Source: Bacillota bacterium
Lineage (GTDB): Bacteria > Bacillota > Bacilli > Alicyclobacillales > SLC66
Reading direction: 5' to 3'
DNA: 64,000 nucleotides
NCBI GenBank assembly: GCA_021820975.1
Contig: JAKADA010000005.1
Span: 1-64,000 of the forward strand
A program made the translations under genes and the position numbers. Below the pieces are notes generated by a model. That model did not search any database. It saw only the letters and a list, made by a program, of their open reading frames with translations, and was not told the DNA's origin. Positions 1 through 64,000 of this stretch are shown one piece after another; positions within the stretch are counted from its first letter, which is position 1; the number at the start of each line of letters is the position of its first letter.

Positions 1-2
1 TA

Positions 3-113
3 TCGGTGCGAATCCACAAGTGCCCGACATGTGGATTAGAAATTGATCGTGACGTAAACGCAGCGATCAACATTCTGCATCGAGGGTTAGAAATACTACA
101 GCAAGTCAACTAA
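3..113 (+). CDS. tnpB: 3' end of TnpB (IS200/IS605-family RNA-guided nuclease), partial
   Basis: The frame is open from the window edge and ends with TAA at 111-113, giving the last 36 residues of a TnpB protein. It contains the second zinc-ribbon knuckle CPTCG and the RuvC-III stretch DRDVNAAINIL, which carries the last catalytic Asp. In this family TnpB is an RNA-guided DNA endonuclease that promotes transposon retention. The gene start and any tnpA lie outside the window, so intactness cannot be judged. The right-end hairpin follows directly. Confidence 0.85.
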   Translation, partial: SVRIHKCPTCGLEIDRDVNAAINILHRGLEILQQVN

Positions 114-249
114 CTTGTATGCGCCACATAGGCATGGAACGTGCCGAATCCACGCTTGCGGAGATCATGTAAGACCTGCTACGGCAGGCGGTGGTCGATG
201 AAGCAAGAAGCTCACGCCTCTAAGCGAAGCGAAGGCGGGAGCAGTTCAC
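60..249 (+). ncRNA. Candidate omega-RNA / right end of the IS200/IS605 element
   Basis: Downstream of the tnpB stop lies a structured stretch ending in a hairpin at 210-242 (GCTC-A-CGCC pairing with GGCG-G-GAGC) and the terminal motif GCAGTTCAC (241-249), the usual appearance of an IS605/IS1341 right end. In known elements the omega-RNA scaffold overlaps the tnpB 3' end and this right end, and the guide is the flanking sequence, here from about 250. The 5' boundary is a guess. Confidence 0.5.
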
Positions 250-818
250 TAGATGCTCGGTCTTCTCCGAGAATTGAGTCCGTTGGTGTTGCGCCTTTGT
301 GATTGTATGGTGGAATCTGATTTAAGTCAACACTATGAAATTTACTGTAAGCGCAACCACTGTTGCAAATAATTAGGATTATAAAATTTCAAGGCTATTT
401 GAACCCAAATAGAGGAGCAGCCTAGCATCTGAGGTCAAGTCACCACTGTCAAAGTTAACTTTCAAGCGGTGGTTGAAGTTCATCGTGATGTCTTGTAATC
501 TATTTATGGGAAGAGCCTCCTGCGATATGTCGTGCTTTGACACCTCGATGTTACCTAAATTTAGGATTTTTTCCTACTTTTTAGGTGATTACTTATAGTT
601 CCAATGAAACCATAGTAAGTGCACTCTCACAGGCATTTACGAGTCGCTCCATGAATAATTCAGAATCAAGTTGAATACGAAAATACGATTTCGCAGGTTG
701 TTCATGTGGATTCAAAAAATAAAATAGTTCGTATCGAAGCTCACAAACTTAACGAATTATAGTAGGATGAGGGGACACTCAGTAAGTATATATTTGTACT
801 GATATAGGGAGGAAATCC
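250..818. other. Intergenic stretch with no convincing intact gene
   Basis: No ORF with a ribosome-binding site is seen on either strand. A stop-to-stop open frame on the minus strand (593-748, about 50 codons, ending ERLVNACESALTMVSLEL) looks protein-like but lacks a usual 5' start, so it may be a gene remnant. A 12-bp palindrome CCTAAATTTAGG followed by T6 lies at 554-565. The end of the region carries the SD GGGAGGAAA for the next gene. Confidence 0.4.
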
Positions 819-1742
819 ATGGAATCAAAATGGCTTATGCAGTTATCCGGTTTAACGGATGCTGATTTGCAAGTTTTAGATCACAATAAGGACTTCTTTA
901 CACAATACAGTCGCGAAGTAGTGGATTTGTTTTACAATCACTTGGAGCAAATTCCTGACCTTGTCTCGATTGTCAATCATCATTCAACGATTGAACGTTT
1001 GAAAAAAACACAGATCGGATTTTTTGAGTCACTCGGCGAGAGCGAATCTACACCTGCACTGCAACAAGATATTTATCGAATTGGGCAAGTACACCACCGC
1101 ATTCATTTGGAATCGAAATGGGTAGTGTCCTTTATGAGTCTATATATGAACTTCATTGATCAACGAGGCGAATCTAGAGGTCAGGCTTTTCTATCCGCTG
1201 CAAAGAAGCGCTTGATGTTTCGTTTGTCCTTGATGATCGAAGCTTACGACGAGGCAAAAAAGAACTGGGAAGAGGAGATCAGTCATCAATTGACGGACAC
1301 GATTAAAGAAATGTCGACATTGGCCAATCAGTTGTCGAGTGCCACGATCGACATGGCTGAAAAGGTTCAATCCATGGCGGCGAGCACCCACGCTATCTCC
1401 GAGGATTCTAATAAATCACTCGATTTGGTTACTATCGTACAGCAGATTTCATCTCAGTCAAACTTATTGGGTTTAAACGCAGCGATTGAAGCAGCACGAG
1501 CTGGTGAATTGGGACGGGGATTTTCAGTAGTTGCTGATGAAGTGAGAAAAATGGCTGATCAAAGTAAGATCAATGCAAGTGAGATTAAAAAACAACTATT
1601 TCATGTTAACGATGAGGTTACCATGTTAAATCGTAGCGTCGAAGAAATCTCTGCAATAACCGAGGAACACACGGCAAGCATGGAGGAATTTGCAGCTTCT
1701 TTTGAGCGTTTACGTGATAAGGCGCTTGAATTGACACAATAA
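819..1742 (+). CDS. Soluble globin-coupled sensor / chemotaxis transducer (HemAT-like)
   Basis: Residues about 10-150 form a protoglobin heme domain. The helix-F motif [14 protein letters not shown] contains the likely proximal His (His92). After a short linker, residues about 150-307 are an MCP signalling coiled coil with the hairpin-tip motif [16 protein letters not shown] followed by [15 protein letters not shown]. No membrane segment is present, so the protein is cytoplasmic. HemAT relatives bind O2 at heme and signal to CheA-CheW. At 307 residues it is much shorter than B. subtilis HemAT (about 430), with the C-terminal bundle cut back. The start is set by SD GGGAGGAAATCC just upstream. 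It converges on the sulfur operon and shares a terminator with it. Confidence 0.88.
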
Positions 1743-1766
1743 GAATAGTAAGGAAGTATGATGAAA

Positions 1767-1801
1767 GACGACCCTACTCAGTAACATGTAATAGGGTCGT
1801 C
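1767..1801. terminator. Bidirectional intrinsic terminator
   Basis: GACGACCCTA (1767-1776) pairs perfectly with TAGGGTCGTC (1792-1801). It is followed by CTTTTCATTTT on the plus strand and TTTCAT on the minus strand. It lies between convergent genes and can serve both. Confidence 0.85.
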
Positions 1802-1810
1802 CTTTTCATT

Positions 1811-2047
1811 TTATTTTATCTTTTTAACGACAATTCGATCGTATCCATCGCACGTTTCTACACCGACAAATTCTTGTTTTGCTTTTTCTACCCATTTAGG
1901 GATATCTTTCTTAGATCCTTGATCAGTTGATAAAACGGCAATCACGTCACCGACAGTAGCACTACGAATCACGCGAATTAATTCCATCATAGGGCCGGGA
2001 CAAAAACTTCCACGCGCGTCAATTTCTTTGGTGATTTCCATATCCAT
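1811..2047 (-). CDS. tusA: TusA-family sulfurtransferase
   Basis: Small sulfur-carrier protein of 78 residues. The family motif CPGPMMEL near the N-terminus holds the persulfide-forming Cys, followed by the alpha-beta-alpha-beta-beta fold ending VGVETCDGYDRIVVKKI. TusA proteins pass sulfane sulfur between donors and acceptors. In sulfur oxidisers they work with DsrE and rhodanese partners upstream of sulfite-forming enzymes. The ATG at 2047 is chosen because AAAGGAG lies 10 nt upstream; a GTG at 2056 would sit 1 nt from that SD. It is last in the minus-strand order SQR-DUF1641-DsrE-TusA. Confidence 0.9.
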   Translation of the reverse strand: MDMEITKEIDARGSFCPGPMMELIRVIRSATVGDVIAVLSTDQGSKKDIPKWVEKAKQEFVGVETCDGYDRIVVKKIK

Positions 2048-2095
2048 CGATGTCACGCTCCTTTTTCATCACTTCATGATTAAACTGCAATTTGT

Positions 2096-2518
2096 TTAAA
2101 TGAACATCGTTGTACCTGCTTTTTGCGCCATATCGATAAATTCACCAACGCCGATGATATCTTCAATAACAGGCTCAAGATCATCTATATCCATATTAAA
2201 TAAATCAGCTGTCATCGCGCAGGCATAGATATGCACATCGCCGAGTTCTTTCGCTTGAAGAAGGGTATCGTACCAAGACGGTACATTTTTCTCTTGCATA
2301 ACGCGCATCATTTCGGGACCAAGTGCTTCATAATCTTTACTAACTTGATTGATTTTATAAGGTTCGCCTTTTTTAAAAGCCATCAATCCCCAAAAAGTTA
2401 GAAAAATATCGACACGCATGTCATTCATTACGGCACCTGACGCCATAATGGCAACGGGGTACAATTTATCCACAGTTCCATTAAATACGACCAAACTCAT
2501 ACGATTGCTATCACTCAT
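2096..2518 (-). CDS. DsrE/DsrF-like (DsrE2-type) sulfur-transfer protein
   Basis: 140 residues with the DsrE fold: LVVFNGTVDKLYPVAIMASGA at the N-terminus, then DIFLTFWGLMAF typical of the DsrE2 subgroup, and a conserved Cys in YACAMTADLF as the likely persulfide site. DsrE-type proteins bind sulfur and exchange it with TusA, which is encoded just downstream. No membrane segments are strong enough to call. SD GGGGGCG precedes the ATG. Confidence 0.87.
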   Translation of the reverse strand: MSDSNRMSLVVFNGTVDKLYPVAIMASGAVMNDMRVDIFLTFWGLMAFKKGEPYKINQVSKDYEALGPEMMRVMQEKNVPSWYDTLLQAKELGDVHIYACAMTADLFNMDIDDLEPVIEDIIGVGEFIDMAQKAGTTMFI

Positions 2519-2533
2519 GACAAACGCCCCCTA

Positions 2534-2959
2534 TCAGTTTTCAGAAACTGACTTACCTAAACGCTTTAAAAGTTCTAAAGCAACTTCAAGACCCACTCGC
2601 GTTTCGGGATCTTTGAGTGCTGACATGACTCGTCGAATTGGACCGCCGGTCACCGTGGGTGGGTGATCAAGTACGTCACTAACTTGTGTTAGAGCATCCG
2701 GCATTTTCTCTAAAAGTCCTATTTGCATCACTTGATCACCAAGCAAACCTATGTTTGAAAATGTTTTTACAAGACCTGCGATGATTTCTGGTGTCATAGC
2801 ATCAAGCGCTGCCGTTAAAAAGGAAAGAACCTGAATAACTCGTTCAAATTGACCACTTTGTTCGAGCAATGCTACCCTTTCTAAAGCCTTGGCAAACGCC
2901 TCGCCGTGTTCGTCAAAGACTTTGCTGTTTTGTGCCAAAAAATCACTGGCATCCGACAT
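2534..2959 (-). CDS. DUF1641 family protein
   Basis: 141-residue, almost entirely helical protein with the DUF1641 core (LLEQSGQFERVIQVLSFLTA, then MTPEIIAGLVKTFSNIGLL). Its biochemical role is not established. In Bacillota the family is repeatedly encoded beside SQR-like flavoproteins or formate-dehydrogenase-like genes, as here, which suggests an accessory role in membrane sulfide oxidation. SD AAGGAGGGG precedes the ATG. The gap to SQR is 27 bp, so the genes are likely cotranscribed. Confidence 0.85.
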   Translation of the reverse strand: MSDASDFLAQNSKVFDEHGEAFAKALERVALLEQSGQFERVIQVLSFLTAALDAMTPEIIAGLVKTFSNIGLLGDQVMQIGLLEKMPDALTQVSDVLDHPPTVTGGPIRRVMSALKDPETRVGLEVALELLKRLGKSVSEN

Positions 2960-2986
2960 AAAATCCCCTCCTTTCTACGCATTTTG

Positions 2987-4132
2987 TTACACCAAACCAC
3001 GCAGACTCAGCCAATACATCTCGTTAAACGCCAGTTTAAAATCATGTACCAGAGGCCCTTGAATCGATGGTGTGGGTGGATTTTGATAATCGAATTCAAT
3101 ATGTGTTGCCTCTTCTAATCCTGCTTCGATAAAGCAAAATACTTTTCCGTTGTATGCAGCGACAGGTTGTTCGCCTCGCAACTCTTTAGCGATATTAGCC
3201 GCGATCACCTCGGATTCATAATGAGCCGTAGAGCCCGCTTTGGAAATCGGTAAGTCAGTTGCATCCCCCACGACATATACACCTTGCTGTCCTTTCATTT
3301 GCAAAGTTTGTCGATCCGTTGGAATCCAACCGTCCCCCTCTGCAACTTTGGAATCTCGAATAATTTTTGCGCCTTTATGAGGTGGAATACCGACTAAAAG
3401 ATCGTAATCGACTTCCTCACCTTCAAGGGTAAATACTTTTTTTCTCGATGGATCGATTGATTCCGCATTGAAGAATATTTCTGACGATATATTTCTACGT
3501 TCAAATTCATTTTCTGCCCAAGTTGCCACATGTTCCAAAGAATGTAATCTACCGATCGGATACGTATAATACAGGTTAACTTGATCACGCTTTGCTGTTT
3601 TCCGTAATTTATCGTCGAGCATAAAAATGAATTCTAAAGGGGCAACCGGACACTTATGTGGAACACCGATGATCAAAAGTAATTTTCCTTGATCGAAAGT
3701 TTGAATTCGTTCTCTGAGGTGCATCGCTTCATTGTACGTATAAAAAGATTCGGCACCTTCACGAAACCCTTCGATAGCATCAAAATCAGGTACGGAACCT
3801 GTCGCGATGACGAGAATGTCATACTCGATTTTCTTGCCGCTTTGACAAATGACTTCTCGATCGGACAAGGAAATATGGACGCAAGGGTCGACGAGATTTT
3901 GTACACCTGGCAATAAAACCTGTTTTTGCGGCTTTTTGAAATTTTCAGGGAAAGCTAGATCCAGTGCAACATACAGTAATCCAGGTTGATACAAGTGCGA
4001 AGTAACGTCGTTGATCACGATGATCTCAACGCTGCCTGAACGAACATCTTGCGGGATCAGACGAGCGAGTCGATTAGCCGTCATAACTCCTCCCGTACCA
4101 CCACCGACGATGACAACACGCTGTTTTGCCAA
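2987..4132 (-). CDS. sqr: Sulfide:quinone oxidoreductase-like FAD protein
   Basis: 381-residue flavoprotein of the pyridine nucleotide-disulfide reductase fold. RVVIVGGGTGGVMTANRLA binds FAD; ATGS and VVGDATDLP are the second and third FAD motifs. Two SQR cysteines are visible, in HKCPVAPLEF and KVFCFIEAG, matching the usual redox pair. The third cysteine found in many SQRs (near residue 128) is absent, which suggests a two-Cys type. SQR oxidises sulfide at the membrane and passes electrons to quinone, leaving polysulfide. TTG at 4132 gives MAKQRVVIVGG with SD GGGGTG at good spacing; GTG at 4141 is the alternative. First gene of the sulfur operon. Confidence 0.85.
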   Translation of the reverse strand: MAKQRVVIVGGGTGGVMTANRLARLIPQDVRSGSVEIIVINDVTSHLYQPGLLYVALDLAFPENFKKPQKQVLLPGVQNLVDPCVHISLSDREVICQSGKKIEYDILVIATGSVPDFDAIEGFREGAESFYTYNEAMHLRERIQTFDQGKLLLIIGVPHKCPVAPLEFIFMLDDKLRKTAKRDQVNLYYTYPIGRLHSLEHVATWAENEFERRNISSEIFFNAESIDPSRKKVFTLEGEEVDYDLLVGIPPHKGAKIIRDSKVAEGDGWIPTDRQTLQMKGQQGVYVVGDATDLPISKAGSTAHYESEVIAANIAKELRGEQPVAAYNGKVFCFIEAGLEEATHIEFDYQNPPTPSIQGPLVHDFKLAFNEMYWLSLRGLV

Positions 4133-4497
4133 CTCTTTCACCCCAGTCTTTAAAAAAAAGTGTAATATACCCTACCCCGCACCCTATGTAACAAGTCTAT
4201 CATAGGGAAGTATTGACCCACTATCCGTCAAAAGAGCTAACTCTTGAACGTAAATGGATCATGAAATTTTTGAATTTATAGTCTAATCAGACCTCGGGAG
4301 TCATGTACACGGTTACAATGAGCTATGTAGCTGCTCTCAGTAACTGGAGTTTGATCGAATTAAACTGCAACATTGTCATAATTCCATTTTGACGTCCAAA
4401 ATATGCGATGGATTTCGCAAATCCTGTACTGCTATGTCGAATCAATGGTGAACGAGTCCGGCTTATTCATTTGAACTATTTGATGTGATCTAAAAGA
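4133..4497. other. Intergenic region upstream of the sulfur operon
   Basis: No intact gene is seen. It must hold the SQR operon promoter; one loose candidate on the minus strand is TTACAT, 16 bp, then TATATT near 4160. A minus-strand stretch at about 4326-4436 reads TGFAKSIAYFGRQNGIMT then KLQLLRA with stops around it. It looks like a decayed coding fragment of unknown family. Confidence 0.35.
4182..4207. promoter_or_regulatory. Inverted repeat upstream of the SQR operon
   Basis: CCCTATG (4182-4188) and CATAGGG (4201-4207) form a 7-bp inverted repeat with a 12-bp spacer, about 50 bp before the SQR start. The size suits a dimeric regulator site. No regulator is identified. Confidence 0.3.
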
Positions 4498-4531
4498 ACG
4501 AACCACCAACGAGCAATCGTTGATGGTTCGT
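4498..4531 (-). terminator. Intrinsic terminator after the beta-propeller gene
   Basis: Read on the minus strand, ACGAACCATCAACGA pairs with TCGTTGGTGGTTCGT (one G-U wobble, 4-nt loop) and is followed by TCTTTT. The wobble forms only in the minus-strand RNA (it is a C-A mismatch on the plus strand), which supports that direction. Confidence 0.8.
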
Positions 4532-4560
4532 ATTTGAGAAAGATCTGCATCTGACTATCA

Positions 4561-5589
4561 TTACGGAATAACGTTCCAACGATTGGATTCTACATTAGCG
4601 TATGTGGATACGATCTTACCTGTCTGTAAAGAAACACGAACGGTTTCTTTTTTATTCTCAACCGTTGTATATGCATATTGGTCAGATGGGTCAATAGCAA
4701 TTCCGCTTAGTTTTGCCATCGAAATGTCAATGGGAATATTTTTTTCAAAGGAAATTTTTTGAGCATTGTACACCATGATATTTCCACTAAAAGAAGCTGC
4801 GTATACCGCTTTTCCTTTTGGATCAACGGCTAATTGCATGAAACCACCTGTGGAATTCATCATGTTGTTCATGGAGAAACCGCCACCTTCACTCTCCTTA
4901 ATGACTTTTAGTACATGATTATTTTGAGTATCCAACACGGTCATATCCCCGTTTTTCCAGTTTGCTAACCACAAAGTATGCGTTTGTGGATCAATAACAG
5001 AGTCCTCAATACCACCTACAGGAATTTTCGAAAGGACATGACCATTTTTTACATTGAATTCTGTTGTGCTATTGGATGTATTACTTGATAGATAGGCGTG
5101 ATTGCCAACAATGGAAAGGGCGTTTCCACCTATGGAGTCTTGCCAGGTTACTTTGTGAGAGGGGAATGCATAAGCAGTGAGGTTTTTTCCTCCTGCAATA
5201 AGGAGCAAATGATTTGCCGCTGATAGGGCAGAAATTCTAGCACCTTTTGGCGAAGTGAATTGAGATGTGATTTGATGGGTTTTCCAGTCTACTATGTAGG
5301 TGGTTCCCTGTAATGTCGGTACATAGGCGATGTTTCCAACAAGAGCTATTTGAAAGGCATTTGCTCCCTGAGCTAACTTGATTTTTGCTACATGTCCTGT
5401 TTGCGTTGGATCGATGAGTAGATTGCCGTTACCCATTCCCATGGCGGGACTAGCTGCGGCACCTAGTAAAATATCATGCACGGGAATTGAGGCAGAGTGA
5501 ATACTTTGAGCATTAGCTATTTGCTGGGTTTCCAATCCTGCTCCTGTTAGCAACATAATCATGAGAAAAGTTATTTTTTTGGATCTCAT
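4561..5589 (-). CDS. Secreted YncE/YVTN-like beta-propeller protein with Met-rich loops
   Basis: 342 residues. An N-terminal signal peptide (RSKK, then a hydrophobic core, cleavage near IANAQS) is followed by repeated 40-50-residue blades of the YncE/YVTN type, such as NIAYVPTLQGTTYIVDW and KAVYAASFSGNIMVYNAQ. No cysteine is present. Two Met-rich patches stand out: PAMGMGNGN near residue 50 and FSMNNMMNSTGGFM near 238-251, which could bind a soft metal such as Cu(I) (inference only). ATG 5589 has SD GAGGAG 7 nt upstream. Its promoter overlaps a long palindrome with a BlaI-type operator, tying it to the regulator gene upstream. Substrate or partner unknown. Confidence 0.75.
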   Translation of the reverse strand: MRSKKITFLMIMLLTGAGLETQQIANAQSIHSASIPVHDILLGAAASPAMGMGNGNLLIDPTQTGHVAKIKLAQGANAFQIALVGNIAYVPTLQGTTYIVDWKTHQITSQFTSPKGARISALSAANHLLLIAGGKNLTAYAFPSHKVTWQDSIGGNALSIVGNHAYLSSNTSNSTTEFNVKNGHVLSKIPVGGIEDSVIDPQTHTLWLANWKNGDMTVLDTQNNHVLKVIKESEGGGFSMNNMMNSTGGFMQLAVDPKGKAVYAASFSGNIMVYNAQKISFEKNIPIDISMAKLSGIAIDPSDQYAYTTVENKKETVRVSLQTGKIVSTYANVESNRWNVIP

Positions 5590-5596
5590 CAAGATT

Positions 5597-5649
5597 CTCC
5601 TCTCGATCTATATACTACACAATGTAGTATATAGATCGAGAGGAGTCAA
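5597..5649 (-). promoter_or_regulatory. Promoter plus BlaI-type operator in a 23-bp perfect palindrome
   Basis: On the minus strand a -35 TTGACT (5644-5649) and -10 TACATT (5621-5626) are 17 bp apart. The -10 lies in TACTACAcaaTGTAGTA (5613-5629), which fits the BlaI/MecI/CopY consensus. The symmetry continues outward to arms of 23 bp (5597-5619 and 5623-5645, 3-bp spacer) and includes the SD, so the mRNA could also fold to mask the ribosome site. The same layout precedes the BlaI gene. Confidence 0.8.
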
Positions 5650-5681
5650 GTACTTGAAAGTAGATTTTAGGCATGCCTAGG

Positions 5682-6521
5682 TCAATGACATAAAACGAGG
5701 AGTCCTTCACCTGCGGTAAGTAAGATAGCAATAAATGTAGCCATGAGGCGATATCTGATTTGCCGATTCCACAAAGGAGGTAATTGACGTGTCTCAAGAA
5801 ATTGTAAACGTGCTTCTAAAGTGCCGTTCAGACAGACTTGTACTTCATGACCTAATGTTGGCTTTGAAGCAACCAATAAAGCTGTAATTAGCGGTACATC
5901 ATCATCATCGCAAGCTTTGATCGCTATGCGATCCGCATCGATTTCACGACGTAACATATATTTGCGATAAAGTTCTCCTAGGCCTAGCAAAGGTAGTGCA
6001 CCAGATAAAACCTTGAGAATCGACTGCTGGAAGGAATCGTGTGCTAAAACATGGGCTATTTCGTGGTACATGACAGCTTTTCGGGATGATTCGTCCAATA
6101 CATTCCATAATCCTGTAGAGATACAAGCTTTTGAATGAAAAATACCCCATGTAAAGGCATAGCGTTGTATGTCATCATTCAATAAAAACCATTTCGTTGA
6201 GCGTAGAAGTTCATCGTGAATAACCGTGGGAAAAGGGAGAAGTTTGACTAGAATACGGTCTGCCATCGCACGATTTAGCTGGCGATACTTCAGTGAAAAT
6301 AGCAAGATTCTGTACCAAAAAAGCATCATAATCACCGCCAACACGACCATACTCATCCAGAGCCAAATTGGTCCTGAAGGGTGTCCCTTCATCATTCTAT
6401 ACCATAGAAGATGATGCAAACCGCTTACTAGCGTGAAAGCCATCGAGGCGGCGATAATCAAAGTTATCATAACGGCAGTTAAGGAATAGGTGTATTTATT
6501 GAAAAATCTAAATACTCTCAT
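5682..6521 (-). CDS. Short M56-family (BlaR1/MecR1-like) membrane metallopeptidase
   Basis: 279 residues with two N-terminal membrane spans (about 12-40 and 49-75), the zinc motif YHEIAHVLAHD, a second acidic ligand motif REIDADR, and further hydrophobic segments after the active site including one at the C-terminus. BlaR1-type proteins cleave the cognate BlaI repressor after signal sensing. This protein lacks the penicillin-binding sensor domain that BlaR1 (about 600 residues) has, so its signal is probably not a beta-lactam, or it senses through its membrane part. ATG overlaps the blaI stop (ATGA), a translationally coupled pair. Confidence 0.82.
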   Translation of the reverse strand: MRVFRFFNKYTYSLTAVMITLIIAASMAFTLVSGLHHLLWYRMMKGHPSGPIWLWMSMVVLAVIMMLFWYRILLFSLKYRQLNRAMADRILVKLLPFPTVIHDELLRSTKWFLLNDDIQRYAFTWGIFHSKACISTGLWNVLDESSRKAVMYHEIAHVLAHDSFQQSILKVLSGALPLLGLGELYRKYMLRREIDADRIAIKACDDDDVPLITALLVASKPTLGHEVQVCLNGTLEARLQFLETRQLPPLWNRQIRYRLMATFIAILLTAGEGLLVLCH

Positions 6522-6898
6522 GATTCGTTCTCCTTAGCACGGCGTTGTGCAAGAAGATCTTCGAGCTTTTCGATTGCATCGGGTTGAATTTGATCAATCG
6601 CATCTAAAAAATGGGAAAATCCTACTTCACCGGATTGCGACAGCAGGTCTATGGCTGCACGAGTAGCAGTTTCTTTGATAGCTTCGTCACTGGGCTTCGC
6701 TTCATAGACGTACAGTCGGCGTGTACCTGTACGAATCAATAGATCTTGCTCTACTAATCGATTGAGTACGGTTTGCACAGCATTTAAAGAAATTGAACGT
6801 GTTTGACGCAGAGTTTCACAAACATCCGAAGCACTGCAGGGGCCTTTTTCCCGTACTAACCATATTACTTTTTGACGCAATGACTCAGTATACATCAC
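6518..6898 (-). CDS. BlaI/MecI/CopY-family transcriptional repressor
   Basis: 126 residues. A winged-helix domain spans about 1-75 (SLRQKVIWLVREKGPCSASD, then SLNAVQTVLNRLVEQDLL as the recognition region), followed by a C-terminal helical dimerisation part. There is no CopY-type C-terminal CxC metal site. Members bind TACA/TGTA dyads and are inactivated by cleavage by a paired M56 protease, encoded here immediately downstream. A matching operator overlaps its own promoter and that of the propeller gene, so autoregulation is expected. The start is GTG at 6898 (GAGG 7 nt upstream) or ATG at 6895. Confidence 0.88.
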   Translation of the reverse strand: MMYTESLRQKVIWLVREKGPCSASDVCETLRQTRSISLNAVQTVLNRLVEQDLLIRTGTRRLYVYEAKPSDEAIKETATRAAIDLLSQSGEVGFSHFLDAIDQIQPDAIEKLEDLLAQRRAKENES

Positions 6899-6913
6899 GC
6901 ATCATCCTCATTT

Positions 6914-6950
6914 TACTACACACTGTAGGATACTACGTTATCTGTGTCAA
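6914..6950 (-). promoter_or_regulatory. blaI promoter with BlaI operator
   Basis: Minus-strand -35 TTGACA (6945-6950), 17-bp spacer, -10 TACAGT (6922-6927). The dyad TACTACAcacTGTAGGA (6914-6930) overlaps the -10 with the same spacing seen at 5613-5629. Confidence 0.8.
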
Positions 6951-7113
6951 TATAAGCGTATCTCAAAGTACTTATTCCCATCATGCGAGATCGTGCGTAA
7001 GTCCTAAGCTATTTGTCCAAACGAAATTACTTCACGCGAATAGAATGTGAATGTAATTAATCATTTATGTGCTTAGCAATTTCTTAAGTCACTGTGAGGT
7101 AGGTGAAAGACAG

Positions 7114-7377
7114 TTGAAAAACACAAACAAAAAAAGGCTAGAAAATCAAGTATATTCCAGCCGAGTAGCACGATCTGAATTTGATAAAAAGTGGACTACG
7201 AAGGTTTCAGAAAGTGGCTACGTAATCTATATTGCCATTGCAGACAATGCAAAAGTAGAAGTTTTGCTTACGAATGGCCAAAAAAAACTTCTGGTATTTA
7301 AAAAGGGCGGTAAAATCATGGTTGGTGGAGGCGGAACAAGTCACTACAGCAAACCACATCTTGCAATAACCCTTTAG
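7114..7377 (+). CDS. Hypothetical protein
   Basis: 87 residues if translated from TTG 7114, which has AGGTGA 7 nt upstream; a longer ATG-started reading from 7069 has no SD. Basic N-terminus (KNTNKKRLENQ), then an apparent beta-rich part (YVIYIAIADNAKVEVLL, GQKKLLVFKKGGKIMVGGGG). No family recognised. A good terminator follows, which supports a real transcript. Confidence 0.55.
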   Translation: MKNTNKKRLENQVYSSRVARSEFDKKWTTKVSESGYVIYIAIADNAKVEVLLTNGQKKLLVFKKGGKIMVGGGGTSHYSKPHLAITL

Positions 7378-7402
7378 CCAGCTTGTCAAAGACTTTCATG
7401 TA

Positions 7403-7426
7403 GGGGATTGACCATCCCCTTTTTTT
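7403..7426 (+). terminator. Intrinsic terminator
   Basis: GGGGAT (7403-7408), loop TGACC, ATCCCC (7414-7419), then T7. It lies 26 bp after the hypothetical gene. Confidence 0.8.
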
Positions 7427-7582
7427 CATTTTTCGTGTTAAATAATCTGAGTTCCAGAATTGTTTGATTATTACTTTCCGTGCCGCAATACTGGAAGTTG
7501 GTGGAAAAATTAGATCTAGTATGAATTCGTGGACACAAAAGAAAGGACTGATAAACTAAGATCGAAAGGTAGTGTCCGGAAA

Positions 7583-7785
7583 ATGGGAACGAAACAAACG
7601 AAACGAGGTATTCCGATGAATTTAAGTCGATGATTATTGAACTGTATCGTGGCGATGTACAAATGGATCAAGAACGTAAAGAAATAACGGTAGAGCAGGA
7701 AACTTTAACGGCAGCAGATAGTAAAAAACTCAAGGTTCATATTCGAGAATTAGAAGAGGAAAACAACATTTTAAAAAAGTTTTGA
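7583..7785 (+). pseudogene. IS3 orfA remnant
   Basis: Pieces in different frames encode MGTKQTKR, then YSDEFKSMIIELYRGDV, then a coiled-coil part ending ELEEENNILKKF. At least one small indel (near 7610) and a jump near 7660 separate them. The helix-turn-helix half of the transposase is therefore lost. Confidence 0.7.
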
Positions 7786-7818
7786 CCCTATTTTCTAAAA
7801 ATAAGTGTTCTAGAGCTG

Positions 7819-8631
7819 GTGAATGTCGTCGCATCCCAAGCTCAGCATCACAACATCAAAAAAGTATGTCAGGTACTTGGAATCGGCCGTAGTAGCTATT
7901 ATTTCTCTACCCATAAACGTCCTGCTGGACGTTTGAAAAACCAAAACAGGCTTCTGAGACAGGAAATTACGAGAATTTACCATGAACAGGATGGCATTTA
8001 TGGTGCACCTAAAATTAGTGCAGAATTAAAGAAGTTGGATTTACCTTTTCAGGTCAGCGAAAAACGAGTGCAGCGTATCATGAAACGACCCTACAAAACA
8101 GACGCCGTGTATAACGGGGGAGAGAATTTACTCAAGCGGGATTTTTCTACGACTAAAATCAATGAAAAATGGGTCAGTGATCTGACCTCTATTCATACGA
8201 TTCGGGATGGTTGGTGCTATTTAGCTTCGATTATGGACTTAGCCACCAACAAAATGATTGGATGGCGTTTCAGCAAAACCATGGATAGAGCCTGTGTATT
8301 GTCCGCTCTACATCAAGCGATAACGACACAACGACCGGCCAAGAACGTGATCCTTCATTCCGATCGAGGAAGTCAGTATACCAGTCACGAGTACCGTGAA
8401 GAACTGTTTCAGCAAGGATTTCGTCAATCCTTTTCAGCTAAAGGATGTCCCTACGATAATGCACCCATTGAAAGCTTTCATGCTATTTTGAAAAAGGAAA
8501 TAGTTTACAGAACGATTTTCACCTCTTCCTGCGAAGGCAATCCATCTTCGCCAGACCTCGTCGGGCAAACTCATTTAACATTAGAATTTTACACTTGTAG
8601 CCCCAGTCGGTTGGGGCTCTTTGTGTTGTAG
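7819..8631 (+). pseudogene. IS3-family transposase orfB with replaced C-terminus
   Basis: The N-terminal HTH_21-like part (VCQVLGIGRSSYYF) and the rve catalytic core are intact, with Asp in KWVSDLTSI, Asp in HSDRGSQYTS and Glu in APIESFHAILKKE. After about residue 230 the sequence leaves the family (RTIFTSSCEGNPSSPDLVG) and ends early. The C-terminal helix after the catalytic Glu is missing, so it is probably inactive. Confidence 0.8.
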
Positions 8632-8650
8632 GGCAAAATACGCCCTACAA
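8599..8650 (+). terminator. Two tandem hairpins at the IS3 remnant 3' end
   Basis: AGCCCCA/TGGGGCT (8599-8618) followed by CTTTGTG, then TTGTAGGGC/GCCCTACAA (8626-8634, 8642-8650). The first has a weak T tract; the second may belong to an element end. Confidence 0.45.
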
Positions 8651-8763
8651 TCCCTTGCGGGGTCTAGGGCACTGTCAAAGATGAGCTATAAATTCCAATA
8701 CGATCGATTTGGAGTCACGCTTTCGTAATTCGCAACACGAGTGAACTTGGGAGGATATGCAGA

Positions 8764-8943
8764 ATGGAGTTACAGCATAAAATTGCCTTTTGGAAGCAAC
8801 AACTTTGGCTTGCTTCAAAAACAAAGAAAAATTCACATAATGCTCAGGTTCTCTCGATCAGTCGAAGGTTGGATCAGTATATTCTTGAATGGCAAAAAAT
8901 TTATGGAATGAAAGGAAAAGAGAATAGTAGCATTGATGCGTAG
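8764..8943 (+). CDS. Small Spo0E-like sporulation regulator
   Basis: 59 residues from ATG 8764, with SD GGGAGGATATGCAGA before it. The C-terminal half ISRRLDQYILEWQKIY fits the Spo0E-family S..LD..I..Y pattern, preceded by a helix LQHKIAFWKQQLWLASKTKK. Spo0E-type aspartyl-phosphatases are 50-90 residues long and dephosphorylate Spo0A~P. The canonical motif reads SRRLD here instead of SQ(E/K)LD, so the call is moderate. Confidence 0.58.
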   Translation: MELQHKIAFWKQQLWLASKTKKNSHNAQVLSISRRLDQYILEWQKIYGMKGKENSSIDA

Positions 8944-9298
8944 TTGATTAAAAATAAGTAAATAATATAATCTTGTTGTAACTTGGTTATATGAGATCGG
9001 GTTGCATGCAGACATCGATGTAATGAGGGTGGGTTGCTTTGAGCGAGTTACCTATGAATCATGATATGATTGCCTTTCGCAACGTACTACATATGGGTCT
9101 CGAATCTGTATTTGGCTACCCAATCGAACGGTTTAAAGAAGATCCTAATTTTTCATGCATCTAGTTATAGAAAGATCCAATTCTACGTCATCGTGGTATT
9201 TATCCGATCTATGGTGGTCTCTGAACGTATCATAAGATAAAATTTACCTCGTTCTCGGGCGTTCATGAGAGAACCAGAATTATGGAGGTATCCAGTGC
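8944..9298 (+). other. Intergenic stretch before the cobalamin-binding-protein homologue
   Basis: Apart from a possible 41-codon ORF (9039-9164), no gene, terminator or known RNA element is recognised. The SD GGAGG for the next gene is at its end. Confidence 0.35.
9039..9164 (+). CDS. Possible 41-residue peptide
   Basis: TTG-started reading beginning SELPMNHDMIAFRN and ending EDPNFSCI, with GAGGGTGG upstream. No family recognised; it may be a remnant of a longer gene. Low certainty. Confidence 0.2.
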   Translation: MSELPMNHDMIAFRNVLHMGLESVFGYPIERFKEDPNFSCI

Positions 9299-10084
9299 AT
9301 GTATCCAGAACGAATTGTCTGCCTCGCCGCCGAGATCCCCGAAATCCTGTATCAGCTTGGTGCTCTTGATCGAGTTATTGGCATATCAGCCTATACGACA
9401 CGTCCGGCAGAGGCGCTTAGCCTCCCAAAAGTATATGGATTTAAGCATGGGAGTACCAAACGAATTCTTCAAGACAGTCCAGATGTTGCAATTTTGACCT
9501 CCGGGGTACAAAAGGACCTCGCTGCTGAACTCTCCGCACAAGGTGTAACAACGGTACATTTCAATCCGCATCGGCTGGAAGATATGTTCCATACTATACT
9601 GTTTATTGGTAATCTCATTGGGAAAGTGGACGAGGCTCTGGCGTATGTTGCAAAGCTTCGTGCAGAAGTTGATCAAATCCGTCAACAGGCGGAAGGACTT
9701 CCGTTCAAACCGCGTGTGTATTTTGAGGAGTGGATGAATCCAATCATTGTAGGGACAGCGTGGGTCAGTGACTTGATAGAAATTAGTGGCGGTGTGGATG
9801 TGTTTCGTTCAAAGTCCGTTACCGGTCGACATGCAACAGAACGTGTTGTGGAAGCCCCTGACATTGTCACCGCAGCCCCGGATATCGTGTTCGCCTCTTG
9901 GTGCGGAAAACCATTCATTTTCGAAGACTTCCTTGCGAGACCGGATTTTTCGGAGATACCAGCCATTAAGGAGGGAATGGTTTTTGAGCTCGACAGTAAT
10001 GTGCTCCAGTGCGGTCCTATGCTGATAGATAGTTTAAAAAACATACATAGCATTATTCAAAAGTTCGTCCTCGATAGGGTCTGA
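9299..10084 (+). CDS. BtuF/FecB-type substrate-binding-domain protein without signal peptide
   Basis: 261 residues with the periplasmic-binding-protein class III fold: RIVCLAAEIPEILYQLGALDRVIGIS, then DVAILTSGVQKDLAAEL, a long linker helix, and RVYFEEWMNPIIVGTAWVSDLIEISGG, matching cobalamin-binding-protein homologues. There is no signal peptide or lipobox, a known state for a cytosolic subgroup of these proteins, so a role as a classical ABC uptake receptor is doubtful. No permease or ATPase genes are nearby. ATG 9299 has GGAGG 9 nt upstream. It stands alone in an accessory region. Confidence 0.75.
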   Translation: MYPERIVCLAAEIPEILYQLGALDRVIGISAYTTRPAEALSLPKVYGFKHGSTKRILQDSPDVAILTSGVQKDLAAELSAQGVTTVHFNPHRLEDMFHTILFIGNLIGKVDEALAYVAKLRAEVDQIRQQAEGLPFKPRVYFEEWMNPIIVGTAWVSDLIEISGGVDVFRSKSVTGRHATERVVEAPDIVTAAPDIVFASWCGKPFIFEDFLARPDFSEIPAIKEGMVFELDSNVLQCGPMLIDSLKNIHSIIQKFVLDRV

Positions 10085-10175
10085 CCGTATTGTGTTCGTT
10101 TATTTGGATTGTAGAGTCCTATGAAATCAAAACAGTAGCAAAAGAAGCTCACTCCTTTAAAAAATTTCAAAGAGG

Positions 10176-10291
10176 ATAACGCAGATCACAATGCCGCACG
10201 GGTGATTAAACAGCGTGGAATCAAAATGATTCGAAACTATGTTCCCAAAGAAAAGAAATCCGTCAAGTTATATAAGTCCAAACTAGGGTAG
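10176..10291 (+). pseudogene. Degraded 3' end of a second TnpB
   Basis: DNADHNAAR in one frame, then after a one-base loss VIKQRGIKMIRNYVP in the next, matches the RuvC-III end of TnpB proteins. All upstream domains are gone. A right-end-like hairpin follows at 10398-10435. Confidence 0.65.
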
Positions 10292-10397
10292 GAACGATCC
10301 GAAGTCACGCCTGAGGAGAGCCGCGTAAGCCGTAATGGTGGAAAACATCGTTACGCAGGGATCAATGAGTTAGGAACTCTTGCTGGTGACGGCAAGA

Positions 10398-10435
10398 AAC
10401 CCCCCTCTCAAGCGCGAAGCGCTGAGTGGGGGGTT
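10398..10435 (+). repeat. IS605/IS1341-type right-end hairpin
   Basis: AACCCCCC (10398-10405) pairs with GGGGGGTT (10428-10435), enclosing CTC..AGCGC GAA GCGCT GAG. It follows the TnpB remnant and cuts into the isochorismatase-like gene at its right border, so it marks the insertion edge. Confidence 0.6.
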
Positions 10436-10637
10436 ATATGAAAGAGAACATTTTGTTTTGCGCGCTTATTTCAGGAAAGCCTTCCCGAAACGCAACACGG
10501 ATAAAGATCACCTGGATGCCGGATGCACGGGCCGCTTTTACAGCCTTCTAGAAAGGGACCATGGTTTCTGCCGCTGGTTCGTAACGCGAAACGATCCCGT
10601 TTTGAATGTCCATCACTAGGAGTGCTGAATTGTTTGT
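10434..10637 (-). pseudogene. Truncated isochorismatase-family hydrolase
   Basis: On the minus strand, NSALLVMDIQNGIVSRY (with the catalytic-triad Asp of the family), then AVKAARASGIQVIFIR and GFPEISAQNKMFSFI match cysteine hydrolases of the isochorismatase family. An in-frame TAG follows TMVPF, the start codon after AAGGAG is lost, and the gene ends at the mobile-element hairpin, so the second half with the catalytic Cys is missing. It lies directly downstream of the MBL gene on the same strand, so they were probably one operon. Confidence 0.75.
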
Positions 10638-10665
10638 CTCCTTATATAATCACCCCTAAATTTAT

Positions 10666-11397
10666 TTACATCAGTTCGCGAAACTGTTCGTTGACATGGT
10701 CGTCACAAAGGCCCCCGTGGTAACAAATGACCTTTTCAACATCAAAGGCAGCGAATTTTTTATGCGACTCCAGCGCTTGCGCCATATCGTATGTGGCCGG
10801 GGGATTTGGACCAAGGATCTTGCCGTCTTGACTGGCTGTGGCGTCGCCCGTGATGAGCGTCCTGGTGACTTGATGGTACAGGCAAATATGCCCCGGCGTG
10901 TGTCCTGGGGTATGGATGACCTGAATTCCTCCGAAAAAAGGAAGGACTTCGCCGTCAGATACCGTTTTCGTCACCTTGGCGGTTGGTGGGTTGAGGAAAA
11001 TGGCCTCGATCTCTTTGCGCATGTCCTCAGGAAAACGTTCGAGCATTTGTGCCACTCGTTCACGGGTCATTTTGATCGGCTCTTTGTCGCCTTCGATGTA
11101 CGGCTTCTCCACAGCGTGCGCGTACACATCGATCGGCTTTCCAACGGCTTTTAATACTTCCTGGATACTGCCAATGTGATCGATGTCCTGGTGCGTAAAA
11201 ATGACAGCACTGAGGGTTCCAAATGGAACCCCCGCTTTTTCCATAGCAGCTTTAATGGCTTCTAAATGGCCGGGCATTCCGGCATCTACCAAGATAGCAT
11301 GACGATCATCGTAGAAAAGGGTAGGGTTAATGGTTCCCCGGTTTCCCATCATGTTCATTTCCAATTCAAGCATCTCGACTCCATCAGTAATTTTCAT
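10666..11397 (-). CDS. MBL-fold metallo-hydrolase
   Basis: 243 residues. Metallo-beta-lactamase fold with THQDIDHIG (HxxxDH motif), downstream metal ligands in IHTPGHTPGHICLY and GDATASQDGKIL, and YHGGLC near the C-terminus, as in small MBL hydrolases related to glyoxalase II or lactonases. Substrate unknown. ATG 11397 begins the conserved part (MKITDGVEMLELEM). A longer reading from 11475 would start inside the palindrome, ahead of the likely transcription start, so it is rejected. The coding sequence looks more GC-rich than its neighbours, which suggests acquisition together with the broken isochorismatase gene. Confidence 0.85.
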   Translation of the reverse strand: MKITDGVEMLELEMNMMGNRGTINPTLFYDDRHAILVDAGMPGHLEAIKAAMEKAGVPFGTLSAVIFTHQDIDHIGSIQEVLKAVGKPIDVYAHAVEKPYIEGDKEPIKMTRERVAQMLERFPEDMRKEIEAIFLNPPTAKVTKTVSDGEVLPFFGGIQVIHTPGHTPGHICLYHQVTRTLITGDATASQDGKILGPNPPATYDMAQALESHKKFAAFDVEKVICYHGGLCDDHVNEQFRELM

Positions 11398-11448
11398 GTT
11401 TACCCAAAGCCGACAATCGGCCTTGGCCCACCTCCCATTCTCGTCATC

Positions 11449-11498
11449 ACTATACAAATATATAACTAACGTCAACGTTAGTTATATATTTGTATAGT
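11449..11498 (-). promoter_or_regulatory. 24-bp perfect palindrome, likely operator of the MBL gene
   Basis: Arms 11449-11472 and 11475-11498 are exact inverted copies with a 2-bp spacer. The core AACTAACGTcaACGTTAGTT resembles TetR-family operators. Minus-strand promoter-like elements TTGACG and TATAGT lie inside it, 15 bp apart. No TetR gene is adjacent; an IS3 element occupies the upstream side. Confidence 0.65.
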
Positions 11499-11575
11499 AT
11501 CGGTTTAAGGTTCAATTATCAACAGCGTGTAAAGTAGGTGGACAGAATGATAAAAAAAAGAAAGCAGGAATCCAG

Positions 11576-11863
11576 ATGCGAGTGTATGACAAAGAATTCA
11601 AAGAAGAAGCGATAAAATTGTCCTATGAAGTCGGGCCAACAGCTGCCTCAACACAACTGGGGATCCCATCCACAACGCTATACACATGGAGAAGCCAAAG
11701 GAATCAGCATGGCTTCTTGGCGTTTGTGGGCAGCGGCCATCAACGTATCAATCCGAAAACCGCTGAGTTGAAGGGGTTAGAAAAAAAGATCAAGGAACTG
11801 GAATCCGCCAATGATATCTTAAAAAAGGCGTTAGCTTTTTTCGCAGAGAGCCAAAAGAAGTAG
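11576..11863 (+). CDS. IS3-family transposase orfA
   Basis: 95 residues: helix-turn-helix region (YDKEFKEEAIKLSYEVG, then ASTQLGIPSTTLYTWRSQ) followed by a leucine-zipper-like helix (LKGLEKKIKELESANDILKKALAFF). This is the complete orfA of an IS3-type element. The partner orfB is almost completely deleted, so the element is defective. Confidence 0.82.
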   Translation: MRVYDKEFKEEAIKLSYEVGPTAASTQLGIPSTTLYTWRSQRNQHGFLAFVGSGHQRINPKTAELKGLEKKIKELESANDILKKALAFFAESQKK

Positions 11864-11865
11864 CG

Positions 11866-12020
11866 GCACGAGAATTATTTCGGTTTATATGGGCCCAATG
11901 GTTTTCCGATTTATAGAAATTCACTATAACCGGAAAAGAATTTACACAACAAACGATGGTTATCCACCTTTGATGAAACGTCGACAGTATTATCGAGACC
12001 AACTGTCCCAGGTGGTGTAA
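11866..12020 (+). pseudogene. IS3 orfB remnant with internal deletion
   Basis: Only the very beginning (ARELFRF) and the C-terminal end (FIEIHYNRKRIYTTNDGYPP, then MKRRQYYRDQLSQVV) remain. The whole DDE core is missing. It follows orfA directly. Confidence 0.65.
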
Positions 12021-12109
12021 AAGACAGGTAGCTAAGGCCTTGCTCCTAACATCTGTCGCAAGACCGTTTCCCATTTTATTTAGGGATTATTTCGTCAAGA
12101 TCAGGTCGT

Positions 12110-12137
12110 ATTTTCCAGAAAACTACGTCTGGAAAAT
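12110..12137. repeat. Hairpin in the gap between IS3 and integrase remnants
   Basis: ATTTTCCAGA (12110-12119) and TCTGGAAAAT (12128-12137) are perfect 10-bp inverted copies with an 8-nt loop. No T tract follows. Nothing else is recognised between 12021 and 12229. Confidence 0.4.
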
Positions 12138-12229
12138 CTCCACCTTTTCCTTGACTTCACTCACTTATCCCTAGGCGTAGCCATTGACCAGCATGACGAG
12201 TTTCGGGACTAAACTAAATTTGACAATTC

Positions 12230-12690
12230 CAGAGGGATTTAAAGAAGATTTCCGTTATTGATGTAGAGCGATACACCGCGAAGAAAGTGGAAGATGGATT
12301 GAATCCGCTATCAGTCAAACATCATGTCGTCCTGCTGAAGACGATCCTAAACTCTGCCATTCGTCAAGGTATCATTCTTCAAAACCCCGTTGTAAATGCC
12401 AAAATACCGAAGATTGCACGCTATATTCCGCAAACCTGCACGGCAGAACAAATCACGAAGCTCTTGAACGAGTTAAAGGGCTCGCAGTTTTACGCGATCA
12501 TGTACGTAGCCTTCTGGACGGGTGCCCGGCGCGGAGAGTTGTTGGCCCTGAAATGGAGTGACGTGGATTTGGACCGCAAACGGATCTACATCCAAAAGGT
12601 ACATACGGTCGTCACGAAGCATTTCAAAAAGGGTAAAGTCAAGGGACAGACGAAGACAGACCCATCCATTCGGGTGATCGCCATCTCGGT
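12230..12690 (+). pseudogene. Truncated tyrosine recombinase (phage-type integrase)
   Basis: The core-binding part (SVIDVERYTAKKVEDGLNPL, then LLKTILNSAIRQGII, QNPVVNAKIPKI) and the beginning of the catalytic domain with the first active-site Arg (WTGARRGELLALKWSDVDL) are recognisable. Both the N-terminal arm domain and the C-terminal HxxR...Tyr part are missing. The frame stays open past 12690 only because it reads antisense through an Abi gene. It lies on the 3' side of tRNA-Sec, a typical integrase target class. Confidence 0.75.
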
Positions 12691-12960
12691 GGAGATCTCG
12701 ATGAGTTCTAACAACCCAGTCAGGAGGTTTCGTAAGTGCCGGTCAAACTCATATACGGATACGATATGATCAAATGTCACCCCGCGGTGAAATGAATCTC
12801 TCGTTTTAAAAGACAGCATATAACCAGAGAGTCGGTAATAATTAACGGAGCTCAAATATTCGGCAGCCTGTCCCTTATCTTTGATGATCAAGCCGCGATC
12901 CGTTAATAGTTCCAGTTGCTGCTCAAAACTTCGCCAGGGCTTCGGAGCGATTTCCTCCAT
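12688..12960 (-). pseudogene. Truncated Abi_2-family (abortive-infection) gene
   Basis: The first 90 or so residues match Abi_2/AbiD-F proteins: EQQLELLTDRGLIIKD, YLSSVNYYRLSGYML, then FDHIVSVYEFDRHLRNLL. The gene stops matching at about 12688, where it abuts the truncated integrase; the further open frame is integrase read backwards. Family members are phage-defence proteins with a HEPN-type fold. This copy lacks the C-terminal two thirds. Confidence 0.65.
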
Positions 12961-13312
12961 TCGATCACTTCCATAAAATTAAACGGCTCACCATGGTACG
13001 CATTGTTAAGAGGCGTGGTGAGCTCTATTGACTACATGATACACACATCACACGAGGCGTGTCAATCGAAATTCCAATGACCATATCATTACGTGACGCG
13101 CGCGTGTGTCGCGTATGTGTTTATTTGGGGAAACATTATTCGGCGGTCAAAAGCACCTTGTACATTTCTTTGTAACAAATTCCTACGAGGTAATTGAGAC
13201 GACGCAAACCGCCCATTCCCCACGCGGAAAATAAGGTTGATTCGGTGCAACACATGTTACACAATATGTTACACCGAACTTTCCTCAGCGACCGGGTAGT
13301 CGAAAAAACCCT
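12961..13312. other. Intergenic stretch between the Abi_2 remnant and tRNA-Sec
   Basis: No gene is seen. It contains the inverted and direct repeats at 13241-13278 and a CG/TG alternating stretch near 13095-13120. Any attachment-site scar of the eroded island would be expected here. Confidence 0.4.
13241..13278 (-). repeat. Hairpin with nested direct repeats downstream of tRNA-Sec
   Basis: TTCGGTGCAACA (13241-13252) and TGTTACACCGAA (13267-13278) pair with one G-U in the minus-strand RNA. Inside the same stretch ATGTTACAC occurs twice in direct orientation, 12 bp apart. It may be the tRNA-Sec terminator (weak T tract) or a protein-binding site. Confidence 0.4.
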
Positions 13313-13409
13313 TGGCGGGAGCGTGTGGGAATCGAACCCACCAGCGACAACCCGTGCCGCCCACTCGGTTTTGAAGACCGGGAAGGACACCAGTACCCCA
13401 TCCACCCCC
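13313..13409 (-). tRNA. selC: tRNA-Sec (anticodon TCA)
   Basis: 97 nt ending in an encoded CCA (13313-13315). The extended acceptor arm begins GGGGGTGGA, the anticodon loop is CTTCAAA with anticodon TCA (13372-13374), the variable arm is long (GAGTGGGCGGCACGG region), and the T-loop is GGTTCGATTCC. This is the selenocysteine tRNA. It fits with selA and selD found at 40658-43109. Confidence 0.93.
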
Positions 13410-13435
13410 ACATGAATTACATTAAGTGTAACAGT

Positions 13436-13464
13436 ATCATATTGTGAACCCACGATGCAAACAA
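13436..13464 (-). promoter_or_regulatory. Candidate promoter of tRNA-Sec
   Basis: Minus-strand TTGTTT (13459-13464), 17 bp, TATGAT (13436-13441), placing transcription start about 20 nt before the tRNA. Confidence 0.55.
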
Positions 13465-13465
13465 G

Positions 13466-14206
13466 TTAACAAGTGTGGATCGTAATGTGCACGATTTGGA
13501 CTGGTTTTATGGGTTTGCTCAGTTCTCCCATCAAAGGATTATAGGTAACACGAGCATCAGAAATTTTGAGGACGACAGACATACCGTGAATGACTTGGCC
13601 AAATTGTGTGTAATTTGGGTTTTGATCAAGAATTTGTGCATCATGTGCTGTAACGATAAAAAATTGGCTGCCGTTTGTATTGGGACCACGATTGGCCATG
13701 GCGACGATACCTTGCTTATACGTTTCATGAGGTGGTAATTCATCGGGCCAAGTATAACCTGGACCGCCTGTTCCATTTTGTAACGGATCACCTGTTTGAA
13801 CCATGTACCCTTTTACGACGCGAAAAAAGGTGTCGCCATCATAAAAATGATGATTAGCAAGAAAAATAAAATTGTTGACGGCAGTAGGAGCCCATTTCGA
13901 GAACAGTCGCATGGAAAACGTACCCGCTGTCGTATACACATCAGCTATATAGGTTTTTTGCGGCTTAATGGATAGGGAAGGTACTGTTTTCCATCGCTGT
14001 CGATGATAGCGTGCTAACGTAGCTTTGCTCGCTGTCTCCTTGACGGGAGAAAGTGGCGGATTTTTTATCGTGCAAGGCGAAATAGCCTGCGTCAGTTTCT
14101 GGTGCTTGATGGGAGATGACGCAGTAGATTGATTTTGCGTACTGCAGCCAGTCAAGAATAATGATGTACCGATAACCACCAATAAGCTTTGCAAGACACC
14201 TTTCAC
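13466..14206 (-). CDS. Cyclophilin-type peptidyl-prolyl isomerase lipoprotein
   Basis: 246 residues. Lipoprotein signal peptide with lipobox LTGC near residue 21, then a flexible stretch, then a cyclophilin domain from about 85: TAGTFSMRLFSKWAPTAVNN, FFRVVKGYMVQTGDP, ANRGPNTNGSQFFI. These carry the usual active-site Arg (in FFRVV) and the Gln and Phe of SQFF. It acts outside the membrane and probably helps folding of exported proteins. Single gene, divergent from the cyclase gene. Confidence 0.9.
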   Translation of the reverse strand: MKGVLQSLLVVIGTSLFLTGCSTQNQSTASSPIKHQKLTQAISPCTIKNPPLSPVKETASKATLARYHRQRWKTVPSLSIKPQKTYIADVYTTAGTFSMRLFSKWAPTAVNNFIFLANHHFYDGDTFFRVVKGYMVQTGDPLQNGTGGPGYTWPDELPPHETYKQGIVAMANRGPNTNGSQFFIVTAHDAQILDQNPNYTQFGQVIHGMSVVLKISDARVTYNPLMGELSKPIKPVQIVHITIHTC

Positions 14207-14277
14207 ATTGAATCCCCTTACTTTATGTGTGATGTTAGCGTAATGTAGTAGATAAATTGGTTTTTGGAGGTGATGTT

Positions 14278-14907
14278 ATGAAAATTATCGATATAACGGC
14301 TGTACTTGGCCCCGAAACGGCTGCTTTTCCAGGTGACCAGCCTTTTACCCGTACATTTTCGCAGACGATAGCACAGGGTGATGTATGTAACTTATCAGCC
14401 ATCACAATGAGTCCTCATGTGGGGACACACGTAGATGCCCCATTTCATTATGATGAACATGGTATCACAATGGATGAGGTAGATCCAAGCCTATACATAG
14501 GTGAGGTATTGGTTGTAGAAGTCCATCTTGAGTCGGATTGCATTACTGTGAACGACCTTGTACTCGATGAGTTGCGTGGTGCAACTCGCGTGTTGTTTAA
14601 AACAAACACCTATCCAAATACTGAAGTATTTACCGAAACGTTTGCTGGTTTTACACCTGATGCGGTCGATGCCTTAGCCAAAGTAGGTGTCAAATTGGTA
14701 GGCATCGACACGCCATCGGTTGACCCGTTTCGTGCAATTGGAATGCCAGCTCACGCACGATTTCGCGAACAGGGCATGTTCATCCTAGAAAATGTGCGAC
14801 TTGATGCTGTGGAACCTGGTGCTTATGAGTTGATCGCATTGCCGCTACGTATAAAAGGCAGTGATGGATCACCTGTTCGTGCTATATTACGGGTGCACTC
14901 GTCCTAA
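14278..14907 (+). CDS. KynB-like cyclase family hydrolase (arylformamidase type)
   Basis: 209 residues. The metal motif SPHVGTHVDAPFHY (HxGTHxDxPxH) and the second signature VGIDTPSVDP assign the cyclase/kynurenine-formamidase family, Zn/Mn-dependent hydrolases. True KynB hydrolyses N-formylkynurenine, but no other kynurenine genes are present, so the substrate is open. ATG 14278 is chosen because GGAGGTGAT lies just before it; TTG 14257 would be upstream of that SD. The last 21 bp overlap the convergent DUF2231 gene. Confidence 0.85.
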   Translation: MKIIDITAVLGPETAAFPGDQPFTRTFSQTIAQGDVCNLSAITMSPHVGTHVDAPFHYDEHGITMDEVDPSLYIGEVLVVEVHLESDCITVNDLVLDELRGATRVLFKTNTYPNTEVFTETFAGFTPDAVDALAKVGVKLVGIDTPSVDPFRAIGMPAHARFREQGMFILENVRLDAVEPGAYELIALPLRIKGSDGSPVRAILRVHSS

Positions 14908-15372
14908 GCCTTGACCAACAATGCCAAGACCATGATCGTAGACTAACGTACCGCCAAGATGGCCTACGTAGGACACGAGGACAACGGCAGCTAGGGTGAA
15001 AAGAATGGAAACGATAGCGACGCGACGATTATTTTTGTAACGTGTGATAAGTCGGATCACCCATGCAATCAAAATCATGACACCGGTGAGTTCCCCATAG
15101 AATCGGTGCTGGGATAGAATTTGGGCGACAGCGGGTGTGATGTGATCATAGCTTTCGCTGATGACGCCTGCAACACCTGCAGCAATCGTAGCTAGGACGC
15201 CTAGGCCAAGCAAAATGAAACCCGCTTTTTCAAAGAACTTGTCCTTGCTAAAAAGGGCAATGACTTCGGCTAACCCTGCGAGATAGATGATCGCAATCGT
15301 AAAATGCACGACCATTGGATGAATGGTCGCGGGAAATAAGGAAATCAAAAAACTCTGTGCTTGTGCAATCAT
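14887..15372 (-). CDS. DUF2231 membrane protein
   Basis: 161 residues with four membrane spans. The first follows the conserved IHPMVVHFTIAIIYLAGL (His residues typical of the family), the last is VSILFTLAAVVLVSYVGHLGG, and DHGLGI is at the C-terminus. The family has no proven function; the conserved His residues have led to suggestions of heme or metal binding. SD GGAGGTAACCGGTGC before ATG. Confidence 0.82.
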   Translation of the reverse strand: MIAQAQSFLISLFPATIHPMVVHFTIAIIYLAGLAEVIALFSKDKFFEKAGFILLGLGVLATIAAGVAGVISESYDHITPAVAQILSQHRFYGELTGVMILIAWVIRLITRYKNNRRVAIVSILFTLAAVVLVSYVGHLGGTLVYDHGLGIVGQGLGRVHP

Positions 15373-15471
15373 GCACCGGTTACCTCCATGTATTTTTCTA
15401 GCTCAAAATCAGCAAGCCTAGCTTATTATACAAAACTGGTGATTGTCTGGGGAAAAACTTTTACATAAAGT

Positions 15472-15508
15472 GATGCGCCTATGCCATAGCGTGGCACATA
15501 GGCGCATC
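15472..15508 (-). terminator. Terminator-like hairpin after the MFS gene
   Basis: GATGCGCCTATG pairs with CATAGGCGCATC (12 bp), with additional CCA/TGG pairing after a 2-nt bulge. On the minus strand it is followed by a weak T-rich stretch. Confidence 0.65.
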
Positions 15509-15530
15509 TATTTTAATAAAAGCAAACTGG

Positions 15531-16757
15531 TCAGGCTTGCGTTGAAAGTTCTGCACGATTTGTTTCTTCAAACATCTCTTTTGAGGCATCTTTACCCATC
15601 GTAACCAGTACAATCAAGCCAAGGAAAGTACAAAGGAAAAACAAACTGAAGATAACAGAAAATGCAACATGTGTGGCTACAAGGACACCCACGAGATAAG
15701 GTGCGATCATTCCGCCAAGTTTTCCAATGCCCATAGCCCAGCCAAGCCCTGTTGCTCTGGATGCAGCTTTGTATTGTTCAACTGAAAAGAGATAGGTTGC
15801 GCCCCAAGCACCCAGGTTGCTGAAGTTCAAAATAAGCCCAAAGATCATAAGATCCGTCAAACTATTGGATAAACCAAATAATAAGGCGGAGATGGCGGAC
15901 AAAAGAGAAAACCAAATGAGCGTCCACTTGCGCCCCAATTTATCCACGAGCCACGCTGCAGCGAGGTAACCTGGTACTTGTGCAATAGCCATAATTAACA
16001 CATAGCCAAAGCTATGAACAAGGGAGAACCCTTTGAGTGCCAATACGCTTGGCAGCCAAAGAAACATACCATAGTATGCAAAATTTGCAGTGAACCAGAT
16101 AACCCAAAGTACAAACGTTTTTTTTCCATTGCCATGTGACCACAAATTGGCCATATTTTCGCGAAACCGAAATGTGCGTTTTAAGCCTTTAAAAGCGGAT
16201 GTTTCAGGAAGGGTGCGGCGGAGATATAGTGCATAGAGCGCAGGAATAACCGTAATTGCAAAAGCAATCCGCCACGTAAAAGCTGGAATCACCAGATATC
16301 CGATGAGCGCGGCCACGATGCCGCCAAGTGCCCAATACGTTTCAAGATAGACGGTGCGACGCCCCCTTACTTCAGGCGGGGATGATTCAAGGACAAACGT
16401 GGTTGCGACAGGTAGTTCTCCACCTAGACCAAGGCCAGTAATAAATCGCAAAACAAGCAAAATACCAATCGAAGCTGCGAATGCACTAATGCCGCTCGCG
16501 ATGGAGTAAATGACGAGTGTGATAAGGAACGCGCGCTTGCGACCAACGCGATCGGCAAAAAGGCCTGCGAATGCAGATCCGATGGCCATACCAATTAACG
16601 TAATACTGCCTAGCAAACCAGCATCTGTCGGTGTAATGTGCCAAGCAACAAATAAAGCAGCAATAACGAAACTTAACAGCCCGACATCCATGGAATCAAA
16701 CAACATGCCAAGACCGCTTGCAAACAGCAACTTTAAAGCAGATGGCGAAGAGTTCAT
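15531..16757 (-). CDS. MFS transporter (aromatic acid/sugar porter-like)
   Basis: 408 residues, 12 predicted spans. MFS signatures DRVGRKRAFL after TM2 and DKLGRKWTLIW in the second half, with RFITGLGLGGELPVATT in TM4 and ESSPPEVRGRRT, pattern matching the 4-hydroxybenzoate/shikimate-type and sugar-porter groups. Substrate cannot be told from sequence. ATG 16757 is preferred because GGGAGGG precedes it; ATG 16790 has no SD. Single gene with its own terminator. Confidence 0.87.
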   Translation of the reverse strand: MNSSPSALKLLFASGLGMLFDSMDVGLLSFVIAALFVAWHITPTDAGLLGSITLIGMAIGSAFAGLFADRVGRKRAFLITLVIYSIASGISAFAASIGILLVLRFITGLGLGGELPVATTFVLESSPPEVRGRRTVYLETYWALGGIVAALIGYLVIPAFTWRIAFAITVIPALYALYLRRTLPETSAFKGLKRTFRFRENMANLWSHGNGKKTFVLWVIWFTANFAYYGMFLWLPSVLALKGFSLVHSFGYVLIMAIAQVPGYLAAAWLVDKLGRKWTLIWFSLLSAISALLFGLSNSLTDLMIFGLILNFSNLGAWGATYLFSVEQYKAASRATGLGWAMGIGKLGGMIAPYLVGVLVATHVAFSVIFSLFFLCTFLGLIVLVTMGKDASKEMFEETNRAELSTQA

Positions 16758-16895
16758 GTGTGGCGTACCCTCCCGGAGACGGATTGCCATGTTCGGCTAC
16801 CACAGACATATGCCTAATGCGATCAATGTGTGAAAGACCTGTGTCCCCTGAATGTAGCGAACAGGGTACTGTTGGTGTAAAAGGAGATGAGTGTT

Positions 16896-17564
16896 GTGAC
16901 TATGTCGTTTGATGAAGTGTGCGCGAATCTAGATGATTTGGCTAAGGAAGCAAGTGCCATTGTAGAACGTCACAGTGTGCAATCTGTGACCAGTTTGGTT
17001 ACGGAAATCGAAGCCCTGCGAAAACTTGCTTTGGGTACTTCACAGGATCTTGTCGGAGCGCATTATGGCTATTTAAAGGCCAAATGCAAGTTAGATAAAA
17101 TGCAACAGCAGGCTCCGAAAAGTGAACGCAAATTTTGGTTGCTACTAACTTTTGAAGGAATTATGGTTGTTTTATTGCTCAGTTTGTGGATATTTTTTTC
17201 TACCCTTGGGGAAACGGGTCATCAAGCATGGAAAGTATTTGTTATCGCGAATCAATCGGTATTACTTTGTGCATGGTGGGGGGCTTTAGGGTCTGTTTTG
17301 TTTGCTATCTATGTCTTGTATGAAGGAAGAATGCGAGGTATTGTTCAGGCGGTCTCCGATGGTTGGTTAGTCATCAAGCCTATCACAGGTGCCTTAGTTG
17401 GGCTCTTGGTCTGGCTTTGTGCTGAGGCTGGAATAGCAGGGGTAGGGCAAGGTCAAAATACGATGTTTTTAGGGCTTTTAGCTTTTTTTGCTGGGTGGAG
17501 TGAGCGTTCCTTTTTGACCATGCTACAACAAAAAATGAGCAAACTGGGCGGATTTACACCGTAA
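16896..17564 (+). CDS. Hypothetical membrane protein
   Basis: About 222 residues. A predicted helical cytoplasmic N-terminus (residues about 1-80) is followed by four membrane spans: FEGIMVVLLLSLWIFF, LLCAWWGALGSVLFAIYVLY, ITGALVGLLVWLCAEAGIAG and TMFLGLLAFFAGWSE. No family recognised. GTG 16896 sits 9 nt from AAGGAG; ATG 16887 abuts the SD and ATG 16902 is also possible. Its last codons form part of the leuD terminator. Confidence 0.7.
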   Translation: MTMSFDEVCANLDDLAKEASAIVERHSVQSVTSLVTEIEALRKLALGTSQDLVGAHYGYLKAKCKLDKMQQQAPKSERKFWLLLTFEGIMVVLLLSLWIFFSTLGETGHQAWKVFVIANQSVLLCAWWGALGSVLFAIYVLYEGRMRGIVQAVSDGWLVIKPITGALVGLLVWLCAEAGIAGVGQGQNTMFLGLLAFFAGWSERSFLTMLQQKMSKLGGFTP

Positions 17565-17579
17565 TTCGCCAGTTTGCTC
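17537..17579 (-). terminator. Terminator of leuCD, overlapping a convergent gene
   Basis: GAGCAAACTGG(G)CG pairs with CGCCAGTTTGCTC. On the minus strand the stem is followed by ATTTTTTG, a good T tract. The stem lies partly within the last codons of the plus-strand membrane-protein gene. Confidence 0.8.
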
Positions 17580-17601
17580 TTCATGGTTTGTTGTTTGCTA
17601 A

Positions 17602-18207
17602 TCAAGCGATGGGGCGAGCAAATAGTGCGTTTTTTTCATAGGCTGTAATGCGATCTTCATGCTGTAAGCTGAGTCCAATGTCATCTAAACCATTCATCAG
17701 AAGCATTTTGCGATAGTTATCGACTTCAAAAGAAAATGTGGTATTATCCGGCAAAACGACTTGCTGTTGCTCTAAATCTACGGTTAAGACAGTTCCTTTC
17801 TTTGCTGCGGTTAGCTCAAGTAAGGTTTGTACTTGATCGTCCGGAAGAACGATAGGAACAATGCCATTTTTAAAACAATTGTTATAAAAAATATCGGCAA
17901 AAGAAGGAGCGATAATCGCTTTAAAACCAAAGTCTAAAAGTGCCCAGGGAGCGTGTTCACGCGATGATCCACAGCCGAAATTTGGTCCTGCGACGAGGAT
18001 CGATGCCTTATCATAAGGTGCGGTATTGAGTATAAAATCCACGATTGGCGTACCATCTTGTGCAAACCGCCACTCATAAAATAAAAACTGGCCAAATCCT
18101 GAGCGTTCTATGCGTTTTAGAAATTGCTTTGGAATGATGGCATCCGTATCGATGTTGGCACGGCTTAGTGGTGCGGCAATGCCAGAATGTGTATGAAATG
18201 CTTCCAT
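17602..18207 (-). CDS. leuD: 3-isopropylmalate dehydratase small subunit
   Basis: 201 residues, normal length. Swivelling domain with NIDTDAIIPKQFLKRIERSG, FGCGSSREHAPWALLDFGFKA and FYNNCFKNGIVPI. With LeuC it interconverts 2- and 3-isopropylmalate in leucine synthesis. It lies 14 bp downstream of leuC on the same strand; leuA and leuB are not next to it. Confidence 0.96.
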   Translation of the reverse strand: MEAFHTHSGIAAPLSRANIDTDAIIPKQFLKRIERSGFGQFLFYEWRFAQDGTPIVDFILNTAPYDKASILVAGPNFGCGSSREHAPWALLDFGFKAIIAPSFADIFYNNCFKNGIVPIVLPDDQVQTLLELTAAKKGTVLTVDLEQQQVVLPDNTTFSFEVDNYRKMLLMNGLDDIGLSLQHEDRITAYEKNALFARPIA

Positions 18208-18221
18208 GGTCAGCCCTCCTT

Positions 18222-19628
18222 TTAAGAAAATGTTCGAATATCTACAAAGTGACCGGCGATGGCTGCTGCTGCGGCCATGGCAGGACTAACAAGATGCGTG
18301 CGCCCGTCGCGGCCTTGCCGACCTTCGAAGTTGCGGTTCGATGTGGAGGCACAACGCTCACCCGGTGCAAGTACATCCGGGTTCATCGCCAAGCACATGC
18401 TACAACCCGGTTCACGCCATTCAAATCCGGCATCAAGAAAGACCTGATGGAGTCCTTCTCGTTCCGCTTGTTTTTTTACCTCATAAGAGCCTGGAACCAC
18501 CATAGCCGACACTCGTTCGGAAACTTTTTTACCTTTTACTACGTCAGCCGCACTGCGCAAATCTTCGATGCGACCGTTTGTGCATGATCCGATAAAAACG
18601 CGATCGATGGCAATATCCGTGATAGGGGTACCCGGTTGCAATCCCATATACTCAAGAGCTAATTGAACGGAGCGCTTGACGACAGGATCGGCAAAATCAC
18701 TTGGATGGGGTACTTTATCTGTAACGTTAGCACCCATGCCAGGACTTGTGCCCCACGTGACTTGCGGAACTAACGTGGAAGCATCAAATTCAATCGTCTG
18801 ATCAAACATGGCATCTTCATCGGTTTTCAGTGTTTTCCACAAAGACACTGCCTCGTCAAAGAGTTCGCCTTGTGGTGCATATTTTCTGCCACGCAGATAA
18901 GCAAATGTTGTTTCATCTGGTGCGATAAGTCCTGCTTTTGCACCTGCTTCAATCGACATATTGCAGATCGTCATGCGTTCTTCCATGGATAATGCAGCAA
19001 TGGCTTCACCACGATATTCAACAACATACCCCGTACCAAATGCTGTTCCGTATTTTGCGATTATGCCGAGTATGAGGTCTTTCGCCCGGATGCCTGGTGC
19101 CAATTGGCCACGAACGACAACTTGCATCGTCTGTGGGCGTTGCTGTTGCAAACACTGTGTCGCAAGGACATGTTCCACTTCACTGGTTCCTATACCAAAA
19201 GCGAGTGCACCGAAGGCACCGTGTGTCGAGGTGTGGCTATCGCCGCAAACGATCGTTTTCCCTGGTAACGTAAGACCGAGTTCTGGTCCAATGACATGAA
19301 CAATGCCTTGATCATCACTCGTAATATCAGCAAGATGGATACCAAACATTTGACAATTGTTACGAAGCGTATCAATTTGTTGGCGAGATATGGGATCTTC
19401 TATCGGTTTTGAGCGATCTGTCGTTGGTACGTTGTGATCTACCGTGGCGAAGGTAAGATCTGGACGGCGTACACTGCGTTGACTGAGGCGAAGTCCTTCA
19501 AATGCCTGTGGTGATGTGACTTCATGAACGAGGTGTAAATCAATGTAAAGCAAAGAGGGTTCCCCGACTTGTTCGCGAACAACATGGGCATCCCAAATTT
19601 TATCGATCAGCGTTTTGGGTTGACTCAC
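18222..19628 (-). CDS. leuC: 3-isopropylmalate dehydratase large subunit
   Basis: 468 residues with the aconitase-fold 4Fe-4S cysteines in FIGSCTNGR and [11 protein letters not shown], plus [10 protein letters not shown] and [13 protein letters not shown]. Pairs with LeuD. Divergent from a LysR gene across about 125 bp, which suggests control by that regulator. Confidence 0.96.
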
Positions 19629-19694
19629 TGCAAAACCTCCTCATAAAGCTAGTTTCTACTTCATATGTTACTGGATGACAGCGTATTCGTCTAT

Positions 19695-19733
19695 GATATA
19701 AAATCTATATACTTGATAGGTATTTCTTATATC
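19695..19733. promoter_or_regulatory. Inverted repeat between leuC and the LysR gene
   Basis: GATATAA (19695-19701) and TTATATC (19727-19733) are exact inverted copies in the divergent intergenic region. A LysR-type regulator could bind here; the assignment is inferred from position only. Confidence 0.35.
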
Positions 19734-19754
19734 ACGAAAAGAGAGCGTGCTAGG

Positions 19755-20672
19755 ATGGAATTTCGATGGTTGCAATATGCGCTAGAAGTCAATCGCTATC
19801 GTAGTTTTACAAAAGCGGCACAAGCGTTGTCTGTTACACAACCTTCCTTAAGTCAACAAATTGGTAAATTAGAGCGCGAATTGGGTGTGGCTTTATTTTA
19901 TCGGGGAAAAGGGCCCACCATGCCTACGCCGGATGGGCAACGTTTCTTTGAACAAGCAGAGCAAATCGCGCAAATGAGTGAGGATTTGTTGCGCGAAATG
20001 CGAGAACGCAGTCAAGGCATGATGGGGGAGTTAACGATCGGTGCGCCTGCAATTACGGGAGGACATGTTTTACCGCCGCTACTGCGAGCTTTTGCAATGA
20101 ATTATCCAGACGTGCGCGTTAATCTGGTGGAGGAATCCACAGATCAGTTGGAAGAATTAACGGTGAAGGGAATCATTGATTTATGCATCCTGGCATTACC
20201 TGTAAACGATGTGAGACTTGAGACTCGTCCTATGCTGACAGAATCTCTTGTACTCGCATTGCCCCGTGTACGTGTTCCGTGGATGCCAGATGTTGTATTA
20301 GATGAGAACGTCCCTGCGGCACTCGATCAATTTGCAAAAGCACCTTTTATTGTCCTGAAAAATGGGTTTGGTTTCCGTCATACGGTACTTCAATTGTGTG
20401 CAAAAAGTGGATTTCAACCAAATGTGGCGTTTGAAACCAGCAGTGTTGAAACGGCGCAGTCGATGGCGGCGCATGGGCTTGGCATTACGGTGGTACCCCA
20501 TATGGTGATGCTGCAAGACGCGACAAAGCAAAGCCCGCGTTACGTAAAGATCGCATCGCAACCAAGTCGCACACTTGTCTTTGCTTATCGACGTGACCGC
20601 TACCTTGGCATGACTGCTCGAGCTTTGCTAGATGTTTACGATGAATTGCGAGATACACTGATGATGCCATAA
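19755..20672 (+). CDS. LysR-family regulator divergent from leuCD
   Basis: 305 residues. N-terminal winged HTH FRWLQYALEVNRYRSFTKAA, then ALSVTQPSLSQQIGKLERELG, followed by a periplasmic-binding-like effector domain starting at ELTIGAPAITGGHVLP. ATG 19755 gives a standard LysR N-terminus; an upstream in-frame ATG at 19665 would add 30 atypical residues. The divergent position suggests control of leuCD. The 3' end overlaps the convergent DUF2642 gene by 37 bp. Confidence 0.9.
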   Translation: MEFRWLQYALEVNRYRSFTKAAQALSVTQPSLSQQIGKLERELGVALFYRGKGPTMPTPDGQRFFEQAEQIAQMSEDLLREMRERSQGMMGELTIGAPAITGGHVLPPLLRAFAMNYPDVRVNLVEESTDQLEELTVKGIIDLCILALPVNDVRLETRPMLTESLVLALPRVRVPWMPDVVLDENVPAALDQFAKAPFIVLKNGFGFRHTVLQLCAKSGFQPNVAFETSSVETAQSMAAHGLGITVVPHMVMLQDATKQSPRYVKIASQPSRTLVFAYRRDRYLGMTARALLDVYDELRDTLMMP

Positions 20673-21025
20673 ACAAAAATTCGACGTAGGACTCCATCAG
20701 ACTGACGCACGAGAAGTTCATTTTCGATAATAGCTTCAAGAACGCCGTGAACCCGTCCGGATTGAGTAAGAACAGAAACGCAGTGTCCTAAACTACTCAT
20801 GGATAAATGATTCATAATCGTAAGGACGCTCGGTTTGAGTGCGGGTGACGGGATTGTCTCTTGTACAATGGCGGTACGTTTCACGGATCGCACGCGACCG
20901 CGATGCTGATGAAGCCAGGTTAAGGCTGTCTCATCAGGTTCTACTTGACTATCCGATGAAGATGGTAAAGGTTGAATGGGTGCCTTTTTTTTTAGAAATA
21001 TTGTGGGTGCACTAACAACCGTCAT
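20636..21025 (-). CDS. DUF2642-like protein (YuzF-type)
   Basis: 129 residues. The C-terminal half HLSMSSLGHCVSVLTQSG, then VHGVLEAIIENELLVRQSDG and RRIFVYGIISV fits the DUF2642 pattern of spore-associated YuzF-like proteins. The N-terminal half is Pro/Ser/Val rich and not recognised. ATG 21025 has AAGAAGGT at 7 nt; GTG 21034 is too close to the SD. Confidence 0.6.
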   Translation of the reverse strand: MTVVSAPTIFLKKKAPIQPLPSSSDSQVEPDETALTWLHQHRGRVRSVKRTAIVQETIPSPALKPSVLTIMNHLSMSSLGHCVSVLTQSGRVHGVLEAIIENELLVRQSDGVLRRIFVYGIISVSRNSS

Positions 21026-21098
21026 TGGGCTCACCTTCTTTATGAGTAGGCTATCCCTAAGCTATGCACATTACTGTAAAAGGGTGCGTGACGAAAAA

Positions 21099-21117
21099 GC
21101 GACCCATTAAGGGTCGC
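21099..21117 (-). terminator. Terminator of the maltodextrin operon
   Basis: GCGACCC/GGGTCGC stem with a 5-nt loop, followed on the minus strand by TTTTTC. It lies 10 bp after the LacI-family gene. Confidence 0.85.
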
Positions 21118-21127
21118 GAAAGTTACG

Positions 21128-22180
21128 TTACGATGTAATAACAGAGCCAAAGTAAGGAGGTGCCGCAGAACTGCATGATCGTCTTATAACGAGGTCGTGT
21201 TGGATGATGACAGTTCTTTTGCCACGCGATGGTTGCGAGATCTGCTCGATGATCACTTCTGCAGCTACCTTACCTAATTCATCAATGTGCACATTCATGG
21301 AAGTCATCGGTGGATTAGCCATTTTTGCAAGTGGAATATCATTAAATCCAACGATAGCAAGATCCTCAGGAATGCGGTAACCAAGTTCTCCGGCTGCTCG
21401 CATGGCACCGAATCCCAATACATCATCCGATGCAACGATAGCTGTTGGACGCTCGGCGAGTGCCATAAGTCTCATCATACCGGTGTAGCCGCCTTCTTCA
21501 AGAAATTCAGCTGACACGATAAGATTTGACTCTAAAGTGATTGAAGCATCACGAAGCGCAGCATGGTAGCCCGCAAGGCGATCGACACTAACAACAAGAT
21601 CTTGTGAACCACCAAGAAACCCAATACGGTGATGCCCTTGTTGAAGCAGGTACGTTGTGGCATCATAGGCTGCTTTTTGATTGTCGTTGTTGACCCAACT
21701 GATTGAGGAAGAAACGGCAGGACGACCGATTAAAACCGATGGCACATGATTTTCTTCAAGAATAGGAATCAAAGGATCATGGATTTTTGAGCTAAGCAAA
21801 ATGACACCATCAACTCGTTTGCTGCCAAGCATGTGTTGCAAACGAGTTTCATCATTAAAACCGGTGAAATTGGCCGTCGACAACAACACATCATAACCAG
21901 CTTGTTGCGTCACGGAAGTAATCCCACGTAGGCATTCTGTAAAAAAGGGATTCAAGAAGAACTGGTCAATCGGGCTTGGTATCAGTAACCCGATAGTATC
22001 TGATGTCTTTTTTACTAAACTGCGAGCGATGGCATTAGGATGGTAGTCTAGCTCTTTCATCGCAGCGCGCACACGTTCGCGCGTTTCTTGACTGATACGC
22101 GGATGGTTAGCCACTACCCGAGAAACGGTCGAAGGGCTAACTCCTGCGAGTGACGCTACATCTTTAATGTTATTGCCCAC
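21128..22180 (-). CDS. malR: LacI-family regulator of maltodextrin use
   Basis: 350 residues. HTH IKDVASLAGVSPSTVSRVVAN with hinge helix HPNAIARSLV, then a sugar-binding core (DTIGLLIPS, LIGRPAVSSSI, GFLGGSQDLVVSVDRLAGY, ASDDVLGFGAMRAAGELG). Closest in style to MalR/CcpA-type proteins. It is the last gene of malEFG-neopullulanase, 2 bp after the upstream stop with a GTG start, so it probably controls this operon in response to maltodextrins. Confidence 0.88.
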   Translation of the reverse strand: MGNNIKDVASLAGVSPSTVSRVVANHPRISQETRERVRAAMKELDYHPNAIARSLVKKTSDTIGLLIPSPIDQFFLNPFFTECLRGITSVTQQAGYDVLLSTANFTGFNDETRLQHMLGSKRVDGVILLSSKIHDPLIPILEENHVPSVLIGRPAVSSSISWVNNDNQKAAYDATTYLLQQGHHRIGFLGGSQDLVVSVDRLAGYHAALRDASITLESNLIVSAEFLEEGGYTGMMRLMALAERPTAIVASDDVLGFGAMRAAGELGYRIPEDLAIVGFNDIPLAKMANPPMTSMNVHIDELGKVAAEVIIEQISQPSRGKRTVIIQHDLVIRRSCSSAAPPYFGSVITS

Positions 22181-22182
22181 GT

Positions 22183-23973
22183 CTATTCACCAGCCAATAG
22201 CCACATTGAAGCGTCTTTAGCAGGCAAGGACAACACATTTCGTGTGCTGATTGTTTGCCCTTTGAGACTCCCGAAAATACATTTGTAAATACCTGGTGTA
22301 AGGGCCGAATCAGAGAATTGGAAGGACACGGCTTTTACATCATTATTTACAAAACAAAGGATGGTCTCAAGACGTTCATCCGTAGCAGAATCTTTCAGTG
22401 ATCGTACAAAGCCATACAATTGTTTCGACAGTCCATCAAAAACAGGTCGGAAATTACCTTTGACAAGAGCTTCATGATCTTTTCGAGCATGAAGAAGTGA
22501 ACGATAATACTCGCGTAGGGCTTGATCTTGGTCATCCTCATCCCAAAGCATACCGCCACGGCATAAAGGATCTGGGCCACCGTTCATCCCCACTTCATCT
22601 CCGTAATATAGCACTGGTGATCCAACGGCGGCAAATTGCAGGAAGCTTGCTAGTTGTGCTTGCACTTTATCATCGTTGCATATCGTTAAAAGACGGGGTG
22701 TATCGTGGGAATCTAACAGATTCCATAGGGCAGGAAGGACATGTTCCGGGTAGAGCGCTCGAATATGTTCGATACGGTAGAAAAACTCTTTAGCATCTAA
22801 AGTACCTTTGGCTAACCATTCAAGGACCGAAAATCCAAAAGGATAATTCATAACAGAATCAAATTCATCACCGCGTAACCATGATGTTGCTACCTGCCAA
22901 ATCTCTCCGCAAATCAATGCATCAGGTTTTTTGGCTTTGATGCGAGAACGGAAATGTTTCCAAAAAGTATGTTCTACTTCATCAGAAACATCAAGTCGCC
23001 AACCATCGATACCGACCTTATCAATCCAATATTCGCCAACTTTGCTGAGGTAGTCTTCCACAGCAGGTGTTGCTGTGCGCCATTTTGGCATATGCGGCAC
23101 GAAATCAAATGTCTCATAGTTGCGTGCTTCGATAGAAAGCGGCCAGGATTTTGGATAAATCCATTCTGAATAAACGGAATCGGGTCCTTTTTGCAAGAGA
23201 TCTTTAAAAATGGGATGTTCCACACCCATATGATTAAATACGGCATCAAGTACTACGCGCATGCCGCGCGCATGACATGCATCGACAAGTTGTTTTAAAT
23301 CCTCTTCTGTACCAAAGTCTGGATCTATCTTGAAATAGTTGACCGTATCGTATTTATGATTCGACGGCGCTTCAAAGACTGGTGTAAAGTACACGACACC
23401 CACGCCCAGATCAGCAATATAGTCAATTTTTTCTATAATACCTTGTATGTTACCTCCATAAAAGCTGTCTCGCGTCGGGATAGCATCCCATGGTACGAGT
23501 TCGTGACTAGAATTAGGTCCTGCTTTGCTTCTATTAAATCGTTCCGGGAAGATCTGATAATAGGTAGTTCCAACAATCCAGTCAGGCGGATTATACGTAT
23601 CACGTTCCCCGAGATAAGGAACTTCAAACGTATCGTTAATGTCTTCTGGCTCCACGTCGGTTAATCCAAGTCGACTGTAGAAATACGTTTCTTGATCGAC
23701 ATGGACGGCGAAAATGTATTTAAAGCGTTTGGTATCGCGTTGCAAACGCGCTTCTAAAATCTCGTGTGTCGTTCCGTGTTTCGCATAGGGAAGAGCTGGC
23801 GTTACCACGCGAGTATCTTTTGGTTTGAACTTATCAAAGTGAATAACGTCAACGCGATCTGCTAAGCGATTGCCTAAACGTAATCGTACATACAGATCAT
23901 TTTGATAGGAGTAGGCAAAAGGTTCCACTGATTCGTGGTAAATAGATAGAGCAATAGCTTTTTTATGTGACAA
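22183..23973 (-). CDS. GH13 neopullulanase / cyclomaltodextrinase
   Basis: 596 residues. An N-terminal CBM34-like domain (about 1-125) precedes the GH13 barrel. Region I is DAVFNHMG, region II GWRLDVSDEV with the nucleophile Asp, region III GEIW with the acid Glu, region IV LLDSHDT. This matches GH13_20 enzymes that cleave cyclodextrins, pullulan and maltodextrins. No signal peptide, so it acts in the cytosol on imported sugars. Start is TTG 23973, 8 nt after AAGGAGG. Confidence 0.92.
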   Translation of the reverse strand: MSHKKAIALSIYHESVEPFAYSYQNDLYVRLRLGNRLADRVDVIHFDKFKPKDTRVVTPALPYAKHGTTHEILEARLQRDTKRFKYIFAVHVDQETYFYSRLGLTDVEPEDINDTFEVPYLGERDTYNPPDWIVGTTYYQIFPERFNRSKAGPNSSHELVPWDAIPTRDSFYGGNIQGIIEKIDYIADLGVGVVYFTPVFEAPSNHKYDTVNYFKIDPDFGTEEDLKQLVDACHARGMRVVLDAVFNHMGVEHPIFKDLLQKGPDSVYSEWIYPKSWPLSIEARNYETFDFVPHMPKWRTATPAVEDYLSKVGEYWIDKVGIDGWRLDVSDEVEHTFWKHFRSRIKAKKPDALICGEIWQVATSWLRGDEFDSVMNYPFGFSVLEWLAKGTLDAKEFFYRIEHIRALYPEHVLPALWNLLDSHDTPRLLTICNDDKVQAQLASFLQFAAVGSPVLYYGDEVGMNGGPDPLCRGGMLWDEDDQDQALREYYRSLLHARKDHEALVKGNFRPVFDGLSKQLYGFVRSLKDSATDERLETILCFVNNDVKAVSFQFSDSALTPGIYKCIFGSLKGQTISTRNVLSLPAKDASMWLLAGE

Positions 23974-24003
23974 TGCTTGAACCTCCTTACGGGCTACGAA
24001 GGA

Positions 24004-24870
24004 TTAACCCTTCACAGCACCAGCTGTAAGACCGCGGACAATCCATTTTTGAAAAATCATATATACCACTGTGATAGGGACAGCAATAACTAGTGCGGCA
24101 GCAGAGAACTGGGTAAAGTTCTGCGCATGTGATGCTGGATTGAGCAACCAGTACAATCCTAAACCTACAGTGTAATTGTTCGGAGAGGTTAGGAGTAAAT
24201 TGGCTAATGGGTATTCTGTAAATATGCCAATAAAGGAAAATATAAATACGACAACAATCATGGGAAGAGCTAGCGGGATTATAATTTGCCAAAAGATTCT
24301 AAAATAACCCGCCCCGTCAACAATAGCGGCTTCATCCAGATCGCGGGGAACCGTATCCATATAGCCTTTCATTAGCCAAATGGTATAGGCACTTCCACCG
24401 CATAGAACCGCCATGTACCACCATAGATTATTTAACCCTTGAATGTCTGAGAGCATAATGTAGTACGCTGTCGCTGACATTAATGATGGGAACATCTGCA
24501 AGAGAAGCAAAAACATAAGTCCATATCGTCTACCCCAAAACTTCATGCGACTGAAAGCAAAGGCGGCAGTCAATGTGATGAATACTTGAACAACCGAAGT
24601 TATCGTAGCAATAAGAAATGTGTTGCCCAACCATTGCGCAAATGTATATCCAGAGCTAAAAGGTTGGGCTAAGGATTGATAATTTGCGAATGTAAGATTG
24701 GACCACTCAAACGGGTTTGATTGATAAAACGCTGTGCCTGGGGAGAAAGAGGCTCTAACGACGAAATAGATAGGAATGATAGCAAACAACATACCAATCC
24801 ATACAATGACGCGCGAAATGTAGAGTCCTACTCGTTCCCCTGGTGCCATCGTCTTTTTTGTTTTCGCCAT
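24004..24870 (-). CDS. malG: Maltodextrin ABC transporter permease, MalG type
   Basis: 288 residues, six spans, with the EAA loop MDTVPRDLDEAAIVDGAGYFRIFW that contacts the ATPase. The C-terminus ends FQKWIVRGLTAGAVKG, as in MalG homologues. It pairs with MalF just upstream (2-bp gap). No ATPase gene is present; a shared MsmX-type ATPase elsewhere is likely, as in other Bacillota. Confidence 0.93.
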   Translation of the reverse strand: MAKTKKTMAPGERVGLYISRVIVWIGMLFAIIPIYFVVRASFSPGTAFYQSNPFEWSNLTFANYQSLAQPFSSGYTFAQWLGNTFLIATITSVVQVFITLTAAFAFSRMKFWGRRYGLMFLLLLQMFPSLMSATAYYIMLSDIQGLNNLWWYMAVLCGGSAYTIWLMKGYMDTVPRDLDEAAIVDGAGYFRIFWQIIIPLALPMIVVVFIFSFIGIFTEYPLANLLLTSPNNYTVGLGLYWLLNPASHAQNFTQFSAAALVIAVPITVVYMIFQKWIVRGLTAGAVKG

Positions 24871-24872
24871 TG

Positions 24873-25829
24873 TTAATCAACCTCCTCGAAAGCATGCGTA
24901 AAGTGCATATTGATATAGCTAAAGACGGCTACGACAATGAAAGCAAGTACGGCTAACGTAGAAACCAAACCATAAGGTGCGATTGCAAGTTGATCAATCA
25001 TTTTGTAAATGGCACTAATAAGTATATCTGTTGATCCAGCAAATTGATTAGTTTGACTTGCTGGATTTCCCCCTGTTAAGAGGTAAACAGCCCCGAAGTT
25101 ATTAAAGTTAAATGCCATTGTAGGAATGATTAGCGGTAGACTAATCCTCCATAACGATGGAAGAGTAATGCTGAAAAATTGCTGGACAGGGCTAGCTCCG
25201 TCAATGGCTGATGCTTCATATAACTCACCCGGAACAGCTTGTAGGCCACCAAGACACACATTCATCATATAGGGATAACCTAGCCAAAGATTAACGAGCA
25301 ATATAGCTACTTTCGCCCAAAACGTATTAATGAGCCAAGGTATTGAAGCAATTCCAATATAATGAAGTAATTGATTGATGTTACCTCGACTGTAATCAAG
25401 CATTCCACTCCAAGCCAATTGTGAAGCTAACGCAGGTACTGCCCAAGGGATAATCAAAACACCCCGATAAAAAACAGATTCTTTCATATGTTTGTTATTA
25501 AGTAAGACGGCCATAACAAGACCTAGAAGATAATTTAATGCAGTCGTTAAGATGGCAAAAACAAATGTCCATATAATGGTAGGTACAAAGTATTGTCCCC
25601 ATTGTCCGAATAAAACACTTTGATAATTGGAAAACCCCACCCAATTCCAATTGAAGAAGTGCGGTCCACTGTCGTAATTGGTAAAAGAAATAATAATTGT
25701 ATAAATAATAGGGCCTACACTTAAAATCGCGATGGTAATCAAGGCGGGCAAGAGATATACATATGCCGACTTCTGAATCTTTCTCTTTTGGTTATGTCGG
25801 GTTTGTAATTTTGCACTTTGTATCGCCAT
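24873..25829 (-). CDS. malF: Maltodextrin ABC transporter permease, MalF type
   Basis: 318 residues with six main spans. The EAA motif is GLQAVPGELYEASAIDGAS. It lacks the large periplasmic P2 loop of E. coli MalF, as usual in Gram-positives. SD GAGGAGG 7 nt before ATG. Forms the membrane channel with MalG. Confidence 0.93.
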   Translation of the reverse strand: MAIQSAKLQTRHNQKRKIQKSAYVYLLPALITIAILSVGPIIYTIIISFTNYDSGPHFFNWNWVGFSNYQSVLFGQWGQYFVPTIIWTFVFAILTTALNYLLGLVMAVLLNNKHMKESVFYRGVLIIPWAVPALASQLAWSGMLDYSRGNINQLLHYIGIASIPWLINTFWAKVAILLVNLWLGYPYMMNVCLGGLQAVPGELYEASAIDGASPVQQFFSITLPSLWRISLPLIIPTMAFNFNNFGAVYLLTGGNPASQTNQFAGSTDILISAIYKMIDQLAIAPYGLVSTLAVLAFIVVAVFSYINMHFTHAFEEVD

Positions 25830-25866
25830 ATCTGAACCTCCTCAATAAAAGGTTTTGTTCTAAGGA

Positions 25867-25903
25867 GATATGGAGGCACCCCTTATGTAGGTGCCTCCAT
25901 ATC
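25867..25903 (-). terminator. Hairpin between malE and malF
   Basis: GATATGGAGGCACC and GGTGCCTCCATATC form a 14-bp perfect stem with a 9-nt loop, with no strong T tract. Such hairpins between malE and malF commonly stabilise the malE mRNA or partly stop transcription, giving excess binding protein. Confidence 0.65.
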
Positions 25904-25955
25904 GTCATTAGTTGGAACAAGGTCGTGTGATACTTACCACTACACGAAAGCCGAA

Positions 25956-27203
25956 TTATTGAATGGTTTCTCCAACTCGGATTTGTTTCACCGCGTTAGC
26001 AGCAGCTTTCTGTGGTGTTTCTTTACCTTGTGTAATAAATGTGAGCATATTGCCTGCTGGCGTCCAAACAGCATTCATAGCTGCATTTTTAGGCATCGGA
26101 ACGCCAAATTGTAATGCTTGAGCGAACGCTTCGTTATACTCATTACTGCTAACTTGAGATCCATTAATCAAAGATTTCAAGACTGGTAAACGGTGACCGA
26201 CACTTAATTCTCTAAGTGGCGTAGTTTTTGCAATGTACTGGGCCAAACTCCAAGCAGCGGCGGTATTGTGCGTGCGCGAACTTACAACCATAGTTTGATA
26301 GGTTTCATACGTTTGAGGATGACGACCGTTTGGCAACAACGGTAGTGGAGCGATCTTAAAGGGTACTTTTGCCTTTGCCAATCCAGGGGTGTCCCAAGGG
26401 CCAGAGATGTACATGCCGATTTTTCCGGATTGGAAGTCAGTCAATGCATAATTATTGTTGAAGTTCGGCTTCATAAAGTGGTATTTGAAGACAAAATCCC
26501 TAATGAGGTTCAAACCAGCGACGGAATTTTTGGAACCGAGATTAATGACTTTCGGATTCGAAGATCCATTGCTGTTTTTACCAAATACACTTCCTCCCAT
26601 TCCGCCAATATATGCATAGGAGAAGTAGAAGTTATTATCTTGGAATTCGAAGCCAACCTTTTTAGCATCTGTAATAAACTGGTTCCAGGTTTTTGGAGGT
26701 GTTGAAAGTTTGTTGGTACGGTAGAAAAGAGCATACGTTTCAGCAGCAAGAGGGATACCATACATCGTACCGGAAAAGGTCACAGAGTTTATTGCGGGAG
26801 CAATATAGTCAGCTTTATTAATTTCACCATTCGGCACTGGAGCAAGAACTCCAGCTAATTGTAAAGGTCCCAAGTTGTTGTGTGGAATACCAATAGCCAT
26901 GTCTGCAGAATTACTGCGAACGGCATTCTCAAAATCATTAAAATTACTGTCAGCTGATTTATCGATGATGGTAACTGTATCACCATGAAGTTTTCCCCAT
27001 GCATTAGCAGTTTGTTGCATCAGCGTAGTTTCAGGGCCGCCCCACCAAGACCATACGGTGAGATGTTGACCAGATGGTACGGATGCGCCTTGCGTAGCTT
27101 TGACAACTGCTGTGGCACCTAGTCCGCCTCCTACTGTAGCGAGTACCGTTCCGAGTGTCCCAACGGCAAGTGCCGCTGCTGTGAATTTCGACAAACGATT
27201 CAT
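25956..27203 (-). CDS. malE: Maltodextrin-binding protein without a lipobox
   Basis: 415 residues. An N-terminal hydrophobic segment (FTAAALAVGTLGTVLATVGG) is followed by the extracellular solute-binding family 1 fold (LTVWSWWGGPETTLMQQTAN, then YGIPLAAETYALFYRTNKL, GKIGMYISGPWD). Unusually for a Gram-positive binding protein there is no Cys anywhere, so it cannot be lipid-anchored; it is either anchored by the uncleaved segment or released. SD AGAGGGG 8 nt before ATG. First gene of the operon. Confidence 0.9.
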   Translation of the reverse strand: MNRLSKFTAAALAVGTLGTVLATVGGGLGATAVVKATQGASVPSGQHLTVWSWWGGPETTLMQQTANAWGKLHGDTVTIIDKSADSNFNDFENAVRSNSADMAIGIPHNNLGPLQLAGVLAPVPNGEINKADYIAPAINSVTFSGTMYGIPLAAETYALFYRTNKLSTPPKTWNQFITDAKKVGFEFQDNNFYFSYAYIGGMGGSVFGKNSNGSSNPKVINLGSKNSVAGLNLIRDFVFKYHFMKPNFNNNYALTDFQSGKIGMYISGPWDTPGLAKAKVPFKIAPLPLLPNGRHPQTYETYQTMVVSSRTHNTAAAWSLAQYIAKTTPLRELSVGHRLPVLKSLINGSQVSSNEYNEAFAQALQFGVPMPKNAAMNAVWTPAGNMLTFITQGKETPQKAAANAVKQIRVGETIQ

Positions 27204-27637
27204 TAAAAATGCCCCTCTCTATTTTGGGTTTCGTCCTTATCGGACGGCATTTGCCCCCAAGGAATTTGCATCGCCATCGTGCATTCGATTGCCCAAGCGT
27301 TTTCACATTCCCTAGATGTTTACCGTCAGGCTATAACGCCAACGGAATAAACATTGAACTCGCTTACAGTCGTGTGTAAAGGTTGGTCAATCGTTTGCAT
27401 GATTTTGATAGGCTCAATTTCTAGGTCAGCCCCTTCATTTCCTGCCTCTAAGATAAAATTATTTTGTGTAAAAAGTGTGTAATAGAATGGTATTTAGTAT
27501 AGAAAAGGCATTATAGGCCAGTTTTCAAGTGAAAATCCAATATAAAGTACAAAAGAGTAAATGTGTCCATATTTCTTTTATCAGCTTAATTTAGACTCTT
27601 TATAGGATTATACTTTGTGCACACGTTTGCAGAAGAT
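27204..27637 (-). promoter_or_regulatory. malE upstream region with two LacI-type operator candidates
   Basis: No gene is seen in this 434-bp gap. TCAATCGTTTGC (27387-27398) and GCACACGTTTGC (27619-27630) resemble the LacI/CcpA half-site symmetry GCAAACGTTTGC. A loose minus-strand promoter TTGGAT, 19 bp, TATAAT (27510-27540) lies between them. Binding by the downstream LacI-family regulator or by CcpA is inferred. Confidence 0.45.
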
Positions 27638-29101
27638 TTAGCGAGCGAATTCGTACTGTCGTCGCAATCCTTTTGGGTAATGGTTTTTCAATATGCCTTG
27701 AGATACTTTGCCCCACCCAAGTGGGACATCATCCATAAAGACGAGGCACCATCCATTGCGGTTGTCGCAGGGAATTGGGTGACCGGCTAGGTAATCGAGA
27801 ATTTTTTGATCGTGATACGGTAGACGACACGTTGATAAAACATCTTTTTTTTGCAACGTCATAGCTAATGCGTGTTCTGGCGTTACTTGTTTGTTAAAAA
27901 GGTGAAGCAAGGGTATGCCAGGACGCAAGTAGGCGGGCATAGGAATTGTATCTTTGGGAACAGCAAACAGAACCCCGTTTTGCGTGAGAAAGTGATGAGA
28001 TTCTTGGATTTTTTTGATAGCAGTTGGTGTCAATGTATCTTTTGCAAATGATGTATAGGCCGCCAATAAGGTACGATCATCACGTTGTGCTAGATGACGT
28101 TTGGCATCTGTGCGTTTGGTACGTAGTGATTCTGTAGAATAGCTACCTTTGCGTTCGATAAGGGCGATGAAATGCCCCTCTCCTTTGCTCTTATACGGAA
28201 AAAAGCGCGCACAATAAGAGGTGTCTGCGTTTTGAAGAGCCGGTTCATAGTCATGAAGAAGGTCATACAGCCACTCACTGTGATTTGACGCGTCGATAAT
28301 TTGTGCCGCTGAGAGCCCTTGGTCACTACTTTCTAAAGATAACCTTTGTAAACTCAGATCTTTGTGTGAAGTGAGGAATTTGGCCACTACGCATTCGTTT
28401 TCTATCGGATTAAATGTGCATGTCGAATAGACAATTCGACCGCGCTCTTTCAGCATGGTATAGGCACTTTCTAAAATGGCTAGTTGTTGTTTGGCAAGTG
28501 TTTCAACGCGCTCTATATTCCACATTGCCCTCGCTTCTGGTTCGCGGCGAAATAATCCTTCGGCACTACATGGAGCATCGACTAAAATAGCATCGAAAAA
28601 TGACGCATAATCAGCTGTGAGTTTGTCTGGTGCCATCGTTGCTATCGTGGTATGAGTGAGTCCCATACGCTCCACATTTTGCACGAGAGCTTGAGCACGC
28701 GACCGGTTTATTTCGTTGGCAAGAAGAAAACCTTGATTGTTCATGGCAGCACCAATCTGCGTTGTTTTACCACCAGGTGCGGCACATAAGTCAAGTATTC
28801 GTTCGCCGGGTTTTGGCGCAAGAACAGCGACTGGAGCCATGGCGGTAGGTTCTTGAAGGTACACCACACCTGCAGCATGTAAGGGATCGTTTCCGATGCG
28901 ATCTTGAAGATCGATGATAAAACCTGTTTTATTCCATGGCACAGGATGTTGCAATTTCAATGCGTTATTGGTCACTTTTAAGGGATTTATCCGTAATCCA
29001 CGCACACGAGGTTGCGCTAAAGAATCTTCATAGTGTTGCCAGGCTATGTCACCAAAAGTTGCGCGAAACATTTGCGAAAAAGGTTTTGCAATATCTGTCA
29101 T
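27638..29101 (-). CDS. rsmF: RsmF-type rRNA (cytosine-C5) methyltransferase
   Basis: 487 residues. The SAM-binding domain contains LDLCAAPGGKTTQIGAAM, the first Cys loop DAPCSAEGLFRREPEARAMW and the catalytic YSTCTFNPIENE, as in NOL1/NOP2/Sun m5C methyltransferases. The C-terminal extension (about 300-487) matches RsmF/YebU rather than RsmB, so 16S rRNA is the likely target. Divergent from the glycosyltransferase genes; single transcript. Confidence 0.92.
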   Translation of the reverse strand: MTDIAKPFSQMFRATFGDIAWQHYEDSLAQPRVRGLRINPLKVTNNALKLQHPVPWNKTGFIIDLQDRIGNDPLHAAGVVYLQEPTAMAPVAVLAPKPGERILDLCAAPGGKTTQIGAAMNNQGFLLANEINRSRAQALVQNVERMGLTHTTIATMAPDKLTADYASFFDAILVDAPCSAEGLFRREPEARAMWNIERVETLAKQQLAILESAYTMLKERGRIVYSTCTFNPIENECVVAKFLTSHKDLSLQRLSLESSDQGLSAAQIIDASNHSEWLYDLLHDYEPALQNADTSYCARFFPYKSKGEGHFIALIERKGSYSTESLRTKRTDAKRHLAQRDDRTLLAAYTSFAKDTLTPTAIKKIQESHHFLTQNGVLFAVPKDTIPMPAYLRPGIPLLHLFNKQVTPEHALAMTLQKKDVLSTCRLPYHDQKILDYLAGHPIPCDNRNGWCLVFMDDVPLGWGKVSQGILKNHYPKGLRRQYEFAR

Positions 29102-29221
29102 GATTATGTAACTCCTTGCTCATTGAATAGTTGTAGTATATCGCAGCCAGCGGATAAATAGGTTTGACAAGGAACAGTAAAAAACGGTACTTTTAATGAA
29201 ATAGACTAGGAGGATTACGCA

Positions 29222-30427
29222 TTGGCTCGATGGCGAACTCATATTCCTTTTATAGTGATTGCGTTTTTTACATTCTTGTTTCGAATATACTTGTGGAAGA
29301 AGACTGGGGTTGCCGAATACGGCGATATGCTGCGTTATGATGCTATGGCAATTCACGTGGTTTGGCAGGGGTATTTAGGTAACGGTACAGTCCCGGATGC
29401 TTTCGTAACACCGGGTTATCCTTTGTTTGTCGCCTTCATCATGAAGCTTGTTATGATTTTGCATTCAGGTGGATTATCGCATCAGCGGCTTATACATGAA
29501 GTGTATCTGGCACAACAATTCCTTTCGATCGTTACGTTGCTTCTAATTTATATGTTGGGTACCGTCATGGTAAATAAACTAACGGGCATTGTTGCCGCTT
29601 TATTGTCCTTGTTTTATCTTCCAAACTCCTTTGTAGGGCTCATGTTGCTTACAGAAGCGCTATTTATACCTTTGCTTATCGCAACGATCTTGGCATTTGT
29701 TTATGCGCAAAAAACAAATCGAAAAAGATATTATGCGCTAACTGGGCTGTTGCTAGGCTTGACTACTTTGGTGCGACCAACAGTATTACCGTTTATTGTG
29801 TTGTTTGCCGCTTTATCCTGGTGGCCCTTTTTAAAAGCGGGATTTAGAGGTGTTGTTTCTTGGTTTAAGCAATTTGTTTGGTTGATTGTTCTTTTTATTA
29901 TTACCATGATTCCGTGGTGGGTGCGAAATGCTTTGGATTTTCATCGCTTCATTCCACTTTCAACAGAGGCTGGTAATCCGCTTTTAGCTGGTGCGGACCC
30001 GTATTTCAAAGTACCGATTGATACGTTAATTCAAATGTCGCGTAACCTTCATGAGAGCCAGCAAACATTTGCAATTCATTATATTGAACAAGGGCTGACT
30101 CACCATTTCTTTTTCTTTGTTGGTTGGTTTTTATTTGGTAAATTGGGCTATCTTTTTTGGCAACCATGGCTCTATGGCTATATAACGCTATTTGTGTTAT
30201 ATCATCATGTGGTGGTTGTGCTGGGATTCATCCTTATGTTTGCCGGATTGTTTTGGCGCCAACTGCGGACGATTAGCTTTACGACGCTAGCACTTTTGTT
30301 GTTGCAATTAGGGTTTTTACCAACGGCGCGTTATGGCTATCCTATTATCGTGTTGTGGTTGATTATTCTTGCCGCCTATATCGTGCAAGTTTGGCACATC
30401 CTTGTTCAAAGGAGATCTCACGCATGA
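29222..30427 (+). CDS. GT-C-fold membrane glycosyltransferase (GT39/ArnT-like)
   Basis: 401 residues, about 10 membrane spans. The first extracytoplasmic loop has EYGDMLRYDAMA and AFVTPGYPLF, fitting the acidic catalytic loop of polyprenyl-phosphate-sugar-dependent GT-C enzymes. LTTLVRPTVLPF and PWWVRN are typical later motifs. It likely moves a sugar from a lipid carrier to an outer acceptor. TTG 29222 has AGGAGG 8 nt before it. It overlaps the next gene by 4 bp (ATGA), and that gene could make the lipid-linked donor. Confidence 0.83.
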   Translation: MARWRTHIPFIVIAFFTFLFRIYLWKKTGVAEYGDMLRYDAMAIHVVWQGYLGNGTVPDAFVTPGYPLFVAFIMKLVMILHSGGLSHQRLIHEVYLAQQFLSIVTLLLIYMLGTVMVNKLTGIVAALLSLFYLPNSFVGLMLLTEALFIPLLIATILAFVYAQKTNRKRYYALTGLLLGLTTLVRPTVLPFIVLFAALSWWPFLKAGFRGVVSWFKQFVWLIVLFIITMIPWWVRNALDFHRFIPLSTEAGNPLLAGADPYFKVPIDTLIQMSRNLHESQQTFAIHYIEQGLTHHFFFFVGWFLFGKLGYLFWQPWLYGYITLFVLYHHVVVVLGFILMFAGLFWRQLRTISFTTLALLLLQLGFLPTARYGYPIIVLWLIILAAYIVQVWHILVQRRSHA

Positions 30428-31143
30428 ACGACGCTTTGGTGATTATTCCAGCGCTCAATGAAGAACGTAGTGTCGCTGACGTGATCCGTAGCATATTTAG
30501 TTCGGCGCCTAATGTAGATATTGTTGTAATTTCTGATGGATCTACGGATAATACAGCCAATGTTGCACGGAACGCAGGTGCACAGGTCATCGAATTGCCG
30601 GTTAATCTAGGTATCGGCGGTGCCATGCAGACGGGCTATCGTTATGCTTTTGATAAGAGGTATCATTTTGCTGTTCAAATCGATGCTGATGGTCAACATG
30701 ACCCGGCTGACTTGCCACGATTGCTTGATGAAGCAAGACAACATCATGGCGATATGGTGCTTGGATCGAGATACGTGCAAAAAACGGCTTATCGTTCTTC
30801 GCGATCGAGGCGCGCTGGCATGATTTTACTAGCAACTTTGGTGCGGATGGCTGTGGGTTATCCGATTCACGACACAACATCAGGGTACCGGGTCGTCAAT
30901 GATCGAGTCATTCGTTTGTTTAGTGAATATTATCCGATCGACTATCCCGAAGTAGAAGTACTCGTCTTATTACATCGACATAAGTTAACAATTCATGAGA
31001 TTCCCGTTGAAATGAAGGAACGTCAAGCTGGTGTGTCGTCGATTACCATGTTTAAATCAGGCTACTATATGTTAAAGGTTTCTCTAGCCATCTTGCTTGA
31101 GATTCTGCGCAAAAGCGGCGTCAAAGGGGAGGCCCGCTCATGA
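30424..31143 (+). CDS. GT2 family glycosyltransferase (DPM1/polyprenyl-phosphate type)
   Basis: 239 residues. GT-A fold with VIIPALNEERSVADVIRSI, VVISDGSTDNT, the acidic motif QIDADGQHDP and LGSRYV. Short, with no C-terminal membrane pair, so like polyprenyl-phosphate mannosyl/glucosyl transferases. ATG 30424 has AAAGGAG upstream. It overlaps both neighbours by 4 bp, giving a coupled trio with the GT-C and DUF2304 genes. Confidence 0.88.
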   Translation: MNDALVIIPALNEERSVADVIRSIFSSAPNVDIVVISDGSTDNTANVARNAGAQVIELPVNLGIGGAMQTGYRYAFDKRYHFAVQIDADGQHDPADLPRLLDEARQHHGDMVLGSRYVQKTAYRSSRSRRAGMILLATLVRMAVGYPIHDTTSGYRVVNDRVIRLFSEYYPIDYPEVEVLVLLHRHKLTIHEIPVEMKERQAGVSSITMFKSGYYMLKVSLAILLEILRKSGVKGEARS

Positions 31144-31517
31144 ATGTGTTTGTGATCGTGGCTATTTTTGCCATTGTATTTTTGGTTGCCGTGATTGATC
31201 TTATGCGGCGTCGTGTGTTGATGGAACAGTATTCGCTGTTTTGGTTGGGTATGGGATTGGTACTGTTAATTCTATCTATTTTCCATCAATGGTTAAATCC
31301 GCTCGCTGATGTTTTAAAGATCGCTTATCCGCCGTCGTTACTTTTTCTTATTGGATTTCTTTTCTTATTTGGCATTATGTTGCATCTCACCGTCGTCTTA
31401 TCACGACTTACGATGCGCTCGATTCGTCTTGTGCAGGAACTTGGTATGGTGAAAGCAGAGTTAAAAATATTGCAAACAGAACATGAGCTTACGGAGGGTG
31501 ATCGACATGTCAACTAA
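31140..31517 (+). CDS. DUF2304 membrane protein
   Basis: 125 residues, three spans (NVFVIVAIFAIVFLVAVIDL; YSLFWLGMGLVLLILSIF; PSLLFLIGFLFLFGIMLHL) and a basic helical tail. DUF2304 proteins are often encoded next to polyprenyl-phosphate GT2 enzymes, and may anchor them or help lipid flipping. Its 3' end overlaps queF by 11 bp. Confidence 0.87.
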   Translation: MNVFVIVAIFAIVFLVAVIDLMRRRVLMEQYSLFWLGMGLVLLILSIFHQWLNPLADVLKIAYPPSLLFLIGFLFLFGIMLHLTVVLSRLTMRSIRLVQELGMVKAELKILQTEHELTEGDRHVN

Positions 31518-31884
31518 ACCATCAAAAGAACTCGAACCAATTGCTAACCCGTACCCAATGCGTGACTATGAAGTGTTTATTGAAGCTCCGGAGTTTACTA
31601 CCGTGTGTCCAAAAACGGGACAACCTGATTTTGGGGTTATAACTTTTCGGTATCGCCCAGGCCCGTACATCATCGAATTAAAATCACTTAAACTCTACCT
31701 GTGGAGCTTTCGTGAGGAGGGTCATTTTCATGAGGAAGTAACGAATGTTATTGCGGATGATTTTATTCGTTTTGCTCAACCTCGTTATCTTGAGGTGATT
31801 GGTAAATTCACCGTTCGCGGCGGAATTGCGACGACAGTGCGCGTGGAGTATACAGAAGAGGAAAATAACCTTTCAGAAAAGTAA
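31507..31884 (+). CDS. queF: NADPH-dependent preQ0 reductase
   Basis: 125 residues, short unimodular type. Catalytic Cys in FTTVCPKTGQPDFG, binding motif ELKSLKLYLWSFR and HEE (in EGHFHEEV). It reduces 7-cyano-7-deazaguanine to preQ1 for queuosine in tRNA. ATG 31507 follows GGAGGGTGATCGAC. The other queuosine genes are not in the window; being inside a glycosyltransferase transcript is probably incidental. Confidence 0.95.
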   Translation: MSTKPSKELEPIANPYPMRDYEVFIEAPEFTTVCPKTGQPDFGVITFRYRPGPYIIELKSLKLYLWSFREEGHFHEEVTNVIADDFIRFAQPRYLEVIGKFTVRGGIATTVRVEYTEEENNLSEK

Positions 31885-31903
31885 GATAGGCTGTTGTCCA
31901 GTG

Positions 31904-31974
31904 CTCCTTGGGGAAAGATGGCATACACTCTCATGACATGATATTGAGGGTTATAGGTAAAAGCCCCCAAGGAG
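31904..31974 (+). promoter_or_regulatory. Inverted repeat covering the YheC/D ribosome-binding site
   Basis: CTCCTTGGGG (31904-31913) is an exact inverted copy of CCCCAAGGAG (31965-31974), which contains the SD of the next gene. Pairing across the 51-nt loop would hide the SD. This could be leader-based control or chance. Confidence 0.4.
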
Positions 31975-31982
31975 GCTCCCAT

Positions 31983-33065
31983 ATGGGAAGTCAAATAACC
32001 ATAGGCGTTGCATCAACGGTTAAACCCTGTGATGGGTTGGGGCATAGCAAAGTACCATTTTTTGAACGCATGGCGCTACGTGCTCGGAAAATGGGTGCAC
32101 GCCTCATCTTATTTCATCCAGACCAAGTGAACTTACAAAAAAGTGTTGTTACAGGATATGTCCTATCACCTACGCTTACTTCAACATGGACGCAACAAAC
32201 GATGGCGATGCCTGATGTCCTCTATGATAATGTGTTTGTACACCTTGCCGTACAAGGGCTTGTCCATCCTCTTCGCCGTTATGCTAAAGAACATTACGTC
32301 CCACTATTTAATCCATCCCTACCTGGAAAAGGCGCTATTACACACTTTGTTTCACAGGTCTCTGATACAATGATGCGTGTTCCTCAAACGAAAATTGTAC
32401 AAAATGAAATGACAATCCTTGAAATGATGGATCGATATCGTACTGTTTATGTGAAACCGACAGGGGGCTACGGTGGGCGAGGCGTGCTTCGCTTAACTTC
32501 AATGCCGCGGAGTATACGAGTAGAGTGTGATCGATTTCAAGGTGATAAAAAGCTGTCTACAGTCATGTCTCAAGACGATTTTCATCGCTTTTATGAACGG
32601 ATAATCAGCAAAAGAAAACATATTGTTCAACAACAGATTCCTTTGCTGCAAGTGGACGGTGCCAATGTTGATTTTCGTGTCGTTCTCGGACGCGATCGAC
32701 AAGGAGAGTGGCAAGTTGTCGGTATCGTTCCGAAAGTAGCTGCTAAACATGGGGTGGTGACAAACCTCGTTGCAGGAGGACACCGATTATCGATGAACGA
32801 TCTCTCGCGTATTTGGGGTAGTGTGCGGACAAATGAAATTAGCGACCGACTTATTCGATCGGCCAAAGTAGTCTCCCGTGCTTTATCGAAACGATACCAG
32901 ACATTCGGTCTAGTAGGCTATGACCTTGGCGTAGATGAGACTCTACACGTATGGTATATCGAGATGAATCCCAAACCTGCTCGCCGTTTACTCTTCCCTG
33001 AGATGCGCACAAAAGCGGGTGACTTAGCTGTTGATTTTGCCTATTATCTTGCTCGCAAACACTAG
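31983..33065 (+). CDS. YheC/YheD-family ATP-grasp protein (spore-coat associated)
   Basis: 360 residues. ATP-grasp features: VYVKPTGGYGGRGVLRL (P-loop-like), VDFRVVLGRDRQGEWQ and a terminal metal site EMNPKPARR. YheC/D proteins are linked to spore coat in Bacillus, but the reaction is unknown. ATG 31983 follows AAGGAGG at 7 nt. The start is moved inward from an upstream in-frame codon that lacks an SD. Confidence 0.82.
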   Translation: MGSQITIGVASTVKPCDGLGHSKVPFFERMALRARKMGARLILFHPDQVNLQKSVVTGYVLSPTLTSTWTQQTMAMPDVLYDNVFVHLAVQGLVHPLRRYAKEHYVPLFNPSLPGKGAITHFVSQVSDTMMRVPQTKIVQNEMTILEMMDRYRTVYVKPTGGYGGRGVLRLTSMPRSIRVECDRFQGDKKLSTVMSQDDFHRFYERIISKRKHIVQQQIPLLQVDGANVDFRVVLGRDRQGEWQVVGIVPKVAAKHGVVTNLVAGGHRLSMNDLSRIWGSVRTNEISDRLIRSAKVVSRALSKRYQTFGLVGYDLGVDETLHVWYIEMNPKPARRLLFPEMRTKAGDLAVDFAYYLARKH

Positions 33066-33070
33066 CTGCA

Positions 33071-33114
33071 ATCAGCGCAACGTAACGTAGTGCAAAGGCA
33101 TAGGTTGCGCTGAT
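33071..33114. terminator. Hairpin between convergent genes
   Basis: ATCAGCGCAAC (33071-33081) pairs with GTTGCGCTGAT (33104-33114). On the plus strand GAGTTTGCCTGTTTTTT follows. It lies between the YheC/D and LysR gene ends. Confidence 0.6.
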
Positions 33115-33129
33115 GAGTTTGCCTGTTTT

Positions 33130-34035
33130 TTACGATAAAATGGACTGCGTGATACTGTGCGTTTCTTCCTGCAAGAAAATTTGAAATACTTTTGTTGCCT
33201 TCGTTTGAAAATCGGATTTTCGAATAACGGTAGAAAACTGACGATGTGTTTCATTATGCGGCATAGGAAGCAGGCAAAGGGTCCCCCATTTTAATTCCTT
33301 ACGAACTACCCACGTTGATAAGACTGACAAGCCTAAACCTGCTTCGACAGATTCTTTGATGACTTGCGTGCTACTATATTCAAGGATTACTTCGGGTTGG
33401 ATTTGATAGTTAGAAAACACATGATCTGTAATTTCCCTTGTGCCAGATCCCTTTTCGCGAATAATCCAGGTTTCTTTCTCTAATTGTCCCTTTGTAATCT
33501 CTTTTTTTGCAACCAACGGGTGATGGATTGCGGCCACAATAGCCACCGTATCTTTGGCAAATGGTTCTATGTCCACTTCTTGTGACTGAGATTGACCTTC
33601 AATGATGCCTATATCGAATTCACCGCGACTCACTTTGTCAACGACAGTGCGTGTATTTTCGATGCTAATTATTGGGGTGATCTTCGGGTAAAGAAGGCGA
33701 AACCTTGCAATGAGATGGGGTAAAACGTATTCCCCAAAAGTAAAACTAGCGCCTATAATCAGTGATCCACTGGCATTATGTTGCAAGTCTTCAAGAAGTC
33801 GATCCATTTGTGAATACAAATTCAAAATATCTTTTGCGTGGTGATAAACAAGTTCACCCGCTTTATTCAATCTTACGTATTTGTTCGTTCTATCAAGGAG
33901 TTTCACATTCAGACGCTGTTCAAGATTCTGGATGTGTTGGCTGATAGCTGGCTGACTGATATGCAACTTTTGGGCTGCGCGAGTAAAATTTTGTTCTTGT
34001 GCTACGGTGATAAACGCAAGTAATTGCTGATCGAT
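33130..34035 (-). CDS. LysR-family regulator with an apparent ATC start
   Basis: 301 residues if begun at ATC 34035. The frame reads IDQQLLAFITVAQEQNFTRA then AQKLHISQPAISQHIQNLEQ, a complete LysR HTH, then an effector domain (LIIGASFTFGEYVLPHL; IREKGSGTREITDHV). No ATG, GTG or TTG occurs between the upstream in-frame TAG and the HTH; the first usual start (TTG 33966) lies inside the HTH and would destroy it. AGGGGG sits 9 nt before the ATC. So it uses a rare start codon, or has lost its start by mutation. CysL/CbbR-like; target unknown. Confidence 0.8.
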   Translation of the reverse strand: MDQQLLAFITVAQEQNFTRAAQKLHISQPAISQHIQNLEQRLNVKLLDRTNKYVRLNKAGELVYHHAKDILNLYSQMDRLLEDLQHNASGSLIIGASFTFGEYVLPHLIARFRLLYPKITPIISIENTRTVVDKVSRGEFDIGIIEGQSQSQEVDIEPFAKDTVAIVAAIHHPLVAKKEITKGQLEKETWIIREKGSGTREITDHVFSNYQIQPEVILEYSSTQVIKESVEAGLGLSVLSTWVVRKELKWGTLCLLPMPHNETHRQFSTVIRKSDFQTKATKVFQIFLQEETHSITQSILS

Positions 34036-34106
34036 GGCGCAAAACCCCCTGTCTCTGTAGACTTGTAGATCATCATACTATTTTATTTATCATGATCACC
34101 ATTTTT

Positions 34107-34136
34107 TTGTTGACAATTGACCATCCGTGATAAAAT
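34107..34136 (+). promoter_or_regulatory. Promoter placed for leaderless transcription
   Basis: -10 TAAAAT (34131-34136) with -35 TTGTTG (34107-34112, 18-bp spacer) or TTGACA (34110-34115, 15 bp). The ATG at 34143 is 7 nt after the -10, where transcription should begin, and no SD is present. Confidence 0.6.
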
Positions 34137-34142
34137 GTTCTT

Positions 34143-36065
34143 ATGAAGCGTTATTTATTTCTTGTGACCGTAATTATGTTATGTACTGCTCATGTCTTTG
34201 TGCCGGCAATGGCGGCAAGCAAACCGGTATCTATGCATGCCGATGTCGGCTTTCAGACGTTTTATGATCCTCAAGTATGGACTCCTGTACGTATAACGCT
34301 CTTTAATCCGGGTGGTCGAACTATTTTTGGCCACCTTATCTTTCCTATACACAAGCAAAGTGGTTTCTCCTACGAGGGGAATTTTTCTTGGCCTATTAGA
34401 GTGCCTAAAGGGACAAGTACGGTAACGCTTGGTTTGCCCGGTGAGTTGCTTGAAACTGGACAATCCGTGCGTTTTCTGCAAAACAATACGCTAATTTCCA
34501 CTGTGCGCGTAGCGGGCGTGCCAGTAGCTAGTTCTGATATCGCAGGCGTAATTAGTGATCAACCAGAAGCGGTTCAGTTTTTAGCTGGCGTATCATCTGC
34601 TAATTCGACTGCACAGATGGTTACGGCTTACATTCCACCAGCAACGGTTCCAACGTCTAGTGAATTATTGCAAGGGTTATCCTATCTCTATATCGATGGT
34701 AAAAGTGCCTCTGAGTTAACGGCAAAACAGGTGCAAGCGATTAAACAATGGGTCTATACGGGCGGTATTTTGCTTCTTGGAGGTTTAGAACCTAACGCTG
34801 GACAAGTTGGCGCACTTACATCACTTAGCCCTGTGACTGGTATGATTGTTGTGGATGGAGAGGCGACAGCTCTCGCCAAGTTTGCTTCACAAGGAACGCC
34901 GCATGGCATAATTCCAATGCTCTATGGTATAGCGCATAAAGGTGCTACCGTGTTGGTTGGAAGCCGCAATCATGCTTTGGTAGCCGTATCGTCGATAGGT
35001 CGTGGACAAGTTGCCTATCTGGGCGTTCAAGCTAATACATCAAACTTAGTGACATGGACAGGTAACGCTGTATTTTGGGATACTCTCTTGCAACAATTGC
35101 ATCAAAATAGTTTACCCGTCACCCTTGACCTTTTTGGGCCAAACGGACTGTGGACGATGATGAATGCAGCCGAGTTGTTCCCGCAATTGCATATGCCGCC
35201 ACTATGGATCTGGGAAGTAGTTTTTGGACTTTATGTATTGATTACAGGACCCATTTTGTATCTTATTTTACGTAAATATCGTAAAAACGAATGGGCATGG
35301 ATTGTTTTGCCTATGGCGTCGCTTGGCGTTGCGATTGTGATCTATATCCAAGGCGTAGAAGAGCGGCCAAATGGTATTTTGACGCAAAGTGTTGGTCTCG
35401 TGGATATTGTCAATGATCATCTGGCACAAGCGGTTGGTGTACAAGCTTTAATGTCTCCGCAAAAGCGGTCTTACAACATCGTTACCCGTCCTAACACATG
35501 GATGATTCCGTTGGCTGATCGCGTGACAGGTGCTGTCAAAAGTGATGCTTTAGTTACAATGGTGACAAAAGCACCCACGACGGAATTTTCAAATGTTCGA
35601 GCCTGGGGTGGAAGGTTCATTTATGCCACACGCACGATGTCAACATTCGGTAATCTACAAGGTGAATTATTTGCTAATAATCATTCTCTTGGTGGATTTC
35701 TTGTCAATCAATCTGCCGTGGATTACTCCGATGTGGTGTTAATCGATGGACACCAAGTTTTTCCCCTAGGCCATCTAAAACGCGGTGCAAGCATCAATGT
35801 GGATGTGCTTTTCAAAACGCATCCAAAAGCACCTTTTGCGGCGCAGCTTAGTGCAGGACTTAGTAGCGCGAACCACGGTATTGGGCGTGCGCTTTTTCCC
35901 TATTTGAATACATTTACAAACGTAGCTGTGCCATCTGATATGGTGCTTTTGGTCGGATGGTCCAATACGGAACCTAACATCTTTGCCAATGAAGGTTCTG
36001 CGATCCCCGCAGAACCTCAGTGGATCGTTCGCCAGCTCATGCCGGTTACCAAGGTGGTCGAATAA
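34143..36065 (+). CDS. Exported membrane-anchored protein of an ABC-exporter operon
   Basis: 640 residues. Signal peptide (RYLFLVTVIMLCTAHVFVPAMAA), a large outer domain with beta-rich N-terminus, and a segment KQWVYTGGILLLGGLEPNAG like the GldG/DUF4350 type. Two membrane spans lie near 355-405 (WEVVFGLYVLITGPILYLIL; WIVLPMASLGVAIVIYI), then a beta-rich C-terminus. No enzyme motif recognised. It precedes ATPase and permease genes by 3 and 970 bp in one operon, so it may be an accessory subunit of that exporter. Confidence 0.7.
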   Translation: MKRYLFLVTVIMLCTAHVFVPAMAASKPVSMHADVGFQTFYDPQVWTPVRITLFNPGGRTIFGHLIFPIHKQSGFSYEGNFSWPIRVPKGTSTVTLGLPGELLETGQSVRFLQNNTLISTVRVAGVPVASSDIAGVISDQPEAVQFLAGVSSANSTAQMVTAYIPPATVPTSSELLQGLSYLYIDGKSASELTAKQVQAIKQWVYTGGILLLGGLEPNAGQVGALTSLSPVTGMIVVDGEATALAKFASQGTPHGIIPMLYGIAHKGATVLVGSRNHALVAVSSIGRGQVAYLGVQANTSNLVTWTGNAVFWDTLLQQLHQNSLPVTLDLFGPNGLWTMMNAAELFPQLHMPPLWIWEVVFGLYVLITGPILYLILRKYRKNEWAWIVLPMASLGVAIVIYIQGVEERPNGILTQSVGLVDIVNDHLAQAVGVQALMSPQKRSYNIVTRPNTWMIPLADRVTGAVKSDALVTMVTKAPTTEFSNVRAWGGRFIYATRTMSTFGNLQGELFANNHSLGGFLVNQSAVDYSDVVLIDGHQVFPLGHLKRGASINVDVLFKTHPKAPFAAQLSAGLSSANHGIGRALFPYLNTFTNVAVPSDMVLLVGWSNTEPNIFANEGSAIPAEPQWIVRQLMPVTKVVE

Positions 36066-36068
36066 GCT

Positions 36069-37022
36069 ATGATTGTGACAGAGAATTTGTGCAAGAAGTT
36101 CAATCGTGTGGAAGCTGTAAAAGATCTTAATCTAAATGTGCGTTCTGGAACAGTATTTGGTTTTGTGGGGGAAAACGGTGCAGGTAAAACCACAACCTTA
36201 TCGATTCTAGCGACGTTAATGTTACCGACATCAGGACGTGCCTATGTGGCTGGTGCAGAGGTGACAACGGATGCTGCCTTAGTGCGCAAATTGATCGGTT
36301 ATATGCCAGATCAGTTTGGTGTTTATGATGATTTAACTGTGAAAGAATACTTGGCCTTTTATGGGACTGCCTATGGGGTATCTCATGGCGATATTGAAAA
36401 GAGAACTAAAGAATTACTTGCTATGGTTAATCTAAGTGACAAGGTGGATTTCTATGTAAATACGTTATCGAAAGGTATGCAACAACGACTCGGCTTAGCT
36501 CGCAGTCTCATGCATGATCCACCTGTATTGATTCTTGATGAACCTGCATCGGGTCTTGATCCTCGCTCGCGAATTGAAATGCGAGAGATTATTAAAGGCT
36601 TACGAGAACGTCAGAAGACAGTGTTGATTAGTTCACACATCTTGCCTGAGTTAGCGGAAATGTGTGATGAAATTGGCGTGGTTCAACGAGGCACGCTTGT
36701 CGCTTGTGCAGGTGTTGAAGTGGTTAATGCGCGTGTGCATGGCCAACGGCAACTTCAAGTCGAAGTGTTGTCTGGGGGGGCGAAGTTGGCTGATGAGCTT
36801 GCGTTTCGCCACCATATCAGTGACGTGATCTCTTTTGATGAGGAGCATGTTGACATACTTTTTTCTGGGTCGGAAGAAGATCAGGTGGAATTGATTCATG
36901 AGCTTGCTGTGACTGGCTATTCGTTAAAGTCTGTGCATGAGGTGGGTGCGAGCTTGGAGGAACTTTTTTTACGCCTTACCCGTGAGTCTGACGAGGGGCA
37001 ACCTGTCAGCAAATTGGCTTGA
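36069..37022 (+). CDS. ABC transporter ATP-binding protein
   Basis: 317 residues. Walker A GENGAGKTT, Q-loop PDQFGVYDDLTVKEYL, signature LSKGMQQRLGLAR, Walker B VLILDEPASGLDP and switch His in ISSHILPE. A C-terminal extension of about 90 residues follows, as in CcmA/NatA-type exporters. Works with the permease encoded 13 bp downstream. Confidence 0.95.
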   Translation: MIVTENLCKKFNRVEAVKDLNLNVRSGTVFGFVGENGAGKTTTLSILATLMLPTSGRAYVAGAEVTTDAALVRKLIGYMPDQFGVYDDLTVKEYLAFYGTAYGVSHGDIEKRTKELLAMVNLSDKVDFYVNTLSKGMQQRLGLARSLMHDPPVLILDEPASGLDPRSRIEMREIIKGLRERQKTVLISSHILPELAEMCDEIGVVQRGTLVACAGVEVVNARVHGQRQLQVEVLSGGAKLADELAFRHHISDVISFDEEHVDILFSGSEEDQVELIHELAVTGYSLKSVHEVGASLEELFLRLTRESDEGQPVSKLA

Positions 37023-37035
37023 TAGGAGGTCTCTT

Positions 37036-37971
37036 ATGTGGAGTGTATGGTGGAAGCGTACGGGAAACTTCTTTGGTAATCCGCTTTTGCGAAAAGAATT
37101 GCGTCAACGCATGCGATCAATACGCACTGTTTTGGCAGTTTCGTTGTATTTGATTGTCATTGGTGTCGTAGCTTTTTCCTTTATGTATGTTAATGTTCAA
37201 GGGCAGACGTTGCTCTTACAACCGACGCGAACTGCAGAATTATTTACTTTTTTGTCCTACCTACAATTAGCGTTAATTTCGTTTGTCACACCAGGAATCG
37301 CCTCAGGGGTGATTAGCGGTGAAAGAGAACGACAGACATTACCCGTCTTACTTACGACGCCACTTTCTCCATGGTCAGTGATTTTTACAAAATGGATAAC
37401 ATCCATCTCTTTTTTAGTGCTCTTGATTCTCATGACGTTTCCGCTTTATAGCATCGTGTTTTTATTTGGCGGTGTCGTCCCATCACAAGTGCTTGCTGTA
37501 TTTGGACTGCAATTTATGACACTTGGTGCCATTGCGAGTATAAGCATTTTTTGGTCTACAATCGTGCAACGGACAGGCTGGAGCACCGTACTTTCGTATG
37601 CCACTGTGGCAGCTGTGTTTATCGGGGGATCTGTAGTTGGCTATCTTTTTGATACGTTTGCAACGCACAGCCCCGATCAAACGATATGGGTGGACTTTGG
37701 AACCGCAGCTTATACCATTAACCCGATTTATATGCAAGCAAGTCTGGAAACAAGTTTGGGTTTTATCACACCAGCCTTTCATAATTCGGTTGTGGCATCC
37801 GTTTTTACGACTGTGCAACAACACAATCTTATGAGTGCGCCATCATGGTTGATTTATACGACCATCTATATTTTAGGTAGTTTTTTGCTCCTTGTGATTT
37901 GCGCATGGCGCTTGCGTCCAGGAACATTCACGATAACACATAAGCGGCTGTTGCGATGGCTACTGCGTTAA
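37036..37971 (+). CDS. ABC-2-type permease
   Basis: 311 residues, six spans. The cytoplasmic start NPLLRKELRQRMRSIRT and GVISGERERQTLPVLLTTPLS after TM2 are typical of ABC-2 permeases of the NatB/GldF type. ATG 37036 follows GGAGGTCTCTT. Substrate unknown. Confidence 0.9.
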   Translation: MWSVWWKRTGNFFGNPLLRKELRQRMRSIRTVLAVSLYLIVIGVVAFSFMYVNVQGQTLLLQPTRTAELFTFLSYLQLALISFVTPGIASGVISGERERQTLPVLLTTPLSPWSVIFTKWITSISFLVLLILMTFPLYSIVFLFGGVVPSQVLAVFGLQFMTLGAIASISIFWSTIVQRTGWSTVLSYATVAAVFIGGSVVGYLFDTFATHSPDQTIWVDFGTAAYTINPIYMQASLETSLGFITPAFHNSVVASVFTTVQQHNLMSAPSWLIYTTIYILGSFLLLVICAWRLRPGTFTITHKRLLRWLLR

Positions 37972-38050
37972 GATAGGAGTTGCCGCTACTAGGCCAATAT
38001 GCTATTTTTTAAGAAAAGTGGATTGATTAATCTATCCTGGAGTGGACGCG

Positions 38051-38803
38051 ATGTCATCAGGCACTATGTATCTGGTTTTTGCGGGAATTGTTCTTGTTGT
38101 TGCTGTTGTCGTGATGATGGTCTGGACGACACTTCACATGAGGGGTACAGAAACCGGCACAAAGGCGAAACCAGCTCGCCAGAAAAAGAGTCGCAGAGAT
38201 AAAGAAAAGTCGGCACCGATACAAGCAACACCTATTGATGAGGCGTCTATAAAAGAGACGCCTATAGAGGCACCACCAGATCTTGATGACAGCTTGCATT
38301 TTTCTTTAGAAACGATCGATACGATCGAAAAAGCACTTCATGAGGAATTACCTCATGAGGCAAACTTTTTCGTAGAGGAGGAATCCTCCGTATCAGAAGA
38401 ATCTTCAGTACCGGAAGACCATGCGAGGACAATAGAGGATATTAGCCTAGATGATGATGTAGAAAATGCGAGTGATCGTTTAAAACGCATCTTGCAAACC
38501 GATGATGTCCTTGGCTGGTTGACGGTATTCCCTGATGGACGTCGTGGTTTACGAGCACAAGAGTATGATGAAACGGTCATTGATTTGTTTGCTACCTTAG
38601 CGCAACAGGTAAAATATACGGCTGAAGTGGTGGGATTAGAACACGCCAAAGAGTTTGTTGTGCGTGGCGAGGAAGGCACAATTGTCATATTTCCGGCGGC
38701 TCGTCTTGATGCTGTACGGGAAGACTTTGTTGTGTTATTTATGCAAGTGGATGTTGTTGAAGCGACTCGAATTACTGAACGCTTATTACAAAATCACTTG
38801 TAG
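38051..38803 (+). CDS. Membrane-anchored protein with roadblock-like C-terminal domain
   Basis: 250 residues. One N-terminal span (MYLVFAGIVLVVAVVVMMVW), a basic patch (RQKKSRRDKEK), a low-complexity acidic linker (about 60-135), then a domain DDVLGWLTVFPDGRRGLRAQ with IDLFATLAQQVKYTAEVVG that resembles roadblock/LC7 folds by pattern. It follows the ABC permease and may belong to the same operon. ATG 38051 has GGAG at 8 nt. Confidence 0.55.
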   Translation: MSSGTMYLVFAGIVLVVAVVVMMVWTTLHMRGTETGTKAKPARQKKSRRDKEKSAPIQATPIDEASIKETPIEAPPDLDDSLHFSLETIDTIEKALHEELPHEANFFVEEESSVSEESSVPEDHARTIEDISLDDDVENASDRLKRILQTDDVLGWLTVFPDGRRGLRAQEYDETVIDLFATLAQQVKYTAEVVGLEHAKEFVVRGEEGTIVIFPAARLDAVREDFVVLFMQVDVVEATRITERLLQNHL

Positions 38804-38868
38804 AAAATAAGTATGTTATACTGTACCTTAGTAAGGCAAGAAAAGTTTCTGATGTGGAGGTGTGCAAA

Positions 38869-39198
38869 ATGGCCTCGGTACAAGAAGTAACCGATCAGTC
38901 GTTTAAACAATTTATTTCAGGAGATACACCCGTACTTGTTGATTTTTGGGCAGCCTGGTGTGGACCTTGCAAAATGCTCTCACCTGTCGTTGAAGAACTC
39001 GCGGCAGAACTTGCGCCTCGTTTAAAAGCAGGCAAACTTAATGTCGATGACAATCCGCAAACTGCGCGTGAATTTGGCATTATGAGCATCCCAACTTTGC
39101 TTATCTTCCAAGGTGGTAAAGTGGTCCGACAAATTGTTGGCTATATGCCTAAAAAACAACTGTATGATAAGTTTTCTGATTTGCTGCCACAAGGCTAA
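38869..39198 (+). CDS. trxA: Thioredoxin
   Basis: 109 residues, standard length. Active site WAAWCGPCKML, then cis-Pro in MSIPTLLIF. Cytosolic disulfide reductant. ATG 38869 follows GGAGGTGTGCAAA; an upstream in-frame start (38854) would place the SD inside the gene. Confidence 0.96.
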   Translation: MASVQEVTDQSFKQFISGDTPVLVDFWAAWCGPCKMLSPVVEELAAELAPRLKAGKLNVDDNPQTAREFGIMSIPTLLIFQGGKVVRQIVGYMPKKQLYDKFSDLLPQG

Positions 39199-39213
39199 AT
39201 GGTGGTCATTTCG

Positions 39214-39254
39214 GGCCAGAAAGCCGGGTTATTACTCGGTTTTCTGGCCTTTTC
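39214..39254 (+). terminator. Terminator of trxA
   Basis: GGCCAGAA..CCG pairs with CGG..TTCTGGCC, followed by TTTTCCCC. It lies 15 bp after trxA and before the convergent hemL. Confidence 0.8.
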
Positions 39255-39266
39255 CCCCTTTCCTCC

Positions 39267-40574
39267 TTATCTTCTATGGTCGAGTAAAGAGCGCACGACA
39301 GGCATGCTTTTTTCTACGGCTTCTAATGTCTTTTCAATATCGTCTTTCGTGTGTGCTATGGTTAAGAACCATGCTTCGTATTTGGAAGGGGCAAGATATA
39401 CACCTTGTGCTAACATGGCGTGGAAAAACGCCGAAAACATTTCACTATCCGATGACTTTGCATGTTCATAGTTTTGAACAAATGGAACATTAAAGTATAC
39501 GGTAAAGGCTCCTTTGTATTCGTTAATAGTAATTGGTACTCCGTTTTGTTTTGCGATCCAAGAGATGCCGTTTGTTAGAGTTATTGCCAAACCTTGCATA
39601 GTTTCGTAGGTTCCCGGGCGTTCAAGAAGGTCTAGGCACGCCATGCCGGCACGGAGTGAGGCTGGATTACCTGCGAGCGTCCCTGCCTGATAGGCTGGCC
39701 CAAGCGGTGCGACTTGCTCCATGATGCTTTGCCGGCCGCCATAGGCTCCGATCGGTAATCCACCGCCAATAATTTTACCTAGCGCATAAAGATCAGCCGT
39801 GGTGACGTCATGTTCGACGGCACCGAAACGAAAGCGAAATGCCGTAATGACTTCGTCGTAGACAACGAGTGACCCATACTCGGTCGCTTTGTCACGAATG
39901 TGGCGTAAAAAACCGGGTTTAGGCTCGACAATACCAAAATTACCAACAACGGGTTCAACAAGAATAGCGGCAATTTGGTCGCCATATAATCGCATTGCTT
40001 CATCCAAGATACTTTCATCGTTAAAAGCAATAGTGATAACTTCTTGAACGATCGACTCCGGGACGCCTGCACTGTCAGGAATACCTATAGAAGATGGACC
40101 TGAGCCAGCTGCGACTAAAACGAGATCGGAATGTCCATGATAACAACCGGCAAACTTTAAAATTTTACTTCTATGCGTATAGGCTCTTGCGACACGGATA
40201 CAGGTCATGATCGCCTCTGTACCCGAATTCACAAAGCGCACGCGCTCAAGTGGTGGGATAGCTTTTTGTAGGCGTTCAGCAAAAAGGGTTTCAAAAATCG
40301 TTGGTGTACCTAGTAGACTACTATCACGCATGGCTTGTGTCACAGCCTGCTCAATATGCGGGTGAGCATGTCCAGCAATGACTGGTCCAAATGCGCAAAG
40401 ATAATCGATATATTGGTTGTTATCCACATCGATCATATAAGCTCCTTGACCACGAACCATTGTAACTGGAGAACCACCACCAACAGCCTTAAAGGAACGC
40501 GATGGACTATTGACACCGCCAATGATTGCCTGATTTGCTCGGTTATGCCATATATCAGATTGCAAATGCTCCAA
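39267..40574 (-). CDS. hemL: Glutamate-1-semialdehyde 2,1-aminomutase
   Basis: 435 residues. Class-III aminotransferase fold with [42 protein letters not shown] and the PLP Lys in [16 protein letters not shown]. Converts GSA to 5-aminolevulinate for heme. TTG 40574 has GGAGG 9 nt upstream. Divergent from selA. It stands alone, not in a hemAXCDBL cluster. Confidence 0.95.
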
Positions 40575-40657
40575 GAGAAAAATCCTCCTTAAAATAATTT
40601 GTTATAATAGCTATAGCGTTTCTAGCTTATCTTTCTCACTGGAGCGTGTCAAAACAC

Positions 40658-42049
40658 ATGGATCAAAGCGGTTTTAGGGAGTTACCAGCTGTACATCGCC
40701 TGCTTTCTACAGAACAAGTACAGGATTGGTTACAACACCATGCAAGAAGCGATGTTGTTGCAGCCGTGCAAGATACGCTAGAGTTGTTGCGAGAAAAACT
40801 ACGACTTGGTGAAGCGATAGATTTATCTATTGAGGAAATCCTAGAAAAAGTTTACGAAGCGTTACAACAGCGCACAGCCATGCATCTTACACAAGTTATT
40901 AATGCAACCGGTACTGTTCTACACACGAATTTAGGGCGAGCTCCTTTAGCGACGCAAGCCATTGATGCGGTCGTTCAAGCGGCTAGAGGCTATAGCAATC
41001 TCGAATTTGATCTTGCGTCAGGAGAACGCGGCTATCGTTTTGATCATGTGGAATCCTTACTTTGCGAGTTAACGGGTGCTGAGGCTGCCTTAGTCGTGAA
41101 CAACAACGCGGCCGCCGTATACTTGACGTTACAAGAGTTAGCCAATGACAAAAGCGTCGTTATATCACGTGGTGAGCTAGTAGAAATCGGAGGATCCTTT
41201 CGCGTCTCGGAGGTGATGCGTTTAAGTGGGGCCAAGCTTGTTGAAGTTGGCACTACAAATAAAACGCATGAAGCAGATTATAAAAAGGCGTTAGAAGATG
41301 GAGCACAACTCCTGTTGCGTGTGCACACGTCAAACTTTCGCATCTGTGGATTTACCTATCAACCACCATTGGCAGAGCTAGTTGCGCTTGCAAAAGAATT
41401 TGCTGTTCCTATCATTGAAGATCTTGGAAGTGGCTCGTTGCTTGACCTACGTGCGAGAGGAATCGGCGATGAACCTACTGTCAAAAACAGCATCGATGCT
41501 GGCGTTGACGTTGTTATGTTTTCCGGGGATAAGTTGTTAGGTTCGGCACAAGCGGGCATTATTTGCGGAAAGAAAAAATGGATTGATCGAATCAAAAAAA
41601 ATCAATTGGCGCGTGCAGTTCGTATCGACAAATTAACTCTTGCCGCTTTAGAAGCGACACTGCGGCTGTACCGTGACGAAGACAAAGCTTTTGAATGTAT
41701 TCCTACACTTCATATGTTAACAACGGATATAGAAACGTTGCACACGGATGCAGAACGATTAGCTCGCGAAGTTACGCTGTCGATCGGCGGTTATGCGCGT
41801 TGCCGAGTGCTGGAAACGACATCAGCGGTTGGTGGCGGAGCTATGCCGCTTGAAAATTTGCCTACTTTTGCACTTGCCATCTATCCATTGGGCATGTCGC
41901 CTGCTACGCTTCTCACGAAACTTCGTCAAAGTGAACCACCGATCGTTGCACGTGTTGCTAGGGAGGAGGTGATTATCGATGTCAGAACAATCTTTGACTG
42001 GCAATATGAAGCCCTTATCCAAGGTATCAAAACAGCCGTTGCAAGATAA
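40658..42049 (+). CDS. selA: L-seryl-tRNA(Sec) selenium transferase
   Basis: 463 residues. SelA fold with INATGTVLHTNLGRAPL, EFDLASGERGYR, VNNNAAAVYLTL and the PLP Lys in MFSGDKLLGSAQAG. Converts Ser-tRNA(Sec) to Sec-tRNA(Sec) using selenophosphate. ATG 40658 is taken; GTG 40646 sits only 1 nt from GGAG. The 3' end overlaps selD by 71 bp. Confidence 0.95.
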   Translation: MDQSGFRELPAVHRLLSTEQVQDWLQHHARSDVVAAVQDTLELLREKLRLGEAIDLSIEEILEKVYEALQQRTAMHLTQVINATGTVLHTNLGRAPLATQAIDAVVQAARGYSNLEFDLASGERGYRFDHVESLLCELTGAEAALVVNNNAAAVYLTLQELANDKSVVISRGELVEIGGSFRVSEVMRLSGAKLVEVGTTNKTHEADYKKALEDGAQLLLRVHTSNFRICGFTYQPPLAELVALAKEFAVPIIEDLGSGSLLDLRARGIGDEPTVKNSIDAGVDVVMFSGDKLLGSAQAGIICGKKKWIDRIKKNQLARAVRIDKLTLAALEATLRLYRDEDKAFECIPTLHMLTTDIETLHTDAERLAREVTLSIGGYARCRVLETTSAVGGGAMPLENLPTFALAIYPLGMSPATLLTKLRQSEPPIVARVAREEVIIDVRTIFDWQYEALIQGIKTAVAR

Positions 42050-43109
42050 GCGTGAAATGGTTCGGCTTACCACGCTTACAGAAAAATCTGGGTGAGGATG
42101 CAAGATAGGTCCGGGGGACCTTCGCGATGTTTTAGCTTTTTTGCCAAAAGCAGAACCCAATCCTGATTTGTTAGTTGGTTTGGAAACATCGGATGATGCA
42201 GGCGTGTATCGTTTAACCGAAGATACAGCGCTCGTACAAACTGTCGATTACTTTACGCCGATCGTCGATGATCCCTATGCATTTGGTCAAATTGCTGCTG
42301 CCAATGCATTAAGCGATATTTATGCAATGGGGGCTACACCGTTAACGGTACTAAATATTGTCGGCTTTCCGATCAGCAAACTTGACAAAGAGATTCTTGC
42401 CAAGATTTTGCAAGGTGGCGCACAAAAAGTTCGAGAAGCACATGCGACACTTTTGGGTGGACACTCTATCGATGATGTGGATCCCAAATTTGGCATGGCT
42501 GTGACAGGTATCGTACATCCTGGAAAAATTTGGACCAATAGCAAGGCTCAGGTGGGCGATGTTTTAGTATTGACAAAACCTATTGGTATGGGGATCACGA
42601 CAAAAGCGATTAAAGAAGGCGTGGCAAGTGTTGAAGCAACCGATGAAGTGATTTATTGGATGTCTATGTTAAATAAGGATGCTGCTGAAATCGGGCATCG
42701 CTACCACGTCCATGCTGCAACGGATGTAACAGGTTTTGGTTTATTGGGCCATGCCCTTGAAATGGCGCGCGGATCACAACTTGGGCTTAAAGTTGCTGCG
42801 TCGCAAGTGCCGGTTTGCGAACCAACGTTTACCTATGCAAGACAAGGGCTCGTACCTGCAGGGAGCAAAAGAAATATGGCATTCGTTTATGAAGCGGCAA
42901 ATTTCGCAAAAGGATTGGATAAATTGATGCCGACGATATTGACGGATGCTGTAACTTCCGGTGGTTTGCTCTTTGCGGTGCCGGTTCATGAAGCGAATGA
43001 TTTGGTTAAAGATCTAGTAGCCGCAGGGATGACGCGATCGGCTGTTATCGGTCAATTCGTTGAAGAGGTCGCACCTGGTTTTATTGAGGTAGTTCAGGAG
43101 TTGGCATAA
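41979..43109 (+). CDS. selD: Selenophosphate synthetase, a selenoprotein (in-frame UGA = Sec39)
   Basis: 376 residues counting Sec. ATG 41979 has a strong SD AGGAGGTG and opens a frame reading MSEQSLTGNMKPLSKVSK, then LTEKSG-TGA-GCKIGPGDL; the TGA (42093-42095) is at the known Sec/Cys catalytic position of SelD, and the frame continues through DDAGVYRL, VDYFTPIVDDPYAFG and LLGGHSIDDVDPKFG to a normal end. A start after the TGA would delete the active site. A short hairpin follows the UGA. SelD makes selenophosphate from selenide and ATP for SelA. Confidence 0.95.
42093..42122 (+). promoter_or_regulatory. Candidate bacterial SECIS hairpin in selD
   Basis: Just after the UGA, GGTCC (42108-42112) pairs with GGACC (42116-42120) around a GGG loop, about 12 nt downstream of the UGA codon, the usual place for a SelB-binding element. 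Confidence 0.6.
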
Positions 43110-44623
43110 TGCAAGTCTTGGTGACAAGTTTCGGCCCTTCTTATAAAGCAGAAATCACCCGTATGATCAGATTGTTTGTGCCGCAAGTTGTAGTAACTTT
43201 TCAGGATGAAAAGGAAGTGCAAAAGGAGCATGAGCAATTTGACATGCTCCTTGAAACACAAGTTGCGATCAAGGAATTTCTTGTCATCGCTGATGTTGTG
43301 ATCGTTTCGAAAGATATAAAGTACACACGTACGCTTGAAGCTTTAGATCTGGACGAAGTCGTATTACGCAAGATGAGCAAACGAGCACTTTTGTATGCAC
43401 TTCATGTCTGTTTAGCAAAACTTTTCAATAAGACGCAACCATGGGGTATCTTAACAGGAGTTCGCCCATCAAAACTCGTTCATCAACAAGTACGGAACAC
43501 GGGTCGTTTGGCGCTTCTTAACGAGTCTGCCCGTTTACAAACTGAGTATTTGCTTGCGCCGTCACGTGCGGATTTACTTGTCGAAGTGGCTAAAAAAGAG
43601 CTGGAAGTTGTACCTGACTTGTATGATTTGACACGGGAAGTCAGTGTTTATGTAGGCATTCCCTTTTGCCCGACGCATTGTGCTTATTGTACATTTCCAG
43701 CGTATTCTATGGTGGATAAAGCAAGGTATGCACAAGGCTTTTTGGCGGCTATGATCCAGGAAATGAAAGCGCTGGGTGATATTTTACGTGAATTCGATGT
43801 GCGCGTGACTTCTGTGTATATCGGTGGAGGCACACCGACGAGTCTGCAAGCTTTTGAATTAGGTCAAATGCTTGAAGCAATACACAAGTACATCCCTTCA
43901 AGTGGGTCTTGGCGAGAACTGTCTGTTGAAGCGGGGCGAGCGGATACGATTACGAAAGATCGTGTTCGTGTCATGCGTAGCTTTGGTGTCAATAGAATCA
44001 GTGTCAATCCACAAACATTTACTAATGACACATTGCAATTGATAGGTCGGGGTCATCGATCAGGCATTGTGCCTCAACGATTTGCTTTGTGCCGTGACGA
44101 AGGATTTGAAAATATCAACATGGATTTAATTTTAGGTCTGCCTGGGGAAGAGTTGTCTAACGTTATGGATTCTGTTTCGCAAACGCTTGCCTTGCAACCT
44201 GATGCGGTTACTTTACACACGCTCTCGTACAAAAGAACATCAGCGGTTAATCGTGAACGTAATCGTTTTTCTGTGGCCGACGATGATACGATCAAGGTCA
44301 TGATGCAACATGCTGATCAGGAAGTGCGACATGCAGGTTTGGAACCTTACTATTTGTACCGTCAAAAAGATATTTTAGCGAACTTAGAGAATATCGGGTA
44401 TTCATTTCCTGGTAAAGAGGGCGTTTATAATATCTGTATTATCGAAGAAGCACAAACGATTGTTGGTATCGGCGGTGGTTCCGCGAGCAAATGGGTGATG
44501 CCTGATTCGCGCAAAATCACATCACATCAGAATCCGCGTGAACCATCCGTCTACGTGGAAACGATTAACAGAGTTATTGAAAACAAGTCTCGCATGTTAC
44601 GGTCTGTTCTTCATACGGTATAG
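43109..44623 (+). CDS. hemZ: HemZ-type coproporphyrinogen-III oxidase-like radical SAM protein
   Basis: 504 residues. An N-terminal region of about 160 residues is followed by the radical SAM motif CPTHCAYCTFPAY (CxxxCxxC), GGGTPT, and the HemN-like tail NICIIEEAQTIVGIGGGSASKW. HemZ is the Bacillota HemN relative; whether it oxidises coproporphyrinogen here is not shown. The ATG overlaps the selD stop by 1 bp. Confidence 0.88.
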   Translation: MQVLVTSFGPSYKAEITRMIRLFVPQVVVTFQDEKEVQKEHEQFDMLLETQVAIKEFLVIADVVIVSKDIKYTRTLEALDLDEVVLRKMSKRALLYALHVCLAKLFNKTQPWGILTGVRPSKLVHQQVRNTGRLALLNESARLQTEYLLAPSRADLLVEVAKKELEVVPDLYDLTREVSVYVGIPFCPTHCAYCTFPAYSMVDKARYAQGFLAAMIQEMKALGDILREFDVRVTSVYIGGGTPTSLQAFELGQMLEAIHKYIPSSGSWRELSVEAGRADTITKDRVRVMRSFGVNRISVNPQTFTNDTLQLIGRGHRSGIVPQRFALCRDEGFENINMDLILGLPGEELSNVMDSVSQTLALQPDAVTLHTLSYKRTSAVNRERNRFSVADDDTIKVMMQHADQEVRHAGLEPYYLYRQKDILANLENIGYSFPGKEGVYNICIIEEAQTIVGIGGGSASKWVMPDSRKITSHQNPREPSVYVETINRVIENKSRMLRSVLHTV

Positions 44624-44631
44624 CAAGAGGC

Positions 44632-44660
44632 TTGACATGCGTGATGGCAATCGTTACTAT
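44632..44660 (+). promoter_or_regulatory. hisS-aspS promoter
   Basis: TTGACA (44632-44637), 17 bp, TACTAT (44655-44660). Transcription would start near 44667, at the beginning of the T-box leader. Confidence 0.75.
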
Positions 44661-44666
44661 AACATC

Positions 44667-44945
44667 TAAATTCCATATGTGTCTGTGATCAGGAGAGTAC
44701 TGTATGCAATGCGCGCAGAGAGAGGCGGGTCCATGGCTGCAAACCCCCTTGCGTGTTCGTATAGGAAAGACACCTGTGAGACGTCCTATGAAGCAATCAT
44801 GCAAAAGTAGCGACCGGATATTTCCGTTATCACGATAAGAGGCTGTATGAGGAAGCATGTTTTGACATACAGTGAACGCAGGGTGGCACCGCGATCGATC
44901 ATGGCATCGTTCGTCCCTCAAGGACGAAGGGTGCCTTTTTGCGTA
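44667..44945 (+). promoter_or_regulatory. T-box leader of hisS-aspS with possible dual specifier GACAC
   Basis: AGAGTAC (44695-44701) opens Stem I; GGCGGG...GGCTGCAAACCCCC forms the distal arm. The T-box sequence GAACGCAGGGTGGCACCGCG (44874-44893) is exact in form. GGCACC (44885-44890) can pair with GGTGCC (44930-44935) followed by T5, the terminator. The candidate specifier GACAC (44769-44773) holds overlapping Asp (GAC) and His (CAC) codons, fitting the hisS-aspS operon. Uncharged tRNA would favour the antiterminator. Confidence 0.85.
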
Positions 44946-44978
44946 GCGTTTTTTACTAAGGAGAAAAGAGGAAACGTC

Positions 44979-46256
44979 ATGGCGGAGTTTAGTAAACCGC
45001 GCGGTACAGCAGATATCTTGCCAGATCAGATTCTACAATGGCAAACGGTAGAACAAGAAGCTAGAAAACAATTTTCTTTGTATCATTTCCATGAGATTCG
45101 CACGCCGATTTTTGAACATACCGAAGTTTTTGAACGAGGTGTCGGCGATACCACCGATATCGTACAAAAAGAAATGTACACGTTCAGCGATCGCGCGAAT
45201 CGATCGATCACCTTGCGCCCAGAAGGTACGGCCGGCGTAGTGCGTGCTTTCGTTGAAGCAAAAATGTATGGTGGTCCACTTCCTGTGAAGCTGTTTTATA
45301 TTGGCCCTATGTTTCGTTATGAGGCACCGCAAGCGGGTCGCTTTCGGCAATTGCACCAATACGGTGTTGAAGTGATCGGTTCTGATGATCCTCGTGTTGA
45401 TGCGGAAGTGATCGAATTGGCAGATCGCTATTTGCGATCCGTAGGTGCAAAAGCCCATCTAGAGATCAATTCCGTTGGTTGTAAAACTTGCCGTGCACGT
45501 CATAAAGAAGCCCTAATCACCCATCTGACCCCAGTTAAGGATGAACTATGTGATGATTGTCAGGGACGTTTAACCAAAAATCCTTTGCGGATATTGGACT
45601 GTAAAAAAGATGCTGATCATCCTGCTGTCAAATCGAGCCCGCTTTTGCTCGACTATCTGTGTGATGACTGTAAGAGTCATTTCACAGAAGTTTTACACAG
45701 TTTAGATGCAATACACTTGGAATATGAAGTTAATCCACGGCTGGTGCGTGGTTTAGATTATTACACCAAAACAGCTTTTGAATTTATTGATGAACGCATC
45801 GGCGCAAAAAGCACGATCTTAGGCGGTGGTCGCTATAACGGATTAATTAGTATGTTAGGCGGACCAGAAGTGCCAGGTATCGGTTTTGCGGGAGGTATCG
45901 AACGTCTGCTTTTATCGCGAAAAGCAACTGGGCTTGACGATGTAGCAGAAGATGAAGTGGATGCTTATATCGTAGCTATGGGTGATGAAGCGAGAGCAGC
46001 AACGGTTACTTTGCTAAAACAACTCAGGGATCGACACATCAAAGTCGATACGGATTACACGTTAAGAGGTGTCAAGGCACAGATGAAAACCGCCGATCGC
46101 TTACATGCCAAAGTGGCTATTGTCATCGGTGACGATGAGTTAGCACAAGGAGCGTATACTGTTCGTGATTTATTTGAAAAAACACAACAAATGGTGCCTA
46201 TTGAACAAATTCCATCCTACTTACAAGGTGTAATGAGAAAGGCGGAACAACAGTGA
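44979..46256 (+). CDS. hisS: Histidyl-tRNA synthetase
   Basis: 425 residues. Class II motifs: [14 protein letters not shown], the His-specific [13 protein letters not shown], and GGGRYNGL with [12 protein letters not shown], then a C-terminal anticodon-binding domain. ATG 44979 with SD GGAG; an apparent in-frame extension upstream runs through the T-box and is not coding. Cotranscribed with aspS (4-bp overlap). Confidence 0.96.
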
Positions 46257-48025
46257 ACCGAACACATCAAGCAGGACTATTGCGTAGCGAAAATGCAGGG
46301 CAAGTGGTGATCCTATCTGGATGGGTGCAACGTCGACGTGATTTGGGTGGCGTCATCTTTGTTGATTTGCGTGATCGAAGTGGTATTGTGCAGTTAGTTT
46401 TTCGCAGTGATGTGAATGAAGAGGCATTACAAATTGCCGATCGTTTGCGTAGTGAATACGTGATTCGCTGTACCGGAACGGTGGTCTTGCGTGACGAGGA
46501 AGCAATCAACCCAAAACTTGCAACGGGTAAAATCGAAGTCACTGTTGATGAATTGGTTATTTTCAATGCGGCAAAAACACCGCCATTTGCTATAGAAGAT
46601 GATGTGGAAGTCGACGAATCGGTGCGTCTGCGCTATCGTTATTTAGATTTGCGCCGTCCCATGATGCAACAAACGTTCATGCTACGCCACAAAGTGACAA
46701 AAGTACTTCGTGATTACTTGGATGAGAAAGGTTTCTTAGAAATCGAAACACCCATGCTAACCAAAAGTACGCCTGAAGGTGCACGCGATTACCTCGTACC
46801 CTCGCGCTTGCATCCTGCGGAATTTTACGCGTTACCACAATCACCACAGTTGTTTAAACAATTGCTGATGGTGGCTGGATATGAAAAGTATTTTCAAATT
46901 GTGCGTTGTTTTCGTGATGAAGACTTACGCGCGGACAGGCAACCCGAATTTACGCAAGTCGATATTGAAACGTCGTTTTTAAGTAAAGAAGAATTGCAAG
47001 ACATGATGGAAAAGATGATTGCTGATGTCTTTAAAAAGACGATGAATGTCGATATCGCTTTACCTTTTACGCGTATGACGTATGATGAAGCCATAGGGCG
47101 TTATGGTTCGGACAAGCCTGATTTACGCTTTGCTTTAGAGCTTGTTGATTTGTCTGATGTGGTGAAAAATGCATCATTTAAAGTATTTGCGGATGTCATA
47201 GCTACAGGCGGACAGGTGAAGGCACTCGTTGCTCCAGGCTGTGGTAGCTATAGTCGCAAAGACATTGATGACCTTTCAAAAATTGCTGCTCGCTTTCGAG
47301 CAAAAGGCTTAGCGTGGATGATCGTCGAACAAAATGGGCTTCGTTCATCCATCACGAAGTTTTTCACCGATGACGAGTTGCAAGCAATCGTTCAGACGAC
47401 AAGTGCAAAGCCAGGAGACTTAGTGCTTTTTGTGGCCGATAAAAAGAAAGTTCTCGCAGATGCTCTTGGTGCACTTCGCAGTCATTTCGGTAGAGTGTTG
47501 AATTTGATCGATGAAAACAAACTATCTTTTTTGTGGGTTACGGATTTCCCTCTTTTGTCCTATGATGAAGAGGAAAAAAGATATGTATCGGAACACCATC
47601 CTTTTACGATGCCTGTAGAGAAGGATATTGCGCTTCTTGAAACGGATCCAGAAGCTGTAAAGGCGCAGGCGTATGATATGGTTTTGAATGGTTTTGAAAT
47701 TGGTGGAGGCTCGATGAGGATCTATCAACGACCAGTACAAGAGTTGATTTTTTCGAAGCTTGGTTTTAGTCAAGAAGAGGCCAAAGAGAAGTTTGGATTT
47801 TTGCTTGAGGCATTTGAATATGGGACACCGCCGCATGGCGGAATTGCTTTTGGGCTTGATCGCATTATCATGATTATGGCTCAACAATCGTCGTTGCGTG
47901 AAGTTATTGCTTTCCCGAAAACGGCGAGTGGGACTTGCCTGATGACAGATGCTCCTTCGAGCGTGTCACAAGCGCAATGGGATGTGCTCCATCTATTGCC
48001 ACAGGCTGTTGAAAAAGTGAAGTAA
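46253..48025 (+). CDS. aspS: Aspartyl-tRNA synthetase
   Basis: 590 residues, bacterial type. N-terminal OB-fold ([24 protein letters not shown]), class II core ([40 protein letters not shown]), an inserted GAD domain around 300-420, and motif 3 [12 protein letters not shown] start overlapping hisS. Controlled by the shared T-box. Confidence 0.96.
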
Positions 48026-48058
48026 GCCTGTTGGACATTTTTATAAAGGGATGTTTTT

Positions 48059-49102
48059 ATGATCGATTTGCGCAGTGATACGGTAACAAAACCTACGCCT
48101 GCTATGCGCGCAGCCATGGCTAACGCAGAAGTTGGCGATGATGTCTATGGTGAAGATAAAACAGTAATTGCGTTAGAAGAGACAGCTGCTTCGCTACTTG
48201 GAAAAGAGGCTGCGCTTTTTGTAACAAGTGGGACACAAGGCAATCAGGTGGCCGTTTTGACGCATACAAGACCTTCACAAGAGGTTATCGTCGAATCACA
48301 AGCGCATATTTACTTTTATGAGGTTGGAGCGATGGCTGCTTTGGCGGGTGTTCAGGTGCGCACGGTCGCTGGTATTCGTGGCCAAATGCATCCTGATCAT
48401 GTCAAACACGCGATTCGTGATGATGACATCCATTTTCCACAGACTTCCTTGATCTGTCTTGAAAATACCCATAATCGTGCTGGGGGAGCTGTGTTGCCCC
48501 TGGCCTATATGGATGAGATTCAAACGATTGCAAGAGATAAAAAAATTGCATTACATTTGGATGGTGCTCGTTTGTTTCATGCAGCGGTTGCTACAGGGCA
48601 ACCTATTGTAGAATTTGCAAGACGTGTAGACAGTGTTCAAGTATGTCTGTCAAAAGGGTTATCCGCACCGATCGGATCGATCCTCGCAGGATCACGTGAT
48701 TTTATCTATCGAGCGCGCAAATGGAGAAAGGCGCTAGGTGGTGGAATGCGCCAAGTCGGCGTTTTGGCAGCCCCTGGATTGATTGCCTTAACACAAATGG
48801 TGGATCGTTTGCAAAATGATCATGATCGTGCCAAACGTCTAGCTAGTGCACTGTCACAAATGCCAGGTGTGAGCATGCATCCTGATCATGTAGAGACGAA
48901 CATCGTGATTGCGGATATAACGAAGTTACGTTGTTCTCCAGAAGAATTTTTGCATGATCTCGCAAACGTTGGGGTTCTTGCCTCGAATTTCGGTGATGGA
49001 CTCATTCGTTTTGTGACGCATCTAGGTATTGAAGATGACGATATTGAACAGGCGATCATGGGAATTCATCAGGTTGTACAAGCGCATAAGCAGTTCGCGT
49101 AA
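48059..49102 (+). CDS. ltaE: Low-specificity L-threonine aldolase
   Basis: 347 residues. MIDLRSDTVTKPTPAMRAAM, GDDVYGED and the PLP Lys in QVCLSKGLSAPIGS identify the family, which cleaves L-threonine/allo-threonine to glycine and acetaldehyde. Located 33 bp after aspS, so possibly in that transcript. Confidence 0.93.
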   Translation: MIDLRSDTVTKPTPAMRAAMANAEVGDDVYGEDKTVIALEETAASLLGKEAALFVTSGTQGNQVAVLTHTRPSQEVIVESQAHIYFYEVGAMAALAGVQVRTVAGIRGQMHPDHVKHAIRDDDIHFPQTSLICLENTHNRAGGAVLPLAYMDEIQTIARDKKIALHLDGARLFHAAVATGQPIVEFARRVDSVQVCLSKGLSAPIGSILAGSRDFIYRARKWRKALGGGMRQVGVLAAPGLIALTQMVDRLQNDHDRAKRLASALSQMPGVSMHPDHVETNIVIADITKLRCSPEEFLHDLANVGVLASNFGDGLIRFVTHLGIEDDDIEQAIMGIHQVVQAHKQFA

Positions 49103-49119
49103 AAAAGGACGATCAAGAC

Positions 49120-50394
49120 ATGGAAAACTGGGGAAGTATTCCCCTGCCGGAACGTATGCGACCGCAATCACTCGCGGATTACGTAGGACAGCAGCATTTG
49201 GTAGGCGAAGGTGGATTAATTCGCAACTTAATCGATGCACATCACCTTGTTTCTTTGGTGCTGTGGGGGCCGCCTGGTACTGGCAAAACAACGCTTGCAA
49301 AACTTCTGTCGAGTGTCGCAAAAGCTCGCTTTATTGAGTTGTCCGCTGTTACTTCAGGTGTTAAGGAACTGCGTGAAGCGTTTATCCAGGCACAAGAAGA
49401 ACGGGATTTCTATGGTGTTTCTACAGTCCTTTTCGTTGATGAGATTCATCGTTTTTCCAAAGCACAACAAGATAGCTTGCTGCCTGCCATAGAGCAGGGA
49501 ACGGTAATTTTTATCGGTAGTACGACGCAAAATCCGCATATCTGCCTAACACCAGCTTTACAGAGTCGGTTGCAAATTTGTGAGTTGTTACCTTTAACTT
49601 ATGATCAGATCAAATTAGGGTTAGAGCGTGCATTAGTCGACGAAAAAAATGGTCTTGGTCTACCATCAGAAAGCGTAGCGAAAGAAGCTTTTGATTTGGT
49701 CATCACACGCTCTGGCGGTGACTTGCGAAAAGCCATGCTCGGTCTTGAATGGAGTGCGATGTACGCTTTATCTCATGGCAAAAGATTTATTGAAGTGAAA
49801 CATGTGGCAAAAGCGATGCAAGCTACAACTTTTGTTGATGAGTCGACGTTGTATGATTTGCTAAGTGCATTTGGTAAATCGTTACGTGGTAGTGACAGTG
49901 ATGCTGCTTTATATTGGTTTTTGCGCATGATTGAAGCTGGCGTCGATCCGCGGATACCTGTTCGGCGCCTTATTGTTCATGCGAGTGAAGATGTGGGGCT
50001 CGCAAGCCCACAAGCTATGGTACAAGCAGTTTCGGCCATGCAAGCTTTGGATTTTGTTGGTATGCCTGAAGCAAGAATACCGATCGCTCAGGCGATTGTT
50101 TTTGTGTGCGAGGCACCAAAATCCAACAGCATCGTTTTGGCCTTACAAAGCGCAACGGATGCTGTAACAAGATATCCGCATGAACCTGTACCGACTTATT
50201 TGCGTGATCGACACTTCCCCCGGATGGGTGATCAGGACGCGACGTATATGTATCCGCATGAGTTCCCGCATCATTATGTAAAGCAAACCTATTTGCCAGA
50301 GGTTTTACAGGATCAAATCTTTTACCATCCTGGGGTAGAAGGCACTGAAGTACGTATTGTTCCACATAAATTACGCAAAATCGAAAAAGAGTAG
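49120..50394 (+). CDS. rarA: RarA/MgsA replication-associated AAA+ ATPase
   Basis: 424 residues. Walker A GPPGTGKTTLAKLL, Walker B VLFVDEIHRFSKAQQD, sensor IGSTTQNPHICL, then the clamp-loader-like tetramerisation part DLLSAFGKSLRGSDSDAALYW. Acts at stalled replication forks. Position before cymR-iscS is the usual Bacillota order (yrvN). Confidence 0.94.
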   Translation: MENWGSIPLPERMRPQSLADYVGQQHLVGEGGLIRNLIDAHHLVSLVLWGPPGTGKTTLAKLLSSVAKARFIELSAVTSGVKELREAFIQAQEERDFYGVSTVLFVDEIHRFSKAQQDSLLPAIEQGTVIFIGSTTQNPHICLTPALQSRLQICELLPLTYDQIKLGLERALVDEKNGLGLPSESVAKEAFDLVITRSGGDLRKAMLGLEWSAMYALSHGKRFIEVKHVAKAMQATTFVDESTLYDLLSAFGKSLRGSDSDAALYWFLRMIEAGVDPRIPVRRLIVHASEDVGLASPQAMVQAVSAMQALDFVGMPEARIPIAQAIVFVCEAPKSNSIVLALQSATDAVTRYPHEPVPTYLRDRHFPRMGDQDATYMYPHEFPHHYVKQTYLPEVLQDQIFYHPGVEGTEVRIVPHKLRKIEKE

Positions 50395-50436
50395 GGTTTC
50401 TGATACCTGTACTTGTGCTATACTAAAATTTGTGAC

Positions 50437-50880
50437 ATGCATGCGGCAAGGGTGGTGATTCCCTTTTTAACAGTTTCTACGAAAGGCCGCTACGGATTAT
50501 TGCTCATGATTGATCTTGGAACAGCAGGGCCGGACGTGCCCGTTTCACTTAAGTCAATTGCTGAACGAAAAGGTTTGTCGGACCATTATCTCGAACAATT
50601 AATTGCACCGCTTCGCAATGCGGGTTTAGTCAAAAGCGTTCGTGGTGCTTATGGCGGTTACTTGTTAGCTAGACCAGCCGATCAAATCACGGCAGGTGAA
50701 GTATTGGTTGTTTTGGAAGGACCCATCGCAGTGGTTGAATCAGGCGCCGATGATGGTCTTGATTTGTTTTGGGCTCGTTTACGAAAAAGCGTAGAACAAG
50801 TATTCGACTCGACAACAATTGCCGACTTAATTGATATGTGGGGTAAAAATGATCCTGGATCACTCATGTTTTACATTTAG
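50437..50880 (+). CDS. cymR: Rrf2-family regulator (CymR-like)
   Basis: 147 residues from ATG 50437. The winged HTH STKGRYGLLLMIDL, then LKSIAERKGLSDHYLEQLIA and KSVRGAYGGYLLARPA is typical of Rrf2. It has no cysteines, so no Fe-S cluster as in IscR, consistent with CymR, the cysteine-metabolism repressor. An extended -10 (TGCTATACT, -10 at 50419-50424) lies just before the ATG, which would leave a leader of only about 5 nt. Next to iscS, as in B. subtilis. Confidence 0.85.
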   Translation: MHAARVVIPFLTVSTKGRYGLLLMIDLGTAGPDVPVSLKSIAERKGLSDHYLEQLIAPLRNAGLVKSVRGAYGGYLLARPADQITAGEVLVVLEGPIAVVESGADDGLDLFWARLRKSVEQVFDSTTIADLIDMWGKNDPGSLMFYI

Positions 50881-50898
50881 GTTAAGAAGGATATTTTT

Positions 50899-52035
50899 GT
50901 GAAATCGATCTATTTAGATTATGCAGCAACCACGCCAATTCATCCCGATGTTCAACGGGCAATGATGCAATCATTAGAAGAGGATTTTGGTAATCCATCG
51001 AGTATCCATCGTGCGGGACGAAGCGCTAAGCAAGCTGTAGAAGATGCCCGTTCTATCGTTGCTAAGGCACTTGGTGCAAAGAATCATGAAATTATTTTTA
51101 CGTCAGGCGGCACCGAGAGTGATGTTCTCGCTTTGACAGGTATCCTTATGGCAGGACAAGCCCGTCATATGGTAACAACTTCGATTGAACATCATGCCGT
51201 ATTGCATACTTGTGATTGGCTTGCTGATCTTGGCTATGAGATTACGTACGTGGCGCCACAAAATGATGGTTCTGTTTTAGTTGAGGATATGCTTCATGCC
51301 GTGCGGTCAGATACAGGGTTGATTAGTATGATGTGGGTTAATAATGAAACGGGTGCGGTTCAACCCGTGGCAGAGTTGGCACAGGCCCTTGTCGGTTCTT
51401 CTGTGTATTTGCATACAGATGCCGTGCAAGCAATTGGGTCTCTTGCAGTGAATGTAAAGGATACGCCAGTTGCCGCACTTTCCCTATCAGGACATAAATT
51501 ATTTGGACCTAAAGGTATCGGTGCCTTGTATTTGCGTTCTGGCACTCCCTTTCGATCAATAATAAATGGTGGAACACAAGAAAAGAACCGCCGTGCTGGT
51601 ACCGAAAATATCGCTTCGATCATTGGACTTTCGCATGCTATCAATTTGACTGTGACAAAGCGAGAAGAGTATGAACGGCTCGTCTGTAGTCACCGCGATC
51701 GCTTTTTGCAGTACATGATGGAGAATCTCGATTGTGCTCATGAGCACCGCAGTAAAAAGCAGGCTGGACACATTTTGAACATCCGTTTCGATAATGTACC
51801 TGCAGATTTGCTTCTTATTGCGCTTGATCTTGAAGGCGTATTTGCTTCTGCAGGATCTGCATGTACAGCTGGATCGATTGAACCATCGCACGTGCTTGTC
51901 GCCATGGGATTATCAGATGAGGAAGTGCGGTCTTCTGTGCGTTTTAGTTTTTCGCCTTTTGTACCTGTTTCAGCTATCGAAAGAGCCGCAACTGTAGTTA
52001 TTGATACTGTGAAAAGACTGCGTCATATCTTGTGA
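50899..52035 (+). CDS. iscS: Cysteine desulfurase
   Basis: 378 residues. PLP Lys in LSLSGHKLFGPKGIG, catalytic Cys in ASAGSACTAGS, start IYLDYAATTPIHPDV. NifS/IscS type that releases sulfur from cysteine for tRNA thiolation or Fe-S clusters. GTG start 11 nt after AAGGAT. In B. subtilis its partner mnmA follows directly; here it does not. Confidence 0.93.
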   Translation: MKSIYLDYAATTPIHPDVQRAMMQSLEEDFGNPSSIHRAGRSAKQAVEDARSIVAKALGAKNHEIIFTSGGTESDVLALTGILMAGQARHMVTTSIEHHAVLHTCDWLADLGYEITYVAPQNDGSVLVEDMLHAVRSDTGLISMMWVNNETGAVQPVAELAQALVGSSVYLHTDAVQAIGSLAVNVKDTPVAALSLSGHKLFGPKGIGALYLRSGTPFRSIINGGTQEKNRRAGTENIASIIGLSHAINLTVTKREEYERLVCSHRDRFLQYMMENLDCAHEHRSKKQAGHILNIRFDNVPADLLLIALDLEGVFASAGSACTAGSIEPSHVLVAMGLSDEEVRSSVRFSFSPFVPVSAIERAATVVIDTVKRLRHIL

Positions 52036-52113
52036 ATTCGTGGTTTATGATTGAGAAATTTGGACACGCTGAAAGGTGACATGGGCAAAATCGACCAGAG
52101 GAGTGCATTGTAG

Positions 52114-52308
52114 ATGGAACGGTGTCCGCACTGCAATAGCAGAGATATCGGGAAAATAGGTAACAATCAATTTTATTGTTGGAATTGTTATATGGAATTT
52201 GCGTTAGTAGGCGATCAAGTTAGGATTTTCCATGTGGATGAAGATGGCAGTCTGGTTGCCTTTTCACCTGAGGCTTTGGAGCAAGACGCACCTGCGGCCG
52301 TTTCATAG
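52114..52308 (+). CDS. Small zinc-ribbon protein
   Basis: 64 residues. Two CxxC knuckles (CPHCNSRDIG; FYCWNCYMEF) form a zinc ribbon, then a short acidic tail. Function unknown; small proteins of this kind occur in Bacillota near iscS/mnmA-type genes. Strong terminator follows. Confidence 0.75.
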   Translation: MERCPHCNSRDIGKIGNNQFYCWNCYMEFALVGDQVRIFHVDEDGSLVAFSPEALEQDAPAAVS

Positions 52309-52318
52309 CAATACCTTG

Positions 52319-52350
52319 GGAGATAACGAGAAATCGTAAGTCTCCTTTTT
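52319..52350 (+). terminator. Terminator after the zinc-ribbon gene
   Basis: GGAGA..ACGA-GAAA-TCGT..TCTCC followed by T5 (52346-52350). It ends the cymR-iscS transcript. Confidence 0.8.
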
Positions 52351-52355
52351 ATTAG

Positions 52356-52384
52356 TTGCAATGACGATAAAAACCTGATATATT
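52356..52384 (+). promoter_or_regulatory. tRNA-Ile promoter
   Basis: TTGCAA (52356-52361), 17 bp, TATATT (52379-52384), about 20 nt before the tRNA. Confidence 0.75.
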
Positions 52385-52404
52385 ATATTTCGTTGTTCTA
52401 TTAA

Positions 52405-52481
52405 GGGCCTATAGCTCAGCTGGCTAGAGCGCACGACTGATAATCGTGAGGTCAGTGGTTCGAGTCCACTTAGGCCCACCA
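52405..52481 (+). tRNA. tRNA-Ile (GAT)
   Basis: 77 nt with 3' CCA encoded. Acceptor GGGCCTA/TAGGCCC, anticodon GAT (52439-52441) in CTGATAA, T-loop GGTTCGAGTCC. A single tRNA gene outside an rRNA operon, with its own promoter and terminator. Confidence 0.96.
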
Positions 52482-52497
52482 TAGTTGACAGACATTC

Positions 52498-52548
52498 ACA
52501 ACGTTCTATGATACTCATTGAGTTGAAACATAGATGCGTTGTTTTTTT
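52498..52548 (+). terminator. Terminator of tRNA-Ile
   Basis: ACAACG..TTCTATG pairs with CATAGA..CGTTGT and is followed by T6 (52543-52548). Confidence 0.75.
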
Positions 52549-52576
52549 ATTCGTGATGATGAAGGGGGCACTTTTT

Positions 52577-52792
52577 ATGATTATTACTGGGACAAGAGTT
52601 ATCTTGGCCGTGGTAGCACTAGGTGTCTTTTTATTAGTGCAAGGCAAACAACGCCGCGTATCTGACACGTATTTGCAACGAATTAAGGAAAGGCAGCATC
52701 AAGAATTGGAAGAAGCTTTGATCGAACAAGAACAACTCGATCAGAAAAAGCGTGATCGCGATAAATTCGAGTCTGACGATAAAAGCGAATGA
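52577..52792 (+). CDS. Small membrane-anchored hypothetical protein
   Basis: 71 residues. One N-terminal span (IITGTRVILAVVALGVFLLV), then a charged helix likely to be a coiled coil (RIKERQHQELEEALIEQEQL). ATG 52577 has AAGGGGG 8 nt upstream. No family recognised. Start choice is not certain because in-frame Met codons lie upstream. Confidence 0.6.
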   Translation: MIITGTRVILAVVALGVFLLVQGKQRRVSDTYLQRIKERQHQELEEALIEQEQLDQKKRDRDKFESDDKSE

Positions 52793-52806
52793 GATATTTG
52801 TAGTCG

Positions 52807-52845
52807 CATATACTTTCTGTGATTGCTTGTCACAGAAAGTATATG
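52807..52845. repeat. 16-bp perfect inverted repeat before the AI-2E gene
   Basis: CATATACTTTCTGTGA (52807-52822) and its exact inverse (52830-52845) with a 7-nt loop. No T tract follows on the plus strand, so it does not look like a terminator. It ends 15 bp before GTG 52861. Confidence 0.6.
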
Positions 52846-52860
52846 GGGGCGGCACATTCA

Positions 52861-53925
52861 GTGAATTTGCGTGATCGCAAGGATCGTGCTTTGTATGTGT
52901 CTATCCTGACTTTCGTCGTTTTAGCGTGTTTAACGCTAATCGGTCAATTGCGGAGCTTTTTTTATGATGTGTGGGACATCTTGTGGGCAGTCTTGTCACC
53001 ACTTGTCATTTCGATTATTTTCACGTATGTCCTACGCCCCGTGGTGGATTATTTAGCACAAAAAAAGGTTCCAAGAACTGTTGCCATTTTGCTGATTTAC
53101 TTGGTGACTGTTGTCATCATTGCCGTATTATTTTTAAATATGATGCCAGTGTTAGTTGCGCAAACTACCGCATTTATCCGCCAGTTACCTATCTATATAG
53201 AGATGTTTGATTCATTTTTGGATCATTTATCCTTTGTCACTCGTGTTTTGCCCAACGGTATGCGTGTTGGACTAGAAAAAGCCATACTGCAAGTTGAATC
53301 GGGCTCGTTATCATGGATAACCAGTGCTATAATGGGTGTCAAAAATCTGATTGGCGGCCTTATTTCGGCATTTGTCGTGCCCTTTCTCGTCTTTTACTTG
53401 CTTAAGGATTATCGTCTATTTACAGGGCTTGTCGTGCGTTTGTTTAAGCGTAAATCACAAGATACCGTTGAACGTATCCTTCTTAACATCGACGAATCAT
53501 TAGGTCGTTATGTACGTGGTCAATTGCTTGTCATGGGGTTAGTGGGTGTAGCTACTCTTGCCGGACTTCTTCTGATTCATATGCAATATGCTTTGCTCCT
53601 TTCGTTGATCGTTGCCTTGACGAACATCATTCCTTATGTTGGACCTTTTTTGGGCGCTGCACCCGCATTGTTTATGGCGTTTGGTGTTTCGAATGCCATG
53701 CTGTTAAAAGTCCTCTTGGTTAACCTTGTCGTTCAACAATTAGAGGGTAATATTTTCTCGCCATGGATCATGGGTAAAACCATGAACTTACATCCCCTTC
53801 TTATTTTACTTGCCGTCATGCTAGCTGGAGAAGTTGGGGGAATTACAGGTTTGATCTTTGCAGTGCCTATTGTTGCCGTGATTAAGGTGATTGTGGATGA
53901 GGTACATCGAGAATCTCGACCTTGA
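52861..53925 (+). CDS. AI-2E family transporter (YrrI-like)
   Basis: 354 residues, about eight spans. FAM-type features: ISIIFTYVLRPVVDYLAQKKVPR, the long amphipathic middle, GLISAFVVPFLVFYLLKDY and the family motif YVGPFLGAAPALFM. Members export autoinducer-2 or act as Na+/H+ antiporters. GTG 52861 follows GGGGGCGG; ATG 52843 is an alternative inside the hairpin. In B. subtilis yrrI also precedes alaS. Confidence 0.88.
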   Translation: MNLRDRKDRALYVSILTFVVLACLTLIGQLRSFFYDVWDILWAVLSPLVISIIFTYVLRPVVDYLAQKKVPRTVAILLIYLVTVVIIAVLFLNMMPVLVAQTTAFIRQLPIYIEMFDSFLDHLSFVTRVLPNGMRVGLEKAILQVESGSLSWITSAIMGVKNLIGGLISAFVVPFLVFYLLKDYRLFTGLVVRLFKRKSQDTVERILLNIDESLGRYVRGQLLVMGLVGVATLAGLLLIHMQYALLLSLIVALTNIIPYVGPFLGAAPALFMAFGVSNAMLLKVLLVNLVVQQLEGNIFSPWIMGKTMNLHPLLILLAVMLAGEVGGITGLIFAVPIVAVIKVIVDEVHRESRP

Positions 53926-53950
53926 CATAGATTGTACTTTCATGTATATT
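53922..53950 (+). promoter_or_regulatory. 5S rRNA promoter overlapping the upstream stop codon
   Basis: TTGACA (53922-53927), 17 bp, TATATT (53945-53950). The -35 includes the TGA stop (53923-53925) of the AI-2E gene. A consensus promoter, as expected for rRNA. Confidence 0.85.
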
Positions 53951-53958
53951 GTTTTTAG

Positions 53959-54078
53959 TGCTTGGTGACCATGACGGAGGGGAAACACCCGTTCCCATCC
54001 CGAACACGACGGTTAAGCCCTCCAGTGCCGATGGTACTTGGACCGCAGGGTCCTGGGAGAGTAGGACGTTGCCAGGCA
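53959..54078 (+). rRNA. rrf: 5S ribosomal RNA (stand-alone)
   Basis: Contains the conserved 5S core GGAAACACCCGTTCCCATCC, then CCGAACACGACGGTTAAGCC and CCGATGGTACTTGG; the ends TGCTTGGT and GCCAGGCA pair. No 16S or 23S sequence flanks it; it lies between the AI-2E gene and alaS with its own promoter and terminator. Confidence 0.95.
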
Positions 54079-54081
54079 ATG

Positions 54082-54112
54082 AAAAGCCCCTCTTTTATAG
54101 AGGGGCTTTTCT
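54082..54112 (+). terminator. 5S rRNA terminator
   Basis: AAAAGCCCCTCT pairs with AGAGGGGCTTTT (12 bp, 5-nt loop); the stem itself provides T4. Confidence 0.9.
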
Positions 54113-54125
54113 ACTATCGAATAGG

Positions 54126-54155
54126 TTGCAACTATAAAACGGGTTTTGGTATAGT
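54126..54155 (+). promoter_or_regulatory. alaS promoter
   Basis: TTGCAA (54126-54131), 18 bp, TATAGT (54150-54155), about 25 nt before the start. No T-box is seen in the short leader. Confidence 0.6.
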
Positions 54156-54179
54156 TAATGCACGATCGGGGGTTTTTTG

Positions 54180-56828
54180 GTGAAAGCTAGTGAAGTTCGT
54201 CGAAAATATGTGGAGTTTTTCAGGGAAAAAGGGCATGAGATTGTACCTAGCGCAAGTTTGGTGCCGAAAGATGATGCATCCTTGCTATGGATTAATAGTG
54301 GCATGGCACCCTTAAAACGCTATTTTGATGGGCGGGTGGTACCTGATAATCCCAGGTTGACCAATAGTCAAAAGTGCATTCGAACAAATGATATTGAAAA
54401 TGTCGGGAAAACAGCGCGACATCATACGTTTTTTGAAATGTTGGGCAATTTTTCGATTGGTGATTACTTTAAGCGCGAGGCTATTCATTGGGCGTGGGAA
54501 TTTCTTATCCAACGATTAATGATCGATGAAAGCAAATTATCGATTACGATTCATCCTGAGGATGATGAAGCTTATGCGATATGGCATAAGGAAATCGGCA
54601 TCGCCGATGACAAAATTTTACGTTTAGAAGAGAACTTTTGGGATATTGGAGAGGGACCTTGTGGTCCGAATTCGGAAATCTTTTTTGACCGTGGTCCAAG
54701 TGTTGGTTGTGGTCGCGAAACATGTGATGCAAGCTGTGATTGTGATCGACATTTAGAAATCTGGAACCTTGTGTTTAGTCAATACAATCATAATCCGGAC
54801 GGCTCCTACACACCGCTTCCGAAAAAGAACATTGATACAGGCATGGGTTTAGAGCGAACAACTTCTGTGCTGCAAGGCGTTAGTACGAATTATGACACGG
54901 ATCTGTTTCAACCGATTATTCAACAAGCTGCCGCACGGTTGCATATCCGTTATGGTGAAAAAGAAGAATGGGACGTTGCCTTAAAGGTTATTAGTGATCA
55001 TCTTCGCGCAGTTGTTTTTTCGATTGCTGATGGTGTCTTGCCGAGCAACGAGGGGCGCGGCTATGTGATTCGCCGCCTATTGCGTAGGGCTGTTCGTCAT
55101 GGAAAACAACAAGGTATGGAGCAACCGTACCTCCATCAACTTGTCGGTGTTGTATCTGAAGTAATGGGAGATTATTACCCTGAATTGTTTGAGAAGCGTT
55201 CCTTTATCGAGACGGTTATCAAGACGGAAGAAGAGCGTTTTTTCGAGACGCTAAGTGAAGGCGAGGCTTTGCTAGCGAAAGCCATTATGCAGGTTAAAGA
55301 AGCAGGCACCACTGTTCTTCACGGTGATCAAGTCTTTAAGTTGTATGATACGTACGGCTTTCCTGTTGATCTTACCGAGGAAATCGCACAAGAAAGTGGT
55401 ATGACGATCGATCGTGAAGGCTTTTCACAAGCGCTTGAAAAACAACGAGCACGTGCAAGAAATGCGCGTCAAGACAACGACAGCATGCGTGTACAGACAA
55501 CGGTACTAAGAGATCTTGATGTTAATAGCGAATTTGTCGGCTATACTACACCATCCGTTTCCGGTCATATCGTAGCTATGATGGCAGACGATATACTGTT
55601 GAAAGAAGCTTCACTAGGCGATCGAATCCAAGTAGTCTTAGATCGAACGCCATTTTATGCAGAAAGCGGCGGACAAGTTGCCGATCATGGAATTATCTTT
55701 GGTGAGAGTTTTGAACTTTTTGTGAAGGATGTGCAAAAAGCACCAAATGGGCAACATATTCATGATTGTGAAGTTTTCATGGGAACGCCTTGCGTAGGCG
55801 CGTCGGTAACGAGTACGATTGATACCGTTCGCCGCTTTGACATTACCAAAAATCACACGGCGACTCATTTGATGCATAAGGCACTACGCGATGTATTGGG
55901 TACGCACGTTGCTCAGGCTGGGTCTCTCGTCGAAGATGAACGTTTGCGTTTTGACTTTTCTCATATCGGTGCTATGACAAAAGAAGACATGGATCGTGTG
56001 GAACGCTATGTCAATGAGCAAATTTGGCAAGATACCGCAGTTTCCACAGAACAAATGAATTTACAAGAAGCGAAGAATCTTGGAGCCATGGCGCTTTTCG
56101 GTGAAAAATACGGCGATATTGTGCGTGTTGTGAAGGTTGGTGCGTACTCGACAGAACTTTGTGGAGGATGTCACGTTGAACGTACAGGCCAGATCGGCAT
56201 GTTCAAGTTAATTTCGGAAACGGGAATCGGCTCTGGTGTTCGCCGGATCGAGGCTGTAACGGGACGTTTTGCTTATGAGTATACGGTGGCTCAAGAAAAA
56301 CTTTTATCTGCAGTTGCGGATAAATTGCATGCTAATCCATTACAAATACCTGATCGTCTGGATTCTGTTCTTGACCATGTCAAAGAACTTGAACGTCAAG
56401 CTAACAGTTTGACGGATACTGTGAGTCGTTTGGAATCTGTGCAATTACTTGCTTTAGTGGAACAAGTTGAAGATGAACAAATCCTTGTGACGCAGGTGGA
56501 CAATAGAGATATCGATGCTTTACGCAATCTTGCTGATCAATTGCGGCAAAAGCAAGCAGACTTAGCGATTGTTCTTGGTTCTATCAAAGATGGACGGGTT
56601 GCGTTTGTGAGTGTCATGCCGCAAAAGTGGCAAGCAAAAGGACTCCATGCAGGCAAATTAGTTAAAGAAGTAGCACAAATAGCGGGTGGCTCAGGCGGTG
56701 GAAGACCTGATCTGGCACAGGCAGGCGCCAAGAGTCCCGAAAAGCTTCCTGAGGCATTACGTACGGCGAGAACCTTACTAAAAGAAGGTTTTTTACAAAG
56801 CATCTCGAATAGTAGCCAAAAGGCCTAG
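54180..56828 (+). CDS. alaS: Alanyl-tRNA synthetase
   Basis: 882 residues, full length. Class II core at the N-terminus (RKYVEFFREKGHEIVPSASL; WNLVFSQYN), editing-domain zinc motif HTATH...CGGCHVERTG, and C-Ala part with GGGRPDLAQAG. GTG 54180 with SD GGGGG upstream; a TTG one codon before is less well placed. Begins the alaS-ireB-ruvX block. Confidence 0.96.
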   Translation: MKASEVRRKYVEFFREKGHEIVPSASLVPKDDASLLWINSGMAPLKRYFDGRVVPDNPRLTNSQKCIRTNDIENVGKTARHHTFFEMLGNFSIGDYFKREAIHWAWEFLIQRLMIDESKLSITIHPEDDEAYAIWHKEIGIADDKILRLEENFWDIGEGPCGPNSEIFFDRGPSVGCGRETCDASCDCDRHLEIWNLVFSQYNHNPDGSYTPLPKKNIDTGMGLERTTSVLQGVSTNYDTDLFQPIIQQAAARLHIRYGEKEEWDVALKVISDHLRAVVFSIADGVLPSNEGRGYVIRRLLRRAVRHGKQQGMEQPYLHQLVGVVSEVMGDYYPELFEKRSFIETVIKTEEERFFETLSEGEALLAKAIMQVKEAGTTVLHGDQVFKLYDTYGFPVDLTEEIAQESGMTIDREGFSQALEKQRARARNARQDNDSMRVQTTVLRDLDVNSEFVGYTTPSVSGHIVAMMADDILLKEASLGDRIQVVLDRTPFYAESGGQVADHGIIFGESFELFVKDVQKAPNGQHIHDCEVFMGTPCVGASVTSTIDTVRRFDITKNHTATHLMHKALRDVLGTHVAQAGSLVEDERLRFDFSHIGAMTKEDMDRVERYVNEQIWQDTAVSTEQMNLQEAKNLGAMALFGEKYGDIVRVVKVGAYSTELCGGCHVERTGQIGMFKLISETGIGSGVRRIEAVTGRFAYEYTVAQEKLLSAVADKLHANPLQIPDRLDSVLDHVKELERQANSLTDTVSRLESVQLLALVEQVEDEQILVTQVDNRDIDALRNLADQLRQKQADLAIVLGSIKDGRVAFVSVMPQKWQAKGLHAGKLVKEVAQIAGGSGGGRPDLAQAGAKSPEKLPEALRTARTLLKEGFLQSISNSSQKA

Positions 56829-56856
56829 AATGTTTTAGGCAAAGAGGTGTGAGCTA

Positions 56857-57117
56857 ATGTCATCTTTTGATGAAACGATGCACTTTCCTGCCAGACCCGA
56901 TGGACAGTCGCGAGCTGAACGGGCACTTTTATTGGCTTATGAGGCCTTAGTTGATAAAGGTTACAATCCAATCCATCAAATTTCCGGGTATCTCTTGTCA
57001 GGCGATCCAGCTTATATCACAAGCCATAAAGATGCCAGAGATGTCATTCGTCAGGTGGAACGTGATGATCTTATCGAGGAGTTGGTAAGAGCTTATGTTC
57101 TTGCAAGGTTACCATGA
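56857..57117 (+). CDS. ireB: IreB-family regulatory phosphoprotein (UPF0297)
   Basis: 86 residues. [33 protein letters not shown] is the family hallmark (given here as a region at about 23-55). In Enterococcus IreB is a substrate of the Ser/Thr kinase IreK and controls cephalosporin tolerance. Conserved place between alaS and ruvX; overlaps ruvX by 4 bp. Confidence 0.93.
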
Positions 57118-57530
57118 GGCAGATGGGAATTGACTACGGCGATGTGCGAATCGGCATCGCATTAAGCGATCTGCTAGGAATTACAGCACAGTCGTTTACC
57201 GTGATTGATCGTAACAAAACACCGGATATCATGCAAACTATTGCAACGATTGTAGCGGAACAAGATGTTGGTGAAATTGTTGTTGGTTGGCCGAAAAACA
57301 TGAATGGAACACTCGGCGAGCGCGCTCAAAAAACGGCTGCGTTCGTCGAGGAATTAGAACAACGCTTCGCGTTACCGATTCATTTGATGGATGAACGGTT
57401 ATCCACAGTTGGAGCTCATCGTTTGCTATCAGAAGGTGATGTGAAGAGCAAGAAGCGTAAGAAAGTGGTTGACAAAATTGCGGCTGCGCTCATACTACAA
57501 GCGTATATGGATAAAAGGGGGAGATCATGA
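57114..57530 (+). CDS. ruvX: Holliday junction resolvase-like RuvX (YqgF)
   Basis: 138 residues, RNase-H-like fold. [16 protein letters not shown] with the first acidic residue, [16 protein letters not shown] and [15 protein letters not shown], then a terminal Asp in [16 protein letters not shown]. Involved in pre-16S rRNA 5'-end processing and possibly in recombination. Overlaps the next gene by 4 bp. Confidence 0.95.
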
Positions 57531-57802
57531 TGCTCGATGATTTGTTACAGGGCTTAGTGGTTTTGACCGACGAGTCTGGAAATGAAGAAGAGTATCGTGT
57601 ATTGCGTGTGGCGGAACTAGAGGGTAATCACTATGCATTACTCCAATCTGTTGTCGTCCACGATGAAGAACCGATTATTTTGCGTGTGGAAGGCGATGTC
57701 GAAGGTGATGCGGCTTCCTTGGTTGGAATTGATGATGATGACGAATGGGACCGCGTGGCTGAGGTTTTCGATGCACTTTTATTTGATTTGGATGAGGATT
57801 AG
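57527..57802 (+). CDS. DUF1292 protein (YrzB-like)
   Basis: 91 residues, strongly acidic. VVLTDESGNEEEYRVLRVAE, then HYALLQSVVVHDEEPIILRV, is the DUF1292 beta domain; the tail is FDALLFDLDED. Function unknown, but the position after ruvX is conserved in Bacillota. Confidence 0.9.
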   Translation: MMLDDLLQGLVVLTDESGNEEEYRVLRVAELEGNHYALLQSVVVHDEEPIILRVEGDVEGDAASLVGIDDDDEWDRVAEVFDALLFDLDED

Positions 57803-57817
57803 GGACAATTGTCACTT

Positions 57818-58906
57818 ATGCGTATCGTAAAAAAGAAATGGTTTATCAGCCTAGTCGGTGTACTGGTTGTCGTTGTTTTTTTAGTTACGTACTGGCTGGT
57901 GGAGACCTCGGTAAAACCACAGGGGTTATCACGTAAAACTTGGGTATCGATTCCTGCAGGTACGTCAACATCAGAAATAGCTTCCATTTTGGAAAAGCAC
58001 CATGTCATTACGAATGGTTTCTTTTTTCGTCTTTATTTGTATGTGACAGGTAATGCCTCAAACCTTCAGGCAGGTGATTACAGATTTACTCATGCGTTAA
58101 CCTTGCCACAGGTTGTTAATGAACTCAGAGTTGGCGCTGTCATGTACAATACGATATCGGTCACTATTCCTGAAGGATACACCGTTAGGCAGATTGCAGA
58201 TGTTTTGGCGAAAAATGGAATCGTATCTAAAACAGCTTTTATGGCTGAAGTCCATAAGGGACAGTTTTCATTTGATTTTTTACCAAAGCTAGGTAGCCAA
58301 AACAAACTGGTACGTGATCGACTCGAAGGATATCTCTTCCCTGATACTTATGATTTTCTTCGACACGAACCAGCCTATGATGTCATCACAACGATGCTTC
58401 AGGAAACAAACAAGGTTTTTTCTCCTCGTTTGATGACACGAATTAAACAGATGCACACGAGCGTCACGCGTATATTGACGATCGCTTCGATGATTGAGCG
58501 GGAGGCGGAACTCAATAAAGAGCGACCAATTATTGCAAGTGTTATTTATAATCGACTTAAGATCAATATGAAGTTACAAATTGATGCCACCGTGGAGTAC
58601 GCCTTAGGCGGTGTACTTAACTTGACGGATGCCGACCTGACGGTGAATAACCCCTATAATACGTATGTTCATCATGGCCTTCCTCCGGGACCTATTGCAA
58701 ATCCTGGGCTCTTATCCATAGAAGCTGCACTTCACCCTGCAAAGACGAATTATTATTTTTATGTAGCAAAATTCAATGGTAGTGGCGGTCATTATTTTTC
58801 AACAACATTTGCACAACAACTTGCCAATGAGGTAAAAAGTCAGCAAAATTATACACGCTATGAACGGGGGTTATCTTCTCCTCCGCATTCCGTGCACAAA
58901 CCATAA
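57818..58906 (+). CDS. mltG: Endolytic transglycosylase MltG (YceG)
   Basis: 362 residues. One N-terminal span ([20 protein letters not shown]), a LysM-like region, then the catalytic domain with [10 protein letters not shown] (catalytic Glu), [11 protein letters not shown] and [17 protein letters not shown]. Cuts nascent peptidoglycan glycan strands at the membrane. ATG 57818 is taken; TTG 57809 is too close to AGGG. Confidence 0.93.
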
Positions 58907-58959
58907 CATGTTCAGTGTCCCGTTTGCATAGGTTTTACCGCACACGGGAGGTGACACAT

Positions 58960-59655
58960 ATGGCTTTATTTACAATGCTGGCTCTCTTGGTTCGTGAATT
59001 GACAGTCTTTGTTTCGTATGTAAAAAATCACACGTTTCCTCAGCCTTTACAAGCAGCTCAAGAAGAAGAAGCGCTAGCACGCTGGAAACAAGGGGACATG
59101 AACGCAAGAAATACGCTCATTGAACACAACCTTCGTCTCGTGGCACATATCGTAAAAAAGTATGATCAAGGGAAAGTGGATTCGGAAGATCTGATTTCCA
59201 TTGGGACGATCGGGCTTATTAAAGGTATTCAAACGTTTAATGCTGATAAAGGGGTTCGCCTTGCTACGTACGCTGCGCGTTGTATTGAAAATGAAATTTT
59301 AATGCATATGAGAGCACAAAAAAAGGTTAACAAAGATGTTTCTATCCATGAACCGATTGGACAGGATAAAGAAGGCAATGAGGTATCTTTACTGGATATC
59401 TTAGGGGGAGATGGTGAAGAGGAGATTGTGGAACTCATTCAATTTCGCATGGATCGGGACCAAGTCTATGATGGGCTTCGTGTGTTGACAGATCGCGAGC
59501 GCGACATCATTTGGGCTCGTTTTGGCTTGCCTTATGGGCACGAAAAAACACAGCGAGAGATTGCGCGTGAACTTGGCATTAGTCGCTCGTATGTGTCTCG
59601 TATTGAAAAAAGGGCGCTGGAGAAATTGCAAGAACAGTTTCATAAGAAACCTTGA
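58960..59655 (+). CDS. sigK: Sporulation sigma factor SigK
   Basis: 231 residues. An N-terminal pro-sequence ([20 protein letters not shown]) is followed by sigma region 2 ([40 protein letters not shown]) and region 4 HTH ([20 protein letters not shown]). It directs late mother-cell transcription in sporulation. The gene is whole here, with no skin-like intervening element. ATG 58960 has GGGAGGTG just before it. Confidence 0.93.
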
Positions 59656-59716
59656 CTTTTGCTTTCACTTGACTTTCTGTGGTACGATTGAGCGTATTGA
59701 AGCTAAGGACGGGATG

Positions 59717-60289
59717 ATGGAATTGTTCAAGAGACTGTATCCTACGGAGTACGTCTCATCCATTTATCACATCGATATATCGAGATTATGGGATGAAGGC
59801 AAGCGAGCGATTATTACCGATTTGGACAATACGTTGGTCAAATGGAATGCCCCATCTGCAACACCTAAATTGGTTTCGTGGCTTAAAATGGTACAGGATA
59901 CAGGATTTAAAGTGTGCATCTTATCGAATAATGATCGTTTGCGCGTGACGGAATTTGCAAAACCACTTGGTCTAAATGCACTAGACATGGCAAGAAAGCC
60001 ACGACATCAGGGGTTTGAGCGTGCGCTTCATTTACTGCAAGTGAGCGCTAAAGAAACAGTCATGATTGGTGATCAGGTTTTTACGGACATCCTAGGCGGC
60101 AATCGGATGGGCATGTATACCGTACTCGTGGTACCTATTCACGAACAAGAATTTATCGGTACTCGTGTGATGCGGCGCATGGAACGGATTGTGTTGCGCC
60201 GCATACCGTTGTCACAGCATGCTGAATATTTTTTGTATGATAGCAATCAACCATCGAAGGATCTACCGAAAGGGCGGAACGATTTGTGA
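59717..60289 (+). CDS. yqeG: YqeG-family HAD phosphatase
   Basis: 190 residues. HAD motif I ITDLDNTLVKWN, motif II ILSNNDR, motif III RKPRHQGFERAL and motif IV MIGDQVFTDILGGNRMG. HAD subfamily IIIA, substrate not known. Start at ATG 59717 with AAGGA at 7 nt; a frame open far upstream overlaps sigK in another frame and is not used. Overlaps yqeH (GTGA). Confidence 0.92.
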   Translation: MELFKRLYPTEYVSSIYHIDISRLWDEGKRAIITDLDNTLVKWNAPSATPKLVSWLKMVQDTGFKVCILSNNDRLRVTEFAKPLGLNALDMARKPRHQGFERALHLLQVSAKETVMIGDQVFTDILGGNRMGMYTVLVVPIHEQEFIGTRVMRRMERIVLRRIPLSQHAEYFLYDSNQPSKDLPKGRNDL

Positions 60290-61416
60290 GTATGGTATGC
60301 ACCGGTTGCGGTACACCGCTGCAAATGGATGATGAACAAGAACGAGGTTATGTTACGGCAGAAGCGTTTATGCGAGAACATCCGCTATGCCAACGCTGCT
60401 ATCGATTAATTCATTATGGGCAATTAGCCAAAGCCAATGTAACACAAGAGGAATATCGTACTGCTGTTATGCGCGTCTTAGCGAAACCTTCCTTAGTTTT
60501 GTATGTAGTGGATTTATTTGACTTTAACGGTAGTCTTGTACGGGGAATGGCTGGTGTGCTTAAAAATCATGAAGTTGTCTTAGTAGCAAATAAGTACGAT
60601 TTGCTTCCGCATGGGACAAGTATGGACAAGGTTGCTTCTTGGCTGTGGCGAGAAGCTCGTCGTGCAGGGCTTGAACCCAAACAAATCCATCTTGTAAGTG
60701 CTAAAAATGGGTTTGGCATGGATTCTGTGGTTATAAACGTGCAGGAACGCTCACGTAATCGTAATGTTGTTGTGATGGGTATGGCCAACGTCGGTAAATC
60801 AAGTGTCTTAAATAGTCTTATGCGAGCCTTAGACCCTGAAGATCAAACGGACTCCTTTACGACAAGTCCTTTTCCAGGTACAACATTAGGTGCTTTGACC
60901 ATGAAAATGAAAAGCACGGGTATTGTGATTACGGATACGCCTGGTCTTTTAGGTACATTTCGTTTGCAAGATCGGGTTTGTACAGACTCATTAAAGCAAA
61001 TTGTGCCAAAAGATCGTATTCGTCCGCGAAATTATCAGTTGAATGTTTCTCAAACCCTGTTTTTAGCGGGACTTGTAAGAATGGATTTTATCGGTGGACA
61101 GGCACAACCATTTGTCGTCTATGCTGCCAATCAACTCTATATTCACCGTACAAAATTGGAGAATGCTGACTATGTATACAAAAGTCAAGTGGGCAAACTG
61201 CTCACTCCGCCATGTGAAACTTGTGATACGAGTTTGCGTCAACTCGTTAGTAAACGGGTAGGATTTAAAGAGGGCAGACCGGTCGATGTTGTCATTCCGG
61301 GATTAGGATGGATTCGTTTAAGTGGCAAAGAAGTGCAACTCGTTGTTCATTATCCTCAAGGTGTGGAAATCGCAGTGCGCCCAGCTTTGATTGGAAATGG
61401 ACGCGTACGGGTATGA
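60286..61416 (+). CDS. yqeH: Circularly permuted ribosome-biogenesis GTPase YqeH
   Basis: 376 residues. N-terminal zinc finger (CTGCGTPLQ...HPLCQRCYRL), then G-motifs in permuted order: G4 ANKYDLLP, G5 SAKNGFGM, G1 GMANVGKSSVLN, G3 DTPGLLG, then a C-terminal RNA-binding part. Needed for 30S subunit assembly in B. subtilis. GTG start. Confidence 0.95.
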   Translation: MSMVCTGCGTPLQMDDEQERGYVTAEAFMREHPLCQRCYRLIHYGQLAKANVTQEEYRTAVMRVLAKPSLVLYVVDLFDFNGSLVRGMAGVLKNHEVVLVANKYDLLPHGTSMDKVASWLWREARRAGLEPKQIHLVSAKNGFGMDSVVINVQERSRNRNVVVMGMANVGKSSVLNSLMRALDPEDQTDSFTTSPFPGTTLGALTMKMKSTGIVITDTPGLLGTFRLQDRVCTDSLKQIVPKDRIRPRNYQLNVSQTLFLAGLVRMDFIGGQAQPFVVYAANQLYIHRTKLENADYVYKSQVGKLLTPPCETCDTSLRQLVSKRVGFKEGRPVDVVIPGLGWIRLSGKEVQLVVHYPQGVEIAVRPALIGNGRVRV

Positions 61417-62261
61417 GACAATATGATCGGCTTGCTGTCTTAGGGCATCCTGCCGCGCATTCTCTTTCACCAATCATGCACAGGGCTGCTTATGAGGCGC
61501 TTGGTCTTTCAGCAACGTATACGGCAATCGATGTATTACCTAGTGATTTGCCACGTGTTCTTCAAAGCATGCCTAAGTTTGGCTATCGTGGTTGCAACCT
61601 GACGATTCCTCATAAAGAAGCAGCCCTGCCACTCATGGCACAGTATTCGTCTCGCGCTAAACGAATTGGTGCGGTCAATACAGTCACCTGTCGCGATGAA
61701 AAGCTTTATGGTGACAATACCGATGGAGAAGGTTGGCTAAGCTCTTTTAAAAGGGAGACAGGCTCTGATGTGTTTGGGTTGCATGCTGTGGTGATCGGAT
61801 CTGGAGGAGCTGCCAGGGCTATTATTGATGCACTGCTTTCAAACGGATGTGAACATGTAACGCTTGCCAATCGTACACTTAAGCGTGCCAATCAGTTACA
61901 ACAAGCATTTCTAGCTTATTATGATATAGCCAAACTTACGACGTGTTCTCTTGATCGTGTTGATTTGTCTGTTGCTGATCTTGTAGTCAATACAACATCT
62001 GTAGGTCTTGTCGGTGAATTGCAAGATCATCTTCCTGTTTCACTAAGTACCTTACGCATGGGGACTATCGTGAGTGACATTGTGTATCGACCACGACATA
62101 CGAAGTTCTTACAGGAAGCTTGTGCTCGCGGTGCAACGATACATGAAGGCATTGGGATGCTCGTGCATCAAGGTGCTTTAGCCGTTGAGCAATGGTTTGA
62201 TGTACAGGCGCCGATCGAAGTGATGCGTTATGCTGTTTGTGATGTTTTGGATGGATCTTAA
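61413..62261 (+). CDS. aroE: Shikimate dehydrogenase
   Basis: 282 residues. Substrate site HSLSPIMHRAAYEALGL, NLTIPHKEAALPLM, and NADP-binding IGSGGAARAIIDALL with NRTLKRA. Reduces 3-dehydroshikimate in aromatic synthesis. ATG overlaps the yqeH stop (ATGA); the conserved protein begins RQYDRLAVLGHPAAHSLSP, so the longer upstream frame is not used. Confidence 0.95.
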   Translation: MRQYDRLAVLGHPAAHSLSPIMHRAAYEALGLSATYTAIDVLPSDLPRVLQSMPKFGYRGCNLTIPHKEAALPLMAQYSSRAKRIGAVNTVTCRDEKLYGDNTDGEGWLSSFKRETGSDVFGLHAVVIGSGGAARAIIDALLSNGCEHVTLANRTLKRANQLQQAFLAYYDIAKLTTCSLDRVDLSVADLVVNTTSVGLVGELQDHLPVSLSTLRMGTIVSDIVYRPRHTKFLQEACARGATIHEGIGMLVHQGALAVEQWFDVQAPIEVMRYAVCDVLDGS

Positions 62262-62278
62262 GGGAGGATCATGAAAAC

Positions 62279-62572
62279 GTGTTAACGGGAAAACAAGTAC
62301 GGTACCTCCGTGGCTTAGCTCATCACCTTACGCCTATTTTTCAGGTAGGTAAAGGTGGCGTATCACGCACCATGGTTGAACAAATCGCACTCGCGCTTGA
62401 GGCGCGAGAACTGATGAAAGTGTCTGTTTTAGGCAATGCGGATGAAACAGCTAAAGATATTGCTGTGGCTTTGAAAAACGGAACAAAGGCTGAAATTGTT
62501 CAGGTTATTGGTCGTACGATCATATTATATAAACGTTCACAGGAAAACCCTGTGATTGAATTACCTCGCTGA
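62279..62572 (+). CDS. yhbY: CRM-domain RNA-binding protein YhbY/YqeI
   Basis: 97 residues. The single CRM domain has LTGKQVRYLRGLAHHLTPIF and QVGKGGVSRTMVEQI (GKGG-type RNA-binding loop). Binds pre-50S particles. GTG 62279 is 11 nt from GGAGG; an ATG at 62271 stops after four codons. Confidence 0.93.
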   Translation: MLTGKQVRYLRGLAHHLTPIFQVGKGGVSRTMVEQIALALEARELMKVSVLGNADETAKDIAVALKNGTKAEIVQVIGRTIILYKRSQENPVIELPR

Positions 62573-63168
62573 TGCGCCGCGGTCTATTTGGTGGAACCTT
62601 TGACCCGCCGCATATAGGCCATCTGATGATGGCACAGATAGCGTATGAGGAGTTATCCTTAGACGAGGTGGAGTTTATTCCTGCAGGGCAACCTCCGCAT
62701 AAGGATTTATCACTCGTATCGGCTGCACATGTTCGTGTTGAGCTTGTACAAGCTGCTATTGCTGCTTTTCCTTACTTTTCCTTATCGCTTCGAGAAGTAC
62801 TGCGGCAAGGTCCGAGCTTTACTTGCGATACATTGAAGAGTATGAAAAATGAGCATCAAGAAGATGAACTTTATTGGTTTGTCGGAGCCGATATGCTTAA
62901 GGATCTTCCTTCATGGAAAGACCCAGAAGATATTTTACGTTTAGCTCATTTGGTGGTGGCTCCTCGCCCGCATGTAGATGAACAACAGGCAAAAGAAGTG
63001 CTGTTGGCTCAATTTCCCTACGCACAAATCACGGTACTTGGGATGCCTTTGCTCGATATTTCAAGTACATGGATCAAAAATCGTCTAGCTAGAGGATTAC
63101 AGGTAGATCCTTTGTTATCACCAGCGGTGATTCAGTTAATTTTGCAAAAGGGGTTGTATCTACCATGA
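62572..63168 (+). CDS. nadD: Nicotinate-nucleotide adenylyltransferase
   Basis: 198 residues. Nucleotidyltransferase motifs FGGTFDPPHIGHLMMA and DISSTWIKNRLARG (SSTxIR-like with Trp/Lys). Makes nicotinate adenine dinucleotide in NAD synthesis. ATG overlaps the yhbY stop by 1 bp. Confidence 0.95.
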   Translation: MRRGLFGGTFDPPHIGHLMMAQIAYEELSLDEVEFIPAGQPPHKDLSLVSAAHVRVELVQAAIAAFPYFSLSLREVLRQGPSFTCDTLKSMKNEHQEDELYWFVGADMLKDLPSWKDPEDILRLAHLVVAPRPHVDEQQAKEVLLAQFPYAQITVLGMPLLDISSTWIKNRLARGLQVDPLLSPAVIQLILQKGLYLP

Positions 63169-63761
63169 TTGACCTTGAGCAAGAAGCGAAAAGCAGATTG
63201 TCACCTTCTCGACTTGCTCATGTGCGCGGTGTGGTCGAGGCTTCGATGGACTTGGCGCAACGTTATGCTATCAATGGAGAAAAAGCACGACAAGCGGCTT
63301 GGTTGCATGACATGTTTCGTGAGTTGACGCAAAGTCAGCTTGAAAAACTCGCCCATTTGTCGGGAACTTCTGTGCCTTTTGGCCCTGTCCCTGTATGGCA
63401 TGGACCGATATGTGCGATGCGTATGGCGCAAGACTTCTTTATTGATGATGAAGATGTAAAAGAAGCTGTCAAATGGCACACGGTCGGGCACCCAGAAATG
63501 GGCGATGTAGCTCAAATTCTCTACGTGGCTGATGCCATAGAAAAGGGTCGCTCATTTCCGTTTGTGGACACCTTGCGCGCTGCTTCTCAGATAAGTTTAC
63601 CCCTGGCTGTTGCCACTGTGTCGGATGCTTCGCTAGAGCACTTGCTAAAAAACCATGTTGAGATCGACGTACGAACGGTACAACTACGTAATAAAGCGTG
63701 GAGCCTTGTTACGCAAGATGATCGACAATGGTTTGATCGTCAGATCAATCTAACAAACTAG
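63165..63761 (+). CDS. yqeK: YqeK HD-domain Ap4A hydrolase
   Basis: 198 residues. HD motifs: RLAHVRGVVEAS, AAWLHDMFRE (HD pair), WHGPICAM, KWHTVGHPEM and VADAIEKGR. YqeK proteins hydrolyse diadenosine tetraphosphate symmetrically. Overlaps nadD by 4 bp in the conserved nadD-yqeK-rsfS order. Confidence 0.93.
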   Translation: MIDLEQEAKSRLSPSRLAHVRGVVEASMDLAQRYAINGEKARQAAWLHDMFRELTQSQLEKLAHLSGTSVPFGPVPVWHGPICAMRMAQDFFIDDEDVKEAVKWHTVGHPEMGDVAQILYVADAIEKGRSFPFVDTLRAASQISLPLAVATVSDASLEHLLKNHVEIDVRTVQLRNKAWSLVTQDDRQWFDRQINLTN

Positions 63762-63778
63762 ACTAAGGAGGTCTGTAC

Positions 63779-64000
63779 ATGACAGACAAGATGGAACAAT
63801 TGGCAAGGTTGGCGGCTGATACTGCTGACGACAAAAAGGCTAGAGATGTAGTGATTTTGGATTTACGTGGATTATCTGTGATCGCTGATTATTTTGTAAT
63901 TTGCAGTGCCAATTCTCGTACGCAGGTACAAGCTATTGCTGATGCTATTGAGGAGAAGCTTGGTGAAAGCGGGCTTGTGTGCAAAGGTTTTGAAGGACGC
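63779..64000 (+). CDS. rsfS: Ribosomal silencing factor RsfS, 3' end beyond the window
   Basis: The first 74 residues are present: MTDKMEQLARLAADTADDKK, then DVVILDLRGLSVIADYFVIC, the RsfS/Iojap core. It binds L14 and keeps the subunits apart in stationary phase. ATG 63779 follows AAGGAGG. Partial only because the window ends. Confidence 0.93.
   Translation, partial: MTDKMEQLARLAADTADDKKARDVVILDLRGLSVIADYFVICSANSRTQVQAIADAIEEKLGESGLVCKGFEGR

Follow-up and report, generated by a model that had tools for sequence, protein, structure and literature searches.

In the window (the whole stretch of DNA that was analysed, 64,000 nt), a secreted beta-propeller is very probably under the control of a BlaI-family repressor and a reduced BlaR1-type membrane protease, as judged from the sequence. 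The model as a whole, i.e., an autoregulated repressor-protease module in which signal-triggered cleavage of BlaI would derepress both transcription units, was assigned a probability of about 0.6. The three genes are collinear on the minus strand, and the following genes and predicted control elements were identified:

6518-6898, minus strand: blaI (P0002), coding sequence of a BlaI/MecI-family repressor
5682-6521, minus strand: M56 protease gene, coding sequence of a short BlaR1-type membrane metalloprotease (279 aa)
4561-5589, minus strand: propeller gene, coding sequence of a secreted seven-bladed YVTN/YncE-like beta-propeller
4498-4531, minus strand: intrinsic-terminator-like hairpin of 15 pairs, 3' of the propeller gene
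6922-6950, minus strand: blaI-M56 promoter, TTGACA-17-TACAGT (promoter scan)
6914-6930, both strands: blaI-M56 operator dyad, TACTACA-N3-TGTAGGA, exact and located on the -10 element
5621-5649, minus strand: propeller promoter, TTGACT-17-TACATT (promoter scan; register common to relatives)
5613-5629, both strands: propeller operator core, TACTACA-N3-TGTAGTA, an exact dyad located on the -10 element
5597-5645, both strands: perfect palindrome with 23-bp arms and a 3-nt loop, centred on the propeller dyad

The original prediction had described a BlaI-type repressor coupled to an M56 protease by a 4-bp overlap, with which the open reading frames 6518-6898 and 5682-6521 agree, TTGAC(A/T)-17-TACA(T/G)T promoters in front of both units, which the promoter scan found at the same positions, and dyads overlapping the -10 elements in the same register, which proved exact at 5613-5629 and 6914-6930. 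The palindrome was absent from that prediction, although its start coordinate (5597) coincides.

Beyond the module, TusA-like, DsrE-like, and sulfide:quinone-reductase-like genes were read from the translations at window positions 1811-4141, which possibly form a sulfur-oxidation cluster; this cluster is not conserved beside the module in other genomes. Pieces of IS3-type transposases were likewise read from the translations near the module (7819-8631 and 11576-11863).

Repressor, protease and propeller

The residues and loops of the three proteins considered below are encoded at the following positions:

6608-6610, minus strand: codon F97 of BlaI, predicted cleavage site H96|F97 (alignment to S. 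aureus BlaI)
6390-6413, minus strand: predicted extracytoplasmic end of TM1 and short EL1 with H37, W40, and M44 of the protease (AF2 helix 11-45, loop 46-51)
5688-5690, minus strand: C278 of the protease, a C-terminal Cys just past the last TM helix (17/17 orthologues; AF2 helix 253-278)
4834-4878, minus strand: Met loop of the propeller, FSMNNMMNSTGGFMQ, residues 238-252, conserved in orthologues

The blaI product matches PF03965 (E=2.4e-14; 54 bits against a curated cut-off of 22.6), which assigns it the winged-helix domain of the family, and its best PDB sequence matches are the SaBlaI/MecI structures. By alignment, ATG 6895 is a likelier start than GTG 6898. S. aureus BlaI is cleaved with Phe102 at P1' (PMC9834060), and F97 of the module repressor aligns with this residue, so that a cleavage site is predicted here; the P1' Phe is invariant across orthologues, though the aligned residue Tyr/His precedes it in some.

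In the M56 protease, the HEXXH motif at 153-157 (H153/E154/H157) and E193 are invariant among orthologues, as expected of a zinc site. Pfam scored the open reading frame as M48, the M56 sequence match being weak. The AF2 model (pLDDT 82) places the zinc site between TM helices 11-45, 52-91, and 253-278, and its best PDB match by Foldseek was BlaR1 8EXS (E=4e-4) with a modest TM-score of 0.47. The protein ends at residue 279 directly after the last TM helix, at the point where the sensor of BlaR1 would begin, and the beta-lactam sensor model NF000326 scored 12.7 bits against a cut-off of 400; an M56 protease without a beta-lactam sensor domain had indeed been proposed. The stub between helices 1 and 2 corresponds to EL1 of BlaR1, which has been implicated in the beta-lactam signal (PMC9834060). 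With the topology taken from the AF2 model and the comparison with BlaR1, we infer that H37 (conserved in 16/16 orthologues), W40 (15/15), M44 (14/15), and C278 face outward; the ligand set of CusF/SilF is His/Trp/Met/Met (PMC10656224). The EL1 Cys is absent from the module protease, in which His/Trp/Met are kept in its place. Among Bacilli, many short M56 proteins that do not belong to the module have such a Cys (L122, L171, L172, L177, L179, L180, L185, L187, L189, L190, and L197), and TlpA/ResA thioredoxin-like genes adjoin the short M56 genes in L122, L171, and L172, a hint that M56 proteases without a sensor domain may sense redox state or metals. In A. ferrooxydans (L029), about a dozen tandem GTCATTGAA(T/G)ATTGGT-like repeats start at the M56 stop codon, and a shorter version, GTCACTGATGGGT, occurs in L028.

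The propeller has a signal peptide and, according to its AF2 model (pLDDT 82), seven blades. Its nearest solved proteins by sequence and fold are the archaeal S-layer YVTN propeller 1L0Q, the best match, and YncE 3VGZ. The YncE equivalog NF052280 gave 33.7 bits against a cut-off of 400, only the fold matching, and YncE/YVTN models scored the protein weakly, below every family cut-off. Matches to L-NosZ and hydrazine synthase were weak and under the cut-off. The two Met-rich patches that had been pointed out correspond to M50/M52 and M240/M243/M244/M251, while the accompanying remark that Cys is lacking holds for the protein of the window and fails for most relatives, which have a lipobox Cys. 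In the Met loop, M251 is conserved in 17/17 orthologues, M243 and M244 each in 16/17, and M240 in 13/17; across orthologues, Met makes up 27% of residues 238-252, compared with 2.6% of the remaining domain, and loops of greater length carry additional Met. The linkers of relatives are mostly Met-rich (7.8% Met overall) and often follow a lipobox; the propeller of the window has neither a Met-rich linker nor a lipobox. At pH 3.5, Cu(I)/Ag(I) is still bound by motifs made up of Met only, and no longer by His residues (PMC9117721).

From the gene order, operators, conservation, covariation, and predicted folds, which were observed or computed, we infer operator binding, repressor cleavage, the identity of the signal, and the role of the palindrome. 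In the resting state, BlaI dimers on both dyads over the -10 elements would limit expression of blaI-M56 and the propeller gene. A signal from outside the cytoplasm would act on the short M56 protease via the EL1 stub (His37/Trp40/Met44) and the C-terminal Cys278, a small outer surface that may stand in for the penicillin-binding sensor of BlaR1. The cytoplasmic zinc protease would then cut BlaI near H96|F97, both promoters would open, and the propeller would be exported as a surface (lipo)protein. The signal and cargo may be a soft metal held by thioether-rich sites still working at acid pH; Cu(I) or Ag(I) is tentatively put forward as the most likely choice, and the sensing of copper may plausibly explain why the device exists.

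The copper idea is supported circumstantially by the Met loop, the Met-rich linkers, the presumably outward His/Trp/Met/Cys, the distribution among acidophiles, and a palindrome in Ferroacidibacillus. In the latter (G012/G004; L122:6196-6245 and, mirrored, L123), a second palindromic operator (TTGATG-17-TACACT, arms of about 15) lies in front of an operon for a response regulator, a histidine kinase, and a multicopper oxidase, and this operon adjoins a paralogous BlaI-M56 pair with TlpA- and CcdA-like genes; this pair may be the reader of the palindrome. The oxidase region is near-identical between the genomes, adjoins transposase-like sequence in one of them, and is apparently mobile DNA, so it counts as one independent observation and, as a copper lead, is suggestive only. 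No multicopper oxidase was found in the own genome of the window. The conserved His/Trp/Met/Cys of the protease could be structural only, His37 would be protonated at very low pH, which counts against a metal reading, the propeller is without a close relative of known metal function, and the acidophile distribution suits iron, acid, or redox stress equally with copper.

Somewhat less than an even chance was given to the same circuit answering another signal, namely cell-envelope, acid, redox, or antibiotic stress, with the outer Cys as a thiol/redox switch or the conserved residues structural, and with the propeller as a wall or S-layer scaffold or a binding protein. The closest solved fold, an S-layer YVTN propeller, the classical response of BlaI/BlaR systems to wall stress, and the EL1 Cys of many non-module M56 proteins, three of them encoded beside TlpA/ResA-like genes, are consistent with this; however, the module protease keeps His/Trp/Met instead of that Cys, and the propeller loop is 27% Met, with more Met wherever it is longer. 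The most specific form of the metal reading, in which a minimal BlaR1 relative senses Cu(I)/Ag(I) directly with H37/W40/M44/C278, cuts BlaI, and releases a Met-rich propeller from an operator with a structure-conserved palindrome, is rather unlikely to hold in full. If it is true, acidophilic Gram-positives would possess an equivalent of CopY and CusRS that works by proteolysis, and the promoter would contain an element selected for pairing rather than sequence.

Operators and the palindrome of the propeller promoter

Promoter-like sites were not above chance in the region (18 vs 16.4 in shuffles), so the promoter hexamers alone prove nothing. The dyad gave four strand matches at two sites of the window against 0.05 expected (0/100 shuffles). 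The composite -35/-10/half-site pattern has only two exact matches in the own 2.47 Mb genome, both at the module promoters, and exact matches to the composite promoter-operator pattern are also located at module promoters in most genomes that have the module. In the module loci, the propeller promoter core TATACTACA-N3-TGTAGTATA is nearly invariant, with the -10 element on top, and TTGxxx-17-TACxxT was scored in the same register in 13/18 propeller loci. Four loci, mostly Sulfobacillus-type, scored best with a 15-nt spacer; by inspection, they would return to 17 nt with a -10 element two bases away (e.g., CATAAT). The blaI promoters of relatives have a looser dyad, about TTCTACAAnnnGTAGTAAA. 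A predicted BlaI operator of inverted TACA/TGTA is present and conserved.

A third dyad match in the own genome (C41:427-443; L001, L038), before a secreted alpha/beta hydrolase gene, was rejected as a regulon member and judged to be chance, since it lies outside the promoter register, has one half-site mismatch, and lacks long arms. One-mismatch operator matches in other genomes were not called regulon members because their counts were no higher than those of the reversed-pattern control. In A. tolerans (L028), three extra dyads or half-dyads (TGTGTAGTAAAAT-like, spaced by about 27 nt) lie about 110-180 nt upstream of blaI, which suggests a multi-site operator.

The palindrome covers the promoter spacer, the -10 element, the probable start site, and the Shine-Dalgarno sequence of the propeller gene. 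Its folding energy as a DNA hairpin alone was -24 kcal/mol (z -12), and that of the 141-nt RNA around it was -48 kcal/mol (z -7.4). For the arm test, sequences were aligned on the dyad centre, and right arms were dealt to other species as the null. Palindrome positions 3-10 are nearly fixed, and positions 11-20 vary between species yet pair: at the propeller promoters, 122/170 pairs at positions 11-20 were Watson-Crick against 59.5 expected (sd 7.3; 0/20000), and the same test on 11 blaI promoters gave 34/110 pairs against 31.2 expected, which is not significant. An independent tool returned a covariation score of 0.42 against 0.06-0.16 for slid pairings; the shuffles leave relatedness in, the slid control keeps it, and the sequences come from many genera. 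The arms covary at the propeller promoters and not at the blaI promoters, so that what is conserved in them is pairing rather than sequence, and this only at the target promoter. A sequence that varies cannot be read by BlaI; therefore, either the arms do something else or template switching makes them.

In the former case, the palindrome would be a second control layer at the target promoter, dependent on structure rather than sequence, in the form of a hairpin in M56 read-through RNA or an extruded cruciform. The transcript of the propeller's own promoter would start inside the right arm, stay unstructured, and be unable to form the hairpin, into which M56 read-through RNA would fold. The palindrome may insulate the propeller gene from blaI-M56 read-through, and in the window it would also hide the Shine-Dalgarno sequence. 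The few arm mismatches show a G-U strand asymmetry (one sense-type vs five antisense-type) that, if anything, does not favour a sense RNA, and no known RNA family was found at the hairpin in Rfam.

Template switching, in which one arm is copied onto the other (quasipalindrome correction), would give perfect, species-specific arms that have no function, and it is a serious alternative to a second control layer, given less than an even chance. Several paired bases differ between the two congeneric Ferroacidibacillus, the Shine-Dalgarno sequence of the window is mirrored in the promoter spacer as such copying would give, and the arms are short in some Sulfobacillus-type loci. Against it, the blaI dyad of the same genomes has no excess pairing, and arms are lacking around chance matches to the core elsewhere, though in both cases the cores are less perfect and would be weaker seeds. 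An ordinary intrinsic terminator of blaI-M56 that overlaps the next promoter is an unlikely reading of the palindrome: its position just past the M56 stop, the very stable RNA hairpin, and the T-rich tails of several species (5-6 T in 8) would suit one, but no T-run, and hence no U-tract, follows the stem in the window (AATCTTGA) or in about half of the relatives, and the palindrome was not in the output of the terminator scan.

Distribution and inheritance of the module

In 61 whole genomes, the matches of the propeller, protease, and repressor coincided and were collinear in most carriers. In total, 17 loci were taken from a scan of named genomes, and the three-gene order was intact in 12 of them (L129-L138, L141, and L145); the linkage that the original prediction had proposed to look for in relatives is thus not absent. 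In L139, L140, and L144, the module is cut by contig ends or disrupted, and L142 and L143 have the propeller alone, with no blaI/M56 and no operator. The carriers include Alicyclobacillus mengziensis, A. tolerans, A. ferrooxydans, A. sp. ALC3, Ferroacidibacillus organovorans, Alicyclobacillaceae I2511, Sulfobacillus benefaciens, S. harzensis, and Bacillota MAGs; these genera are acidophilic and inhabit metal-rich habitats. An all-against-all comparison of the flanking open reading frames of the module loci revealed no fourth conserved gene. In Alicyclobacillaceae I2511 (L144/L036, G032), the module has decayed: the reading frame of the protease is interrupted, and about 2.4 kb separates two pieces of the propeller.

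The three gene trees agree on supported clades (the Ferroacidibacillus pair; A. mengziensis, A. ferrooxydans, and ALC3; the Sulfobacillus-type pairs), and since these clades are shared, the genes seem to have been passed on together. That the propeller and blaI-M56 are mere neighbours and the propeller is independently expressed is highly improbable: G001 and G014, in which the propeller occurs with neither blaI/M56 nor the operator, would fit this, but the operator is missing wherever the blaI-M56 pair is missing, and the other loci, given enough contig, have all three genes and an operator on the propeller promoter. The proposal that both units form one regulon is strengthened by the same operator and promoter architecture, the linkage in two bacterial families, the absence of the operator without BlaI/M56, and the shared tree clades.

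Comparison with known systems

With a protease almost without a sensor, the module would take the BlaI/BlaR1 signalling principle beyond antibiotic resistance, and it offers a clean minimal system in which to study how M56 proteases receive signals from across the membrane. At its propeller promoter, covariation maintains a DNA/RNA palindrome within promoter sequence, a case open to direct testing. Should the signal prove to be copper, bacteria similar to those employed in bioleaching would have a metal-response system not described so far.

With the staphylococcal BlaI-BlaR1 and MecI-MecR1 systems (8EXP/8EXS, PMC9834060), the module shares the BlaI winged-helix repressor, the membrane zinc protease of BlaR1 fold, the dyads on promoters, the predicted autoregulation of repressor and protease, and the P1' Phe. 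Unlike BlaR1, the module protease has no penicillin-binding sensor, its EL1 is a stub, and it has a C-terminal Cys; the target is a propeller and not a beta-lactamase or PBP, the target promoter has a long structured palindrome, and the dyad spacer is 3 nt rather than 2 nt. CopY/TcrY (TIGR02698) has a related TACA/TGTA operator, RNYKACANNYGTMRNY (PMC7253601), and gave the top NCBIfam score for the module repressor (32 bits). However, this score is far under the cut-off of 122, the module repressor has no C-terminal Cys-X-Cys metal site and no C-terminal Cys, and it is paired with a protease. In M. tuberculosis, the BlaI Rv1846c, with the short M56 protein Rv1845c as its partner, controls genes beyond a classical bla operon; this system belongs to another phylum, has other targets, and is not known to include a propeller. 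The BlaI regulons of C. thermocellum are small (one to three operons) and autoregulated, as is predicted for the module, but have inverted GTCTAT repeats in pairs and no propeller (PMC8457756). The YncE/YVTN surface-layer propellers (3VGZ, 1L0Q) share the secreted seven-bladed YVTN-type fold, whereas the module propeller has a conserved Met loop and putative BlaI control, with a Met-rich linker and lipobox in relatives. The original prediction knew of no described system of this exact composition, and none was found in the open-access literature searched. The module would work in the manner of BlaI/BlaR1, with parts from the BlaI and M56 families, and is neither a beta-lactam sensor system nor CopY.
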